Source: Phoenix dactylifera (lineage: Eukaryota > Streptophyta > Magnoliopsida > Arecales > Arecaceae). Taken from it: a DNA stretch of 64,000 nt. The notes under the pieces were generated by a model, which was not told the DNA's origin, searched no databases, and worked only from the letters and a program-made list of their open reading frames with translations. Both the position numbers and the translations under genes were made by a program. The stretch is from the NCBI RefSeq assembly GCF_009389715.1, contig NC_052392.1:37310410-37374409 (forward strand). The letters run 5' to 3'. This document shows, one piece after another, positions 1 through 64,000 of the stretch. Numbering within the stretch: the stretch's first letter is position 1; every line of letters begins with the position of its first letter.

Positions 1-3000
1 TCGGCGCAATATGCGTCACAGTATCTTTGCTTGCAAGCCTGGTGATAGAGAGCTATATATTGGCCGGCGTACAGGTATGATCGATGGTGATGGAAAAAAT
101 AATGAATGGAGTTAAACACTTCAAATATAATTTAAAAAATAAAGATAACTATTACTTGTGGAATCTAATTCAATCAAGAGGTGTTGGTCAATCGGATGAT
201 CCATGACCACAAAGAAAAAGACTCTAGCCATAAGATTTTTTTTTTTCTTTTTCTTCAGAACAATAGACCGAGGGTCACCAATTAGAGCTGCCAGAGTCGA
301 AAACCTTGGAATACCAAATACTGAAACCAGAACCTCTCCCAAATGGAAGTGGATGCAAGTACTAGGCTATATTTTGGTTTACTTTAAAGAAAGGATACTA
401 TAAAAAACCAATCAGAAGCATTTTTAAAACAATATATTGCTTCATGCACAGGTTTTCCAAGTTTTGATATTGCCACTGCCGTGAGAAGCTCAAGGAGGAC
501 ACTGTAGATAGGTGCTACTGTATTAATATTTCAATAAATGATCTCTCTCTGTCTCTCTCTATCTATCTATCTCTATCTCTCTTGTGCTTACTTTTGCCTC
601 TTTGCTTCATTCCAAGAAGAAGATTTCAATGTTGCATTAAAAAAACTATTGAGCTATTGCCGGCTCAACAATCATGGTAAGAACAATAGGAAGAAAAACA
701 TGTTATGGGATGTGGACATTAATAAACTATAAAATCATGGAGATGGGAATGAAAGACATACTATTGTATTAATTAATATTGAGCTATTTCCCTATAATGG
801 ATTCTTTCAATAATAAACTATAACAATTCACCTTTCACAAAAGAGATGAGAATGAAAGACATACTACGGGGATTTAATGTGAGATCGTGTATCAATCCCT
901 TCAAAAGAACCATGCGATGAAAGCAAACCATTATGTTAATTAAGATGTTTATCTTACATAAAATCATGGATAGCTTGTATCCATGTCCAAACCCTACATG
1001 TTGCTTTTATTAGGATCTTAGACATGGACCCATTTCAAGCTACTTCCAATGGCCAAAACTAAACTTGAACCGTGTTAGTTCGTTCCAATTCTTAAATCTA
1101 CTATTCTCATGGATTCTTCTCTTCCATTAACACAATGCCATTGCCTGAAAAAATGTAGCCCTTTTTCTTTCCCATTATGCTTACATATCGGAACTCACTA
1201 ATCAGCCAGCTAATTGGTTGCCTTGGCAATGTCAAACTAAGAGGGCATTCCCTTGAACCTTTTTTTTTATTCCCTATTCAATATTACACGAAGAATTGGA
1301 GCAGACAAACTCATGGCTTTGGAGTAGCAACTTCTTTTGAGGAATCAAGTTTGGTTAGTATTTGGAGCTTCAAAGTTGGTGAGTTTGGATTTGATAGGAC
1401 AGAAGACAAAGGAATTAAACTTGTGGCCAAAAACCATGGCCATGGGAGCACATATAATCCCACCATGATTGTCTTTTTAGTAAATAAGCATTCATTTGCC
1501 AGATGGCAGAGTCTTCTCTCCTTAATATTTTTAACTCTTCAAGATAGCAACCCCTTCTTTAAATTTAAGAGAGTTGAAAGGCGTGGGTTTGGACACAAAT
1601 GAATGAAAAGATATGTACTGTCTTAATGGCTCTAGAGAGGAAGGGCCCCCTCAAAAGACAAGGTGGGCGTTTCACGTTTCTAACACATACTGCTGCCAAT
1701 TGCGTATCAAATGATGTGAACATTGAGCTAATAGAGCACAAGGTTTAGAATAATTAAAAGAAAGGTGACCTCGATAAGGAATTATGATTTATGAATAAAC
1801 TAATTGAATCTTATACCTTCCGTGAAAAGCTGTCCAGTTCCAAGATTAATATCAAACTTATCCATAATTATAAACTAAAGTTTGTTCAAACATTACTTGG
1901 AATTAGATATTCTTAGTTGAATAAGTGGTTCTTTTGCACTAGTATAGGAAAGCTTATCATAGACTCCATATATTAAGCCACATGCACTATGAAGATGTTC
2001 TCAGATTACCTCAATTTGGATGAAGAAAATAATAATTAAGTCATCAGAAATACCTAATTACCACTTAATAAATTATCAGAAATTTTTTTGATTGAAACTT
2101 TGCTACGGAAGTTTCTATGAGTTTTTCTAAAGGTAGTTGTTCTTTTCAGCTTGATATAAAAAGGAGAACGTAGGTGGAAGATGAGCTGATGGATGTGAAA
2201 AAGACTAAAGCCTTATCGCCAAAGAAATGAATGAGGAAAAATTCCAACCCACTGCCTTCAGCCTCATGCCTGTATCCATTAAGGACAAGACTGGCCTGCT
2301 CCTTTATTGGTATGAACGAAGACAAGGAGAAAACATGCCCTTGTGCTGCCCAGAGACCACAACGTTAAGAGAGCAAAGGCATGGGACCCAGAACTGGCTG
2401 TGCATATATATTTGATACCAAGATGGCTTACGTAAATGAGTAACCTATCTGTCACTCTTCTTTGTAAAAAAATCTAAAAACAAAAATTGTATTTTATTCA
2501 TTTTTCAGATTTCTTAAAAAAATATATGTTTGATTTGCTCTTTTTTTTAAATGAAGACCCCAGACATGGCGAGGACGAAAAATAACCCTCCATTAGGCAG
2601 AAACAAAATTAAAAAAAACAGAAATGATGGAAGTTGTTAAAAAAAATAAAAACAGAAACAAAATAACAAAATAGTTTCTGCATTAGATCCAGTATATCTA
2701 TTTTATAAATAAAAAATAAAAAAAATAATACCAAACCGAGCCTAGGTAGAATCTTATAGGCTAAAGGCCATGCATCACGCCATGAATCTTATAGGCTCCA
2801 TCCACTATTTGCTCAGGCCATGTTGGTGCATGTAGTATAGGATATAATTTCTTCTGAAGAAACCTTTTGCTGCAAAGGATATTTGGAGCCTGAACATAAC
2901 AAAGAAAAAAATATTTGTTTATTCAGCATAAAATGGCTGATGCTAGCATCAGAATAAAGAGGATTCCCATGCTTTGTTCAAGTCCATCATTACCCACATG

Positions 3001-3933
3001 TATGCCCTCTGCATCACTAACCTAGGATCCATCCACCACTTGAGAGGACAGTCAGCACCCCCACAGGTGTACCCTTGTCTTTCCTTTTGTCCCCTTTAAT
3101 TGCATTGCTTATGATCTTTTTGCAGACATTATTTATTATAACAAACAAAGGAAGCCTAGATTTATCAGACAACAAGAGTCAGAAAACCTGCATCACTTGG
3201 GCTATGTTTCTACCACTCCATGACATGGAAATGAAACGGACAGACTGGAGAGAATGATGGCAACATATTGGTCACCATAAGATGGCAGACCATATGATTG
3301 AAGGAAACCACAAGTAATTAGTTTCTCCACCACAAGCAACATAAGCTATTAAAAGAACACAAAAGGGAAGGACAAGCGAGGGCATAGAAAATGAGAAAGA
3401 AACAAAGAGGTAGATGCTTCCTATGACAAATAGTCTGACAGAGGCCAAATGACAATAGAATCTACAGAGTGATGAACTATTAAATCTTTTTACACTACAA
3501 CCAACAAACCGAAAGAAGTAAAGGGCACAGATAAAAGGAAAAAAGCAAACACAAAAAGTAAGGAAGAAATAGAGAAGGACATGCTTTCTATGAAAAAAGT
3601 TCAGCAACAATGCAAGCCCATATGACAGAGATTCAAGTATGCAACAGAGGCCAATGTTTCTACAGCAGAATTTACAGTGTGATATAAATAGGCAGCATGA
3701 CTCCTCTTCACACACTCTCTCCCTCAAAAAACCATGTCTCTTAAGCTATATCACAAACCAACACCACCAACTCACTTAATTAAACAAATATAATTTAACC
3801 AGAATAAACAAACCAATAAAAATAACAGAGAAGAAAGAACACCTTTTAACTCCTCTAAAGAAAGCCCAACACCCCCTCCCAATTCTTTCTCTTATTACGT
3901 TCCATCTAATTCATGAGGCAAACAGGCAGCTTC
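1..3933. other. AT-rich intergenic spacer
   Basis: No gene is supported here. Open frames at 1177-1602 (plus, 141 codons) and 3272-3727 (minus, 151 codons) show no domain, no family resemblance and no coding-like base composition. A pyrimidine microsatellite (CT/CTAT) lies at about 541-585. The part nearest 3930 should hold the 3' untranslated region of the minus-strand patellin gene. Confidence 0.6.
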
Positions 3934-4986
3934 TCATATGGATCCAGAAGAGCTCTTGGCCTTGGATCTGTAAAGGAGCTTCTTCTTCTTGGAGGTAGGG
4001 TTGTCGACAATAAGAACCACCTTGCCGGGCTCACCAACCTTGAAGGAGGTCTTCACCACAGGATCATCAGTGGCAGCCAACTTCCTTGTCTTCTGGACAA
4101 TCACTGTGTACCCATCCTCTGCATCCGGGACAAACTCAGCTCCATAGCTCACCTCCCATCCCAAGACCCGGAGCTCCCAGACCACAAGGCATGTCTGCTA
4201 GGTTAGCATTCAAATCCCGACAAATAGATTACTAAGCCATCTAAAAAGGAGCAAAAGTTGTGAAGTTGTATATGACTACCAATTAGGCCAGATTGATTTG
4301 ATAAAAAAGCATAGAGGATGGAATCATGTTGTAAGACTTTGAGGGAAGAATGAAGGTATCAGACCTCGGCAACTGGAATTTCTACTGTTTGCTTGGATGA
4401 AGGCTTGATGGTGACTTCAGTAACAGCATCTGAAGTGGTGAAATCAGGGTCGCTGTCCTTGCTTAGGCCTCCATATTGAATTGGGACCTGCTCGGGTGCA
4501 ATGTATCTGTAGCAAAGAAAGGCAGAAACCATAATAATGACAGATTTTACCACATAATTCGAAAAGAACATAGTGCGGTGGAAGAAACTGCAGGAAATCT
4601 TTACGAACTTGAAGAGGGTCTCTGCTGATTTAGATGGTCCTGCGAAGACAAACTTGCTCTTGGTCCTCAGAGTGAAGAAGGGGCTGATCATCCTATTGAA
4701 AGCCAAGTACCACCATGGGACATTGATGAAGACCTAGCAAGTGACACCCTTGTTATTATTCCTTTCCCTCTCGTATTAACACAACTCAGTTTCATCCAAT
4801 CCCAAAGCGAAAAGTTAAAAAGTAAGAATAATGAAGACCACCAACTTAGATGAATTAACTTCCAGAAAGAAATAAGAATCTATCCAATTCATTAATCCAA
4901 AGCCACCAAAACAAAAAAATCCATTTTTTTTAGATAAATTTAAGTTTATTCAACAACATCAGAATTCAGCTATCAAGGGAGGGAGG

Positions 4987-5024
<38 letters not shown>

Positions 5025-6467
5025 TGTAATATTTTCCTTCTATCATAGACTCAATATAATGTCACCCAATCCTAAAGCAAAGGAATTCGGAAAGGGCAGA
5101 AGAATGAATCCAGCTTTAGCAAAATAAATATCATGTTTTGTTGGTTTAGATAAAAATCCGACTCGATCTATGTCTACATAAAACAGACAACTTTTTCCAA
5201 AACAAACATAGAATTAAGAGAGAAAAGATGAGATCTTTATCAAAAATACCTTCTTGGCAATGAATTCAGGATAGTTGTCTTGGAGCATGGTGAGGGCCTG
5301 CTTCGTGGCCTGGCGGTGCTTCCCCAGCTTCGGCGAGTTCCTCAGATCAGTCACCTGGACCATGGAGGAAATCCCACCGGGAGTGAAGTCCAATTGGCTC
5401 CTGATCCCTTTCTCCAGGTACTGGATCCTCCACTTGAGGAACCTCTGCCGCTTCTCCTCGTCGCCGAAGGCCTTGTCATAAAGCTCCTTGTTTTGGAACT
5501 CCCCATAGACGTTGTAGCACACGGGGTGGCCCTCCTTGTCGTAGCCGTGCATGAAGACCACCTTCTCCAACTCCGGCAGGCCCAGGTCCTCCTCGAGGAG
5601 GGCGTCGATGCCGAACTGCTTCCTCCAGATCACGGCGTTCTTGATCATGGCCATGGCATCCTTCACCTTGAAGTCCCGCGCGCGGAGGAACTTCAGCAGG
5701 ACGGTGTCGCTCTTCTCGTCGCCGACCAGGGGGACGCCCCAGATGAAAACCTCCTCCGGAGCCGCCGCCGCCGCCGCCGCCGCTGGCGCTTCAGCAGGGG
5801 CCTCCTTTTCCGGCTCCGCGGCCGGAGTCACCTCCTCCGTGGCCGGGGCGGCAACGGCGACAACGGTCTCCTCGATCGCCACTACCGTCTTGGCCCCGTC
5901 CTCCTCCACCACCGCCGCCTTTTCCACCACCACCGCCGCCTTTTCCTCCACCGCCGGCGGCGGAGGTGGTGTCTCGACCTTGGCCGAGGCCGCGGGCTCC
6001 TCAGCCACTGCCGGCTTCGGAGGCTCCTCCGTCTCCGGCTTTGCTGCTGGGGCGGGCTCCTCGGCCGGGGCAGGCGAGGCGGGCTCCTCCGCCTTGGTCT
6101 CCTCCGCCGGGGCGGCGGCAGCCGGAGGTGGCGGCGGTGGGGGAGGGGTGAACTCGTTGTTGGCGAGGGCGGCCTGGACGAGCTGCTTGATCTCGTCGAG
6201 GGCCTTCTTCTCGGGGTCCTGAAGGTCGCCGACGACGCTACTCTCCTCTTTGAAGGATACGGATTCGGGGACAGCGGCCTCCTCGCCCTCGGGCTTCTTC
6301 TCCTCCGCCGCGGGTGCTGGAGGCGTTTCCTCCGCCGGCTTCTCGAGTTCCTCCGCCGCTGGTTTCTTGGGGTCTTCCGCCGCCTTCTCCACCGCCACCG
6401 TTTCGACGGCGACGACCTCTGCGGCGGCGGCCGGTTCGGCTGCCTTAGCTTGCGTCTCTTCGGCCAT
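3934..6467 (-). CDS. PATL: Patellin (SEC14-GOLD phosphoinositide-binding protein), four exons
   Basis: Patellins bind phosphoinositides at membranes and the forming cell plate and act in membrane trafficking. Inferred exons on the minus strand are 6467-5250, 4733-4609, 4506-4365 and 4194-3934, giving about 581 residues in a consistent phase. Residues 1-235 are a low-complexity acidic Ala/Pro/Glu-rich region with a run of eight prolines (PPPPPPPP), typical of this family. A CRAL-TRIO N-terminal segment follows (about 240-300, with LLKFLRARDFKV), then the SEC14 lipid-binding domain (about 305-475, with DNYPEFIAKK at the exon 1-2 junction) and a C-terminal GOLD domain (about 485-575) ending in a Lys-rich tail. 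The start at 6467 is the first Met after GA-rich leader sequence. The exon 2 donor AA|GTTCGT is needed to keep LFKYIAPEQ in frame. Family assignment is confident; which paralogue is not known. Confidence 0.93.
4992..5021. repeat. (GA)n microsatellite in patellin intron 1
   Basis: An uninterrupted GA run preceded by GGGA units lies inside the first intron of the patellin gene (4734-5249). Confidence 0.85.
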
Positions 6468-6640
6468 CGTCGACGTCGACCGGATAATAATTAGGGGAGA
6501 AGAGAGAGAGTCTAGTTACGGTTTTGGGGGTTAGTGGGTCGAAGGAAGAGAGATAGAGTCAGAGATAGAGAGAGGGTTAAATAGAGAGAGAAATGTAGAG
6601 AGAGAAGAGGATTGCAAGGAGAACTCCGGTCTGTCAGAGT
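6468..6640 (-). promoter_or_regulatory. Patellin 5' leader / proximal promoter
   Basis: A CT/GA-rich tract (GA-rich on the plus strand, about 6500-6610) lies directly upstream of the start codon. Such tracts are common in plant 5' leaders. I see no clear TATA box. A SINE begins about 245 bp upstream of the ATG. Confidence 0.4.
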
Positions 6641-6708
6641 CCGAGCCGGCACTCTACCGCACTTGCAGGGACCCGCTATTTTTTTATTTTTGAAAAAAAT
6701 CAGTTTTT

Positions 6709-7105
6709 CAAGGTGGTAGCCTAGTGGTACTGGGCAGAAATTCTAACCTTAAGGTCCCAAGTTCGAATCGCTGCGGCGACGATTAAATTGTGGACCAGAG
6801 CTCACTACTTTGGCCACTGCTTGGACTTGAGGTATAGGACCGCTCTTGAACCGCTAGTAGCCGGGGTGGTGCTGGGTGTGACGTACTCACACTTGGAACT
6901 CGAGCCAAAGCCCAGAGGGGTAGCTGAGCCGGGCCCATGGGTGGGGAGGGTATGAGTAAAACCGGTCGGGGTGCCCAACACACGGCCATTTCTGCCCGCA
7001 TCGAACATTCTCCTGGCGGGGCGGGGGCCAGTGGGGGCTGCTACGCGGGGTTGGGCTTGTCCCTTCCTCCCCCCACCCCTTTCTTTTAAGCGGAAAAAAA
7101 AAAAA
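6709..7105 (+). mobile_element. tRNA-derived SINE with target-site duplication
   Basis: The element starts with a pol III promoter. The A box TAGCCTAGTGG is at 6717-6727 and the B box AGTTCGAATCG at 6760-6770, the spacing found in tRNA-derived SINEs. A roughly 300-bp tRNA-unrelated body follows, ending in a poly(A) tail at 7094-7105. The direct repeat CAGTTTTT flanks it (6701-6708 and 7106-7113), which fits a target-site duplication. It lies immediately upstream of the patellin gene in head-to-head orientation. Confidence 0.82.
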
Positions 7106-7115
7106 CAGTTTTTTT

Positions 7116-9690
7116 GAAAAAAAAAACCCATTTAGTTCTTATTATTAGATATTAAATTAAATAATCACTTAAACTTATATATATATATATATACATCCTT
7201 ATAAATATATCAAATTATACATACACCTCTATAAATGCATTATTTACATGTATATTTTTATAAACTTTTTTATTGAATGCTTCCATAGTTTAACTAGCAT
7301 ATAAAAAAATATAAATAAAATAATTTATAAAAAAATATATATGTGTAAATAGTAAATTTACATGGGTATATATAGTTTTGAATATTTATTAGAATATGCA
7401 TGCAAAAAAATTATGGTATATTTATCAAAGCTACTATAAAAGAGACATTAGACTGGTTATATCTCATATAAGTTATACATAGTTGGTTTTCAAGTTAATG
7501 AGCTAAGCCATCGATCACAATTTGCAAATTGTATAATTATATGGTTTGAATGGCTCTTATTACATCTCAACACAGTTTTTCTAGTTATTGAAGATATTTT
7601 AGAATTATTTGATACATAAAATATTTGAAATTTTAGTTATAGTCTGTTAGCTGATTGTAGAACTTATAAATGAAATTTAATTGTCTCATCATGTGCTACT
7701 GTTATAATGTATAATTAGGTTAAACTATAGCCTACAAAAAAATGATTCTAGAACAAAATTTCTTCAAAACATTAAAGCCATTCTGGTTATAAGGTTCTAG
7801 TAACTAAAATATCGCAGATCAAAGTTCATATACCATATAGAACAAAAGAATCAGCATATTTCATGGGTTGGATGATTTATGGAGGAATGCAATACTAACA
7901 CTCCATTGGTCAAAATAACTTTTTGAATGGCAAATTGGTATCCTATAATATTTTTATAAAAAAATATTCTCTAGCATTGAATGCTTAGATGAAAGAGCTT
8001 CGAATATATTTGTTTGTTACAACTATTTCGGTTCCTATAACAGAGTTACACATATCATAAAATAGACCAATCTATAACTTTTAGACATTTGGCACCAAGA
8101 TAATTTGGTTTATCCATTTTGTTCCATTAGTATTTTCTTAGCATTTAGTTGCCATTGTTTCTCTATATTTGAAATATAACTCCGTAGTTATATGTATTTT
8201 ATATCGTGCATATTTACTGAGAGGCTAATCAATCAAATGTAAGAAGCTCAACCTGTTCTCTAATTAATCTCTTAGCGGCTTTTTTTCTTAAAAAATAATA
8301 TTGTTAGGCATTTTCTAATTCATGGTTGCTCTTTATCGAGGTTGCTAGATGCTACTATAAGAAAATAACAGGAAATATCATTGTGCTTCAAGAAGCCACT
8401 TTCCTTCCTCTTGTTAATTAGCATTCAGATAATAAATGGTTGTAATACCTAATAATTTTCCATTGCTTGTACAAAATGATGACCTATTGCTCCAGGTAAA
8501 GGTCTAATTATGACAGGACTGCAGTGCCATTCATAAGTTGCTCTATCAACAACATTGCATCCTATTGTTAATTCTGTACCTTTTAGTTAATAATAAGACC
8601 AAGTACTCTTTCATACCAGAACTCCTTGATAACAAGGGTTAAAAAAATGATAACTAGTATAAGTTAAATAAATAATCATGTTAAACTTAAAATCCATCAT
8701 AAATTACCTTATCACTAATCTTATTTTTAATTTTGTGATATTTAGTGTGGGACCATTTTATTATGCTATTGGAAAGCCCACTACTGGGCATTCATTTTTT
8801 TCCTATCTTTCTCTCTCTATAATTATTTTATATGTTTCTATAAGTTTAATTTTATAACATGCTGCTTACAATATATTATATATCTATATATCTATTAAAT
8901 GGGCTGGAGAGAGAAACCTCTCTCCTGTCTAATTAGGAAACCATGCAAAAACTTTCCAAATAGATATATACGACAATAATTTAAGAAAAAAAATATTATT
9001 TCCTAACTAATCAATATTTTTTTTTAATAAAAATTAATCAGAAATTTATTTTTTTTATTTTCTTTTAACAATCTTAAGCTAGTAGGATAAAGAGACGAGC
9101 TTCAATGCTATTAGATAAAGATCCCCGTTCAAACCGATACAAATGCAACAGTATTAAAAAAAAAAAATTATGGATTCTAAATCTATCTTTTTATATTTCA
9201 TAGTCTTTAATATTTTTATATATTTATTTTTTTTTATCTCTCTGTATCTTAGGGCATTTTGCATGTATTTTCTTGTAAAGAAATGAAAGTGGCTTCGCTG
9301 GAACAGAGCGGATGCGGACGTGGTTTCGTGCTCGCCAAAAATTTGTCATATTTTCTTCCGTCCATTGTTTAGCGATCACTTGGAAGGTGGAAAATGACGG
9401 CGGTGACGGCGGTGGGGTGAGCGGTGGGTACGCTCACCGCATATTTCGATGGGTGCTGATGGATGAGCCGTGCAAGCACTATGGCCGTCTTCTCTCTACC
9501 GTTGACATCTGTGCTGCGTTTAGGATAATGATTTAAAAATTTTATTTTTTATAAATAAGATATAGATAAAACTCGGATAGGATGAGGGTAGAATTCAGAT
9601 TTTGATCACTTGCAGTCCAAATCCACTATGTTTCTTTTGAAAAGACAAGAAAGATTATAACAGGTTATCAATTTTTACATTCATACTGTT
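7116..9690. other. AT-rich intergenic spacer
   Basis: Very AT-rich DNA with short TA runs (about 7176-7192) and many poly-A/T tracts. No coding region is supported. The small frame at 9312-9536 lacks any recognisable domain. Confidence 0.6.
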
Positions 9691-9737
9691 TCACTGAAAG
9701 ATTTTGGTCACTTGTAGTCCAAATCCACTATATACCA

Positions 9738-9998
9738 GATCAAATCTATACCCACTGATCAGGAATGTATGCCACCTGCTAGAGAGTCTCGACTCATTCT
9801 GGATGGCACATGTATTCCGGAAAGCGAATGGTGCGACGAACTGGATCGCTTCCTTCGCAGCTCATCATTCTGGTGCTTTTTTATAGAATGACACTAGTTT
9901 CATTCTGCTGGGCCTAGCGCATATTTTGTCTTTTGACTGCTAGTGGCGTACTCACATCCATATGTAGTGAGACGCCGGTGTACCCAAAAAAAATTAGT
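9738..9998 (+). mobile_element. LINE 3' end (RNase H tail and poly(A))
   Basis: A 5'-truncated copy. The plus-strand translation includes AHVFRKANGATNWIASFAAH, which matches the C-terminal RNase H-like region of plant L1-type LINE polyproteins. It is followed by a short 3' UTR ending in GTGTACCC and a poly(A) run at about 9986-9993. The same tail motif occurs in the LINE copy ending near 27072. Confidence 0.6.
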
Positions 9999-10984
9999 AC
10001 CGTAAAATTTAAATTACCATCCAAAGAATTTGTTTCACTTGAAAAAAAAAATGCAGTAGCAACAGTTTGAAAATAACATCATCATTATTATATGTTATAA
10101 TGTTGCTCTAACCACCATTAGAACAATCATTATTTGATACCAAGAAATTTGATATAATACACCGTAGGGCATGTAATGATTATTATAATAGTTATAATGG
10201 CAAAGAGCAATTTCAGTGGGCTTTTGTTATAATATAGTAATAAGAATACTAAGATCTTGCTATGAGGTGGTCACATATGATATATAGAAATCTTGATCCA
10301 TATCGCCTCGGCGAAACTGATTTCTGGATTTAGATTTATTAATTTTGAATCTATCATATAGTGGTTGAAATTTTAGGCAATCTGAATTTTTTTTCAAATA
10401 TTTTTTATTTTACATCTCACCAAGATAAACCTAGGATCATCCTCCGTCTGGGTCTTGGCCATGTACAAAGATGATCTCAGATTGCAAAGCATTTACTTTG
10501 GATGGACTTATCAAGATTGCGCGGATGCAAATATATGGTTTTGCCACTGGCTTACAATAATGGGAGAAAAGTCCATTTCCATGTTCACTTAAGATGGCGT
10601 CGGATCCACATATGCAAATTGTCCACAAATTCTACATATACCTTGGGCCACGGTTACAGACTCGATTATTTAAATCGTTAACAATGACGTGCTATTTTTC
10701 AAAAAAAAATATGTTGGGATATTTTTCTTTAGGGTTTGGATTGTACCTTTCATACAAAAGAATGATTGCCGATATCAACCATTGGATGATACCTCGCACA
10801 ACTCTCAAAATACTCTAATATTTTCTTTCATCAGCCTGCATAGATCTCAAAATACCCATTGCACGATCTAATAGTTAGGTACTTTGCGAATATTTGTTGC
10901 CGAAATATAGCAATTAGGTATAGTTCTTATCTCAGCTAGTTGGTGCCACTCACTTGAAAACTTGTTTTTAGAAGCGCTCCAGAG
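9999..10984. other. AT-rich spacer, no gene seen
   Basis: Only short open frames in AT-rich sequence. No domain or repeat boundary can be supported. Confidence 0.5.
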
Positions 10985-11100
10985 TTTTTTTTTTTTTTTT
11001 TGGCTAAAATGGACGTATCATACTAAATATGTACGAATACAGCTAAAAAAATCAAAAAGCAATGACAAACACTAGTTGTAGCATATTATCACCATCTCCA
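10985..11100 (-). mobile_element. LINE 3' UTR fragment (minus strand)
   Basis: An 18-base poly(T) run (poly(A) tail on the minus strand) is followed by sequence similar to that after the poly(T) at 27241: both contain a GGCTAAAA- or AACTAAAG-like start, an ATCATA/ATTCATA motif, and AATCAAAAAGCAA or AATCAGAAAACAA. This suggests the same LINE family with little more than the 3' UTR left. Confidence 0.4.
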
Positions 11101-11101
11101 A

Positions 11102-12880
<1,779 letters not shown>

Positions 12881-12885
12881 GATGT

Positions 12886-13260
12886 GCATAAGAGCATGGG
12901 TCGCGCCACGCAAACGCCGACCGCCGGAGGGCACCCAACTCAACTGGATCCCATCACCGCTACACTTGAAGCTGCCACGTGGTTGGGAAAGGGATACCGG
13001 CCCTCCCGGTCGCGCCGGTCGCCGGAAGCCGACAAAGTGAGCGTGGCAGCGGAGCGACTTAGGCGTCGATAACGCCGAGATAACGGAATCGGGAATTCCG
13101 TTTGCTCGTGGCATCCCATGAAGCCCAGAGGAGAAAAATGCTAATAATAATTAAAGGAGTGGGTCCCAGCGTCCGTGATTCCCCCAAACTGGGTCCCAGC
13201 AAATATTCCAAGCATCTTAATGGGTCTACACTTCCTGTTCGCGGTCCGGCCCATCAGAGT
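12886..13260. other. Isolated GC-rich island
   Basis: About 250 bp of GC-rich sequence in an AT-rich background, with a CACGTGG G-box core near 12976 and a GGTCCCAGC motif repeated at about 13163 and 13192. Short frames exist on both strands, but none looks like a protein. It could be the remains of a promoter or first exon. Confidence 0.4.
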
Positions 13261-14863
13261 TTGTTTTTCTTTTTTTTTAAAAAAAATAGAGACTTATAAG
13301 TGACATATTCTTGTTTTCTCAATGAAAAATGAGTATAATTCTTCATAATATTGTTAAATGAAAATTTAATAATTTTGATGTAACTATCAGGCTCAATGAT
13401 TAGATGGTTGTATAGTGCGTACTTCTATGGCCATGACATTCAACCATGTCTTTATCACATGAAAGCAACTCTTATAGCTTTCTTTGAATAAAAACAGGTG
13501 CTTTTTGCTCTTAATAATGATCATATGAACATTATATGATGCTGATATGGTTCTCATATGCCATTTCCGGATTTCCCTTCTCAGTGGTGTTTCCTATGCT
13601 TCCTTTGCTTATGTTTGTTTTTTGATTTTGTACATACTCTTGTCATGACTCATTATGATAAGATTGCTTAACCAACTACAATAAAAACGTAGCGACTTTT
13701 CGTTTATACTAGCAATGCTAACCGAGATCGGTTGTGGCGTGTTCTAAGCTTGGAGACTCTAGATGTCTTATACTAAAACAATGAAGCCTAAATTTGGTGA
13801 TGAATTATATTTCGATTTCCTCTTAAAAATTACAATCTACATCCTAAATTATCAATTTTTTTTCTCGACCAATTTGCTTAGAAATAGATAGATTTCATAA
13901 CAATCAGAATTTTATAAATTACTAACTAATATTTAATACTTGAGGATTCAATACCCCAATTATGACAACATTCTTTCATACATTGTTGCGAGCAGATGGG
14001 CCTCTGCAGATGGCATGGTGATAAGAGATGGCTCTATGTAAGCATTTCTCTTTATTCGTCAATTATTTAATATTAAGAAATGGCTTGATAAAATATTAAT
14101 GACTATTAAAAATAATCACCAAGCCCCTTAGAGCTCCTAAATAATGGGTCAAAGATTTCACGCAGAAAAAAAAAGGAAAAAAGGTTCAAATATTTTATTA
14201 TGGTGACCTTTTTTTCACTTAAAAATATCCCAAATTATTCACTTAGGTGAGTAGGATGCATCAGCTAGCTATTTACTTAGGGGCACAGTTCATCTCAAGG
14301 TAGGTGTGCATGTCATAATCTTATCTATGATGTTCCCATGAATATAGCTGTAAAGAGGGAGAGCAATGATTAAGTGCTAGACTTAAAAGAAATAGATTTA
14401 GAAAATGATAGTGTTGATGATGGAAGCTAACGCTTGCAAGCAATCTCCAGCTGTCCCAAGATGGCTTTATACACAATCCAACATATTAATCCCATATTCT
14501 TCCCTTTTTATTTTTATATACTCCAAAGTATAAACTACCTCATAAAACAAATTAATTTCATACACCAACTATAGGTACATTAGAGGTTTAATAAACACCC
14601 AATAATACAAGGCATCGGTTCCACGACAAGAGATGTGAACCCCACGAAAACCTTTCATTCTCCAATCCATCCCTTTTTTTTTTTTGTAGGCCCAGGTCCA
14701 ACTCCCTCTCCTAACTCATAGTATACATCAATCCATCTGTCCATTGACTGGATTCCATCTACCTGTTAGACTTTGAAGCATTAGATGATTCCTATTCCCG
14801 AGTTGGTGAGTAGCTGCAAAGATGGCAGGTTGGCCAATGGTACTGGAAGAATTTCCTGCTAAA

Positions 14864-14902
<39 letters not shown>

Positions 14903-15070
14903 TCACCAGTGTCATTCATTGGGTTGCTTATATGGTTTTGTGCTCCCTCATCTTGTTAATTCATGTAGGTGGAATATTAGGTTAGTCTATACGTAGATCC
15001 TCTCTAAGATTATGTCGACTTGATATCATTGATGCGAAAGTTCTAGGGTCAAGTATGGAATAAAAGAATC
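13261..15070. other. AT-rich spacer with a short TA repeat
   Basis: No gene is supported. A (TA)n microsatellite lies at 14865-14901. Confidence 0.5.
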
Positions 15071-15079
15071 TCCTTTCTC

Positions 15080-15190
15080 CTTTAACAGCCATGTCACGAA
15101 AATCTGGAAGAGAGAATTGAGACTCTGAAAGAAGCTAATCAAGTAGCAGACTTCATGATCAAGTATGCTATGAAGTTATAGTCACACACC
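15080..15190 (+). mobile_element. Possible LINE RNase H remnant
   Basis: The plus-strand translation near 15120-15185 reads KEANQVADFMIKYA, which resembles the REANxVADxxAKYA segment of plant LINE RNase H domains. It is too short to define further. Confidence 0.3.
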
Positions 15191-15791
15191 GAGGTGAAAT
15201 AAAAAGAAAGTTCAGTATAGAATATTTTGTGGTTTGTATTTTCTTGTAAGTGAATTAATTGTACTTAGTAAGAGAAATAGATCAAAATTAATTTAAGGGA
15301 ATGGTTGGACTTTCAATTTGGCTTAGAAATGTAATGTTAATTGAACAAGATCCATCATAACTCCTCAAGTAGTTTGCAAAGAAAAGGAGAGAGACATGAC
15401 TTAAATTCTTTCAAACATGTGAGAATTTTCCCAGCTGTGGGAAATATCATGGAGTCATGCGTTTTTTAAGACTGGTATGATGGATGAACATTTATCCTAA
15501 CTTTTGAATAAGATTATGAATGCAGTTATATTTTGAGGGAGTCAATAATTTTTACTCGGATATACATAAGTACAAGTAAACAAATAAATTTTAGACCTCT
15601 TCCTTTTGTCGTGCACATAAATAAGGGAGATTGTCCTGTCATCTCTTCCCCTAAGAAGACTTGAAGCTGATAGAGTTCACCTGCATAATCTGTATATTCT
15701 ATAAATTGATCATCTTAAGCTTAAACAATTTATGCAGCTGCACAGATTATGCTCAAAATGATGCCATCATTACTATAACCTATTAACTAGC

Positions 15792-16229
15792 TGTAACAAC
15801 CTAGAACTTCATTCAAAATGGCTAGTCGAAAGGTATTTTGTAGGCTCCTTAATCCATATATAACTACTCAAGATCTCCTCGATGAATAACGGATGTGAGA
15901 CTAAACACATGCCCGCATGGATCCTCACATACTCCCTCCGTTTAAATTCTGTCATCCTCATCAGGTGAAAAGTTTAAATCCATTCAAATCTAATCATAAA
16001 CACCACGATCGGTCCATGGTCAGCCTTAATAAGCTCGTATTGCAATGTCCCCTACTCCATATAAAACATAGACCAGATTCATTCTGATACCATTTGTAAC
16101 AATATAAAACCTCACTAAAAATAGCTAGCCGAACAGTATTTTTTAGATTCTTTAGTCCTATATAAGTATCGAAAATTTCTTTGGCGAGTAACCGATGCGG
16201 AACAAAATATACACCCGCACGAAATCACA
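15792..16229 (-). mobile_element. TRIM (terminal-repeat retrotransposon in miniature)
   Basis: Two direct repeats of about 137 bp, both starting TGTAACAA and ending TCACA (15792-15929 and 16095-16229), flank about 165 bp of non-coding sequence. Next to the second repeat TGATACCA occurs, the reverse complement of the initiator-Met primer-binding site TGGTATCA. Next to the first repeat is ACTCCCTCCG, the complement of a polypurine tract. Together these show a minus-strand element with no protein. I see no convincing 5-bp target duplication. Confidence 0.75.
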
Positions 16230-17226
16230 TACTAACACTTCATATTTTTTGAAGAAAATGGATAGCAATCTGATTACATTTATGATTTTGACTCACATTA
16301 GATAGTTCAAAGCTTTTGTTTTCAGTAACATAGACAGGTCACCTTTAAAATAACATTTTAAAAAGTTCCAAGAAAAGTAGGCATCTATCAAATCCACAGG
16401 GCCTTCATTTGATTCATAAATGGTAAGACCTGGAGTAATTTTCTCCTCTGGATTCTACATCCACATTTTACTGAAAATACCATCCGTTAAGAAAAATATT
16501 TAATTATATCAGAGACCTTACATGGTCCAAGGAGATTGATGGCTACCACATCCAATGCATGTAATGTTCAAAGGCCAGTTGAATTAATGTTTTTCTTAGT
16601 AGAAAATTAATGGTCTCAATAGCCAACCATATAGATTCCCAAGAAAATCTTTCAATGCAAGTATAATAAAGGCCATCCAAGCCTCAAAACCGACAACTAA
16701 TCTCTCTTCAGAACACAATAGAGAAAGAATCCTTACGAATGTTGACAGTTGTAAACATCCTTTTATATTAGAGACTAAACATCATCAAAAGTTTAATCAA
16801 CTGCCAGCTCCAAACTGCCTTCAATAACAATAGACTGAGAACAGGTACAAACCACCTCACACCTGGAAAATTTAAAGAATCCATGTTACATGGACCGGTC
16901 ACTGAAGCTAATGAACAAGCTTATTCATTTCATGTTTCTTCTGATTCACCATGGAGGCAGGGTAGAAAAGATGTCACGAAAAAGAATCTGGAGTTTGCCA
17001 AAAAAAGGAACACCAAAATTGGACTTTATCTTAGCATGCATGTATTAAGATGACCAACTATACAGTCTTTGATGTCTGATTAAGTTTTGCTAATATGCAT
17101 ACATTAAAACAAGTAAAATAACTTGACATTCTAGCTCATCATCAAGCAAGACAACTTCGTGCTTTGACAGCTTAGAGACCTAGCAAACTACACATAGAAT
17201 ATATAACTTAAAAACATGGTTATCCC
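16230..17226. other. Spacer downstream of the dienelactone hydrolase gene
   Basis: No gene is supported. The part next to 17226 should contain the 3' UTR of the minus-strand hydrolase gene. Confidence 0.5.
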
Positions 17227-20200
17227 TTACGCATGATCCTTCCTTACAAGCAAGTCGTCATGCAACCAATTTCTCATGATGGCAAATGCATCCTCTGCAT
17301 CTTGATCTTCTTCGTCGGATTTTGGTCGATGGGCAAAACCATGCTCTCTGCCAGAATAAATTTTTAACTTTGAGCCTCCGGTGTTCTTCTCCATTTCCTG
17401 TTGGATACTTATGGGGCAAAGCAGGTCATTATCTCCACAAATAAACAAGACTGGAACTTTAATGCTGCTACCTACGGATGGGTTCATATTTGTACCATAG
17501 AAGCAGACACCAGTACCAAAATATGCCTGCTCATCACGAGCCAGTGTCTCAACCAAATGTCCACCACCAAAACAGAAACCAATGATGCCAAGCTTCTTTG
17601 ATATCCCAGCTGCCATAAATTCATCCCTCATCCACTTTGCCGACATGGAAATGTCTTTAGCAACCCTTTTTGGTGATTGTCTAGATAGCCAATGCTCAAA
17701 CTCTGTTATGGGCTGGTTTATGTTCCATGGATTCCCACGAAACAAGTCAGGGATGAGAACACTGGAAGTATAACATACAGATAGACTTTTTTTTGTCAGA
17801 AGATATGCAGACATAAAAAAACTAGTTATGCATGTCAAAACTCATGATGAGATGTGCCAAAACAGTGCAACAGTTTAGGTTATATATGGTAATAGCAATG
17901 CACCTACTTCGTTGTTACATCTATAAAAGGCCAGACGGTTAAATTTACTGAAAAAATATCTATTTAAAGATAAGATCAGGGAGGCAAAGCCTGCAGATCT
18001 TGATCATAAAACTTCGAAAACAGATGGAGAAAATCAAATGTTGCAAATTGCAATAATTCTTTATAGAGGGGCAATGGAATTATGGAACATGATATAAATT
18101 GGTGATAAACCATAATTCTCGTGCTAATATGACCCTTCAATGCAGGTTCATATATTATGCATATAATACATGGATAAGGGACACCACTTCCCTTCAAACT
18201 CATGGCATGTCGCAACCAAAAGATTGCTTTTAGAAGCCAAAACTGAAAACTAGTGCAAAATCTTGTAAAAGACAATGTTAGTAAATAAGAGAGAGAGAGA
18301 GGCTTGACAAGGTTATTATGGTAAACAAAGGGAATATCAGATTCAGTGTATTAATCTACCGAAGCACATTGTCAAGTTATTTGAATATCATATCAAATAT
18401 CAAAATTAAATGACATAAAAAAAGGAAAGTGCAATGCCAAGAATATAGGATAATGGATGGAAAACATTTGGTTATATGTGAATCATCTCATGATGATCAA
18501 TACTACTGCCAGAGGAAACCAGTATTTCCTACTTGACTGAAAAATAGGGGGCCTTTTGCATATGTCACATTATTTTTTTTGCTCTAATTATGTTTAACAC
18601 CCACTATCATTCATATTTGCAATCCCAAACAAGTAACCCTTAATCGATTCTCAGTAGCCCTCTTTTTTAGTGCCCTTGGTAGAACTTAACTCCATGATTA
18701 AATTAACCCAAGATAGGAAAAGACAATTTTAACCTTCGTTTTACTTAAGGAACTAAGTGCACTCCTTTGTGTCCCAATTGTTTCTTCCTCCTTTGGCTTT
18801 TCTTCCTTTCTCTTGGGCAACCCTTCGAACCCCCACTACAATAGACTAGAGCTACACCAGCCTGCCATACTTTTCAATGTCCCCCTCTCCCACCACCTTC
18901 TACAATGCCTTCCTTACTGCTAACTTTTTGCACTCTCATCACTGGCTTTGTCTTCACCTTCAACTCTGTCATTGCCTTCCTATTATCATTGTCTGGTGTT
19001 CCTTCTTTCCTCACCTTCATCTCCCTCTTCTCCTTCCTCCCCACATTCCCTACTACCACCACCATAATCATACAACCGAACCTGTCCACCTTCTCCTCCA
19101 CTGCCACCACCATGACCTCTCATCCTCCCTTTCCTACTCCTATCTTTGATGCGTCCTCCTTCGCACCACCTCCTTCGCCCTTAGCCACATGGCCAACCTT
19201 GACCTCTATGTGATGCCGAACCAAATCCAGGAACAATGGCTGCAGCGGCGACGATGCACTCCTGGGATGACTGTCGTGTGTTGTAACTTTAAAACGGAAG
19301 CAGAAGAAGAGGGGGAAGAGAAGGAGGAAGAAGAAGAGAAGAAGGAGAAGGGAAGGAGGAAGAAAGGAGAGGAAAACGTGGGGGAAAGAAATTCTTAATT
19401 CTTCATTAAACCCTAATCATGAAAATAGTTCCCTATATATAGGGCCCAAATACACAATTTGCATAAATCCCCTTACACAGAAATAAATCCTAATAAGCCC
19501 ACAAATAACACAAATAAGCCCTAAAATGCAAATAAACCCAAAAATAAAAATAAAACAAATATGCAAATAAAATGGTGGCCTAGCTGATGTCCCCATCACT
19601 ATGCCAACCCAAGCATCCTCTCTTTCACCATGTCTCTTACAACCTCCTAGTCCCTAACCTTGGTCATGAGTCTCTCCTTTGGCTCTCTCTTAAGCATGGC
19701 GGCTGCACTGTCCACCCCTTGAACATAGCAACATCCGTGCCTCTTCCTTTGAGGACAATCACGTCGGTCACTTGGTCTTGATGCTTATGCCACCTCGCGT
19801 TACCTAGACACTTGCATCCAGCTCCAAAAAATTCATGTTGAATACATATCCAAGTCAAATATATATCGGATACTCGGATACCTGCGAAGTTCTACGGTTC
19901 TTACTTTTAAATAATGGTAGAGCTGAACTCTTCCAACTATAAGTTTGACCCTCCATTTTCATGTTAGAAGTGAAATATTCTCTCTGCAGTGATTGGCCAA
20001 GGATGTAGCTATTGAAATAAATTTGCAAAATACTATTTTGCTTATTTGCTTAAATTAATTGGACAATTTGAATGAGAAACATATATTAGTTTTTATGTTT
20101 GTTTTTAATGTTTAAACAATATATAAAAATATAGATACGTATAATTTAGTTAAATTTATTATTTATTCTACGTATCTCCATATCTTCTTTTCTCTCTCTT

Positions 20201-23200
20201 GCCGATTTAGGCACATGGATATGTGTTCAAATCCAATTCTTGTGTACGTGTCCATGCAATGCTAACGCTACCACCTTTCTCAAATAGGTTGTCGACCTCC
20301 AAGCCCTTTGCCACTACCCATGCCAAGGCTTAAAGTTGCTACTATCCTCCCGAAGACCTCTTCTCCAACCATCCCCTTGTCCTCTCTAACCTCCCCAACC
20401 ACCTCTACCACCTTTATTGTGACATCATCCCTCTTGATGAGCTCCCAAGATACAACTTGGGGGTGCTTTTGAGGGCAAAACCCATCTTCATAGTGGTGGT
20501 GCTGGTGAGATTTGAGGATGCGAGGTGACATTGACAAAAGGGGATCATTAAAGGTTATGGTCCAAGATTACTAAAGGGAGATCGAGCGAGTGTACTACAA
20601 GTTCCCATGCATTGGGAACATGGTAGTGTCCACTGGATACTAGTCTACTAAAAGGAAAATTAGTCATGTGACTACAATATATCCACCCAAACACCAAAAA
20701 AAATGATGTCGTACTCTTTCTATTAGTGGATACTTAAAATCAAAGGGGTTACCAGATGATGCAAACTTCACCCACATGCTACTAAGAGAGGAAGCAAAAG
20801 GAACAAGAAGAGAAGTGAAAGAAAACTCCATGAAAATTTTTATTTATCAACCAAAACAACCTAGTGCAAACTAAAACCCAAGCTGCCTTAAATTGATGAG
20901 ACTTACAAATCCGACTAAAACAGAAAACTTGACCCAAAAGTAAAAGGATGTATACTAGAACTATTAGACTACAAAATCAGAAAATTAAGAAAAACACTAA
21001 TATTATATCTAATGGAAAATTCAATAGAATTTTGGCCAAAAACCATGATAAGTCAATTATTGAAATGTTAGGATCTCTAGCTATGACTCCGTCAGCTCCC
21101 ACAAGGTTTGGTACAATCCACCTGATCACAGAACCTGCCAGCTGTGTCTTGTATTGCATCACCAGGGAATTAGTTGAGGGTTATCTGTATCAAGTTTGTA
21201 ACTACGAATAATGATGGGTGATATGAAATAAAGCAAATGGTAGGGTTCTATATGCAAAAAACCAAGAAATGAGTGTGAGTGTAAGTGTCAAGTAAAACAA
21301 TAGAATGCATCATTTATTAGGGCAATAGCTCGAAAAGTATGCATAAAATAAGTAAATGTGGTCTTCCTCAGTACAATAGTACAAAACACATGGCTACAAT
21401 ACATAAATCAAATTAGCATCTGTATCTCACATAAATTATAGTAGTGTATTTACTAGTCAAAGTTCCTTTGCCTCCATGAAAGGTGAAGTTTAGCTTATCC
21501 AATTCTTTTTTGCTTGTTAAGGCTTCATTCATGCTTGTTTGGCATCTTGCAGTGTCTTTCCTCATTTCCTCTAGAAGGGGTGGTTCCTTGACATTTTGGA
21601 TTGCTTACAGTCCTTTAGAAAATTTAGAACGAACGACAGCAATGATCATTCAATGGTCAATTGTGAAGTTCAATATGCATGTTTTAACAGGGGAATTTGA
21701 TAGTGTTTTGCATGATGATTTTTAGATTATAAGAGATCAGTTTATAACCTTATGGAATATATCAAGTTCTGACTATAGCTTGGATGTTGCAAGATATAAA
21801 CCAAGAGATCATTTTTTTAATATGTTGATGATACTCATATTTTTAGGTCCATCATGTTATGCTAATGGAAATCTCATTTCCTCCTAGTGCCTTGAGTTGA
21901 AGTCAGAAAAAAAAGTTATTATGAAAAGGCGGTTCAAATGACATCTGTAGGAAAATAGGCTTGGGACAGGGTTGAACTTACAGGATATGTGATTGATAAT
22001 CTATTTTATAAAGTACTGTGGTTTGACAAAGTTGTCAAAAATTTTAAAGTAAAGCAGTGCATGTAAATTCTGGATACAGGATCAATCTGCTGGAATAGTA
22101 ATTTGCTCACTTTGGAAATAGAATCCATTCAGAACTGTGAAGTCCATTCCCAGCATAAACTAAAAAAATAAATTCTTGGTATATCGTACAGGCCCAAATT
22201 TAGCGGTATGGGGTGTACAATATCGTACCGGCTCAGTATCGGTATCCGGTATGGATGACGTACCGACATTTGGTGCGTCAAAAAAACTCTATATCACACC
22301 GTATCAATATTGTGCTAGTATGGCATTGATACAGGGTTTGGTATCGGAACAGCGAACCTCAATTAAATCATTGTCTTAAATCTCCATCACACAGGGAGAG
22401 AGAGAAAGAGAGAGTTAAATCTCAGAAATTCATTGAAGATGAGAGTTTGCATCACTTGCTCACTTTTCTCATTTAAAATTAAGTTTTTAGCTCTTCGGCC
22501 AAGTTTTGTATCCTAGAGTTTATTGATGATGAGTCGTAATTGTTAACTTAGAGCCCCTTCATAGAATAATGAAGCATAAAGACACAGCAATTCAATGCTG
22601 CCATGCTAGACACATTCTGGTGAGAAGTTAGGAGAGAAAGTAATTAAAGAGTTAATTGAGAAAAGTTAGAAAGAACCATAAAAAATGCCAAGTCGTACAT
22701 TCCTCCACTTGGTCAGATCATGTTGCATCTAATGAAAACAGACACATGATTTATCATTTTTAATTTCAATGAAATACTTTGCTGATTCCTGTACAAAAAG
22801 GTTAAAATAAAAAAGGACTATGCAAAGCAAATGGCGAAGGGCTTACGATTCAAGGGAATAGAGTGATATGAATTGATCTTGTTGGAAATGCAACTTTAAA
22901 GTTTTTAAAGATAAAATAAGGGGGAGAGGACTTTGTAGAGAGATATAATAAGACAATATGATGCAGCATGACTGGAGGATTGAGCTGATGGAACGAAAGA
23001 ATGGTGATTAATGCATTAGAAAGCCACTTTCTAACATGTTCAATTTTTGGGGGGCTTAAAGAGGGAGTTGGTTTTAGTTATTTATCTGTAACTCTAGTTT
23101 TAAATTTTTAGAAGGATGTATATAACTTTTTAAGATGTATTTTGTTCGAAATTTTTTGTGAGATATGAATACTAACCTGGCTTTTCAGGGGCCATAACTT

Positions 23201-25459
23201 GAGATGTAAGAGCACTTTTTGCATGGATATGTTAGATGAACTGCACAAAACAAGGTTTCTTGGACCAAGTAATTGCGACATGAAGGGACTGAAATGAGAA
23301 CAGGGATAAATAATATCTATTACTATTTTGCCTAGTCTTAAGTATGGATTCAAAATGACGATTAGGTTAGTTAAACCAGTTCTGAATAGAGTTAAGTTTC
23401 CCTTAAGTTTATATAATGAAGAATCAGGTGATAACAATGATGCAGATTATTGAAGAAAGATGTGATTTCTGTATGATGAAATTTGGATGCCGTGAAAATT
23501 CTAGGTCCTGGCAGGCAGTTCATGTAAATAGAGGACCTATAACAAGCTCCAAAAACAAAGAAATAGAGTTGCCCATCATGTAAACTTTGTATGAAGAAGA
23601 CAAAGAAGAGGAGACTTGTTTTTTTTTTGCTTCATAGAAGAATGAAAGGGAGCATTAAAGTATAATGATAACTAATGTGGTCTGGTATTTTAACTTGAAA
23701 AGGAAAAAAAGTTAAACGTTTTTATAGAACTCCTCTAAATAAAGTGAATGAATTGCTCTGATTGCAGAGCGTACAAGAGAACATCATGGGGTTTGGCCTT
23801 TTATGTTAGGTTGATCTTTTTCAGTTTGTTAGTGGCATATACAATACCTTTTATTTAGATATTTTTACCGCCATTCTGTTCTTCCCATATTACAATAATA
23901 ACAATGATAACTTTCCAGAAAGGTGATGTATAAGGAAAAGGAAAAAAAGAGTTCTTCGGGATTGAATCACTGTGCAGATTTACAGTTGAAGAACAATATA
24001 TTTGATGCAGCAATATGAAATTAATGCATTAAATATATTGTTATGGCTGTTGTAAAATGCTGAGACAGGAATGTGAAAGAAGATAAGGATAAAGAGAAAA
24101 AGAATAAATGAATCAGCCAGACATTAAAACATACTTGTAACCAATGCAGGCAACTCGATAGGCAAAGTCTCGTATAGATGGGTCTTCAAAACCCATGACA
24201 TCAGACAAAAGCAGCACACCAGTTCCATTGTTGTTCTTGACTGCCTTCAACAAATATGCATGAATGCTGTCCTGGTCCTCCCCTATACTAAGCTCAACTC
24301 CACTGACTAGTTCACATGCTTCATCATCAACATCATCCTTTAACTTTACTTGGCCAATCATTTCCCTGCCAACAACATTCCGCCTAGGATACGCTCTTCT
24401 GTGATGATACAAGCCGCATCTCCTCTGGACAGGAACTGAAATGTTACAGTCAGAAGATGCATAGTTTTTATAACAAATTATCAAATATATAATTTATATA
24501 CACATCAGAGGAATGCCCCACAGTCATAAAAAAGCCATTGTGCTCCCATGTTCACAAAATTACCGTGCCCTATCCTTGTAAAGCAAAGTTAGCAGCCTGA
24601 TAGCACACTAATTGCAACAAAGCTTTCCCCTTTAAAATCGAAATTCATAAGTCAGACTTGTTCATGGGTCTGGCTTGGCCATGATAAGATACCTAACCAA
24701 ACTATATTTTGTATTCTTCCAATTCATTGGAGATTGCTACCACAATCATAAATCAAATGAATTAGACATAAAAGAGTTCCTTCTTATTTATGTGTTCTAC
24801 ATTTTCCCCCCCTAGTTAAGAATTATAACTAACTGTATATATTAGTGCATAATGATGTACCATCCATAAGAAACAATGATTGCAAAAGGCCATCATTTGC
24901 CAACAAAAAGAAGGCCTAGATATCAACAGAACCCAAAAGCCCTGCAGGCAAACTACAGAATAACTACAACAAAGGCCAAATATATGGTTATAATTCCATT
25001 GAAAAGGGTATTCCGGGTATAGCACACGGCACGGTGTTGTCAACAAAACGAGTTCGCCAAAAGAACCATGAACTAGAACCTAAGTAAATAAACAAATTAC
25101 ACTTACAATGAAGCGAAAAATCTAAACTCTATAACCAGGAGCGATATCAAAAGGAGTTCACGAAAGAATGGAGGAGAAAAACTAAGCATATGGACATATC
25201 ATACAACAAAAAAAAGAAGGGCAAAATCCGAACTTTTCAAGAAATAAAGACTTCAGAAACCAAAATAACGTAGAACATCCAGCAAAGAAGCGACTTTTAT
25301 GAAAAGAATCGTGCGGGTTTTGCTTACGAAGGGGGAGGGGTAGTCATAGAGGTGGTGGAGCGGGCGAGGCGGAAAGGCGACGGCGGGGGCGTCGAGGCGC
25401 TGCCGGGGAGCAGTCCGGCGAGTAGAGAAGGGGACAGGGAAGGCGGAGGCGGCGGCCAT
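17227..25459 (-). CDS. Dienelactone hydrolase family protein (carboxymethylenebutenolidase homologue, plastid type)
   Basis: An alpha/beta-hydrolase of the DLH family. The bacterial founders cleave dienelactone; the physiological substrate of plant homologues is not established. Inferred exons on the minus strand are 25459-25328, 24424-24135 and 17761-17227, in consistent phase, giving about 318 residues. Exon 1 encodes a Ser/Ala/Arg/Pro-rich leader (MAAASAFPVPFSTRR) that looks like a chloroplast transit peptide. Exon 2 carries ACELVSGVELSIGE and LLLSDVMGFEDPSIRDFAYR. Exon 3 holds the Cys-Asp-His triad: Cys in GFCFGGG, Asp in ICGDNDLLCP and His in GREHGFAHRP. The exon 2-3 junction completes an Asn codon (AA|T) leading into VLIPDLFRG. 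The exon 2 acceptor is less certain: CAG|AGG at 24424 keeps phase, while an upstream AG at 24436/24435 does not. Intron 2 is about 6.4 kb. Confidence 0.88.
19280..19385. repeat. Purine (GGA/GAA) low-complexity tract
   Basis: Nearly pure A/G on the plus strand for about 90 bp, inside intron 2 of the hydrolase gene. Confidence 0.7.
19395..19590. repeat. LTR-like repeat fragment
   Basis: AT-rich sequence with CCCTATATATAGGG (about 19431-19444) and many AAATAAGCCC/AAATAAACCC-like repeats, the style of plant LTR promoter regions. No partner LTR or target duplication was found. Confidence 0.3.
22175..22375. repeat. GGTATCG/CGTACC-rich interspersed repeat
   Basis: Many copies of GTATCG, CGTACCG and CGGTAT within 200 bp, with pieces of both orientations. 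This resembles the degenerate self-complementary GGTACCG-type repeats of monocot genomes. No clear ends. Confidence 0.45.
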
Positions 25460-25486
25460 TGGGGGAAGCGGAGGGGTGGCGGCAGC

Positions 25487-25523
<37 letters not shown>

Positions 25524-25640
25524 CTTGGGAATCTTCTGGGGTGGAGGGGGGATTGGAGAAGGATGGAAACGACGAATCCATGATGTTCGCCTCGAGAAAT
25601 CTAAGCCTCCCATCTAGATTTTTTTGATGTTCCCGGGTCG
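25460..25640 (-). promoter_or_regulatory. Hydrolase 5' leader with (GA)n tract
   Basis: A GA microsatellite at 25488-25522 (CT on the coding strand) sits 30-65 bp upstream of the start codon, as expected of a CT-rich plant 5' UTR. No TATA box is obvious. Frames through it (for example 25344-25613) are artefacts of the dinucleotide run. Confidence 0.45.
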
Positions 25641-25959
25641 GATTCCCTCCGCCTTCATTTTTTGATTCGCGCTGGGGATCACGTGTTTAAACTCTTTTAA
25701 AGCGAAGACTTGCAATTGGCTCAATCAATCTGAAAACTCCAAATTTAGAGGTCTGATGCGGCAGTTGGCAACGGGCTGAATGGAATGCCATGTGGGGATA
25801 TTAAAGAGCTGGTATTAATACTCGTTCAAGTTCGGCTCTGGATTAACCGTCAGATTGGTGGCATCCATTGATATGGACGGCTGGGAGAAAACCATCTAGC
25901 CGTGGTTCAAAAATTATCCTGCTACCTCACAAGGCCACTGATAGGTTGGTTTGGACGGC

Positions 25960-27072
25960 CACCAGGAGGGCCAGAATGCTTTTCAGCTGATGTGTAGGCG
26001 GCAATAGATGGTGAGAGCTCGAGGTGTTTGGATAGTGGCTGGATTTGAAGGAAGCGGGCCCATCTTTGGATTGCTTTGTTCATCTAGAAGGTAGTCTGGG
26101 GATGCCTACCAACTATGAGTGTGTTGGCAAAGAGGAGGATGGGGATCTCTCCGTCATGCATGGACTACCCGAAGGTAGAGGAGATGGTCAGCCATGTCCT
26201 ACCACATTGCTTTCGGACCATTTAGATTTGGAGGGAGGCATCCTTCCACTTGCTGAGATCCATTGAGTCTGCAGAGGATTTACTTCGGCATATGAGGTCT
26301 GCCATACAGGCTCCGAGTTCTAGTGGGTGGGGTGTTGCTGGTACCTATCTAGCTTATCATATTTAGCTAGATAGGAATGAAAGAGTCTTTGAGGACATAA
26401 GGTCCCCCTAAGGGTTGTGGTGGATAGAGTTATCCGTCAGGCTATTGAAGTCACTGAGGCTACTATGGTTGTTTCATTTTGGCTAGTTAGGAAAATCTGG
26501 GTTTCTCCTTCCGTTGCTATAGCGCCTAAGTATGTCCTCACATCCTGAGAGCCCCCACTCCCTGGTTACCTAAAGGTGAACTTTAATGATAGTCTGCCAG
26601 CTAACGGAGGTTCTACTGGTATTGCCTTTGTGATTAGGGGCTATGAGTCCAGGTTGGTAGCGGCAGAAGGGCGACGCACCTTTGGAACTTCAGTTCTTGG
26701 AGCGGAACTCAGAGCCGTATGGGAGGGAGTCTCCTATGCGAGACAAGTTCTAGAGGTGGAGCGCATCATTGTGGAAGGTGACTCAGTAGACGTGATTGAG
26801 CAAATTCTACAGGAGAGGTCGGGGGTGTCCGATCACTCCTAGATGACATCCAGAGGCTGTTGAAGGAATGCGATGCCTACCAAGTTATACATATGTTCCG
26901 GGAGCGAATCGAGATGCTGATTGGGTCGCCTTTTTTGCTGCTCACCATTCTGGAGAGATTCTCTATACCCGTTTTGTATCTATTCCTCCATCTTTGTGGA
27001 ATATTTTGTTCCTTGACTCTGATGGCAATGCTCATGCGAGACTAGTGTGAACTGTCAATGTACCAAAAAAAA
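25960..27072 (+). mobile_element. 5'-truncated L1-type LINE (zf-RVT and RNase H)
   Basis: A degenerate translation reads VWGCLPTMSVLAKRRMG with SPSCMDYPKV and SHVLPHC downstream (about 26090-26220), the zinc-binding region that follows reverse transcriptase in plant LINEs. At 26576-26842 comes an RNase H domain (VNFNDSLPANGGSTGIAF, GAELRAVWEG, VEGDSVDVIEQI). Frame changes and stops follow at about 26842. The copy ends with TGTACC and a poly(A) run near 27064-27072. The reverse transcriptase and endonuclease are missing. Confidence 0.75.
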
Positions 27073-27240
27073 ATTTGTTGGAAATAGTCTAGAACAATAA
27101 ATTTTTAACAATTTTCCAAGAAAATTTCGCTCCAAAATTTACATATGAGACGGACGCTGCATAAATTTAATATTCTTGATATACATTTAATTAACATATA
27201 TATTTGAGCAATTAAGTTTAGAGGCAAATTAGCTGCGAGA

Positions 27241-27525
27241 TTTTTTTTTTTTTAACTAAAGCGGATGATTCATATAGTTCTAGTACGGATACATTCAATA
27301 AAATCAGAAAACAATAAATCCCGGAGCGCCCTAGGCAACTCCTCTCCCCGACCTATAGGACACCTCTGAGTGACTAGTCACATGCGAGGCCACCCAATCC
27401 GTGGCTTCGTTAGCCTCTCTAAACAAATGCTTGACCTGCAAGGCCACATTGCCACTGATCATAGTCCGAATGTTCCGAAGTAGGGGTGGCATCCAGTTGC
27501 AAGATCCTTGAATATGTATCATTTT
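27241..27525 (-). mobile_element. LINE 3' end, minus strand (tail-to-tail with the previous copy)
   Basis: A poly(T) run at 27241-27254 marks the poly(A) tail of a minus-strand copy. The translation of 27522-27331 includes VKHLFREANEATDWVASHVT, the RNase H C-terminal region of the same LINE family. Only a few hundred bases remain. Confidence 0.6.
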
Positions 27526-28794
27526 GTTGAAAAAATTTTCATTTTATATTGCAAAATCAATGATTAAATGTTTAAATCCATTCATGGACATTTCTTTTTT
27601 TCTATTTTTGTGTGTGAGGTTGGGGGGTGTGGGTTAAGGTGTGAGAGCTAAGGCCCAAGTGACACGAGCCTGCATCCAAGCAACCTTCGGGCTGGGCCCA
27701 AGCCCAAGTCTGAATCTTGAAAACAAAAACATCATAAGTTTACAGAAAATATATTATTACATTCACATCTTACTTATGTATTTTAATCCAATCATATATC
27801 AACTGTGGGTGGATGTTTATGTAAATAAACATCATAAGTTTATTTAAGTATCTGTGTTTATTTTTTATATATATATTGAAAGACCATGTTGGCCGAGGGT
27901 GCCAACTAATGCAGGTGATAAAGTTTTGGATTCTTGATACCAATGTTCTGAGTTTGTTTCTCGCCTCTCATGATAATAAGCAGAGATGCCATCCTTCAAA
28001 ACCTACCTGAATTTGTGGCTACGACTGCAGCAATAATTTGTTCAGCTCTCCAACAACTGCACTAAAACATTCATGGGATTGCTTGTCCCCGTTCAAGAAA
28101 GATACAAGGAAGAGTAGTCCCTTGGGCAATTTGTAGTGGGCTTGAACACATCAACAAAAAAAGGTATCAAGCATTGATGGATGCTTTCAAATACACCACA
28201 CATATTTGAAAGTTTTCATGCCAACATCGCTTAGAAGTTGAGTGCTCATGAAAGGGGTGTGGTTATCGACCGCGAGGCAACATGCACAATGACGGACGAA
28301 AAGGAAAAGAGCACGACATAGCATACTTGTGCGTGTTGCTTCGTGGTTGGATTAGTCTACTAATTTAGTAGTGGATCCTGTCCAACTAAAAATTATACCC
28401 TAATAAAAGGGAAAGAAACCTTTTTGCCAAAAAATTTCTACAGGCATTCCAATCATACGACTTTGTGACTGATGACTTACAAATACAAGAAAGGCAGATA
28501 ATTTTTGGAGGACAGACGAAGTGCGAAGTTACATGGGAATTTTTATTGAGGTCTGTTGGATAACAAGACTTTCTCTTAAAGGTGGGGGAGTCGGTATTGC
28601 TTTTTCCCTTGGTCCAAATTTAATGATGTAAGGAACATTGCAAGGTCACCTCCTTTTTTTTAAGGATGACACGGAACTTCAGCAAAGTCAAGATGGCGGT
28701 CCCTCAATTTAATTAGGAGATGTGATATGTAGAGAGAAAGTTTTGGATTTAGCTATGCTTGAATGAATCTCTATAAATATCTATATTAGACAAT
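27526..28794. other. Spacer, no gene seen
   Basis: No coding region or well-bounded repeat is supported. Confidence 0.5.
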
Positions 28795-29003
28795 AGGGAT
28801 CCCACATCAATGATCCAAGCCGTTGGATGTGCTCTACTACCTCTAATTTAGTACTGAACAGTCTAAATAATACTAAATTGTTTATTTTTTACTATTTTAT
28901 ACATAGGCTAGATGTCTTCAAATTACATAATTTTTGGTATAAAGATACTATAGAGATAGTAGATCATATCGAACGGCTTGGATCATCGATGTAAGACTCT
29001 CAT
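28795..29003. mobile_element. Palindromic MITE-like element
   Basis: The two ends are inverted copies for about 50 bp. The left arm has ATGATCCAAGCCGTT (28810-28824) and the right arm AACGGCTTGGATCAT (28972-28986), with similarity continuing inward (CTACTACCTCTA against TAGAGATAGTAG). About 100 bp of AT-rich sequence separates them. The exact ends and target duplication are not clear. Confidence 0.6.
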
Positions 29004-30620
29004 CATCCAATCTAAATCTAACTGGATCTGGATGAATATCCATTTGAGCATAACCTATCCTAGCTTGTCCTTTACCAAAATCATAAACTTTGCTTCTGCA
29101 AAAGGAAAACCATGGTAGGGACACCAATAAATGAAAATTTCTTTGTCAAAAGGTCAATGATACACCTCCCAACGCTCCAAAAAATACTCCAACTGCAGAA
29201 GAGAGAAATTGCTGGGTTTTAAAAGCACTCCAACCTTTTCTTTTGATCCTGAAGATGACGTTTCCCTGGCAAAAAAGAACTACCGGTTCATACCTCTATT
29301 TCTTTGCAGACTATATGCATGTAGGGCTTCGGATATTTACAAAAGCAGGCAAGCTTTTCTTAGTCTCCAAATCATAAAACACATTGAGAATTTTAATAGG
29401 ACTGCATGCAGAAAGCTTAAGGTTGAATTTTGGGTGTATTAAACATCTACCAATTGGATGGGCTGGCCACAAAAGCGTTTCTCTTTTCCTCTTTTTTGGG
29501 GTAAAAGGGGCATAAGAGTGTTGATTAGTAGTAAATATGATGAGAATTGTGAGTACAGGGTTTTCCATAGATTGTAATATTGATATATGCATCTAAGCAT
29601 TTGATTTGACAAAAAATATATTTCATTGGGTAGCACACTGCAAGTGAATTATAAGAAAAGGAAAGTGATACAAAAGAACCATCGCCATGATCAATGATGG
29701 TGCAGTTGTAGTATTATACTCTCAATTTGTTCAGCTGTTATGGATCTCAACAAAGTTAAACAAGAAGCATTTTAGACTGAAGAAGATTTAGCATGGATGC
29801 AAACACAAATAAGCACCATATTCTTAAGAAAAACTAGTCATTACCCGAGCATTGGATGGGTATGAATTAGTCTACTGGCATAAATCTTGGCAGGTCAGTC
29901 ATGTTCAGATCCTCAGTTTGGCCTTCACATTGTGCCGGGCTGACAATCAACAGACAACAGTTTGTAAACAAATAAACTATTCCAATTTTCTAGTATTTTT
30001 GCAGATCGATTCGCTTAGATCCATGTTTTGGGTGAATCAATTTTAGCTAATCCTTCATATATGTTAATATTGGAAGGAAACCGGCAAGTACAGTGTTTTG
30101 GAACATGGGAGGTCTCATGGCTTGTGCTTTCTTAATCTCAACCAATTGAGATGGTAAGATAAACAAGCCTAGTTAGAGTAGCAAAAAATCTATGACTGTC
30201 CTAAAATCTCATAAAATTTGAGGGTCTTGCATGCGTGGATCTGAATGGCGACATAAATATCAACTTGAACGACTCTAAACCACTATTCGATAGCTCATCA
30301 ATTTTTTTTGGCCTCGAAGAACAACATGTAGATTGCTTGAAATTTTGTTGGTGTCACGAGATACTTGAATACAATTAGCATCCTCTAAATGGATGTCCAA
30401 AGAGAACTTTAGGACAGAGTGTCTGGCTTTTGACAAAAATTTTGTCAAGAAAAATTGAGGCACTAATTACTTTCAATCGAGGATTCAAAGTCATATTTGG
30501 TCGTTTCAAAATAAAGTTTGAAAATTTTATTAATTGATTACTTTGTCAAATACGTAGCAAAGTTATGCTAGTAAGACTATTTTTATACTACAGGCGTACT
30601 AGAACTACTTGCAGAACCAC
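29004..30620. other. Spacer, no gene seen
   Basis: AT-rich. Only small frames without recognisable features. Confidence 0.5.
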
Positions 30621-30623
30621 TTA

Positions 30624-31086
30624 GAACTCGTTTGGATCATGGGAAGCATTTTTCTCGCTGGAATATTTTTTCTAAAAAGCTGATGCCTAGGTATATGATG
30701 CTTAGAAAAGTATTTTTTATATGTTTAGTTGATCATGAGAATGCGTTATATTTCAGAGTGGCTTATGTTCGGTTGAGCATTTCCTTTCTTGAAAAATTTG
30801 TGTAAAATATTTGTTATGCCCTCAATAAAGAAAAACATCTTACCCTATTCTATCTAAAAACTTAGGAATATTTTTGAGAAAAAATCTTCCGATTTCCAAC
30901 CGGTGGGAATTGAACTTTTTTTTGTCCGACATAAGCTTTTTTTTCCATAAAAAATGAGAATCTTATTTCCATAGAAAAAGTATTTTTCTATATCTCTCAT
31001 TTAAAAATTTCAACTAAATATGAGACATATCTCTATTTTTCTGTTGACCATACTTGTCCTCCTCTTCCCGTAAACCAAATAAGTCC
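30624..31086. mobile_element. Tourist-like (PIF/Harbinger) MITE
   Basis: The terminal inverted repeats GAACTCGTTTGGATCATGGG and CCCGTAAACCAAATAAGTCC are imperfect but end to end, and the flanking TTA (30621-30623 and 31087-31089) is a target duplication. The 463-bp size, TTA target and CGTTTGG core fit Tourist-type MITEs. Its left 100 bp matches, in inverse orientation, the right end of the MITE at 61471-61951, so they are one family. Confidence 0.8.
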
Positions 31087-31253
31087 TTAGAGGTACGCAA
31101 ATATGTCAAGAAGTTTACAATTGTCTGAAACGGTGCTATATTGTAAGTGAGAAATTTTGAAAAATCTATTATATTAGGAAATGAAACTTGATGGTAGTGG
31201 TACCCATGTAAGTTGTAGATGACCTACAAAACACAAATTAGTGTAGCTTACTT

Positions 31254-31391
31254 TGTAACGAAACAGTATCCCTCCCAAAAAAGTTAACCAAAAGGTGTTA
31301 TTTAAATTTTTTTGGTTATGTATAGATATTCAAAACCTACTTAGTACATAACCAATATGAAACTAAATACATGCATGTATGGATCCTCACA
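31254..31391. mobile_element. Solo LTR of the TRIM family
   Basis: The 138 bp start TGTAACG and end GGATCCTCACA, and contain AACCAAAAGGT, TTATTTAAATTT and GAAACTAAATACATGC in the same order as the 15792 and 62157 TRIM repeats. There is no second repeat, so it is probably a solo LTR. A target duplication is not visible. Confidence 0.6.
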
Positions 31392-33077
31392 CGTCTAGGA
31401 TATAATCAAGCATTTGCAACCTTCCTCCAAAATGGTGGAGGTTCTAGCTTCAAATCTTGATGGTGTTGTGTCCCGGATATATTCGGCATAGGTAATTCTT
31501 TAATAGGTGATGTAGAGATAGGAGCTGCACTAGAAGCGATTGGTTATTTCTTCAAATCTTGGTCGCGTTGTAAGAGACGCCATATTTGACACAATGTCTA
31601 GTAGTTTAACTAAGATTGCATGTAAGTAGGGTCTGTTTCCTGAGAAAACACAAAAGAACATCTTTGCAGTCAGCCTTGGTCATTCATTCAGGTACAACCT
31701 GCTGCAATGATAAACAAGGTACCTTGCGAGATGGTGGAGCATGATGGTTGTTGTTTAACCCCAAATTGAGTTTTAGTTGCCTGAAATTTCCTACCAATTA
31801 GGTGCCTTGGGCTCTGGAAATGTGTTTGAATTCTGTTTCTGTGGTAAAGGTTATTTAATTTGCAGCAAGTCCAACAGATGGTTGTCCTTATTAGAGGGCA
31901 GAATTTCCTTTGAGGATGTATTCCAAATAGGCAGTCGTGTGCTGTTAACTTGCTTCTTAGCTGATGTTTCTTCTTAGTTCCACATCGGCGAATTAAAAAT
32001 TGCTACAAATTTTATGATAGGTACCGAACCGATTGTAAAGATTGCAATCGATGAAAAGATCGAAACTTTCATCCAATTGGGAGAAAGGGAAGGCACTTAA
32101 TGATGCAGATCCTTAGCCTTCCTCATGAAAAGCTCACAAAAAGCCTTCTCCCATCCCACTATGTATAGCATATTCTTGAAACCAGAGGAGTAGAGTAGAA
32201 TTTGAGATAAGTTCATGTATTAGATTTGGTTGGCCGGCAAGGTCATGAGTTGCTCCAAGGAACTGTTCGCCTCCATTTCAGCATTTCTACAGCTCCACAA
32301 ATTAAAGACTCGGGTTTAGATTTTGGTCCTCCTTTTCCGTCCATTCTTTCCGACCTATGAGTTGGGTCGCACGTCATTCTCAACGAGGAGCGCTCACTAC
32401 AACAATTATTGGTTGCCAGGAAAGGATTGCTGATAAAGAAAGGATGGGGACCGACATTAGCCTACTGACAGGAATGCTCTTGGAATCATAAAAAGATTGC
32501 TCACTCATCAAGCGTTCCAGAGTGAATTATTTTACTGTTATTTTGGCTTTAACTTATAAAAAACGTCACGATCCACCCTACCACTTTATTCTCCTCTTGA
32601 AGAAAGATTTGCAGGGGAAAATGCCCTCTCCGCCACAGAGTATGAGCAAGAAACTACATGGTTGCAGAAGAGAAGCTTCCCTCATGTCCAACATTCTCAT
32701 ATCCCTTCAGATTCTCATCCACTTTCTAAATCTGCAGCTGTTATCACAAGACATGATCCCATCGGCTAAAAAAAAAAAAAAAAACAGTGATTACTATGTG
32801 CCAAAAGCTCGACTCCTCTAAAAGAAAGGAAGAAACCCATAAAACAATACCCATTCGGATCCAACCTTTCCACCTAAAAGGATGACACTAGTTTATTCAG
32901 GACATGCAGATGCTCGACACCTCTTCCTCTCTATCTATATCTATAAACAATCCTGGATACCTTATTCTTAGGTATATTCGTATCCAATTTAAGAGATAGT
33001 GATCAAACGCTAATAGAAGAAAGATGCATTCATGCACATATTCCCTCCTATATTCGTTGATGTCAACCACGTCGAGC
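31392..33077. other. Spacer downstream of the MCTP gene
   Basis: No gene is supported. On the minus strand AATAAA (plus-strand 32892-32897) lies about 180 bp beyond the MCTP stop codon and may be its polyadenylation signal. Confidence 0.45.
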
Positions 33078-36000
33078 TCAGAGCAGCATATCAGACTTAG
33101 CAGGCAACCTCCTGTAGAAATTGAATGGCACCGACGGCATCTTGCTCCTGAACTTAGGGTGGCGAAGCAGGTAGAGCCCGACGAGCACCGCCACCACCTG
33201 AAATGGCGTCACGTAGAGGATTATCGCCACGATCAGCGACAGCATGATGAAGATGGCGGTCGCCCTTGGGTCCCTCCAGCTGAGTAGGGCCTGCGCCCGC
33301 TCCCCCTGCGTCGCGAGGTCCCCCACCACCGTCTGCACCCGCCCCGCCACGCTCCTCAGCCGGTCGTACCTCATCCTCACAATGTTGGGGGGCCTCGACG
33401 TCGGAAATGTATCAAACTCTTCGTCGAGCTCGTCTGGGTGTGTGAATTCAGCATGGGACAGCTTCGTGTCCATGTGCGGCGGGTGCCGCGGCCTGAGCCT
33501 GTAGTTCCATAAACCAATCATGAACAGGTAGAGGAAAATTGTCGGCAGGATCAACTCTGGGTAGCCGACCAGTATCAGAAACAGGACATGGACTAGTATT
33601 GTGGTGATGGGGTTCCTCCAGTTCCGAATCCCATCAAACCATCGGCCGATGGCACCGAGGCCAGAGAGGAGAGCAGAGATGCGGAAGAAATTGGCCTTGC
33701 TCCGCCGCAGGCTCCACATGTGCGAGCCCACGTCGAGCATGTACTCCACCACCTCTCGCCGGAGTGGCGGCTCAGCACGGCCAAGCCGGGCGGCGACAAT
33801 CTGCATTGCCTGGTGCCGGAGGTTGTCCAGTTGAAAAACCGGAATGGGCTTGACGTAATGCATCTTCGGGAGCAGCGGCCTCCCGTAGAGGGTCACCATG
33901 TTGACCCACGCCGTGCAGGTGAACCTCACCGCCAAATGGAGCTCGCCGGTCTTCTTGAGGCCCGACGACTGGAGGACCAGCAGAGGATAGTAATGAGTAT
34001 AAACTCGATTGGTCTCCAATGTCGATAGCCGGATTCGGACCTTGCCGATCCGCTGGTCTTTGGCATCGTCCTTGTTGCTGGAAATGTGGCAATTGTCGAA
34101 GACGGCGATGGTGATGACGGTGCAAGGGTCGAAGACCTCCCAAGTGTACTGCTCATGCCATCGAGGGGCGAGGCTGTTGAGAATTGTCCGAGTTCTGACC
34201 CATTTGGGGCCATACTTGGCGACGCAGTAGGCATCGGTGAGCTTGCCATCCTTGGCCTTCATCGGCATTAGATTCCGGGCGTCGAGAATTCCGAGCTCCA
34301 GTATCCCAATGCTCCGCTTCCGGAGGTTCCTCGACGCCGGCTGGAGGTCGCTGCTGTAATGAGTGGATTCATCGAGCACATGGTAACCCATTTCCAGGCA
34401 GAGCCAGAGGCAGACCTTGCTGGCGAATTTGGGCTCCTTCTTCTTCTCGCCAGTGCCAGCGTCGTCTCCCCAGGGGCTCGGCTTGGATAGACTGAACCAC
34501 CGGGGCAGCACAGGGGGCTTGCTGGGGTCGATGCGCTGGACGGCGTTCGACAGCGGCAGCACCAGCCGGCCGAGGGGCTCCTTGTCCTCGACGGTGATCA
34601 CCAGCGGCTCGTCGAACGGCTCCGACGCCACGAACATGAACTCCTCGTTCCACACCGGGTTCAGCGAGGCGTTCGGGCGGGTGCGGCGCAATTGCCCGCC
34701 GTGCTGGAGCTTGAGCCACACGCTCGGCTGCCGGGACTTGTCGAGCAGAACAAGGTCCTGAGCCTCGACTACAATCACCCGGAGGTAGACGAGCTTCGGC
34801 GAGAAGTAGACCTTGGAGCGAGTGTGCTGCAGGCCCTCGACGCCGACGTTGTGGGCGTCGGAGTGCCACGCCTCCGGGAAGGTCTCGTCGGCCTGCGTCC
34901 CCAGCCAAACAGCAAGCATGATCTCTCCTTTCATGACCTTGTTACCGCTCTTGTCCTCCAGCCTGTACCATTGCGGAGCGAGAGGACTGTCCGGCGGCAC
35001 CCGGAGGGGGACGTCGATGAGGTCCAAGAGGATCCTTCCGACGAAGTCGTCCTTCACGAGATCGTGGTCTTTGACGGTGACTTCTAACACATTGGCCTGG
35101 AGGCGATCTTTCGAAAAGGCGAACACCTGGCGCCAGACGGGGTTCTGGTTCTTCTCCAGGTATTTGGTGGTGCCTTTGTAGTTGCCGAGCTTGACCTCGA
35201 CGTAGGGGTCGAGGGAGCCGGTCAAGTCCATGGTGGGGAGGTCCCGGGCCTTGACGACGTTCACGTAGAGGAATTGCATCGGCTCGACGAGGTCGTAGGT
35301 GGAGGCCATCTTGTCGCGGCCGCGGTACCCGAGGCGGCTGGCGATGGGCGGGTACGTCTCCACCAGCCCGAACTCCGGGGCGCCGGGGCGCGGCGGCGGC
35401 GCGGCGCCAGGGACGGCCCGGACGTTCATCACCGCCGGCTGCGGCGGCTCCGCCCGCGCGTAACGCTCATTCACCGCGACGCCGCCACCCATCGGCGCCG
35501 CCGGTTTCTCCCCCGCGCCGCCCCCCATGGCCTGCTTCATCTGGGCGAACTCGTACCCCAGACCCCCTCCGGCGCCCACGGAGTAGAACGCCCTCGGCTC
35601 CTCCGCCGCCGGCTTCTTCATTTTCTCCTTGTTCTTGTGGTAGGCCCTCTCGCCGTCGACGGCCGGATTAGGTGTCGGAACAGAAGAAGGGGGGACGGCG
35701 GCGGCTGCGGCGGCCGCAGCGGGGAAGGGGTCGGAGGAGTCGGGGAGGAGGTAGACGCGGAGCCCGATGTCGCCGCGGATGTGGGAGAAGAGGCCGCGCT
35801 TCTCGAGGGGGAAGCGCTGGACGGGGGCGTCGGCTGGGGAGATGGCGACGGAGGCGCCGGAGATGCGGACGCGTCCGAGGAACTGGCGTTGGTGGCCATG
35901 TCTTCCGCCGCCGTCGGAGGGCAAGCGGCTGTCGTGGTATACAGAAACGTTGATGGTCTGGTTGTAGAGATCCGACGGATCAGACACGTTGAACAGAAAC

Positions 36001-36152
36001 TTTTCGTTCCAGAAAGGGTTGAGATCTTTGACTTTGGTCTGCGTGCGATGGCGCTGGCCGTCCAACTCCACCTCCACGAACGGGTTCGCCGAGCCCTGCC
36101 CGTCTTTTGGCATCAGTTCGGCGGCGTCCACCACCTCCACCGCCACCTTCAT
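33078..36152 (-). CDS. MCTP: Multiple C2 domain and transmembrane region protein (MCTP, QUIRKY/FTIP type)
   Basis: An intronless gene of 1024 residues, usual for plant MCTPs. These proteins tether the ER to the plasma membrane, often at plasmodesmata. The N-terminal C2 domain (residues 1-130; DGQGSANPFVEVELDG) is followed by a Pro/Ala-rich linker (about 140-285). Further C2 domains lie at about 288-400 (DLTGSLDPYVEVKLGNYKG), 445-560 and 612-735 (KLTDAYCVAKYGPKWVRTRT). The C-terminal PRT_C region has two hydrophobic hairpins at about 850-885 and 955-990, which should anchor it in the ER. It ends KSDMLL. The full set of four C2 domains resembles the QUIRKY-type subgroup, but the exact orthologue is not determined. 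The start is the first Met, directly beginning the C2 fold. Confidence 0.95.
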   Translation of the reverse strand: MKVAVEVVDAAELMPKDGQGSANPFVEVELDGQRHRTQTKVKDLNPFWNEKFLFNVSDPSDLYNQTINVSVYHDSRLPSDGGGRHGHQRQFLGRVRISGASVAISPADAPVQRFPLEKRGLFSHIRGDIGLRVYLLPDSSDPFPAAAAAAAAVPPSSVPTPNPAVDGERAYHKNKEKMKKPAAEEPRAFYSVGAGGGLGYEFAQMKQAMGGGAGEKPAAPMGGGVAVNERYARAEPPQPAVMNVRAVPGAAPPPRPGAPEFGLVETYPPIASRLGYRGRDKMASTYDLVEPMQFLYVNVVKARDLPTMDLTGSLDPYVEVKLGNYKGTTKYLEKNQNPVWRQVFAFSKDRLQANVLEVTVKDHDLVKDDFVGRILLDLIDVPLRVPPDSPLAPQWYRLEDKSGNKVMKGEIMLAVWLGTQADETFPEAWHSDAHNVGVEGLQHTRSKVYFSPKLVYLRVIVVEAQDLVLLDKSRQPSVWLKLQHGGQLRRTRPNASLNPVWNEEFMFVASEPFDEPLVITVEDKEPLGRLVLPLSNAVQRIDPSKPPVLPRWFSLSKPSPWGDDAGTGEKKKEPKFASKVCLWLCLEMGYHVLDESTHYSSDLQPASRNLRKRSIGILELGILDARNLMPMKAKDGKLTDAYCVAKYGPKWVRTRTILNSLAPRWHEQYTWEVFDPCTVITIAVFDNCHISSNKDDAKDQRIGKVRIRLSTLETNRVYTHYYPLLVLQSSGLKKTGELHLAVRFTCTAWVNMVTLYGRPLLPKMHYVKPIPVFQLDNLRHQAMQIVAARLGRAEPPLRREVVEYMLDVGSHMWSLRRSKANFFRISALLSGLGAIGRWFDGIRNWRNPITTILVHVLFLILVGYPELILPTIFLYLFMIGLWNYRLRPRHPPHMDTKLSHAEFTHPDELDEEFDTFPTSRPPNIVRMRYDRLRSVAGRVQTVVGDLATQGERAQALLSWRDPRATAIFIMLSLIVAIILYVTPFQVVAVLVGLYLLRHPKFRSKMPSVPFNFYRRLPAKSDMLL

Positions 36153-36500
36153 CTCCTCCTTTCTCTCTTTCCAAAGTGCGTTTCTACTTTGCGATAGCAG
36201 TTGAGAGGCTGGAGTTCCCTCAGCTCAGTAACATCACCAGCAACTTCGGTGTGGGTCTGCGCGTGTGCGAAGAGGAAGAGGCGGGTGGAAAAGGTAGCGC
36301 GGAATGCTTGTTGGGTTGATGGCGAGCGTGGGAAGCGTGGAGTGGAACGGGAGGTGGGGATTGGGGACGAGGACAAACGGAGGGGACGGACAAGAAAGAG
36401 AGCTGTGTCGGTTGGGCCCCCCAATCCGGTGGTGAGCTTGTGTGCTTGCACGGTGGAGAATGGAGGTGGATTTTTTTCTTTTTCTTTGGTATAAAAGTGG
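36153..36500 (-). promoter_or_regulatory. MCTP upstream region
   Basis: GC-rich sequence upstream of the MCTP start, with CT-rich runs on the coding strand near the ATG (AAAGAGAGAAAGG on plus, 36162-36174). No TATA box was identified with confidence. Confidence 0.35.
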
Positions 36501-38509
36501 AGGTCGATTGACCCTTGTCGTTATGTTTGAGGCCTTATATTTATTGTATGAAGTTTGTTGTTGATTAAAACATTAAATATTAGAAGAAAACCCACCCACA
36601 AAGGTAAGGAGGTTGTTTAGATTTCTCTTTCAATGGTGCTGCAGGCATTATCCCTTAATTTTTTAGTATATAAATGCTTATTCGTTCGTTGTCATATTGC
36701 TTTCATCTTTCGGATAGACATCCTCTATTTGTGATAGTCGTCTCTCTCTATAGCATACCTAGAGAGAGGGACATACAAAGGATCGTCAAACAAAGGGCAG
36801 TGTGTATTTATGACACCTACAGGACTAAATTGATTTCCTCTCACAATATTGGAGAGAGGATGTAAGTAACTGACAAAATAGAGGTGTCTTTTACCAGTTT
36901 ATGACCCTTATTTCAGAACATTGCTCAATATTTTAAAAAAAATGGTTTTATTAATGTGTTGTAAGATATTTAAATGTACCTGCGGCCATCTCTTAATGAG
37001 TTTATTTAAGAAGGCTAGGTAACTTTTATGGGAGTTTATTTATTTCTGAAACTTATTAATTGACTGGAGAGAGATTGTACTCCTAGCTTTCCAGGTTGCT
37101 TTTGTTTGAATGGTTCTCAGCTAATTGCTGAGTAAACGTAGCGTCTGAAAGGTATAGAATGGAAGATTTTTTTCCTTCTGGATACGGAATACGGCTCTGC
37201 ATCTGATGTGGATTTTTCACTAGAGATTCAAAGGGTTTTAGCTTTTAGGCTTGCAGTCTGTCCTTGCAAGCTACAAAGAAAGGTCACAGCCTTGGAATGC
37301 CACTGCCTGCTGGTCCACTCTTTTTCTTTTTTGTCTTTTAAATAATTAAGTACGGCCTGCAAGTCCATTGGGTTCTTTTTGAATCTTCCATTACCTAAAA
37401 AGCTGGCCCATAAACTGCATACATAGACCACTAATCCCTCTGTCTCTGCTGGAGAATCCCAAATAAAGATGGTTGGAAAGATTTGGTGGCCTCTTGGCAT
37501 CGAAAGGCTTGCTTTTTCCAAAATCCAGCAAAGAAGGGGCATTAATGTGGCTGCCACCCTTACTTAAGAGATAAAGACAATAATTAGTACAAGGATGGAA
37601 AAGAGACAAGGGATTTAATTTTAGAACTGATTTCGTTGTGGAAAATAAAAGGGGAGGAGGGAGAGACTTGGAGAAGAAAATTATGATCCGCAAAAAAATA
37701 ATAAAATAGTTTATATTTAATTAGAGTTTTTAAAGAAAAAAATAAAATGGTTAGTTTTAGAAATAAACTTTAAATGTTCTATAGAAAATAAAAAATTATC
37801 AGATATGGAAAATCCTTTTTTTTTCATGGGTCGGAAATCAAGGAAAAAATTTTTCTTCCTGAAAATATTTTTAATACTACTGACTTATGTATTTTTTAAT
37901 CAATTTATTAAAAATATAAAATATATTTTATATATTTTTAAAAAATATACGTACTCAATTAAATGTAAGCTAGAAAGTATTATTTTTATATCATAACTAA
38001 ATATGATAAAATCACTTTCTCATATATAATATCTTCGAGCATTGTTTACTTAAAAAATATATTTTAGTGAGATAAAAAAATTTATGAATTAAATTTTTTT
38101 TTTTCTCTAATGTTTAGGCCAGTTCAACATCCTTAGGGAGATTGATCCGGAAAAGGGCAAAAAAATCTGAAGAGAATATGCTTTTTTTTAGATGAAACTG
38201 AAGAGAATATGCGAAGGGTGACCAAGTGCATCACAGGAAGAGAGAGAGAGAGAGAGAGAGAGGAAGGAGAAAGGTTTGTTAGGTGATGTTGATTGATTGG
38301 TGCTGACGCATTGGAAGGAGAGATGGGTATGCAGTCATGGACCTGCTCTTCAACTTCTGCTTTTCCGGTGATTTCTTTCATACACTGCAATGATGGTTTC
38401 TTTCACGGTTCGATTTAAATTTGTTGAAAGTTGGCATACGGTCCTTTGCCTTTGCATCATCCCCACTGAGGCTGCCTTAGAAAATGGACAGGATCAGGGG
38501 GCTATTGCC
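36501..38509. other. AT-rich spacer
   Basis: No gene is supported. Contains a (GA)n microsatellite at 38239-38262. Confidence 0.5.
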
Positions 38510-38517
38510 ACCACAAT

Positions 38518-38947
38518 TAGGGTTGTCAATGAGCCGAGCTGAATCCGAACATGAAAGAGCTCAGCTCGGCTCGTTTCACAGAAGCTCAAGCTCGAGCTCG
38601 GGCTCGAACTCGGTAACGAGCTCTATTTTAGACTCGAGCTCGGACTTGCTTGGCAAAGCAAAGGCTCGGACTTGAGCTCGTAAAGTCGTTTCAATTACGA
38701 GCTCTAGAACGAGCCCGAGCTCGGGCTCGAGCTCAGGCTCGGTCTCGATAACAAGTTATTTTTCTCTATGTGATTAGATTTTTATAAATTATGGTGCTAA
38801 AATAAGATTTTTCAGTGTAAGACTAGAGCTCGTTTGGGCTCGTGAGCTGCTCGGGCTCGAGTGTAAACGAGGCTCATATTGGGCTCGGGCTCAGACTTGT
38901 TTGACTACCGAGCCGAGTTCGAGCAGCTCGGCTCATTAACAGCCCTA
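38518..38947. mobile_element. Non-autonomous hAT element (430 bp)
   Basis: The terminal inverted repeats are TAGGGTTGTCAATGAGCCGA and TCGGCTCATTAACAGCCCTA. The flanking 8-bp target duplication ACCACAAT is perfect (38510-38517 and 38948-38955). An end of TAGGG and an 8-bp duplication are the hallmark of hAT elements. The interior is rich in GAGCTCGGGCTCGAG-type self-complementary motifs and encodes nothing. Confidence 0.88.
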
Positions 38948-39039
38948 ACCACAATTGAGCTGAGGTCGGTGTGGAGCACAAACGATCTTAAAATCGGTGG
39001 GAAATGAATTAAGCAAATTGATCGAGAGATAAGTGAGAG

Positions 39040-39043
<4 letters not shown>

Positions 39044-39115
<72 letters not shown>
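39044..39115. repeat. (TA)36 microsatellite
   Basis: Seventy-two bases of TA dinucleotide, ending about 20 bp before the gypsy 3' LTR. Confidence 0.95.
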
Positions 39116-39118
<3 letters not shown>

Positions 39119-39135
39119 TTTGTATAAAACTTATT

Positions 39136-39622
39136 TGTCGAAGAGTTTGGGATGCTCTAATATCTAAGTTAGAATCAAAAAGCAACAATGTAGAAAAAAG
39201 AGAATTTCAGAAGAATGTGGTTTCTATAAATAATATTGTATGCGTACCTGAGGCCCCCTTGATACCCTTTTTATACAGAAGTGCTCATTTTATCGTTACC
39301 TAGTTTGATGTGGCGTGCAATAATGATCAGATAACGGATGGTAGTACGGTCGAAGCATAATTGTCGATCCGCATGGGCGATGGGCAGCGTCGGTGGGGCA
39401 TAGACTGTGGTGTTGCCGTGACTGCAGGCTGCCAGAGTTATCGACTATTAGGACTATCAGTCCTTGTCGGTATATGTTGATTGTTCTCCTCGGCTGATGG
39501 CTTCTTGCTTACTTCAGTTGGTCGGCTACTCGGCTGGGCCGAAGTCGTTGTCCTAGGTTGACGTCCAAGGTCGAGGGGGCAAGTCTAGCTCAAAGTCGAG
39601 ATGTCCAATATTTTCTTCAACA
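39136..39622 (-). repeat. gypsy 3' LTR
   Basis: Matches 43614-44122 along its length with many differences. The lower-coordinate edge is approximate. Confidence 0.7.
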
Positions 39623-39910
39623 TTTGGCCTCCAATTTTGAGGTCAAACTGCCTTTCGGTTTAGGCAACAAAAGTCAGGTGGCCACGTTGATCGAGGGCGA
39701 GACTTTCATCATGGGCAATAATGCGTTGATCTGCCTTCTCGAGGCGTCATTGTATTCGGATTGTCCTAAGGTGCCATCATCGCCGAGTCTTCCTCAAGGC
39801 GTCATTAAAACAACGATCCGACGAATCGCCTATGCCATACCCCAAGCTCACACGTGGCATAATCTGTTCTAGTAGTCAAACCGATGCTTTGATCGAGGCT
39901 GCTCGCAACT

Positions 39911-40850
39911 CTATATAAGGGCGTCCCCACCCTTCAGCCTCCACTCCTTGTTGTGCTTGCTCCTTCGTCGGAGTACTTGAGTGTCCAAGCTCCTGGGTGG
40001 TGCTCTGGCGAAGTCTTTCATTTCGACTTCAGCATCCCCTGCGCTCCTCCATTTTTGTGGGTACTTGCTCCTTTGGCTGCTCGACCTTTCTTGTCTTCTC
40101 ACCTCAATGTTGTGGACTAACTTTGTCCTTGGCTTTCCACTTCTTGCCGCCATGAAGACCGATCTCGTGCTGAATCACGAGAGAAGAAAGATGAAGAAGA
40201 GATGGACTGTAGCCGCCGAGGGTGACGCCTCTCAGAGGAGAAAGTCGAAGGAGGGAATCCCCTTTGGCCCATGCTGCCAAGACCACCATCGAGGTTGACG
40301 CTGAGAATTTTATTCCTGGAGTTTCCTCTAGGGTGCCCGTACCTCAAGATGAGATTGTTGAACTCAATCTCGTGGTAGAAGTCGTCCGGCTGTCTAGATG
40401 GCCCACTCCAATGGGGGCCGTCACTCCCCCATGCTAACCATCTTCCAAGGTTCGCACCTTGGTTCGATTAGATTCGAGCCTGTCTACTTTGGCCGAGGGG
40501 GCCCCTCAGCCTTCAGAATGGATGGTCGAGGAGTCCGACTCGGCTCTGGAGTCTTCAGAAGTGATGAGGGAGTTAGTCCAAGTTATACAACTCCGAGCCG
40601 ACCAAGAGCTCATACGCTCCCTCGACCCCACTAAATTTCTTGACCCATCCTTCGCTCAATCATTCGGGTAGGTTTCATAAATCTTAATTAAGTCATTTTC
40701 CTCGGCAACTAAACACTCCTCTTCTTTTTAGCACGCCATCAAGGTTGGTTGCTTGCACAATAGGTTCAAGATACCCTCAAGGAGCATCACGGAATATAGA
40801 GTGAGAGCGGAGGTCGCCAAGGAGTACGCCTGTCTGGCTGAGAGGCCATT
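39911..40850 (+). pseudogene. Possible antisense ORF region of the gypsy element
   Basis: On the plus strand, opposite to gag-pol, a TATA motif (CTATATAAGG, 39911-39920) precedes coding-like but broken frames: MKTDLVLNHERRKMKKRW near 40152 and MVEESDSALESSEVMREL near 40520. The second is followed by a plausible intron (GTAGGTTTC to TTCTTTTTAG, about 40669-40732) and EYRVRAEVAKEYACLAERPF. Tat-lineage elements of plants often carry such an antisense extra ORF between pol and the 3' LTR. This is an inference; no domain is certain. Confidence 0.4.
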
Positions 40851-40861
40851 TACGATCTGAG

Positions 40862-41680
40862 AAGGTCGAATGGCAAGCTAAGCCTTCGGTGTAGAGGCCG
40901 GTCTTCTACTTGGGCCATTTACGACCTGGAGAGGTTGGGGGGGCAAGCCAAGCCTTCGACACATGGATCGGTCTTCTACTTGGGCCATTTATGACCTGAG
41001 GAGGTCGAGTGGCGAGCCAAGCCTTCGGCACTGGAGGCAGCCTTTTGCTTGGGCCATTTACGACCTGAGAAGATCAAGTGGCAAGCCAAGCATTCGGTAC
41101 GGAACCAATCTTCTACTTGGGCTATTTATGACCTCGGGAGGTGGAGTGGCAAGCCAAGCCTTTGGCGCATGGGGCGGCCTTCTGCTTGGGCCTTTTATGA
41201 CTTGAGGAGATCGAGTGGCAAGCCAAGCCTTCGGCGCTAGGGGTGGCCTTCTGTTTGGGCCTTTTATAATTGAGGAGGTCGCGTGGCAAGCCAAGCATTC
41301 GGTGTGGGGGACGGTCTTCTACTTAGGCCATTTATGATCAGAAGGTTGAGTGGCAAGCCAAGCCTTTGGCGCGGGGGCAGTCTTCTGCTTGGGCCATTTA
41401 CGACCTCGAGAGATCGAGTGGCAAGCCAAGCCTTAGGCCTAGGGTCCGATCTTTTGTTTGGGGCATTTACGATTTGAGGAGGTTGAGTGGCAAGCCAGGC
41501 CTTCGGTCGGGGGCTAGTCTTTTACTTGGGCCATTTACAACCTAGGGAGATCAAGTGGCAAGCCAAGCCTTCAATGTAGGGGCCGGTCTTTCGCTTGGGC
41601 CATTTATGACTTGAGGAGGTCGAGTGGCAAGCTAAGCCTTCAGCCTGGGGGCCAGTCTTAAAGAGGCTCCAGGCGTCCTC
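40862..41680. repeat. Minisatellite, about 12 copies of a 67-70 bp unit
   Basis: The anchor GGCAAGCCAAGC (with small changes) recurs at 40872, 40942, 41011, 41080, 41148, 41217, 41285, 41352, 41420, 41489, 41557 and 41626. Each unit also carries TTCTGCTTGGGCCATTTACG-like sequence. The array lies in the 3' part of the gypsy element. Confidence 0.95.
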
Positions 41681-41873
41681 GAGGTGTCTCCTTTGTTGGG
41701 GCCCAAACATCCCCAGAGTGACCCAAGTCGAATACATTTGTCGCAGTCATCCAATCTGTAAAACAAAAATATGACAAGAATATTTTTTATTAGAGAGAAG
41801 TTTAGGATACAATGGATCTTACTGATAATAAGTTCGAGGGTTGTCGGAGTTCCAAGCCTATAGGATTGGGATA

Positions 41874-42125
41874 TCACCGACATGTTGCAACCTGTACGTT
41901 GAAGATCTTTAGCTGCTGGATTCCAAACTCCTTTGAAGGCTTGAGTCTGGTGATGAGCACCTCATGCCGAGTTTCATTGTTTGAGGCAGAGAATTTTAAC
42001 CAGAGAGCATACCCCATAATTACTCTGTCAGGGCCAGTGAGTATGGGACCGATCCAACTGTCTCTCGTGCCCGACGACCCACCCACATGCAGGATCCATG
42101 GTTGCTCGATGGTCATTCTTTTGAG
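41874..42125 (-). pseudogene. gypsy RNase H fragment
   Basis: The minus-strand translation includes PWILHVGGSSG, GPDRVIMGYALWLKF, ASNNETRHEVLI and FGIQQLKIFN, the start of a Ty3/gypsy RNase H domain. The usual first catalytic Asp (HVDGSS) is Gly here. It stands next to gag-derived sequence, with reverse transcriptase missing between them. Confidence 0.7.
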
Positions 42126-42798
42126 GAGCTTGGTTATCTGATGCGCTTGGGGCCTTGGCAGGTCTACCAGCGATGGTGTTGATGACGCCCGTTGTCGGAC
42201 GAGTGTCGATCGGCTTGAGAGGTGGTGGATCAAAGGCCGGAGCGGGTGTTTCTCCGTCCTACCGATGATGCCTGTATTGGTCAAGCTGCCTGCACCGAAT
42301 GAGTGCTTCGATTTTGTCTTTGAGCTGAACACACTCCTGGGTGTCATGGTCGCGGTCCTGGTGGAAGCGACATTACTTCTTCTGACCTCTTTTGGCCATC
42401 AAGCCCTTCATCAGATGCGGAGGGTGCAAATAGCCTCGGCCTTTAATTTCTATAAGGATCTAGGCCCTTGGGGCAGTGAGACAAGTGTACTTTCCAAACT
42501 TTTAAGAAGGGATCTTAGGCCATTGCAAGCCCTTCTAGCGCGAGGTGAGATACTCCTCGGCTCTCTTCGCTCCTCGCATCCCCCCTTTCCCCCTCGGGAT
42601 CTTCCTCTAGCAAACTCGCATCATGAGGCCATGGCTTCCTCCGTGTAAACGTTCTTGTCAACCCGCGCCAGCATTCCGACAAAGTCGACGAGGAAGCACT
42701 TTTTCAGGGGGAAGAGGAAGCTCGACAACCGCATGCTGCTCTTCATCACTGACATTGCGACTGATTGATCTAGGTCGTGGACTCCAGTGTCACCACAT

Positions 42799-43137
42799 TT
42801 AAGCGGCTAGCATAGTCTCTAAGAACTCTTTCTCCTTCTGCTTGATATAGAGTAACATGTCCGAGTCGCAGTGCCATCTTCGGCTGGAGATGAAGTGTGT
42901 CGCGAAGAGACGGACGAGCTGCTCAAAGGAGTGGACAGAATTGGGCCAAAGTCTGAAGAACCAGAACCGAGCCACCTTGCAAAAGGTTGCGGAGAACTCC
43001 TTGTAAAACACGATGTCGGTGTCTCCATGCAGCATCATAAGAGCCTTGAAGCTCTTAAAGTTGTCTAGAAAATCTGAGGTGCTATCGTACGGCTCTACTT
43101 GGGGCATCTTAAACTGAGTTAGAATCGATTCCTCCAT
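42799..43137 (-). pseudogene. gypsy gag fragment
   Basis: A 112-codon minus-strand frame has FYKEFSATFCKVARFWFFRL and SFEQLVRLFATHFISSRR, the retrotransposon gag core of Tat/Athila-type elements. Downstream remnants (CRFHQDRDHDTQECVQLKDK, about 42420-42360) carry a Cys-His motif of the gag C-terminus. Confidence 0.75.
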
Positions 43138-43613
43138 GATCTGCCACGCAAAAGGAGGGCTTTGAGGAGAAGTTGAGATTGTTATTCGCCCCTAGAGCTT
43201 ATTCCTTAAGGGCCCGAATCTGCTGGCCCCTTTTCTCGATTCTCCGATTGAGGTCGGCATCCTACCCGGACAAAGGCTCCATAAGGCGAACAAGCGACTA
43301 GCTCTTGATGGAGTCCTCACCGGAATGGGGGCTTGGAGTATGTCATTTCTCACTCTGACCGAGACTGCTCCGTAGAGTTCGCTGGCTCTGGTGATACCAC
43401 TCCAAATCTTGGCGTTGGGAGCGGTGGCTGACTAGGCGCATGCCGTGTGCTAGCGATCGAGAGTGGTAACTGGGCCAACCGGATTTTATCTGGACTGGCT
43501 CTGGTTGCACCGCTGCCTGCTGCAAGCCTTGGACTATCGCAACTAACGTCTGCACTTGCTGAATGAACTAGTCGAATTGCTTATTAGCTATAGGCACAGT
43601 AGGACGGTCTGCT

Positions 43614-44122
43614 TGCCGAAGAGTTTCTGATGGAAAACTCTCCGATGCCTAAGTCAGAATAGAGAGACAATAGTGTGGAATTAAGAGAATTTCAGCAAAA
43701 TGTAGACTCTATAAATAATATTACGTGAATACTTAAGGTCTCTCGAGCTGCCCCTTTATATATAGGAGCTCATTTTGTCGTTACTTGGCCTGACGTGGCG
43801 TGCAATAAAGGTCAGACAACAATCGGTAGTACAACCGAGGCATGAGTGCCAGTTTGTGTGGGCGGCGAAAAGCGATGTTGGGGCACAGGCCGTGGTGCCG
43901 CCACAACTGCAGGCCACTAGAGCTGTCGATTATTAGGATGACAGTCCTTGTCGATACATGTTGATTGTTTTCCTTAGCTAATGGCTTCTCGCAAGAGTCG
44001 AAGTCACTCATTTCGGTTGGTCGGCTACTCGACTAGGACCGAGGTCGTTCTCCTCGGTTGATGTCTGGGGCCTAGGGCATAAGTCTGGCTTGAGGTCGAG
44101 ATGTCCAATATTTTTTCTAACA
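43614..44122 (-). repeat. gypsy 5' LTR
   Basis: The partner of 39136-39622. Contains the minus-strand TATA motif near 43764. No clear primer-binding site is seen next to its lower edge. Confidence 0.7.
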
Positions 44123-44554
44123 TGAGCTTCTAAAATTTGTAGAGAAACTTCATAATTGCTTATAATTGGCTTGAATGAAGTTTCTCATATTCTTATCCAT
44201 GACTTCAGTTTTTTCTTATACGGGCTTGGTGAAGAGTTTCACAGATATATTATGAGGCAAATGGACCAGCCTTTTAGCTGTCTGGGTTTCAAAGGCTAAG
44301 CAAAGTTTATATTTTGGTTGGAGAAATTCTTGAGAGCTCTCAGGCAAATTACAGAGCATAGCCGAATTCGAACCAATCCAATTTGATTTAAAGAAATTAA
44401 ATGGATTTGGGTTAGCCCGAGTTGGGTCTGATCTAAATCCAACTGGGTTCAATCAGATTGGGATTTAAATTGATTAAGCCAAATAAAATTTAATTAGGTT
44501 GAGTCTAAATTTAATTTGGATCCAATTAAATTGTTAATTGGACTGAGTCCCTCA

Positions 44555-44710
44555 TTTAGGCTCGTGAGTTGCTCGGGCTCAGGCTTGGATTTAAACAGGC
44601 CTCATTTTGGGCTCGGGCTCATTTGACTAACGAGCCGAGCTCGAGCCGGACTTTTACCGAGCCGGGTTCGAGTCGAGCCCGAGCAGCTTGGTCCGTAGAC
44701 AGTCCTACAT
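44555..44710. repeat. Truncated copy of the hAT 38518 family
   Basis: GGCTCGTGAGTTGCTCGGGC through GAGCCGAGCTCGAGCC and CAGTCCTAC matches the right half of the element at 38518-38947. The left end is missing. A homologous piece occurs at 56895-57055 in the duplicated block. Confidence 0.6.
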
Positions 44711-46474
44711 AAAACAAGGTGGCAACTGGGCATGCCCAGCTCTAAGCTGTTTTTCCCCTCCTATGCGGAAAAGTAGGCTCTGCCTTATATTTATGACATC
44801 CCTATACTCATTTCATAATTTTCTGGAAGATAAACAGAAGAAAGAAAAGCTTGAAGCTCTACTACGTACACACCCTCACTTCCATAACTTTATTCAAAAA
44901 TCTTGTATATATATATAGCATCACTCTCATATGGAGATAATCGACTTAATACCAGCAACAATGTTATGCTTACAAACAACATGTTTGAGTCTTCTAATGC
45001 AAGCCTGCTAGCTCTCTTTCAACTTTGCGCATTTGTTCCAAACATGCTGCTACCATACCAACCCACGTTATTACATTAGAAGATATGCAGACGGAGTCCC
45101 CAATCATTTCAAAGAAATGATGTGAAATATTAGGATTTGGATATGGAAGAACTAATACGAGTCAAGAATCCTGATGGAAACAAGGTGTAGGCAACAAGAC
45201 GCAGTCTTTGTTTCTTTCTAATTGTTAGTCCCGGAGCCTCTTTCATGTCCAATTCCTCTCTTGCCGCACCATGAGGGTAGCTCCCAATCGAACTGATGCA
45301 CAAGGTTTGCCAGGGCAAGCTCCACAGTAGAAGTCGCAAAGTGCATTCCTGGACAAATTCTTCGACCTGCTCCAAATGGAATAAATTGGAAATCGTTCCC
45401 TTTGAAGTCTACTGGACTGCCCAAAAACCTCTCAGGATGGAATTCCTCTGGGGCTTCCCAAGATTTCGGATCCCTGTTAATTGCCCAACAGTTGACGATG
45501 ACTCTTGTTCTCTTGGCAATATCATAGCCTTGGATTTGGCAATCCTCCATTGCTTCTCGTGGTAGCAACAATGGAGCCGCAGGGTGCAACCGCAGGACTT
45601 CCTTCAGGACGGCTTTTAAGTAGACCATCTTGTTCAATTCCTTCTCTCTCACCATGCCTCTTCCACTGGCTATCCCTCTTACCTCATCTTGTAGTTTCTT
45701 CATGACTTCTGAGTTTCGAACAAGCTCTGCCATGGCCCATTCTAGGGTTTGATAGGATGTATTGGTACCTGCAGCGAACATATCCTGGACAAAGCATTCA
45801 AGGAAAGTGAGCATGGATTAAAGCTAATAAGAACCAACAACAACAATGTCCTGCTAATGTTGGCAGCACCTACAATTCAAGAAACTATTTGCAAGATTTT
45901 GGTAACACAACCATTAGTGGCAGCACATGTAATAATCTCTCCTTTGTTGGACCATAATCATTAGTATACTTGGTAACCATTAGTGCAAATGCCCTATGTT
46001 TTCTCATTTTTCACTGCTCGTCAAGTCTGGGCACTTGCCTGGTTCATCAAGTGCTTACTTGCATCACAGCATGATATGATTAAACACGTATTAAAGTAAT
46101 TAATCATGTTTAGCTTTTCTTAACAAGCCAAAAGTAAGTCATTAAGCTAATGGGTGGCCACTTGCCTGGTGGCCTTCACTACGGGACACAATCTTTGATA
46201 GAGATTTCTTTAGTTGGGTGCCATCATTGCAGTGCTCATTAGTTTTAGCATTCTAGTTTCATTTTTTTTTTCAAAGGGAGAAATTTTAAATGTCCCAAAG
46301 TACTCTAGAAGCCTTGAGAAACAAATTGAGAAAATAGAAGAAATTTGGACCCGGCAGCTTACCAGCAAGAGTGCTTTTATGTGCTCTTCTCTAATGGCGA
46401 ACTCCAAGTTGGGATCCTTCTGAAGAGAGAGCAGTACGTCTACGAAGTCATTCTCGTGCCCTTCTTCCTTCAAC

Positions 46475-46479
46475 CGATC
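46475..46479. repeat. Left target-site duplication CGATC
   Basis: Identical to 53263-53267. The uninterrupted paralogue at 58531-58541 has CGATC once at the same place. Confidence 0.97.
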
Positions 46480-47198
46480 TGTTGAAAAAAAAAAAACTTA
46501 AATGCGCACGCGGCCAAAATCTCGGGCCGCGTGCGCGTTTGAGAAAAAGGTAACGCCCAGCGGGCGTTACGCATTTGAAAACGGACGCGTTTGAAAACGC
46601 GTCCGCAAATGACCAAACGGCCACTGTAAAAACCCCTATTTAAACCCCTTGATTTCATCTCTTTGGAAGCACGAAAAATTTCAAAAAAATAGTAAAAAAA
46701 TTCTGAAAAAATTCTTCTCCCTCTTAGCTACTTCCAAATTTTATTTTTACATTTTTATTCAGTTTATTTAGTTCTTTTTATTCCGTTCTTTGCTGGATCT
46801 GCAAGTTCGATCGGGTTCGCTTTGACTTCTTCCGAGACGTGCCGAAGAAGAGGTTGTAGGGTCGTCGTATCTCCGAGAAGGATTGCCGGGTGACCCGTAC
46901 GTGGGGGCAAATACTTCTTTGGGACAGCGTCTACGCGCTTCGACCTGCTTTCAATCAGGCTACTTTCTTCTACCTTTATTTTTAATTTAATATTAGTAGA
47001 TTGGTAGGATTTGAAATTCTATGATATAAACTTATTAAATGCATAGATTTACTTTGTGCTAGAATAGATTTATTTTGTATTAAAATAGAATTATTTGGAT
47101 GCCGAATGATATGCATGTATATTATTTCCTTTAAGATTTTTTTTTTATTAATTGAATTTATAGATTTATTTATTTAGTTAGGAGATATATTGCTAACA
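46480..47198 (+). repeat. copia 5' LTR
   Basis: 719 bp, TG...CA ends. The first 130 bp contain three consecutive inverted repeats (46500-46540, 46550-46570, 46573-46610). A TATA-like TATTTAAA lies at about 46638-46645. Sequence following it (ATCCAAAG) is not a standard primer-binding site. Confidence 0.96.
46500..46610. repeat. Three tandem inverted repeats in the LTR
   Basis: Arm pairs: 46500-46515 with 46525-46540 (15 of 16 complementary; core GCGCACGCGGCC), 46550-46558 with 46562-46570 (GTAACGCCC, 3-base loop), and 46582-46592 with 46595-46605 (CGGACGCGTTT, extended by ATTTG/CAAAT outside a four-base bulge). All are repeated unchanged in the 3' LTR. Confidence 0.95.
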
Positions 47199-48038
47199 AT
47201 CCAAAGAAGTATTTATTTTTGTTAGTAATATATAATTAATTAAATTCTTTATTACAATTGTGGCATATTAGATTTTAATTGCAATAATTGTTTTTGCTAG
47301 CACATCATCAATAATAAATTATTCTAAAGAGTTAATAATTTGGTTAACCTCCAAGAGGTTTATTATACCTCCATTTGGACTTCTCAAGGAGTAATTTCCA
47401 GATCCCATTCAAACGGGAAATTCGGAAATTGGTTGATACATAATAGTTAATCTATTGAATTGACTTATTAGATCTCAATAAATTATTCTAATAAAGGAAT
47501 AAATATTTTAATTCGCCTGAATTGACATTTTTAGATCTTAATTACAATAATTGATTTGCCATAAAATTAGTAATCAATTATTTCAATAAGGCAATAATTC
47601 AAATCTAACATATAATTCATTAAATTGATATTTTAGATCTCAATTAAAATAATTGATTTGCTACTACTAAATTAGTAATCAATCATTGCTAATTCGGAAA
47701 ATTCAAACGAAAAATTTTGAAATTAGTTAATCCACAATATCTAATTTAAATTTGCATTTAGGTTATTTTAAATATTGAATTTGTGTGATTTCTAGTGATT
47801 ATATCCACTAACTAATAGTGTCTAAGAAAAGCTTGTCAAAAAGGCATACGTGCCTAAGAAAGGCTGGTACTTAAGTGAGCCTAGTACTCCACCACCGATC
47901 TGGAGCTGATCTGGCTATTAGTTTTTTGGATATATCAATTAGACATCCAAAGTTCAATATAAATATTACTGCAATCTTTTGACATAGATTTTTTTGATTT
48001 CAATCAGGTTTCTGTCACTATTCTGTAACCCTGATCCT
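47199..48038 (+). other. copia 5' leader
   Basis: AT-rich untranslated leader. It includes repeats of TTAGATCTYAATTAMAATAA-like sequence at about 47530 and 47630, with weaker copies at about 47269 and 47465. No coding sequence. Confidence 0.7.
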
Positions 48039-51000
48039 ATGGCCTCAAACACTAGTGACCATCTTAGTGCCAAACCTGAAAAATTTGATGGCCATAACTT
48101 TAGGAGGTGGCAGAACCAAATGCGGTTCTGGCTCACCACATTAGGGTTAATCTCAGCCATAGGTGAAAGTACGATCGAAGTTGATAACGGGTCCAACCCA
48201 ACTACCTCTTCCAACACTGAACATTCTGCCTCCACTAGCACACCCTCTAGGACACCTGATGAGATAGATTATCATTGTATCCATAGAATTCTAGGTGCTC
48301 TTTCTGAGAGGCTGTATGATATCTATTACACAGCCAAGAGTGCCAAAGAACTCTGGGACACCCTAGATAGCAAATATGGTCTTGATGATGCTGGGGTAAA
48401 GAGGTTCAAGGCCTCCGATTTCAATAAGTTTAGGATGGTGGACTCAAAGCCTATGAATGACCAAATTCATGAATTTGAAACCCTGATCCACCAGCTTAGG
48501 GCTAATGGAACCAATTTGGATGAATCATTCCAGGTAGCCTGTTTGATAGATAAACTACCTACTTCCTGGTCTGATTTTGCTAAGACCCTGAGCCATACCC
48601 AAGGAATTCTCACCCTAACCCAAGTCTTAAACTCCATTAGGATTGAAGAGCAGCATAGGCTCAGAAATAATACCTCTACTGGATCTAAAAATAATGCATA
48701 TAATGTAGAAGCTCCTCCTAAGAAAAATCAGAACCGACCCTTCCGTAAGAATTTCAAGAAGAAACCCTACAACCCTAGAAACCCTAACCACCACTACAAT
48801 GGGAAGCCTATTCAATCCCAGGAGCAGAAGAAGAAGAAAGAGGAAGGTGGTGCTCGTTTCTGTTATGTGTGTGGTCGGACCAACCATTTGTCTCCACAGT
48901 GCTTCTATAAGAAGACTGCACCTCTTCAATCTAAGAAGAAGGGTCCACACACATCCAGTGCTCAAGTCAACATGGTGACTTCCGGCGCTGGCTCCTCTGA
49001 GACAGCTTTCAGGTCTGTTTCCTTCACTCCTGAAGTTAACATGACTTTACAAGCACTAGATTGGTGGATTGATACCGGAGCTGGTATTCATATTTGTTCG
49101 GATCGTTCCTGGTTTTCTTCTTACCAGATCTCAAGTGGAGGAGCTGTGATCATGGCAAACAGCTCGGAGGCACGTGTGTTAGGAGTAGGACGTGTGGACT
49201 TAAAGCTTACCTCTGGAAAAGTCCTGTCACTGCACGGCGTCCAACATGTTCCAGTTGTTAGGAGAAACCTCATTAGTGGTTCTTTGCTTGTCCAGCAAGG
49301 CTTTCGTCTTGTCTTTGAGTCCAATAAGGTTGTAATTTCTCATGGTGTTATGTTTATTGGAAAAGGATTCCTTAGTGAAGGATTGTTCAAATTGAATGTA
49401 ATAGCTCCTTCAATAAATGAAAATCCTTTGATTATGAATATAGAGCCTCCTTCTATTTGGCATGGTAGATTAGGTCATGTAAATTATAATTCAATTAAGC
49501 AACTTATGAACCTAAATCTAATACCAAAAAGTGATCTCAAGAACCATGAGAAATGTCAAACTTGTGTAGAAGCCAAACTCCCTAGGAAGCCTTTTAAATC
49601 TGTTAATAGGGATTCTGATCTATTAGAGTTGATTCATAGTGATGTTTGTGACTCTGGTAGAACTTCTAGGGGAGGTAACAGATACTTTGTAACATTTATA
49701 GATGATCTATCGAAGTTCTGTTACATCTACCTAATTAAAACCAAGGATGAGGTGCTCAGCAAATTTAAAATTTTTAAGATTGAAGCTGAGAACCAACAGG
49801 AAAAGAAAATTAAAATTCTTAGATCAGATCGGGGAGGTGAATATACATCAAATGACATAACTCAATTCTGTGAAGATCATGGAATCATTCATGAAGTGAC
49901 TGCACCCTATTCTCCCCAATCAAATGGAGTAGCAGAAAGGAAGAATAGGACTTTAATGGATATGGTGAACTCCATGCTTATAAGCTCAGGAGTACCAGAA
50001 AATTTGTGGGGGGAAGCTCTTGTTTCAGCCTGTTATATCCTTAATAGAATTCCCTCTAAAAATAATGATCTAACCCCATATGAAGTTTGGAAACATAGAA
50101 AACCTAATCTTAGCTATTTAAAAGTGTGGGGGTGCTTGGCAAAAGTAAAAATACCTGATTTTAAGAGAAAGAAAATAGGCCCTAAAACAGTGGATGCCAT
50201 ATTCATAGGTTATGCAGCCAATAGTAATGCCAATAGATTTCTGGTAATAAGTTCAGAAATAAATGATATTAGTAACAACACTATCATAGAAGCCAGAGAT
50301 GCAACATATTTTGAAGACACCTTTCCACTTAAGACTAGAGTAGATAGCGGTATAGCTAGTAGCTCTAGTAGAATAAGGACAAGAACAATAGAAGTAGAAG
50401 CAGAACCTAGGAGGAGTAAAAGATCCAGGATAGAGAAAACATTTGGAGATGATTTTTATACCTTCCTAATAGAAGACTCTCCAACTACCTTTGAGGACGC
50501 AATGAAATCTTTGGATTCACCTTTTTGGAGAGAAGCTGTGGACAATGAGATGCAATCAATTATCCAAAACCATACTTGGGAATTGACTGATCTTCCTCCT
50601 GGTTGTAAAACAATAGGATGCAAATGGATCTTTAAGAAGAAACTTAGGCCTGATGGCTCTGTAGATAAATTTAAGGCTAGATTAGTTGCCAAGGGCTTTA
50701 CTCAGAGACCTGGGGTAGATTTCTTTGATGTTTATGCACCTGTAGCTAGGATAACTACTATTAGGGTCCTTATAGCATTAGCCTCCATTCATAGATTAGT
50801 GATTCATCAGATGGATGTTAAGACAGCTTTTCTAAATGGAGACTTAAATGAAGAAATTTATATGGACCAACCAGAGGGATTTAAAACCCCAGGCCAAGAA
50901 AATAAAGTTTGCAGACTAGTCAGATCTCTTTATGGTCTTAAACAAGCACCTAAGCAATGGCATTTGAAATTTGATGAAACCATAATGACATTTGGATTTG

Positions 51001-52012
51001 AAATCAATAGCACAGACGAATGTGTATATCATAAGAGAGTTGGACACAAATTTGTGATCTTGTGCCTTTATGTAGATGATATACTGATCTTTGGGACAGA
51101 TCTTCAGATAATTGATGAAGTAAAACAATTTTTAAGTCATAAGTTTGATATGAAAGACTTGGGACAAGCTGACTTAATTTTAAATACCAAAATAATTAGA
51201 AGTGCAAATGGAATTGAGTTATCCCAAAGTCATTATGTTGACAAGATACTCAATAAATTTAATTATTCGGATTGTCAGCCTGTCTCTACTCCCTTTGATC
51301 CCTCTACACATCTTAAGAAGAACTTAGGAACTCCTATCCTTCAAAGCCTATATGCTCAAATCATAGGCTCACTAGGATTCCTAACAAACTACACTAGGCC
51401 AGACATAGCATATGCTGTAAATAGACTTAGTAGATATACTGTTAATCCAAATAGAGATCATTGGACAGCATTAGAGAGAATTCTTAGGTATCTTAAGGGT
51501 ACCAAGTCCTATAGTTTGCACTTTAGTGGGTTTCCTGCTGTTCTAGAAGGCTATAGTGATGCCAACTGGATCAGCGATACCTTAGTGTTAAATCCACCAC
51601 AGGATACGTCTTTCTCCTAGGAGGTGCTGCTGTGTCTTGGAAATCCACCAAACAAACCTTAATATCTAGGAGTACCATGGAGTCTGAACTAGCTTTAGAC
51701 ACTACTAGCACTGAGGCTGAGTGGCTCAGAGATCTACTTATAGACCTTCCTGTAGATGAGTCACCTTTACCACCTGTCTCCTTACATTGTGACTGTAAAT
51801 CTGCAATAGATAAGTGCAACCAAGAAAATGCCAATGTAAAAATGAACAGGCACTTAAAAGTACGTCATAAATCATTGAGATATAAATTGAAAAATAATGT
51901 TATTGCCTTGAATTTTGTAAAATTAGAAAATAATTTGGCTGATCAGCTTACAAAAGGTTTATCTAGAACAGTGGTTCTAGAGTCGTCGAGGGGGATGGGG
52001 CTTAGCCCATAA
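48039..52012 (+). pseudogene. copia gag-pol polyprotein, frameshifted in RNase H
   Basis: The likely start is the Met of MASNTSDHLSAKPEKF at 48039; an in-frame upstream Met at 47994 is less typical. Gag spans the first 250 residues, with a CCHC knuckle (CYVCGRTNHLSPQC, about 48861). Protease has WWIDTGAG (about 49060). Integrase has an HHCC region (HGRLGHV, CQTC) and the D-D-E core (HSDVCD, FIDD, YSPQSNGVAERKNR). Reverse transcriptase has CKWIFKKKL and the catalytic YVDD (about 51070). After GYSDANW (about 51570) one base appears to be lost and the frame moves by one. The RNase H remainder is readable at 51600-52012, with a further missing residue in MESELALDT. Confidence 0.94.
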
Positions 52013-52534
52013 AGATAGATCACCACGGTGGGAACCCAACCTTAAAAGGTTCAATGGGTAGAAACAAACCGGAGTGTGACTAAGAGGAGCACTATTTCAT
52101 GTTTTCCTCATCCCTATGGCGCTAGTGCTCATAAAAGCAAGCGGTAGGATGAGTTCGTTTGTATAATTCTTAATGAGTCCGAGACCCAAGAGGCAGGAGC
52201 TTCCTTGCTAGCTTCCTTATTAGGACTCACCTATATGTGCAATCGTGAGGCCGCGATTATGGGAAATGGGCGATTCCCTAAAAAGCACATGATAGATACC
52301 TGCGCATGGCCATAATAGCGCAATCCGCTTAGAACCCAGATCGGGCTATATTATGTGTGTTGTTGATTTAATCTGAGCCATGGACCGAGGTTCAAGGTTA
52401 AGACCACCTTGGCTCCACAGATGTAATCAATTGTCACTAAGTGAAGGTTCAAACCGAAAGGTACCTACACCTATTACATAATATAAGATATCCAGCATTT
52501 TATTTTGATTTTAAAATTATTTAAGTTTTTTTTT

Positions 52535-52543
52535 GTGGGGGAT
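52535..52543 (+). other. copia polypurine tract
   Basis: GTGGGGGAT immediately precedes the 3' LTR, the expected site for plus-strand priming. Confidence 0.8.
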
Positions 52544-53262
52544 TGTTGAAAAAAAAAAACTTAAATGCGCACGCGGCCAAAATCTCGGGCCGCGTGCGCG
52601 TTTGAGAAAAAGGTAACGCCCAGCGGGCGTTACGCATTTGAAAACGGACGCGTTTGAAAACGCGTCCGCAAATGACCAAACGGCCCCTGTAAAAACCCCT
52701 ATTTAAACCCCTTGATTTCATCTCTTTGGAAGCACGAAAAATTTCAGAAAAATAGTGAAAAAATTCTGAAAAAATTCTTCTCCCTCTTAGCTACTTCCAA
52801 ATTTTATTTTTACATTTTTATTCAGTTTATTTAGTTCTTTTCATTCCGTTCTTTGCTGGATCTGCAAGTTCGATCGGGTTCGCTTTGACTTCTTCCGAGA
52901 CGTGCCGAAGAAGAGGTTGTAGGGTCGTCGTATCTCCGAGAAGGATTGCCGGGTGACCCGTACGTGGGGGCAAATACTTCTTTGGGACAGCGTCTACGCG
53001 CTTCGACCTGCTTTCAATCAGGCTACTTTCTTCTACCTTTATTTTTAATTTAATATTAGTAGATTGGTAGGATTTGAAATTCTATGATATAAACTTATTA
53101 AATGCATAGATTTACTTTGTGCTAGAATAGATTTATTTTGTATTAAAATAGAATTATTTGGATGCCGAATGATATGCATGTATATTATTTCCTTTAAGAT
53201 TTTTTTTTTTATTAATTGAATTTATAGATTTATTTATTTAGTTAGGAGATATATTGCTAACA
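52544..53262 (+). repeat. copia 3' LTR
   Basis: 719 bp. Against the 5' LTR I see four substitutions (near 52685, 52746, 52756 and 52842) and two one-base homopolymer length changes. Confidence 0.96.
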
Positions 53263-53267
53263 CGATC
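53263..53267. repeat. Right target-site duplication CGATC
   Basis: The partner of 46475-46479; the P450 reading resumes here. Confidence 0.97.
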
Positions 53268-54071
53268 GCCATGGTCCCTGACTACCTCGTCGAGGAGACC
53301 ATCCCATCTTGTAAAGTTCCTGCGGGCTTTCGTGCTCAACCCGAATAACGCATCCAGCCATGGACGGAATGGAAAGTAGTCCTCCACATGGAATCTCCCA
53401 AGTAGAGAGGAATTGGCCTCGATTAGCTCCCGGAACAATTCATTGCGTCCTTCTCCTCTGAAGAACTTCCCTGAAACAACTCTACAGAGCATATCATTTG
53501 CGAAGAAATTTAACACCTCGCTCATGTCCACCATGCCTGTTGATGTAACAGCTCTGGAAATCTTCAGTAGCATAAAGGCAACTTCCTCCTCTCTCACGAG
53601 CTCAAAAGAGCGCACCCTTTTAGCACTCAGGAGGTGGACGGTACAGAGCTTCCTCAGGTGCCTCCAGTACTCACCGTATGGTGCAAAAGCCAGGTCCATG
53701 GATTCATAGAGCATGACCCTGGCGACCTTCAGAGAAGGCCTAGTGGAAAAGATATGATCATGAGTTCTCATGATCTCTCGGGCCATCTCTGCGGATGAAA
53801 CCACGAGGGTCGGTGCCTGACCCAGATGGAGAAGCATGAGTGGTCCATGCTTCTTGGAGAGATCCCCAAGAGAGCGATGAGGGAGAGAGCCCAGCTGGTG
53901 CAGGTTCCCAATGAATGGAAGCCTGAGTGGTGAAGGTGGGAGCCGAGTCCTTTTTGACAGGGCTCGTTTTATGAGCAGAAGGAAGGGGAAGAACGAGAGG
54001 AAAGCGAGAAGAGAATATGGCTCGACCAAGCTCTGAACTAGTGAGAACATTGTGTGATAGGCTTCTTGTGC

Positions 54072-54480
54072 TCTCCACGCCTTCTTGCGCGGCCGAAACC
54101 CTTTCTCCTCCGGATCCTCTCGCGGGCGGCGATGGTGGGGAATAAGCGCCGGTGGAGGTCGAGGGCAAGGGAGGCAGCGGCGGAGACGGCGGCGGAGAGG
54201 GAGTCGCACTTGGCCTGAAGGTCAGAGATCTGGTAGGCGGTGGATGGGGGAGCGGTCGTCGGCCGTGGTGGGGGACAGGAAGGCGTAATGGGGGAAGAAG
54301 AAGGTGAGTTTCGGTTCGGGGAGAAGAAACTGAATACTTATAAGGAGGGGTATTTTCGTCTCATAAAAATATTCTAAAGGAACGGAAATTAAATTTACTA
54401 AAATTATTGGACGGGTTGTTATAAGACTAGTCAACGGAAATTTATTGTGATACTGGAGTCTTTAGAGGGATGAAAAATAA
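54072..54480. other. Extra segment in the leader of the disrupted P450
   Basis: Compared with the paralogue (59345-59370), about 400 bp is added between the ATG region and the TATA region. The first 220 bp are GC-rich. The minus strand reads ISDLQAKCDSLSAAVSAAAS, which looks coding, possibly a captured gene fragment. No terminal repeats were found. It could instead be a deletion in the other copy. Confidence 0.45.
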
Positions 54481-54518
54481 TTTCTTATTTTTTTATTTTT
54501 TTTTTGCCCCGCACTCTC

Positions 54519-54524
54519 TTTATG
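54519..54524 (-). promoter_or_regulatory. Mutated TATA box of the disrupted P450
   Basis: Reads CATAAA on the minus strand where the intact paralogue has TATAAA, within otherwise conserved flanks (ACTCTCTTTAT on plus). Confidence 0.6.
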
Positions 54525-55965
54525 GTTGCGGAAGGCGACCTGCCGGTCCTTACACGGCATGAGGACCGAGCCCTTTGTTCAGAAGCATCCCCACTTGGTT
54601 CATTCGCATGGTTCTCATGTTGAATTATAGTTTAATGGAAACTTGAATTTCTAAAAAAAAAAATCGACAACTAGCATTAAATTCTTCAATAGTTTTCTCC
54701 ACCAATTTCGTTTCTTGCTAAAACAGATCTTGATGAAACAGAATACTTAGAGGCTCAAAATAAAGAGAAATGAAAAAATTCGAAAAGAAAAGAAAAAAAT
54801 AGAGAGAGAAAAATAAGCACAGCATGTACAAATATGGTTCGGCATAAGTTTTACTATAATAAAAAAAATAGAGTACAAAAATATAGCTATCACTAAATAA
54901 ATATCAAAATCAGATCGGTTCGTATAATGAGCTCCACCCAGTCCATAGTGGGCCCAACCGTCCGCTACCGCCACAAATCTTACAAATCTCCGATCATTTT
55001 TTTTTTCTCTTCAAATTTGTCAAACTATGATGGAACACCTACGAAAAAATTTTGGGCCCACTTAACATAGGTTCAATACAAAGAAAATGATGGCAAAGAA
55101 ACGTAAGTATATGGTAAGAGGTTGCATCCTTAATTTGTGACTATCGAGAAGATAAGTAACCACATTTTCCTTCATTCTTCTAAGCAGATTTAGAACACTG
55201 TCAAAAGGAAGATTGGAGCAAAAGTCGGATCATTTACTTCCTTGTCGGCTTATGGACTGAACCGAGCATAAAGAATAGGAAGGTCGAACTTGGAACTAAG
55301 TGCGATCAAATGGCATGAGCGCCTCATTGGTGTCCTTGTCTTTTTTTTTCTTAGCAAAGCAGAAGAAAAGGACCCCAAACAAATATTTCATTACAAATAA
55401 AATGAGTACGAAAGTAAGGGAGAAGAAAACATCAAGAAAAGAAAAAAAACAAAAAAACAAAGGAGAGGAGGGAAAAATAACAAAAGAAAAGAAAAGGCAA
55501 GAGATACCAATATGGCCCATGCATCAAGGCCCAATCCAAAAAAATGGGACTTGTAAAAGTAAAATTCAGATATAAAGACCAGAGCAGGCCCAAGCTTTCC
55601 CCATTGAGGCCCAGCCCCTCTCGGTCCATCTGGCGCACCAGAATCCAAATAATGTTTTTTTTTTTTTTTTTTTTTGCTACAATTCAGATAATATTTTTGC
55701 AGAGATAAATATGAACCAAATTGGATAATTCCAAGTTTACGACTTGCGACCACGAAATCTTTAACTGGCCGTAGGTCGCACCACGTGATTGCCGCAACTA
55801 ACATTAAGTCTCCGATTCACCTCACCGTATTAGAAGAATTAAAAAAAAAAAGATTCTCTGATGATTAGAACGAGATAAGGTTAGAGTCGTTTCATGACAA
55901 GCGCTTTCTGTCTCTTTCCTGGACAGCAGGATATCAATCAGTCGGACTAAAAGCAAAAAAAAGTA

Positions 55966-56320
55966 TCCGTTGCGGTGCACAGTGGGGATGGAGAAGGACC
56001 AGCCACCCCTGGTTCGGTCCTGACTCGAAGAGCTTGGTGTTCACATCGGACTATGCAGGGGTGTCGGCGGAACCGATCTCCAACCCCCACCATTACCAGC
56101 CATATGGGGATATTTTCACTGCAAAGATTGATGGTTCTGATATCCGACGGCTTACACACAACTCGTTTGAGGATGGGACCCCGACATGGACCCCCTTCTT
56201 CTTGGAGCCATCTGATGTTCCTGAGTCTCTGCAAGGGATGGAACGGTGCTCGTTTGATGACTGTCACTTGCTCACCATGCAGGCCAGCTCATGCAAGTCA
56301 CACCCAGTAAAGGTTGTTAA
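55966..56320 (+). pseudogene. TolB-related beta-propeller gene fragment
   Basis: The plus-strand translation reads HPWFGPDSKSLVFTSDYAG, then SAEPISNPHHYQPYGDIF and IRRLTHNSFEDGTPTWTP. These are WD40-like propeller repeats of plant TolB-related (DPP-like) proteins. Only the C-terminal part is present and there is no start or flanking exon. The reading then runs into unrelated sequence, so this is a gene fragment and not a functional gene. It lies between the two P450 duplication blocks. Confidence 0.7.
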
Positions 56321-56324
56321 TTCT

Positions 56325-56650
56325 GACATCTGCTTGCAAGAGCATCGGCCACGGGCATGGCCACTGGCACGGCCGCGGGGGAGGGAGTGAAAGCTGGGGG
56401 GTAGCCAGGTAGGGGGAGCCTCGCCGCGAGAACGGCTGGATGGGGCGCAGAGATTGGGGCAGCGGAGCTTCTCGGAGAGCTAGGATCGGGTGTACGGCGG
56501 CGGCGGCATCGTCCTCGTCGTCGTAGACGTTGTCGGAGGGGAGGGCGGGGAAGGGGGCATCGGCTTCGGGCTTGGGAGCAAGGAGAACGGAGTCGTGGGT
56601 AGGGGTGGAGCCGTGGAGGTGGGGTTGGGAAAGTTCTCAAGAAACTGAGA
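56325..56650 (-). other. GC-rich coding-like fragment
   Basis: The minus strand has an acidic open stretch (LLAPKPEADAPFPALPSDNV then YDDEDDAAAA) in GC-rich sequence adjoining the TolB fragment. No family was recognised. It may be a second captured gene fragment. Confidence 0.35.
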
Positions 56651-56894
56651 AGAAAGGAGATTTAAATTGATTAACGGGTTGGTTCAGGTTAACGAATTGA
56701 GTCCGAATTCGAGTCAATCCAATACGATTTAAAGAAAATAAATGGATTTAGGTTAGCCCGGATTGGGTCTGATATAAATACAACCGAGTTCAATCAGATT
56801 AGGATTTAAATTGATTAAGCCAAATAAAATTTAATTGGGTTGAGTCCAAGTTTAATTGGGATCTAATTAAATTGTTAATTGAACTAAGTCCTCA

Positions 56895-57055
56895 TTTGGG
56901 CTTGTAAGCTGCTCGGGCTCGGATTTAAACGGGCCTCATTTTGGACTCGAGCTCGGACTCATTTGACTAATGAGCCAAACTCGAGCCGGGCTTTTACCGA
57001 GCCGGGCCCGAGCTGAGCCTAAGCAGCTCGGCCCGTTAACAGCCCTACGTAAAAC
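56895..57055. repeat. Truncated hAT 38518-family copy (duplicate block)
   Basis: The counterpart of 44555-44710: GGGCTTGTAAGCTGCTCGGG through CGGCCCGTTAACAGCCCTAC. It is part of the tandem duplication around the P450 genes. Confidence 0.6.
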
Positions 57056-57196
57056 AAGGGTGGCAATTGTTCCAAACATGCTGCTACCATACCAAACCCA
57101 CGTTATTACATTAGAAGATATGCAGACAGAGTCCCCAATCATTTCAAAGAAATGATGTGAAATATTAGGATTTGGACATGGAAGAACTAATATCGA

Positions 57197-59322
57197 TCAA
57201 GAATCCTGATGGAAACAAGCAGGTGTAGCAACAAGACGCAGCCTTTGTTTCTTTCTAATTGTTATTCCCGGAGCCTCTTCCATATCCAGTTCCTCTCTTG
57301 CCGCACCATGAGGTAGCTCCCAATCGAACTGATGCACAAGGTTTGCCAATGCAAGCTCCACGGTAGAAGTCGCAAAGTGCATTCCGGGACAAATTCTTCG
57401 ACCTGCTCCGAATGGAATAAATTGGAAATCGTTCCCTTTGAAGTCTACTGGACTGCCCAAAAACCTCTCAGGATGGAATTCCTCTGGGGCTTCCCAAGAT
57501 TTCGGATCCCTACTAATTGCCCAACAGTTGATGATGACTCTTGTTCTCTTGGCAATATCATAGCCTTGGATTTGGCAATCCTCCATTGCTTCTCGTGGTA
57601 GCAACAATGGAGCCGCAGGATGCAACCGCAGGACTTCCTTCAGGACGGCTTTTAAGTAGACCATCTTGTTCAATTCCTTCTCTCTCACCATGCCTCTTCC
57701 ACTGGCTATCCCTCTTACCTCATCTTGTAGTTTCTTCATGACTTCTGAGTTTCGAACAAGCTCTGCCATGGCCCATTCTAGGGTTAGATAGGATGTATCG
57801 GTACCTGCAGCGAACATATCCTGGACAAAGCATTCAAGGAAAGTGAGCATGGACTAAAGCTAATAAGAATCAACAACAACAATGTCCTGCTAATGTTGGC
57901 AGCACCTACAATTCAAGAAACTTTTCGCAAGATTTTGGTAACATAACCATTAGTGGCAGCACATGTAATAATCTCTCCTTTTTTGGATCATAATCATTAG
58001 TATACTTGATAAGGTCCACCAATTCGTACATGCATGCATGGTGCAAATGCCCTATGTTTTCTCATTTTTCACTGCTCGTCAAGTCTGGGCACTTGCCTGG
58101 TTCATCAAGTGCTTACTTGCATCACAGCATGATATGATTAAACACGTATTAAACTAATTAATCATGCTTAGCTTTTCTTAACAAGCCAAAAGTAAGTCAT
58201 TAAGCTAATGGGTGGCCACTTGCCTAGGTGGCCTTCACTACGAGACACAATCTTTGATAGAGATTTCTTTAGTTGGGTGCCATCATTGCAGTGCCCGTAA
58301 GTTTTAGCATCCTAGTTTCATTTTTTTTTCCAAAGGGAGAATTTTAAATGTCCCAAAGTACTCTAGAATGTCTTGAGAAACAAAATGAGAAAATAGAAGA
58401 AAATTTGGACCCGGCAGCTTACCAGCAAGAGTGCTTTTATGTGCTCTTCTCTAATGGCGAACTCCAAGTTGGGATCCTTCTGAAGAGAGAGCAGTACGTC
58501 TACGAAGTCATTCTCGTGCCCTTCTTCCTTCAACCGATCGCCATGGTCCCTGACTACCTCGTCGAGGAGACCATCCCATCTTGTAAAGTTCCTGCGGGCT
58601 TTCGTGCTCAACCCGAATAACGCATCCAGCCATGCAAGGAATGGAAAGTAGTCCTCCACATGGAATCTCCCAAGTAGAGAGGAATTGGCCTCGATTAGCT
58701 CCCGGAACAATTCATTGCGTCCTTCTCCTCTGAAGAACTTCCCTGAAACAACTCTACAGAGTATATCATTTGCGAAGAAATTTAACACCTCGCTCATGTC
58801 CACCATGCCTGTTGATGTAACAGCTCTGGAAATCTTCAGTAGCATAAAGGCAACTTCCTCCTCTCTCACGAGCTCAAAAGAGCGCACCCTTTTGGCACTC
58901 AGGAGGTGGACGGTGCAGAGCTTCCTCAGGTGCCTCCAGTACTCACCGTATGGTGCAAAAGCCAGGTCCATGGATTCATAAAGCAAGACCCTGGCGACCT
59001 TCAGAGAAGGCCTAGTGGAAAAGATATGATCATGAGTTCTCATGATCTCTCGGGCCATCTCTGCGGATGAAACCACGAGGGTCGGTGCCTGACCCAGATG
59101 GAGAAGCATGAGCGGTCCATGCTTCTTGGAGAGATCCCCAAGAGAGCGATGAGGGAGAGAGCCCAGCTGGTGCAGGTTCCCAATGAATGGAAGCCTGAGT
59201 GGTGAAGGTGGGAGCCGAGTCCTTTTTGACAGGGCTCGTTTAATGAGCAGAAGGAAGGGGAAGAACAGGAGGAAAGCGATAAGAGAATATGGCTCGACCA
59301 GGTGCTGAACTAGCGAGAACAT
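57197..59322 (-). CDS. CYP71-type cytochrome P450 (CYP71A1-like), two exons, intact
   Basis: A microsomal mono-oxygenase of the plant A-type CYP71 clan. The substrate cannot be told from sequence. Exon 1 is 59322-58423 and exon 2 is 57820-57197, both in phase 0, giving 507 residues. The single intron (57821-58422) lies at the site conserved in CYP71 genes, just before DMFAAGTDTS. An N-terminal membrane anchor (residues 8-28, LVEPYSLIAFLLFFPFLLLI) is followed by the proline hinge PPSPLRLPFIGN. The C-helix is WRHLRKLC, the I-helix AAGTDTS (Asp present), K-helix KEVLRLHP, PERF as FHPERF, and the heme loop FIPFGAGRRICPG. It is the only complete copy in this minus-strand cluster. Confidence 0.95.
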
Positions 59323-59385
59323 TGTGTGATAAGCTTCTTTTGCTCTCTACTCCTCTTTTTTTATTTTCTTTTGCCCCGTACTCTC

Positions 59386-59391
59386 TTTATA
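59386..59391 (-). promoter_or_regulatory. TATA box of the intact P450
   Basis: TATAAA (GCTATAAAGAGAG context) on the minus strand, about 65 bp upstream of the ATG at 59322. It leaves room for a short leader. Confidence 0.65.
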
Positions 59392-59494
59392 GCTGCGGAG
59401 GGCGAGTTGCCGGTCCTTACACGGCATGAGGACCGAGCCCTTCGTTCATTCGCATGGTCAAGCTGAAATGATTCTTATGTTGAATTATAGTTTA

Positions 59495-59706
59495 ATGGAA
59501 ACTTGAATTTCTAAAAGAAAATCGAGGACTAGCATTAAATTCTTCTATAGTTTCCTCCACCAATTTCGTTTCTTGCTAAAACGGATCTTGATGGAACAGA
59601 ATGGAAACTTGAATTTCTAAAAGAAAATCGAGGACTAGCATTAAATTCTTCTATAGTTTTCTCCACCAATTTCGTTTCTTGCTAAAACGGATCTTGATGG
59701 AGCAGA
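59495..59706. repeat. Direct tandem duplication, 106-bp unit
   Basis: 59495-59600 and 59601-59706 are almost the same (both begin ATGGAAACTTGAATTTCT). The other P450 block has this segment once (about 54635-54740). It lies 170-385 bp upstream of the intact P450 start. Confidence 0.9.
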
Positions 59707-60083
59707 ATACTTAAGAGGCTCAAAATGAAGAGAAATGAAAAGATTCGAAAAGAAAAGAAGAAAATAGGGAGAGAAAAATAAGCACAGCATGTACAAATAT
59801 GGTTCGGCATAAGTTTTACTATAATAAAAAAAAATAGAGTACAAAAAGTAGAATGAACTCCACCTAGTCGATATTGGGCCCAAACTTCCGCTACCGCCAC
59901 AAAACTTACAAAAAAAATCTCAGATCATCTTTTTTTTCCCCTTCAAATTTGTCAAACCATGATGTAACACCAATCAAAAAATATCGGGCACACTTAACAT
60001 TTATATATTCCTGAATGAGGGAGGTATTGTTGCCGCTGCAAAATGTAAAACTTTTTGTGTGATTAGCTTTCAAAGAAAAGTTC

Positions 60084-60630
60084 TGTTGGGAGGCAAAATG
60101 GATCGTCCTACTCTAGCGTGGAGCCATCCAATTTCGGCCGAGTAGGTCAGACCTCAGTCCCGCTAAAAGCCAGACCTGATTTCGGACTCTGCCGAAGGCT
60201 GAGCCGACCTCGGACCCTGCCAAAGGCCGAGCCAATCTCGGCCCAAGGCGGGGCCAAGCATCAACCCTGATCCCGTCAAAGATCCCACGAATCCTCAGAA
60301 CAAAATGAATGGTTCCTCCCCAAGGCCTTATATAGCCTACCTCAACGGCTCTGATTGGCCTACCCAGACGGCCAAGCGGCTAGATCAGGCAACGTGCCAA
60401 ACCCAGAAGCTTCCTTAGCAGATCTTCCTGTATCGCAGTGTTAAAGGCCGATCATCCGGGCATTGATGATTGGCCCCTCGCGTACCATCAAATAACGTCT
60501 TTAGAGAAAGTGTGCACATAACGCATTGAAGAGCTTCCTCAACTACTTTCACTTGGGATGACGTGACAGATTCTCAGAACAAATTTGGAAAGGTATCTCC
60601 TGCATTCTTCGCCTGCGGCATTGATCTTTT
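60084..60630. repeat. Probable solo LTR or other repeat in the P450 upstream flank
   Basis: Sequence from TGTTGGGAGG to GCCTGCGGCA is not present at the matching place in the other duplication block. It contains CTTATATAG (about 60327) and a pair of 30-bp near-repeats (GCCGAAGGCTGAGCCGACCT and GCCAAAGGCCGAGCCAATCT, 60188-60245). No target duplication was confirmed. Confidence 0.4.
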
Positions 60631-61264
60631 TTGCTACCATTCAAATAATGTTTTTGCAAAGATAAATATGAACCAAATTGGATAATTCCAAGTTTACGTC
60701 TTTCAAGCACGAAATCTTAACTGGCCGTAGGTCGCACCACGTGATTGCCGTAACTATCATTAAGTCTCCGATTCACCTCACCGTATTAGAACAATTAAAA
60801 AAAACAAAGATTCTCTGACGATGGGAACGAGACAGGAGTAGAGTCGATGCACGACAAGTGCTTTCTGTCTCTTTCCTCGACACCAGCATAACCATCGCTT
60901 GGACCAAAGCAAAGAAAAAGATTTATGAGGTTGGGCCGGATATGAAACTTTAGGTCGGAGAACTTGCTATTGATTGGATATTCTTGAAGGATTAGTTTGA
61001 ACATCTTATAGAAATTGGATCTGATCCATCCAGCATATATTTTCGAAACTATATACATAAATTACATCTAATATTATAAAATATGAGGTCTGGACGGAAA
61101 CAAAGACTTGATAATTTTTTTTCTATAAAATTTGAGCCGGTGCACTCTGAATTTTTTTTTTCAATATGTAAATAGGAGCCAGATCCCGCTATGTTCTTGG
61201 GAATTCGATTGGACGGCATCTAAGAGTGCTTGATGCTATCCATTGTGAGGGGGCGGCGCCCCAT

Positions 61265-62055
61265 GGAGGGATTCGGGAGAATACATCCAAAAAGTCACTG
61301 ACATCCTGTTTATGATAACCATGGTCCTTGATTATCTCATCCAAAAAATTGATACATTATATCCCCTGACGTCCCTTTTGGCCCTAGTGCTTGACTTGAA
61401 GAACCCTTCCAGCCATGGAAAGAAATCTTCCACATCAAAACCCCACAAGCACGGAAATATTTTTCTATAGGGGCTCGTTTGGTTCGCAGAAAAAGAATGA
61501 GAGAAAGTGTGGTCAACGAAAAAATAATGAAATGCCTCTTGTTTGGTTGGAGTTTTCAAAGGAGAGAGATGAAAAAGTTGTATTTCCATGGAAATATGAT
61601 TCCCATATTTCATGAGAAAGTCTTTCCTATGAGAAATATGGGAAAGTTACTTTCCCATGAAGCAGAAATCACTCCATTTTTATTTTTTCTCAAAAAGGTC
61701 CTTCAGCATTAAAGAAATATTAAAGAGGCATTAAAGGCCTAATTTTTATTAAGGGCGTAATAGGAATTATACATAACTTTCCCAGGAAAGTAAATAGCCA
61801 ACCAAACATAAGCACTTTGGAAATTTGTCACTTTTCCATGGTCAACCAAACATGCCAAAAGTACTTTCCTAAGCATCCTCTTTCTAGAAATTTGTTTTCC
61901 AGGAATCATATTCCTAGGAGAGAAAATGCTTCCCGCGAACCAAACGAGCCCTAGTAGTTTGCGAAACCAACTGCATCTTCCATTTTCTCTAAAGAATTTC
62001 ACCAAAATCACTCTATATGGCTATGTCATCTACGAAGGAATATAAAATCTCATGC
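61265..62055 (-). pseudogene. Third CYP71-type P450 remnant with a MITE inside
   Basis: Minus-strand pieces match exon 1 of the intact P450: KMHEILYSFVDDIA (about 62045-62000), VILVKFFRENGR and WFRKLL (about 62000-61960), GFDVEDFFPWLEGFFKSSTR (about 61440-61380) and KQDVSDFLDVFSRIP (about 61315-61270). They are in several frames with stops. A Tourist-like MITE splits the copy at 61471-61951. Exon 2 is not present downstream. Confidence 0.8.
61471..61951. mobile_element. Tourist-like MITE inside the P450 remnant
   Basis: Perfect 17-bp terminal inverted repeats GGGCTCGTTTGGTTCGC and GCGAACCAAACGAGCCC are flanked by TAG (61468-61470, 61952-61954). The 481-bp element encodes nothing. Its right end matches the left end of the MITE at 30624-31086 in reverse. 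Confidence 0.88.
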
Positions 62056-62292
62056 ATTTTATAACAGCCAAAGATCTCATCTAAAAAAAACTACGCAAAA
62101 CATACTAATCAAGTTCTTTTAGCCCTGCATATGCATTCAATATCTATCCAGCATATTGTAATAACCCAGAGCCTCATCCAAAAAGACTAGCTGAAATGTA
62201 TTATTTGGATTTCTTGATCCTGTACAAATACCCAAGATCTACCCAGCGAATAACCGATGTGGGACTAAATACACACCCGCATGCATCCTTAC

Positions 62293-63417
62293 TAAGGGTG
62301 GCAAAATATGACCCGACCCGCCAACCCGACCCGTGTTCGACCCGCCATAAACAGGTTTGGGTTTGTCCTAAACAGGTTCGGGTCATAAACAGGTTGACAT
62401 GTTTAACCTGTTTATTAATTGGGTCGGATACAGGTTTAAGATATATGACCCGTTTAACCTGTATAACACGTTTAATAACCTGTTTAATATATGGGTCGGA
62501 TTGGATAAGGCCCTTATCCACAGTCCACAGCCCACAGCGCACAAGGACCCGTTAATCTCCCCATGGGTCATTAGGGTACCGGTGCCCTTTTTTTTGTTTT
62601 TTTGGTTCGACGCTTCAACCTCTCCGACTCTCCCTCTAGTCCACCTCCTCCCCCACCATCGAGCCCGCCGCCTCCGACCCCTCCAACGGCGCCGACGACC
62701 CCTCCTGCCTCCCCGACCGCCTCTTCCGCCCTCGCAAGCCGGCCCCCTCCCTCCCCTCCCACCGATTCGTCGCCGAGCCGGTCGCTGTCGGCCGTTCCCA
62801 CAGTCCCATGGCAGCGCCGCGTCCTCCTCTACGAGCTTCTCTACGGCCGGATCCGAAGATTGAGAGGTATGAAACCCTAACTCTAGATCTCCTCCAAGGA
62901 TCCGGAGCTCCGTAGCAGAGTGCGGAAGGGGCGAGCGCAGGCAAACCCGATAGTCCGAGCCGAGAGGCCAACCGCCGCTAGGAGGAGGAGGGCTCAGCAG
63001 TGGCGGCTCGGTGCGGCGCTGCAACGGCGGCACAGCAGCGGTCGCGGCAGATCTTGAGGCGGTGGTTCGACCGGTGAAGCTCCGGCGGCGACGCGGCAAG
63101 GAGGAGGCCACGAACGGTGCGGGGTGGCGGCTCGGGCGCAGCCGTGGCGAGAGAGGCCGATCGGGGAAGAAGATGAGCAGGAAATTTTTTTTCTCCTTTG
63201 CAGCTTTACCCTCCCGCTTCTCTCTCTCTCTCTCTCTCTCTCGTCTTTTCCCCTCCCATCCCCCTAGCCGGCTAGCCCCCACCCTTTCCTTTCCTTAAAC
63301 AGGTCGGGTCAGGTGACTTGTTTATTAAACAGGTTGGGTTCAGGTTTATAATTTTCTAATCCGACTTGTATCTGACCCGACCTGTTTATGCTTGACCCGA
63401 CCCGATTGCCACCCCTA
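62293..63417. mobile_element. Non-autonomous hAT-type element carrying GC-rich DNA
   Basis: The ends TAAGGGTGGCAA and TTGCCACCCCTA are inverted repeats, continuing into GACCCGACCC / GACCCGACCCG motifs. The 8-bp target duplication ATCCTTAC is perfect (62285-62292 and 63418-63425). The interior from about 62600 to 63290 is GC-rich and unlike the AT-rich ends, and ends in a (CT)n run (63219-63242). It has no transposase. Confidence 0.85.
62600..63290 (+). other. GC-rich putative captured gene fragment
   Basis: A plus-strand open stretch is rich in Pro, Ser and Arg and reaches STSFSTAGSED near 62860, followed by GGTATGAAACCC, which could be a splice donor. The minus strand is open as well, as expected of GC-rich sequence. 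No protein family is recognised. Confidence 0.35.
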
Positions 63418-63874
63418 ATCCTTACATACTCCTCCCATTCAAGCCCTGACGTCCTCGTTAGGCTAAAGGTTCAAATCCATTCAAATCTAATCACAAACAC
63501 CATGATCGGCCCATGGTTAATTTCAATGGATCCGTATTGCAGTGTCCCCTAATTCACATAGGTTATGGGTTAGGTCCGCTTTGATACCATTTATAGCAAC
63601 CCAGTACCTCGCCCAAAAAGGCTAGCCAAAAGGTATTATTTAAATTTCTTGATGCTATATAAATACCCAAAATCTACCCAGCAAAGAGCTTATGGGACTA
63701 AACACACGTCCGCATTGATTCTCCCACATATATTATATATGAGATTAAACATATGACCATTAGCTCATGGCAATCCTCCTACTTCCATAAACTTGCATTA
63801 TGAGAAACACTGTAGTGATCATCATTTATTGGTACAAGAACTAGCACTAATTCTTAGTGGGACCGGCCTATCAT

Positions 63875-64000
63875 TCACAGGTCCTCGTAGCGGCCGCATG
63901 GTTTTGCAATCAGCTGAGGCCTTTGTTTTCTTGGGGTTGTGAGTCCAGGAGCTTCGGTCATCTCGAGGTCCTCCCTCGTCATGCTGTGAGGCAGCTACCA
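63875..64000 (-). pseudogene. C-terminus of a fourth CYP71-type P450, with an in-frame stop
   Basis: Minus-strand frame reading from the window edge: Trp, stop, then LPHSMTREDLEMTEAPGLTT and PRKQRPQLIAKPCGRYEDL, ending at TGA (63877-63875). It aligns with WELPHGAAREELDMEEAPG of the intact P450. The codon matching the conserved Glu of WELPHG is TAG (63997-63995), one base from GAG. The rest of this copy lies beyond the window. Confidence 0.8.

Follow-up and report, generated by a model that had tools for sequence, protein, structure and literature searches.

A Ty1/copia element in exon 1 of a tandem cytochrome P450 copy in date palm, and evidence that it may be self-primed

Within the window, a 64,000-nucleotide stretch of the date palm genome, a minus-strand cytochrome P450 gene is broken inside its first exon, and a neighbouring paralogue reads through the same site. 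This raises the questions of what broke the gene, whether the event followed the divergence of the two copies, and how the inserted element would start its own reverse transcription.

The insert is a 6783-bp Ty1/copia element on the plus strand (46480-53262), antisense to the P450 gene whose exon 1 it splits. LTR alignment delimits a 5' LTR (46480-47198) and a 3' LTR (52544-53262, starting TGTTGAA at 52544), each 719 bp. Both the TG...CA ends of the paired LTRs and the short target-site duplication agree with a Ty1/copia element; the two copies of the 5-bp duplication, CGATC, were read directly at 46475-46479 and 53263-53267. Pfam matched Retrotran_gag_2, rve and RVT_2 one after the other, which is the copia domain order (gag, integrase, RT). 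The gag-pol reading frame, taken from the open reading frame list and the Pfam pieces (48039-51620, plus strand), stops early past the RT domain, and a further open frame of the list in another phase (51632-52012, plus strand) is read as the remainder of the polyprotein behind a frameshift. For RNase H after the RT, two pieces past that domain gave no Pfam match, and the reading frame shifts there. A G-rich tract, read directly at 52535-52543, lies immediately 5' of the 3' LTR, at the position of the polypurine tract.

The broken P450 gene (copy A) and the intact paralogue (copy B), which may be of CYP71 type, both lie on the minus strand, and the P450 domain (PF00067) was matched in pieces of both. 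Copy B, delimited by Pfam and alignment, consists of exon 1 (58423-59322) and exon 2 with the stop codon (57197-57820) and encodes a protein of 507 amino acids. Its best solved relative is the plant P450 ferruginol synthase (PDB 5ylw, E 7.7e-100). In copy A, Pfam and alignment to copy B place the upstream part of exon 1 (codons 1-261) at 53268-54050, and alignment places the downstream part of exon 1 at 46363-46479 and exon 2 at 45218-45784. The two parts of exon 1 (54050..53268 plus 46479..46363) add up to 900 nt, equal to exon 1 of copy B. The splice donor and acceptor letters are identical in the two copies. The haem motif of cytochromes P450, FxxGxRxCxG, is present in both as FGAGRRICPG. 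With the insert removed, the copies are identical over 234 bp across the join, and direct reading and alignment find the uninterrupted site in copy B, with CGATC once, at 58535-58539. The preliminary description had proposed a P450 exon split by a 6783-bp copia element between two CGATC, with the paralogue's site uninterrupted near 58536, and the ends, duplication, exon pieces and matching flanks all bear this out. Its approximate paralogue span of 57.2-59.3 kb is refined here to 57197-59322, and a second lesion is added to the broken copy, a 1-base frameshift close to 45275, which gives the protein a different C-terminus. A solo LTR in copy B was considered and ruled out.

The junctions lie in a tandem array, where an assembly artefact might arise. 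Such an artefact is very improbable here, given the canonical ends, the 5-bp duplication, the exact, unbroken counterpart of the site in copy B and further LTR pairs of this family elsewhere in the genome. When the assembly was searched with the intact gene, separate haplotigs apparently being outside the search, there were 22 matches, and only three had at least 95% identity: copy B itself and the two pieces of the split copy A. A second, empty allele of copy A was not found in that search. The locus offers a clean textbook example of an insertion, with its unbroken counterpart only some kilobases off. Such an event is in itself ordinary, and we conclude with high confidence that the element landed antisense in exon 1 of one tandem P450 copy after the pair had diverged.

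The order of events can be examined through the LTRs. Their alignment gave 4 substitutions (3 transitions) in 718 aligned columns, plus two gap columns that fall in homopolymers, one an A run and one a T run. Divergence between copies A and B is larger, at 17/566 in the intron without an indel patch (23/577 with it) and 14.5/324 at synonymous sites. Set against 4/717 for the LTRs, Fisher tests gave p = 7e-4 for 17/566 in the intron and p = 5e-5 for the synonymous sites (entered as 14). Silent divergence of the two genes is thus 5-8 times that of the LTRs, and the insertion is therefore younger than the gene divergence, whatever the clock. At the grass rate of 1.3e-8 the age is 0.22 Myr (0.06-0.55), at 7e-9 it is 0.40 Myr (0.11-1.02), and at 2.61e-9 it is 1.07 Myr (0.29-2.74). 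The second of these rates is described in PMC7822834 as applied to palm LTRs, and the third is quoted there as the palm Adh rate. At palm rates the insertion is thus roughly 0.4-1.1 Myr old, with wide intervals, the dating depending on just four differences. These results uphold what had been suggested at the outset: about four differences in 717 between the LTRs, an age of a few hundred thousand years at grass rates and more at the slower palm rates, and an insertion later than the gene duplication, as the single uninterrupted paralogue site and an LTR divergence well below the intron and synonymous values indicate.

The gene divergence itself can be read in a second way. If an old gene pair was homogenised by gene conversion, its divergence may reflect the time of the latest exchange, and the insertion would then postdate that exchange rather than the duplication. 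Silent differences are fewer in the gene body (31/890) than in five aligned flank pieces (98/1085; p = 5e-7), and the longest identical run of the pair, the 234 bp noted above, covers the insertion point. However, one flank piece (54634-54881) differs by only 4.5%, similar to the gene body, and the flank pieces were picked for alignability, with longer stretches between them that do not align. The chances of such homogenisation appear evenly balanced.

In the case of copy A, the frame from the start codon meets a stop nine codons past codon 261, within the 3' LTR and ahead of the haem-binding cysteine region. From this reading frame, the insertion would have ended the coding function of copy A. 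The copy also carries the frameshift near 45275 and radical replacements, so it may instead have been failing when the element landed, leaving the insertion as neutral debris in a dying paralogue. In addition, copy A has N at the I-helix acid, where D or E is found in 6/6 covering paralogue loci (4 distinct genes) and in 5 solved P450s among the alignments listed, and it has RP where four paralogue loci (L041, L042, L047 and L048) have LA, LA, LG and LS. On the other hand, about 4 substitutions are expected in the 1530 coding bases since the insertion, at half the LTR divergence, and later decay may therefore suffice for most of the damage. A dN of 0.0116 against a dS of 0.0461 between the copies also points to constraint over most of their history. 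Prior failure of copy A is rather unlikely.

The element's family includes recent copies in the date palm genome. LTR matches (40 scored of 531 candidates) are all 98-100% identical, and 14 LTR pairs, the present element included, have K of 0.0014-0.0301. The full RT score of 583 bits at 100% identity was reached in 13 of 149 scored RT matches, and 10 of these 13 copies have an open frame of 1342-1345 amino acids, compared to 1210 in the present element. A search of viral_contigs with the RT piece found no match. Two loci with RT relatives in genome_contigs, at 49% and 39% identity, were too distant to use.

Sequences behind the 5' LTR were inspected for a primer-binding site. No tRNA-type site was found, and no TGG starts within 62 bases past the 5' LTR. 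The half-tRNA primer-site motifs TTATGAG, TTATTAG and CTAATAA are absent from 47199-47300, a search with short motifs only. TGGTATC is absent from 46480-48040; in Tos17 and Lullaby the primer-binding site starts with TGGTATCAGAGC (PMC3977881). A putative self-type site was found instead at 47201-47214 (plus strand), 2 nt past the 5' LTR, as the exact reverse complement of a segment within that LTR (46909-46922, plus strand), which has a second copy in the 3' LTR (52972-52985). Folding places this site in the loop of a hairpin (47185-47233, plus strand) formed by the U5 end (47185-47198) and the leader (47220-47233). The fold of 47183-47235 has -14.5 kcal/mol and z -5.45, with 0/200 shuffles as good, and a hairpin at the same place folds in five sister copies (without shuffle control). 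When the LTR-leader RNA is folded to minimum energy, the hairpin forms but the long-range pairing of site and segment does not.

A 14-base LTR match occurs in 12/5325 internal 20-mers, three of them overlapping windows of the primer site and nine low-complexity, and in 14/57,179 20-mers outside the element, all low-complexity by the filter used. A chance match of 14 bases did arise, in 1/5000 random LTRs of first order. Both segments were located in 23 copies; with G-U pairs accepted, they are complementary at every one of the 14 positions in 18 copies and at 13 positions in the other 5. The 14 positions were chosen after the match length in the window's element and are not independent of it. 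Most of the copies are near-identical, so that the weight lies on the five sister copies, together with two that have diverged, L097 and L107 (the latter with one mismatch and one G-U pair). Two-sided changes occur at 6/14 pairing positions among 12 distinct rows. Pairing is also kept in a sister family whose letters differ. When segments are exchanged across the two families, mean pairing falls to 10.5 (maximum 11), compared to 13.8 and 13.6 within them. Among the 5' pieces of diverged or sister copies, 20 in all, 9 have both segments, 7 neither, two (L105, L087) the primer-binding site alone and two (L100, L108) the LTR segment alone; of these pieces, L083 and L093 end inside the LTR and are unable to show the site.

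From this complementarity, the LTR segment would be used as the primer, and we give a probability of about three in four that the element starts reverse transcription by self-priming. The segment RNA would be freed by cutting and would pair with the putative site, which lies 2 nt past the 5' LTR and is presented in the hairpin loop. The pairing could instead be a structural feature of the RNA, serving packaging or dimerisation, with another RNA as primer. Pairing by itself is no proof of priming, half-tRNA primers were examined with short motifs only, and the segment may not be the RNA 5' end as in Tf1. Such a structural role is improbable all the same, since the site occupies the expected place of a primer-binding site, inside a hairpin loop, no tRNA-type site was found near the 5' LTR, and self-priming has already been predicted, in PMC6317226, for the TAR lineage of plant Ty1/copia elements, which includes rice Houba and Osr-1.

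A TATA-like motif stands at LTR position 158 in the present element and at 285-288 in three sister copies, and the segment ends at 442 and 582-586, respectively, which is 284 nt and 296-298 nt past the start of the motif; each of these LTRs has a second TATA-like motif downstream. Tentatively, the primer would be an internal stretch of the transcript, lying about 250 bases inward of its 5' end and cut from the element's own RNA or from a second RNA in the particle. Each new copy may derive its site from that primer, which would also keep both segments matched.

The palm element, a candidate member of the TAR lineage, shares with it the copia domain order, the 5-bp duplication, the lack of a detected tRNA-type site and predicted self-priming, with a putative self-type site, recognised by complementarity, in place of the tRNA type. 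It also resembles Tf1/Tf2, the self-primed Ty3/gypsy elements of fission yeast, in having a site complementary to its own RNA and RNA structure nearby. Tf1 takes the 11 bases at the 5' end of its RNA as primer (PMC7175516), whereas the palm segment begins at LTR base 430 and is possibly internal to the transcript, in an element of a different superfamily. The kept pairing with two-sided changes, as read from the copies, supports self-primed reverse transcription of the kind already predicted for TAR.

Another copia insertion, Ibn Majid in the date palm VIRESCENS gene, has been tied to fruit colour and likewise lies in an exon with a 5-bp duplication; it is described in PMC4667612 and PMC6794320 as about 11.7 kb long with 469-bp LTRs and low copy number. 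The present element differs in its 6.8 kb length, 719-bp LTRs, many near-identical copies and lack of a known trait. The locus represents a probable case of P450 copy loss, and its insertion provides a marker suitable for typing date-palm cultivars.

The copia insert that the preliminary description had placed between two copies of CGATC was recovered at 46480-53262 on the plus strand, with CGATC on either side (46475-46479 and 53263-53267) and paired 719-bp LTRs (46480-47198 and 52544-53262) that start with TGTTG and end with AACA. Pfam searches of element pieces returned domains in copia order: gag, Pol beta-barrel, pre-integrase, integrase core with SH3-like domain, and RVT_2 (reverse transcriptase, RT); two pieces 3' of RT had no Pfam match. 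The ORF list ends the main open frame at 51620 and places a further one, in a different phase, at 51632-52012. Scoring of 149 RT matches in the date palm genome put 13 at the full 583 bits. This frame break is not general in the family because 10 of these 13 copies are open for 1342–1345 aa, with 1210 aa in the window copy and 1166 and 1094 aa in two others. Of 531 candidates for a 356-bp LTR query, 40 were scored, and every one was 98–100% identical. K ranged from 0.0014 to 0.0301 over 14 aligned LTR pairs, the window pair included; of the other 13, four were lower than the window pair, three equal to two digits and six higher. Two pairs are oddly spaced (just 2.1 kb on contig C689, 16 kb on C168), and therefore not all 14 are plain full-length copies. 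Copia-like RT, 49% and 39% identical, was also seen in two contigs filed as bacterial (Labilibacter and a Trichormus MAG), probably eukaryotic contamination.

The split P450 exon described earlier was likewise borne out. The intact tandem paralogue on the minus strand, copy B, has exons at 59322..58423 and 57820..57197 and encodes 507 codons; its best solved relative is ferruginol synthase 5ylw (E 7.7e-100). With the insert removed, the broken copy A has the same exon 1 length and splice-site letters as copy B. The insertion point lies after codon 261 in exon 1, and the frame from copy A's start codon reaches a stop at 53238, after 270 codons, so that the protein would be without its second half. 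Among 22 genome matches to the P450, identity was at least 95% only for copy B and the two halves of copy A. The remaining 19 were at most 82%, and the nearest long ones 72–75%, some of them in the array that holds this pair, on contig C1.

Copy A carries other lesions. An extra base near 45275 shifts its C-terminus, and the I-helix acid is replaced by N, at a position that is D or E in all six covering paralogue loci (four distinct genes), as well as in the five solved P450s with a displayed alignment. Copy A also has RP where four paralogues (L041, L042, L047, L048) have LA, LA, LG and LS. Two sites, judged by eye, run opposite to this decay trend: at 397 the copy A state occurs in four of five paralogue genes and the copy B state in one, and at 187 two of four paralogues match A, one B and one neither. 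About 4.3 substitutions per 1530 coding bases of copy A are expected since the insertion, and the decay may therefore have come before or after it.

Several further differences were observed around these genes. About 400 bp directly upstream of the copy A start codon (54087-54488), GC-rich by eye in its first half, is missing at the corresponding place in copy B, and is either a second insertion in copy A or a deletion in copy B. Upstream, copy B has two units of a 106-bp repeat (59494-59705) and copy A has one. A further P450 onward from the window's right end (C1:37374328-37374912) has stop codons in exon 2 and is another damaged array member. Contig C1364 (4034-14604) duplicates, with equal scores, the P450 copy of C1:37396657-37399836 and carries another without an equal match on C1; this is either a haplotype copy-number difference or assembly redundancy. 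Elsewhere, a repeat array at 40844-41659 has a period of about 69 bp, with pieces 76–80% alike.

LTR alignment gave 4 differences in 718 sites, in keeping with the roughly 4 in 717 reported initially, and a K of 0.0056 (Poisson interval 0.0015–0.0143, 717 sites used). Over 469 codons, the comparison of copy A with copy B gives dS 0.0461 and dN 0.0116, and the intron differs at 17/566 sites, or 23/577 with a messy indel patch retained. Set against dS and the intron differences, the LTR K makes the insertion some 5 to 8 times younger than the pair's silent divergence. LTR difference is below that of the intron (Fisher test, p = 7e-4) and of synonymous sites (p = 5e-5; entered as 14/324, 14.5 rounded down), which agrees with the earlier proposal of an insertion after the gene duplication. 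The suggested age of a few hundred thousand years stands at 1.3e-8 (0.22 Myr); at the palm rates of 7e-9 and 2.61e-9, as quoted in PMC7822834, the insertion is older, 0.40 and 1.07 Myr. The interval on each date reaches from roughly one quarter of the value up to two and a half times it, and PMC7251063 warns that LTR-LTR conversion disturbs such dating. The A/B flanks differ at 98/1085 sites over five aligned pieces, as compared to 31/890 silent gene-body sites, a hint that the two copies exchanged sequence later. One flank piece (11/246) is not much more different than the gene body.

Where a tRNA-type primer site would be expected, no TGG start was found in the 62 bases 3' of the 5' LTR, and TGGTATC is absent from 46480-48040. 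Bases 47201-47214, the putative primer site, are an exact reverse complement of LTR positions 46909-46922. A 14-base match to the LTR occurred in 12 of 5325 internal 20-mers (three overlapping windows of the 47201-47214 match and nine of low complexity), and in 14 of 57,179 outside the element, all of low complexity by our own filter. Among 5000 first-order random LTRs, one reached a 14-base match. A hairpin around the site is formed by the end of the LTR and the leader, at -14.5 kcal/mol (shuffle mean -3.9; 0/200 shuffles as good). In a longer-RNA fold this hairpin is present and the long-range segment pairing is absent.

The 5' parts of 33 further copies were fetched: 13 close, 10 mixed (eight sister copies with RT 82–83% identical, one at 88% and one at 91%) and 10 diverged (90–93%). 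Both segments are present in 13/13, 6/10 and 3/10, respectively, giving 23 copies with the window. In the 11 without the pair, neither segment was found for seven, the site alone for L105 and L087, and the LTR segment alone for L100 and L108; the fetched pieces of L083 and L093 end within the LTR. The segments pair at 14/14 positions in 18 of the 23 copies (G-U allowed) and at 13/14 in five. The 12 distinct rows include two-sided changes at six of 14 positions (4, 5, 6, 10, 11 and 13). In the sister family the letters differ in both segments and pairing is still kept; segments swapped between families pair at a mean of 10.5 positions (maximum 11), as compared to own-segment means of 13.8 and 13.6. 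Two diverged copies also have pairs altered on both sides, one pair in L097 and two in L107, the latter with one G-U pair and one mismatch. Five sister copies also fold a hairpin at the same place (without a shuffle control). In sister copies L079, L081 and L091 one pair is altered one-sidedly, in opposite ways in different copies. At that position the site of L081 and L091 fits the L079 LTR variant, as if copied from the RNA of a different copy.

Among plant copia elements, the TAR lineage, with Houba and Osr-1 named, is predicted in PMC6317226 to be self-priming. By its putative primer site the window element fits this prediction and may belong to the lineage. A literature search, which was not exhaustive, found no palm paper on self-primer position. 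In the window element the end of the LTR segment lies 284 bases past the start of a TATA-like motif, and in three sister copies it lies 296–298 bases past one; the motif list is our own, and a second motif of this kind is present downstream in each of these LTRs. Because of this spacing, the putative self-primer segment may be internal to the transcript.
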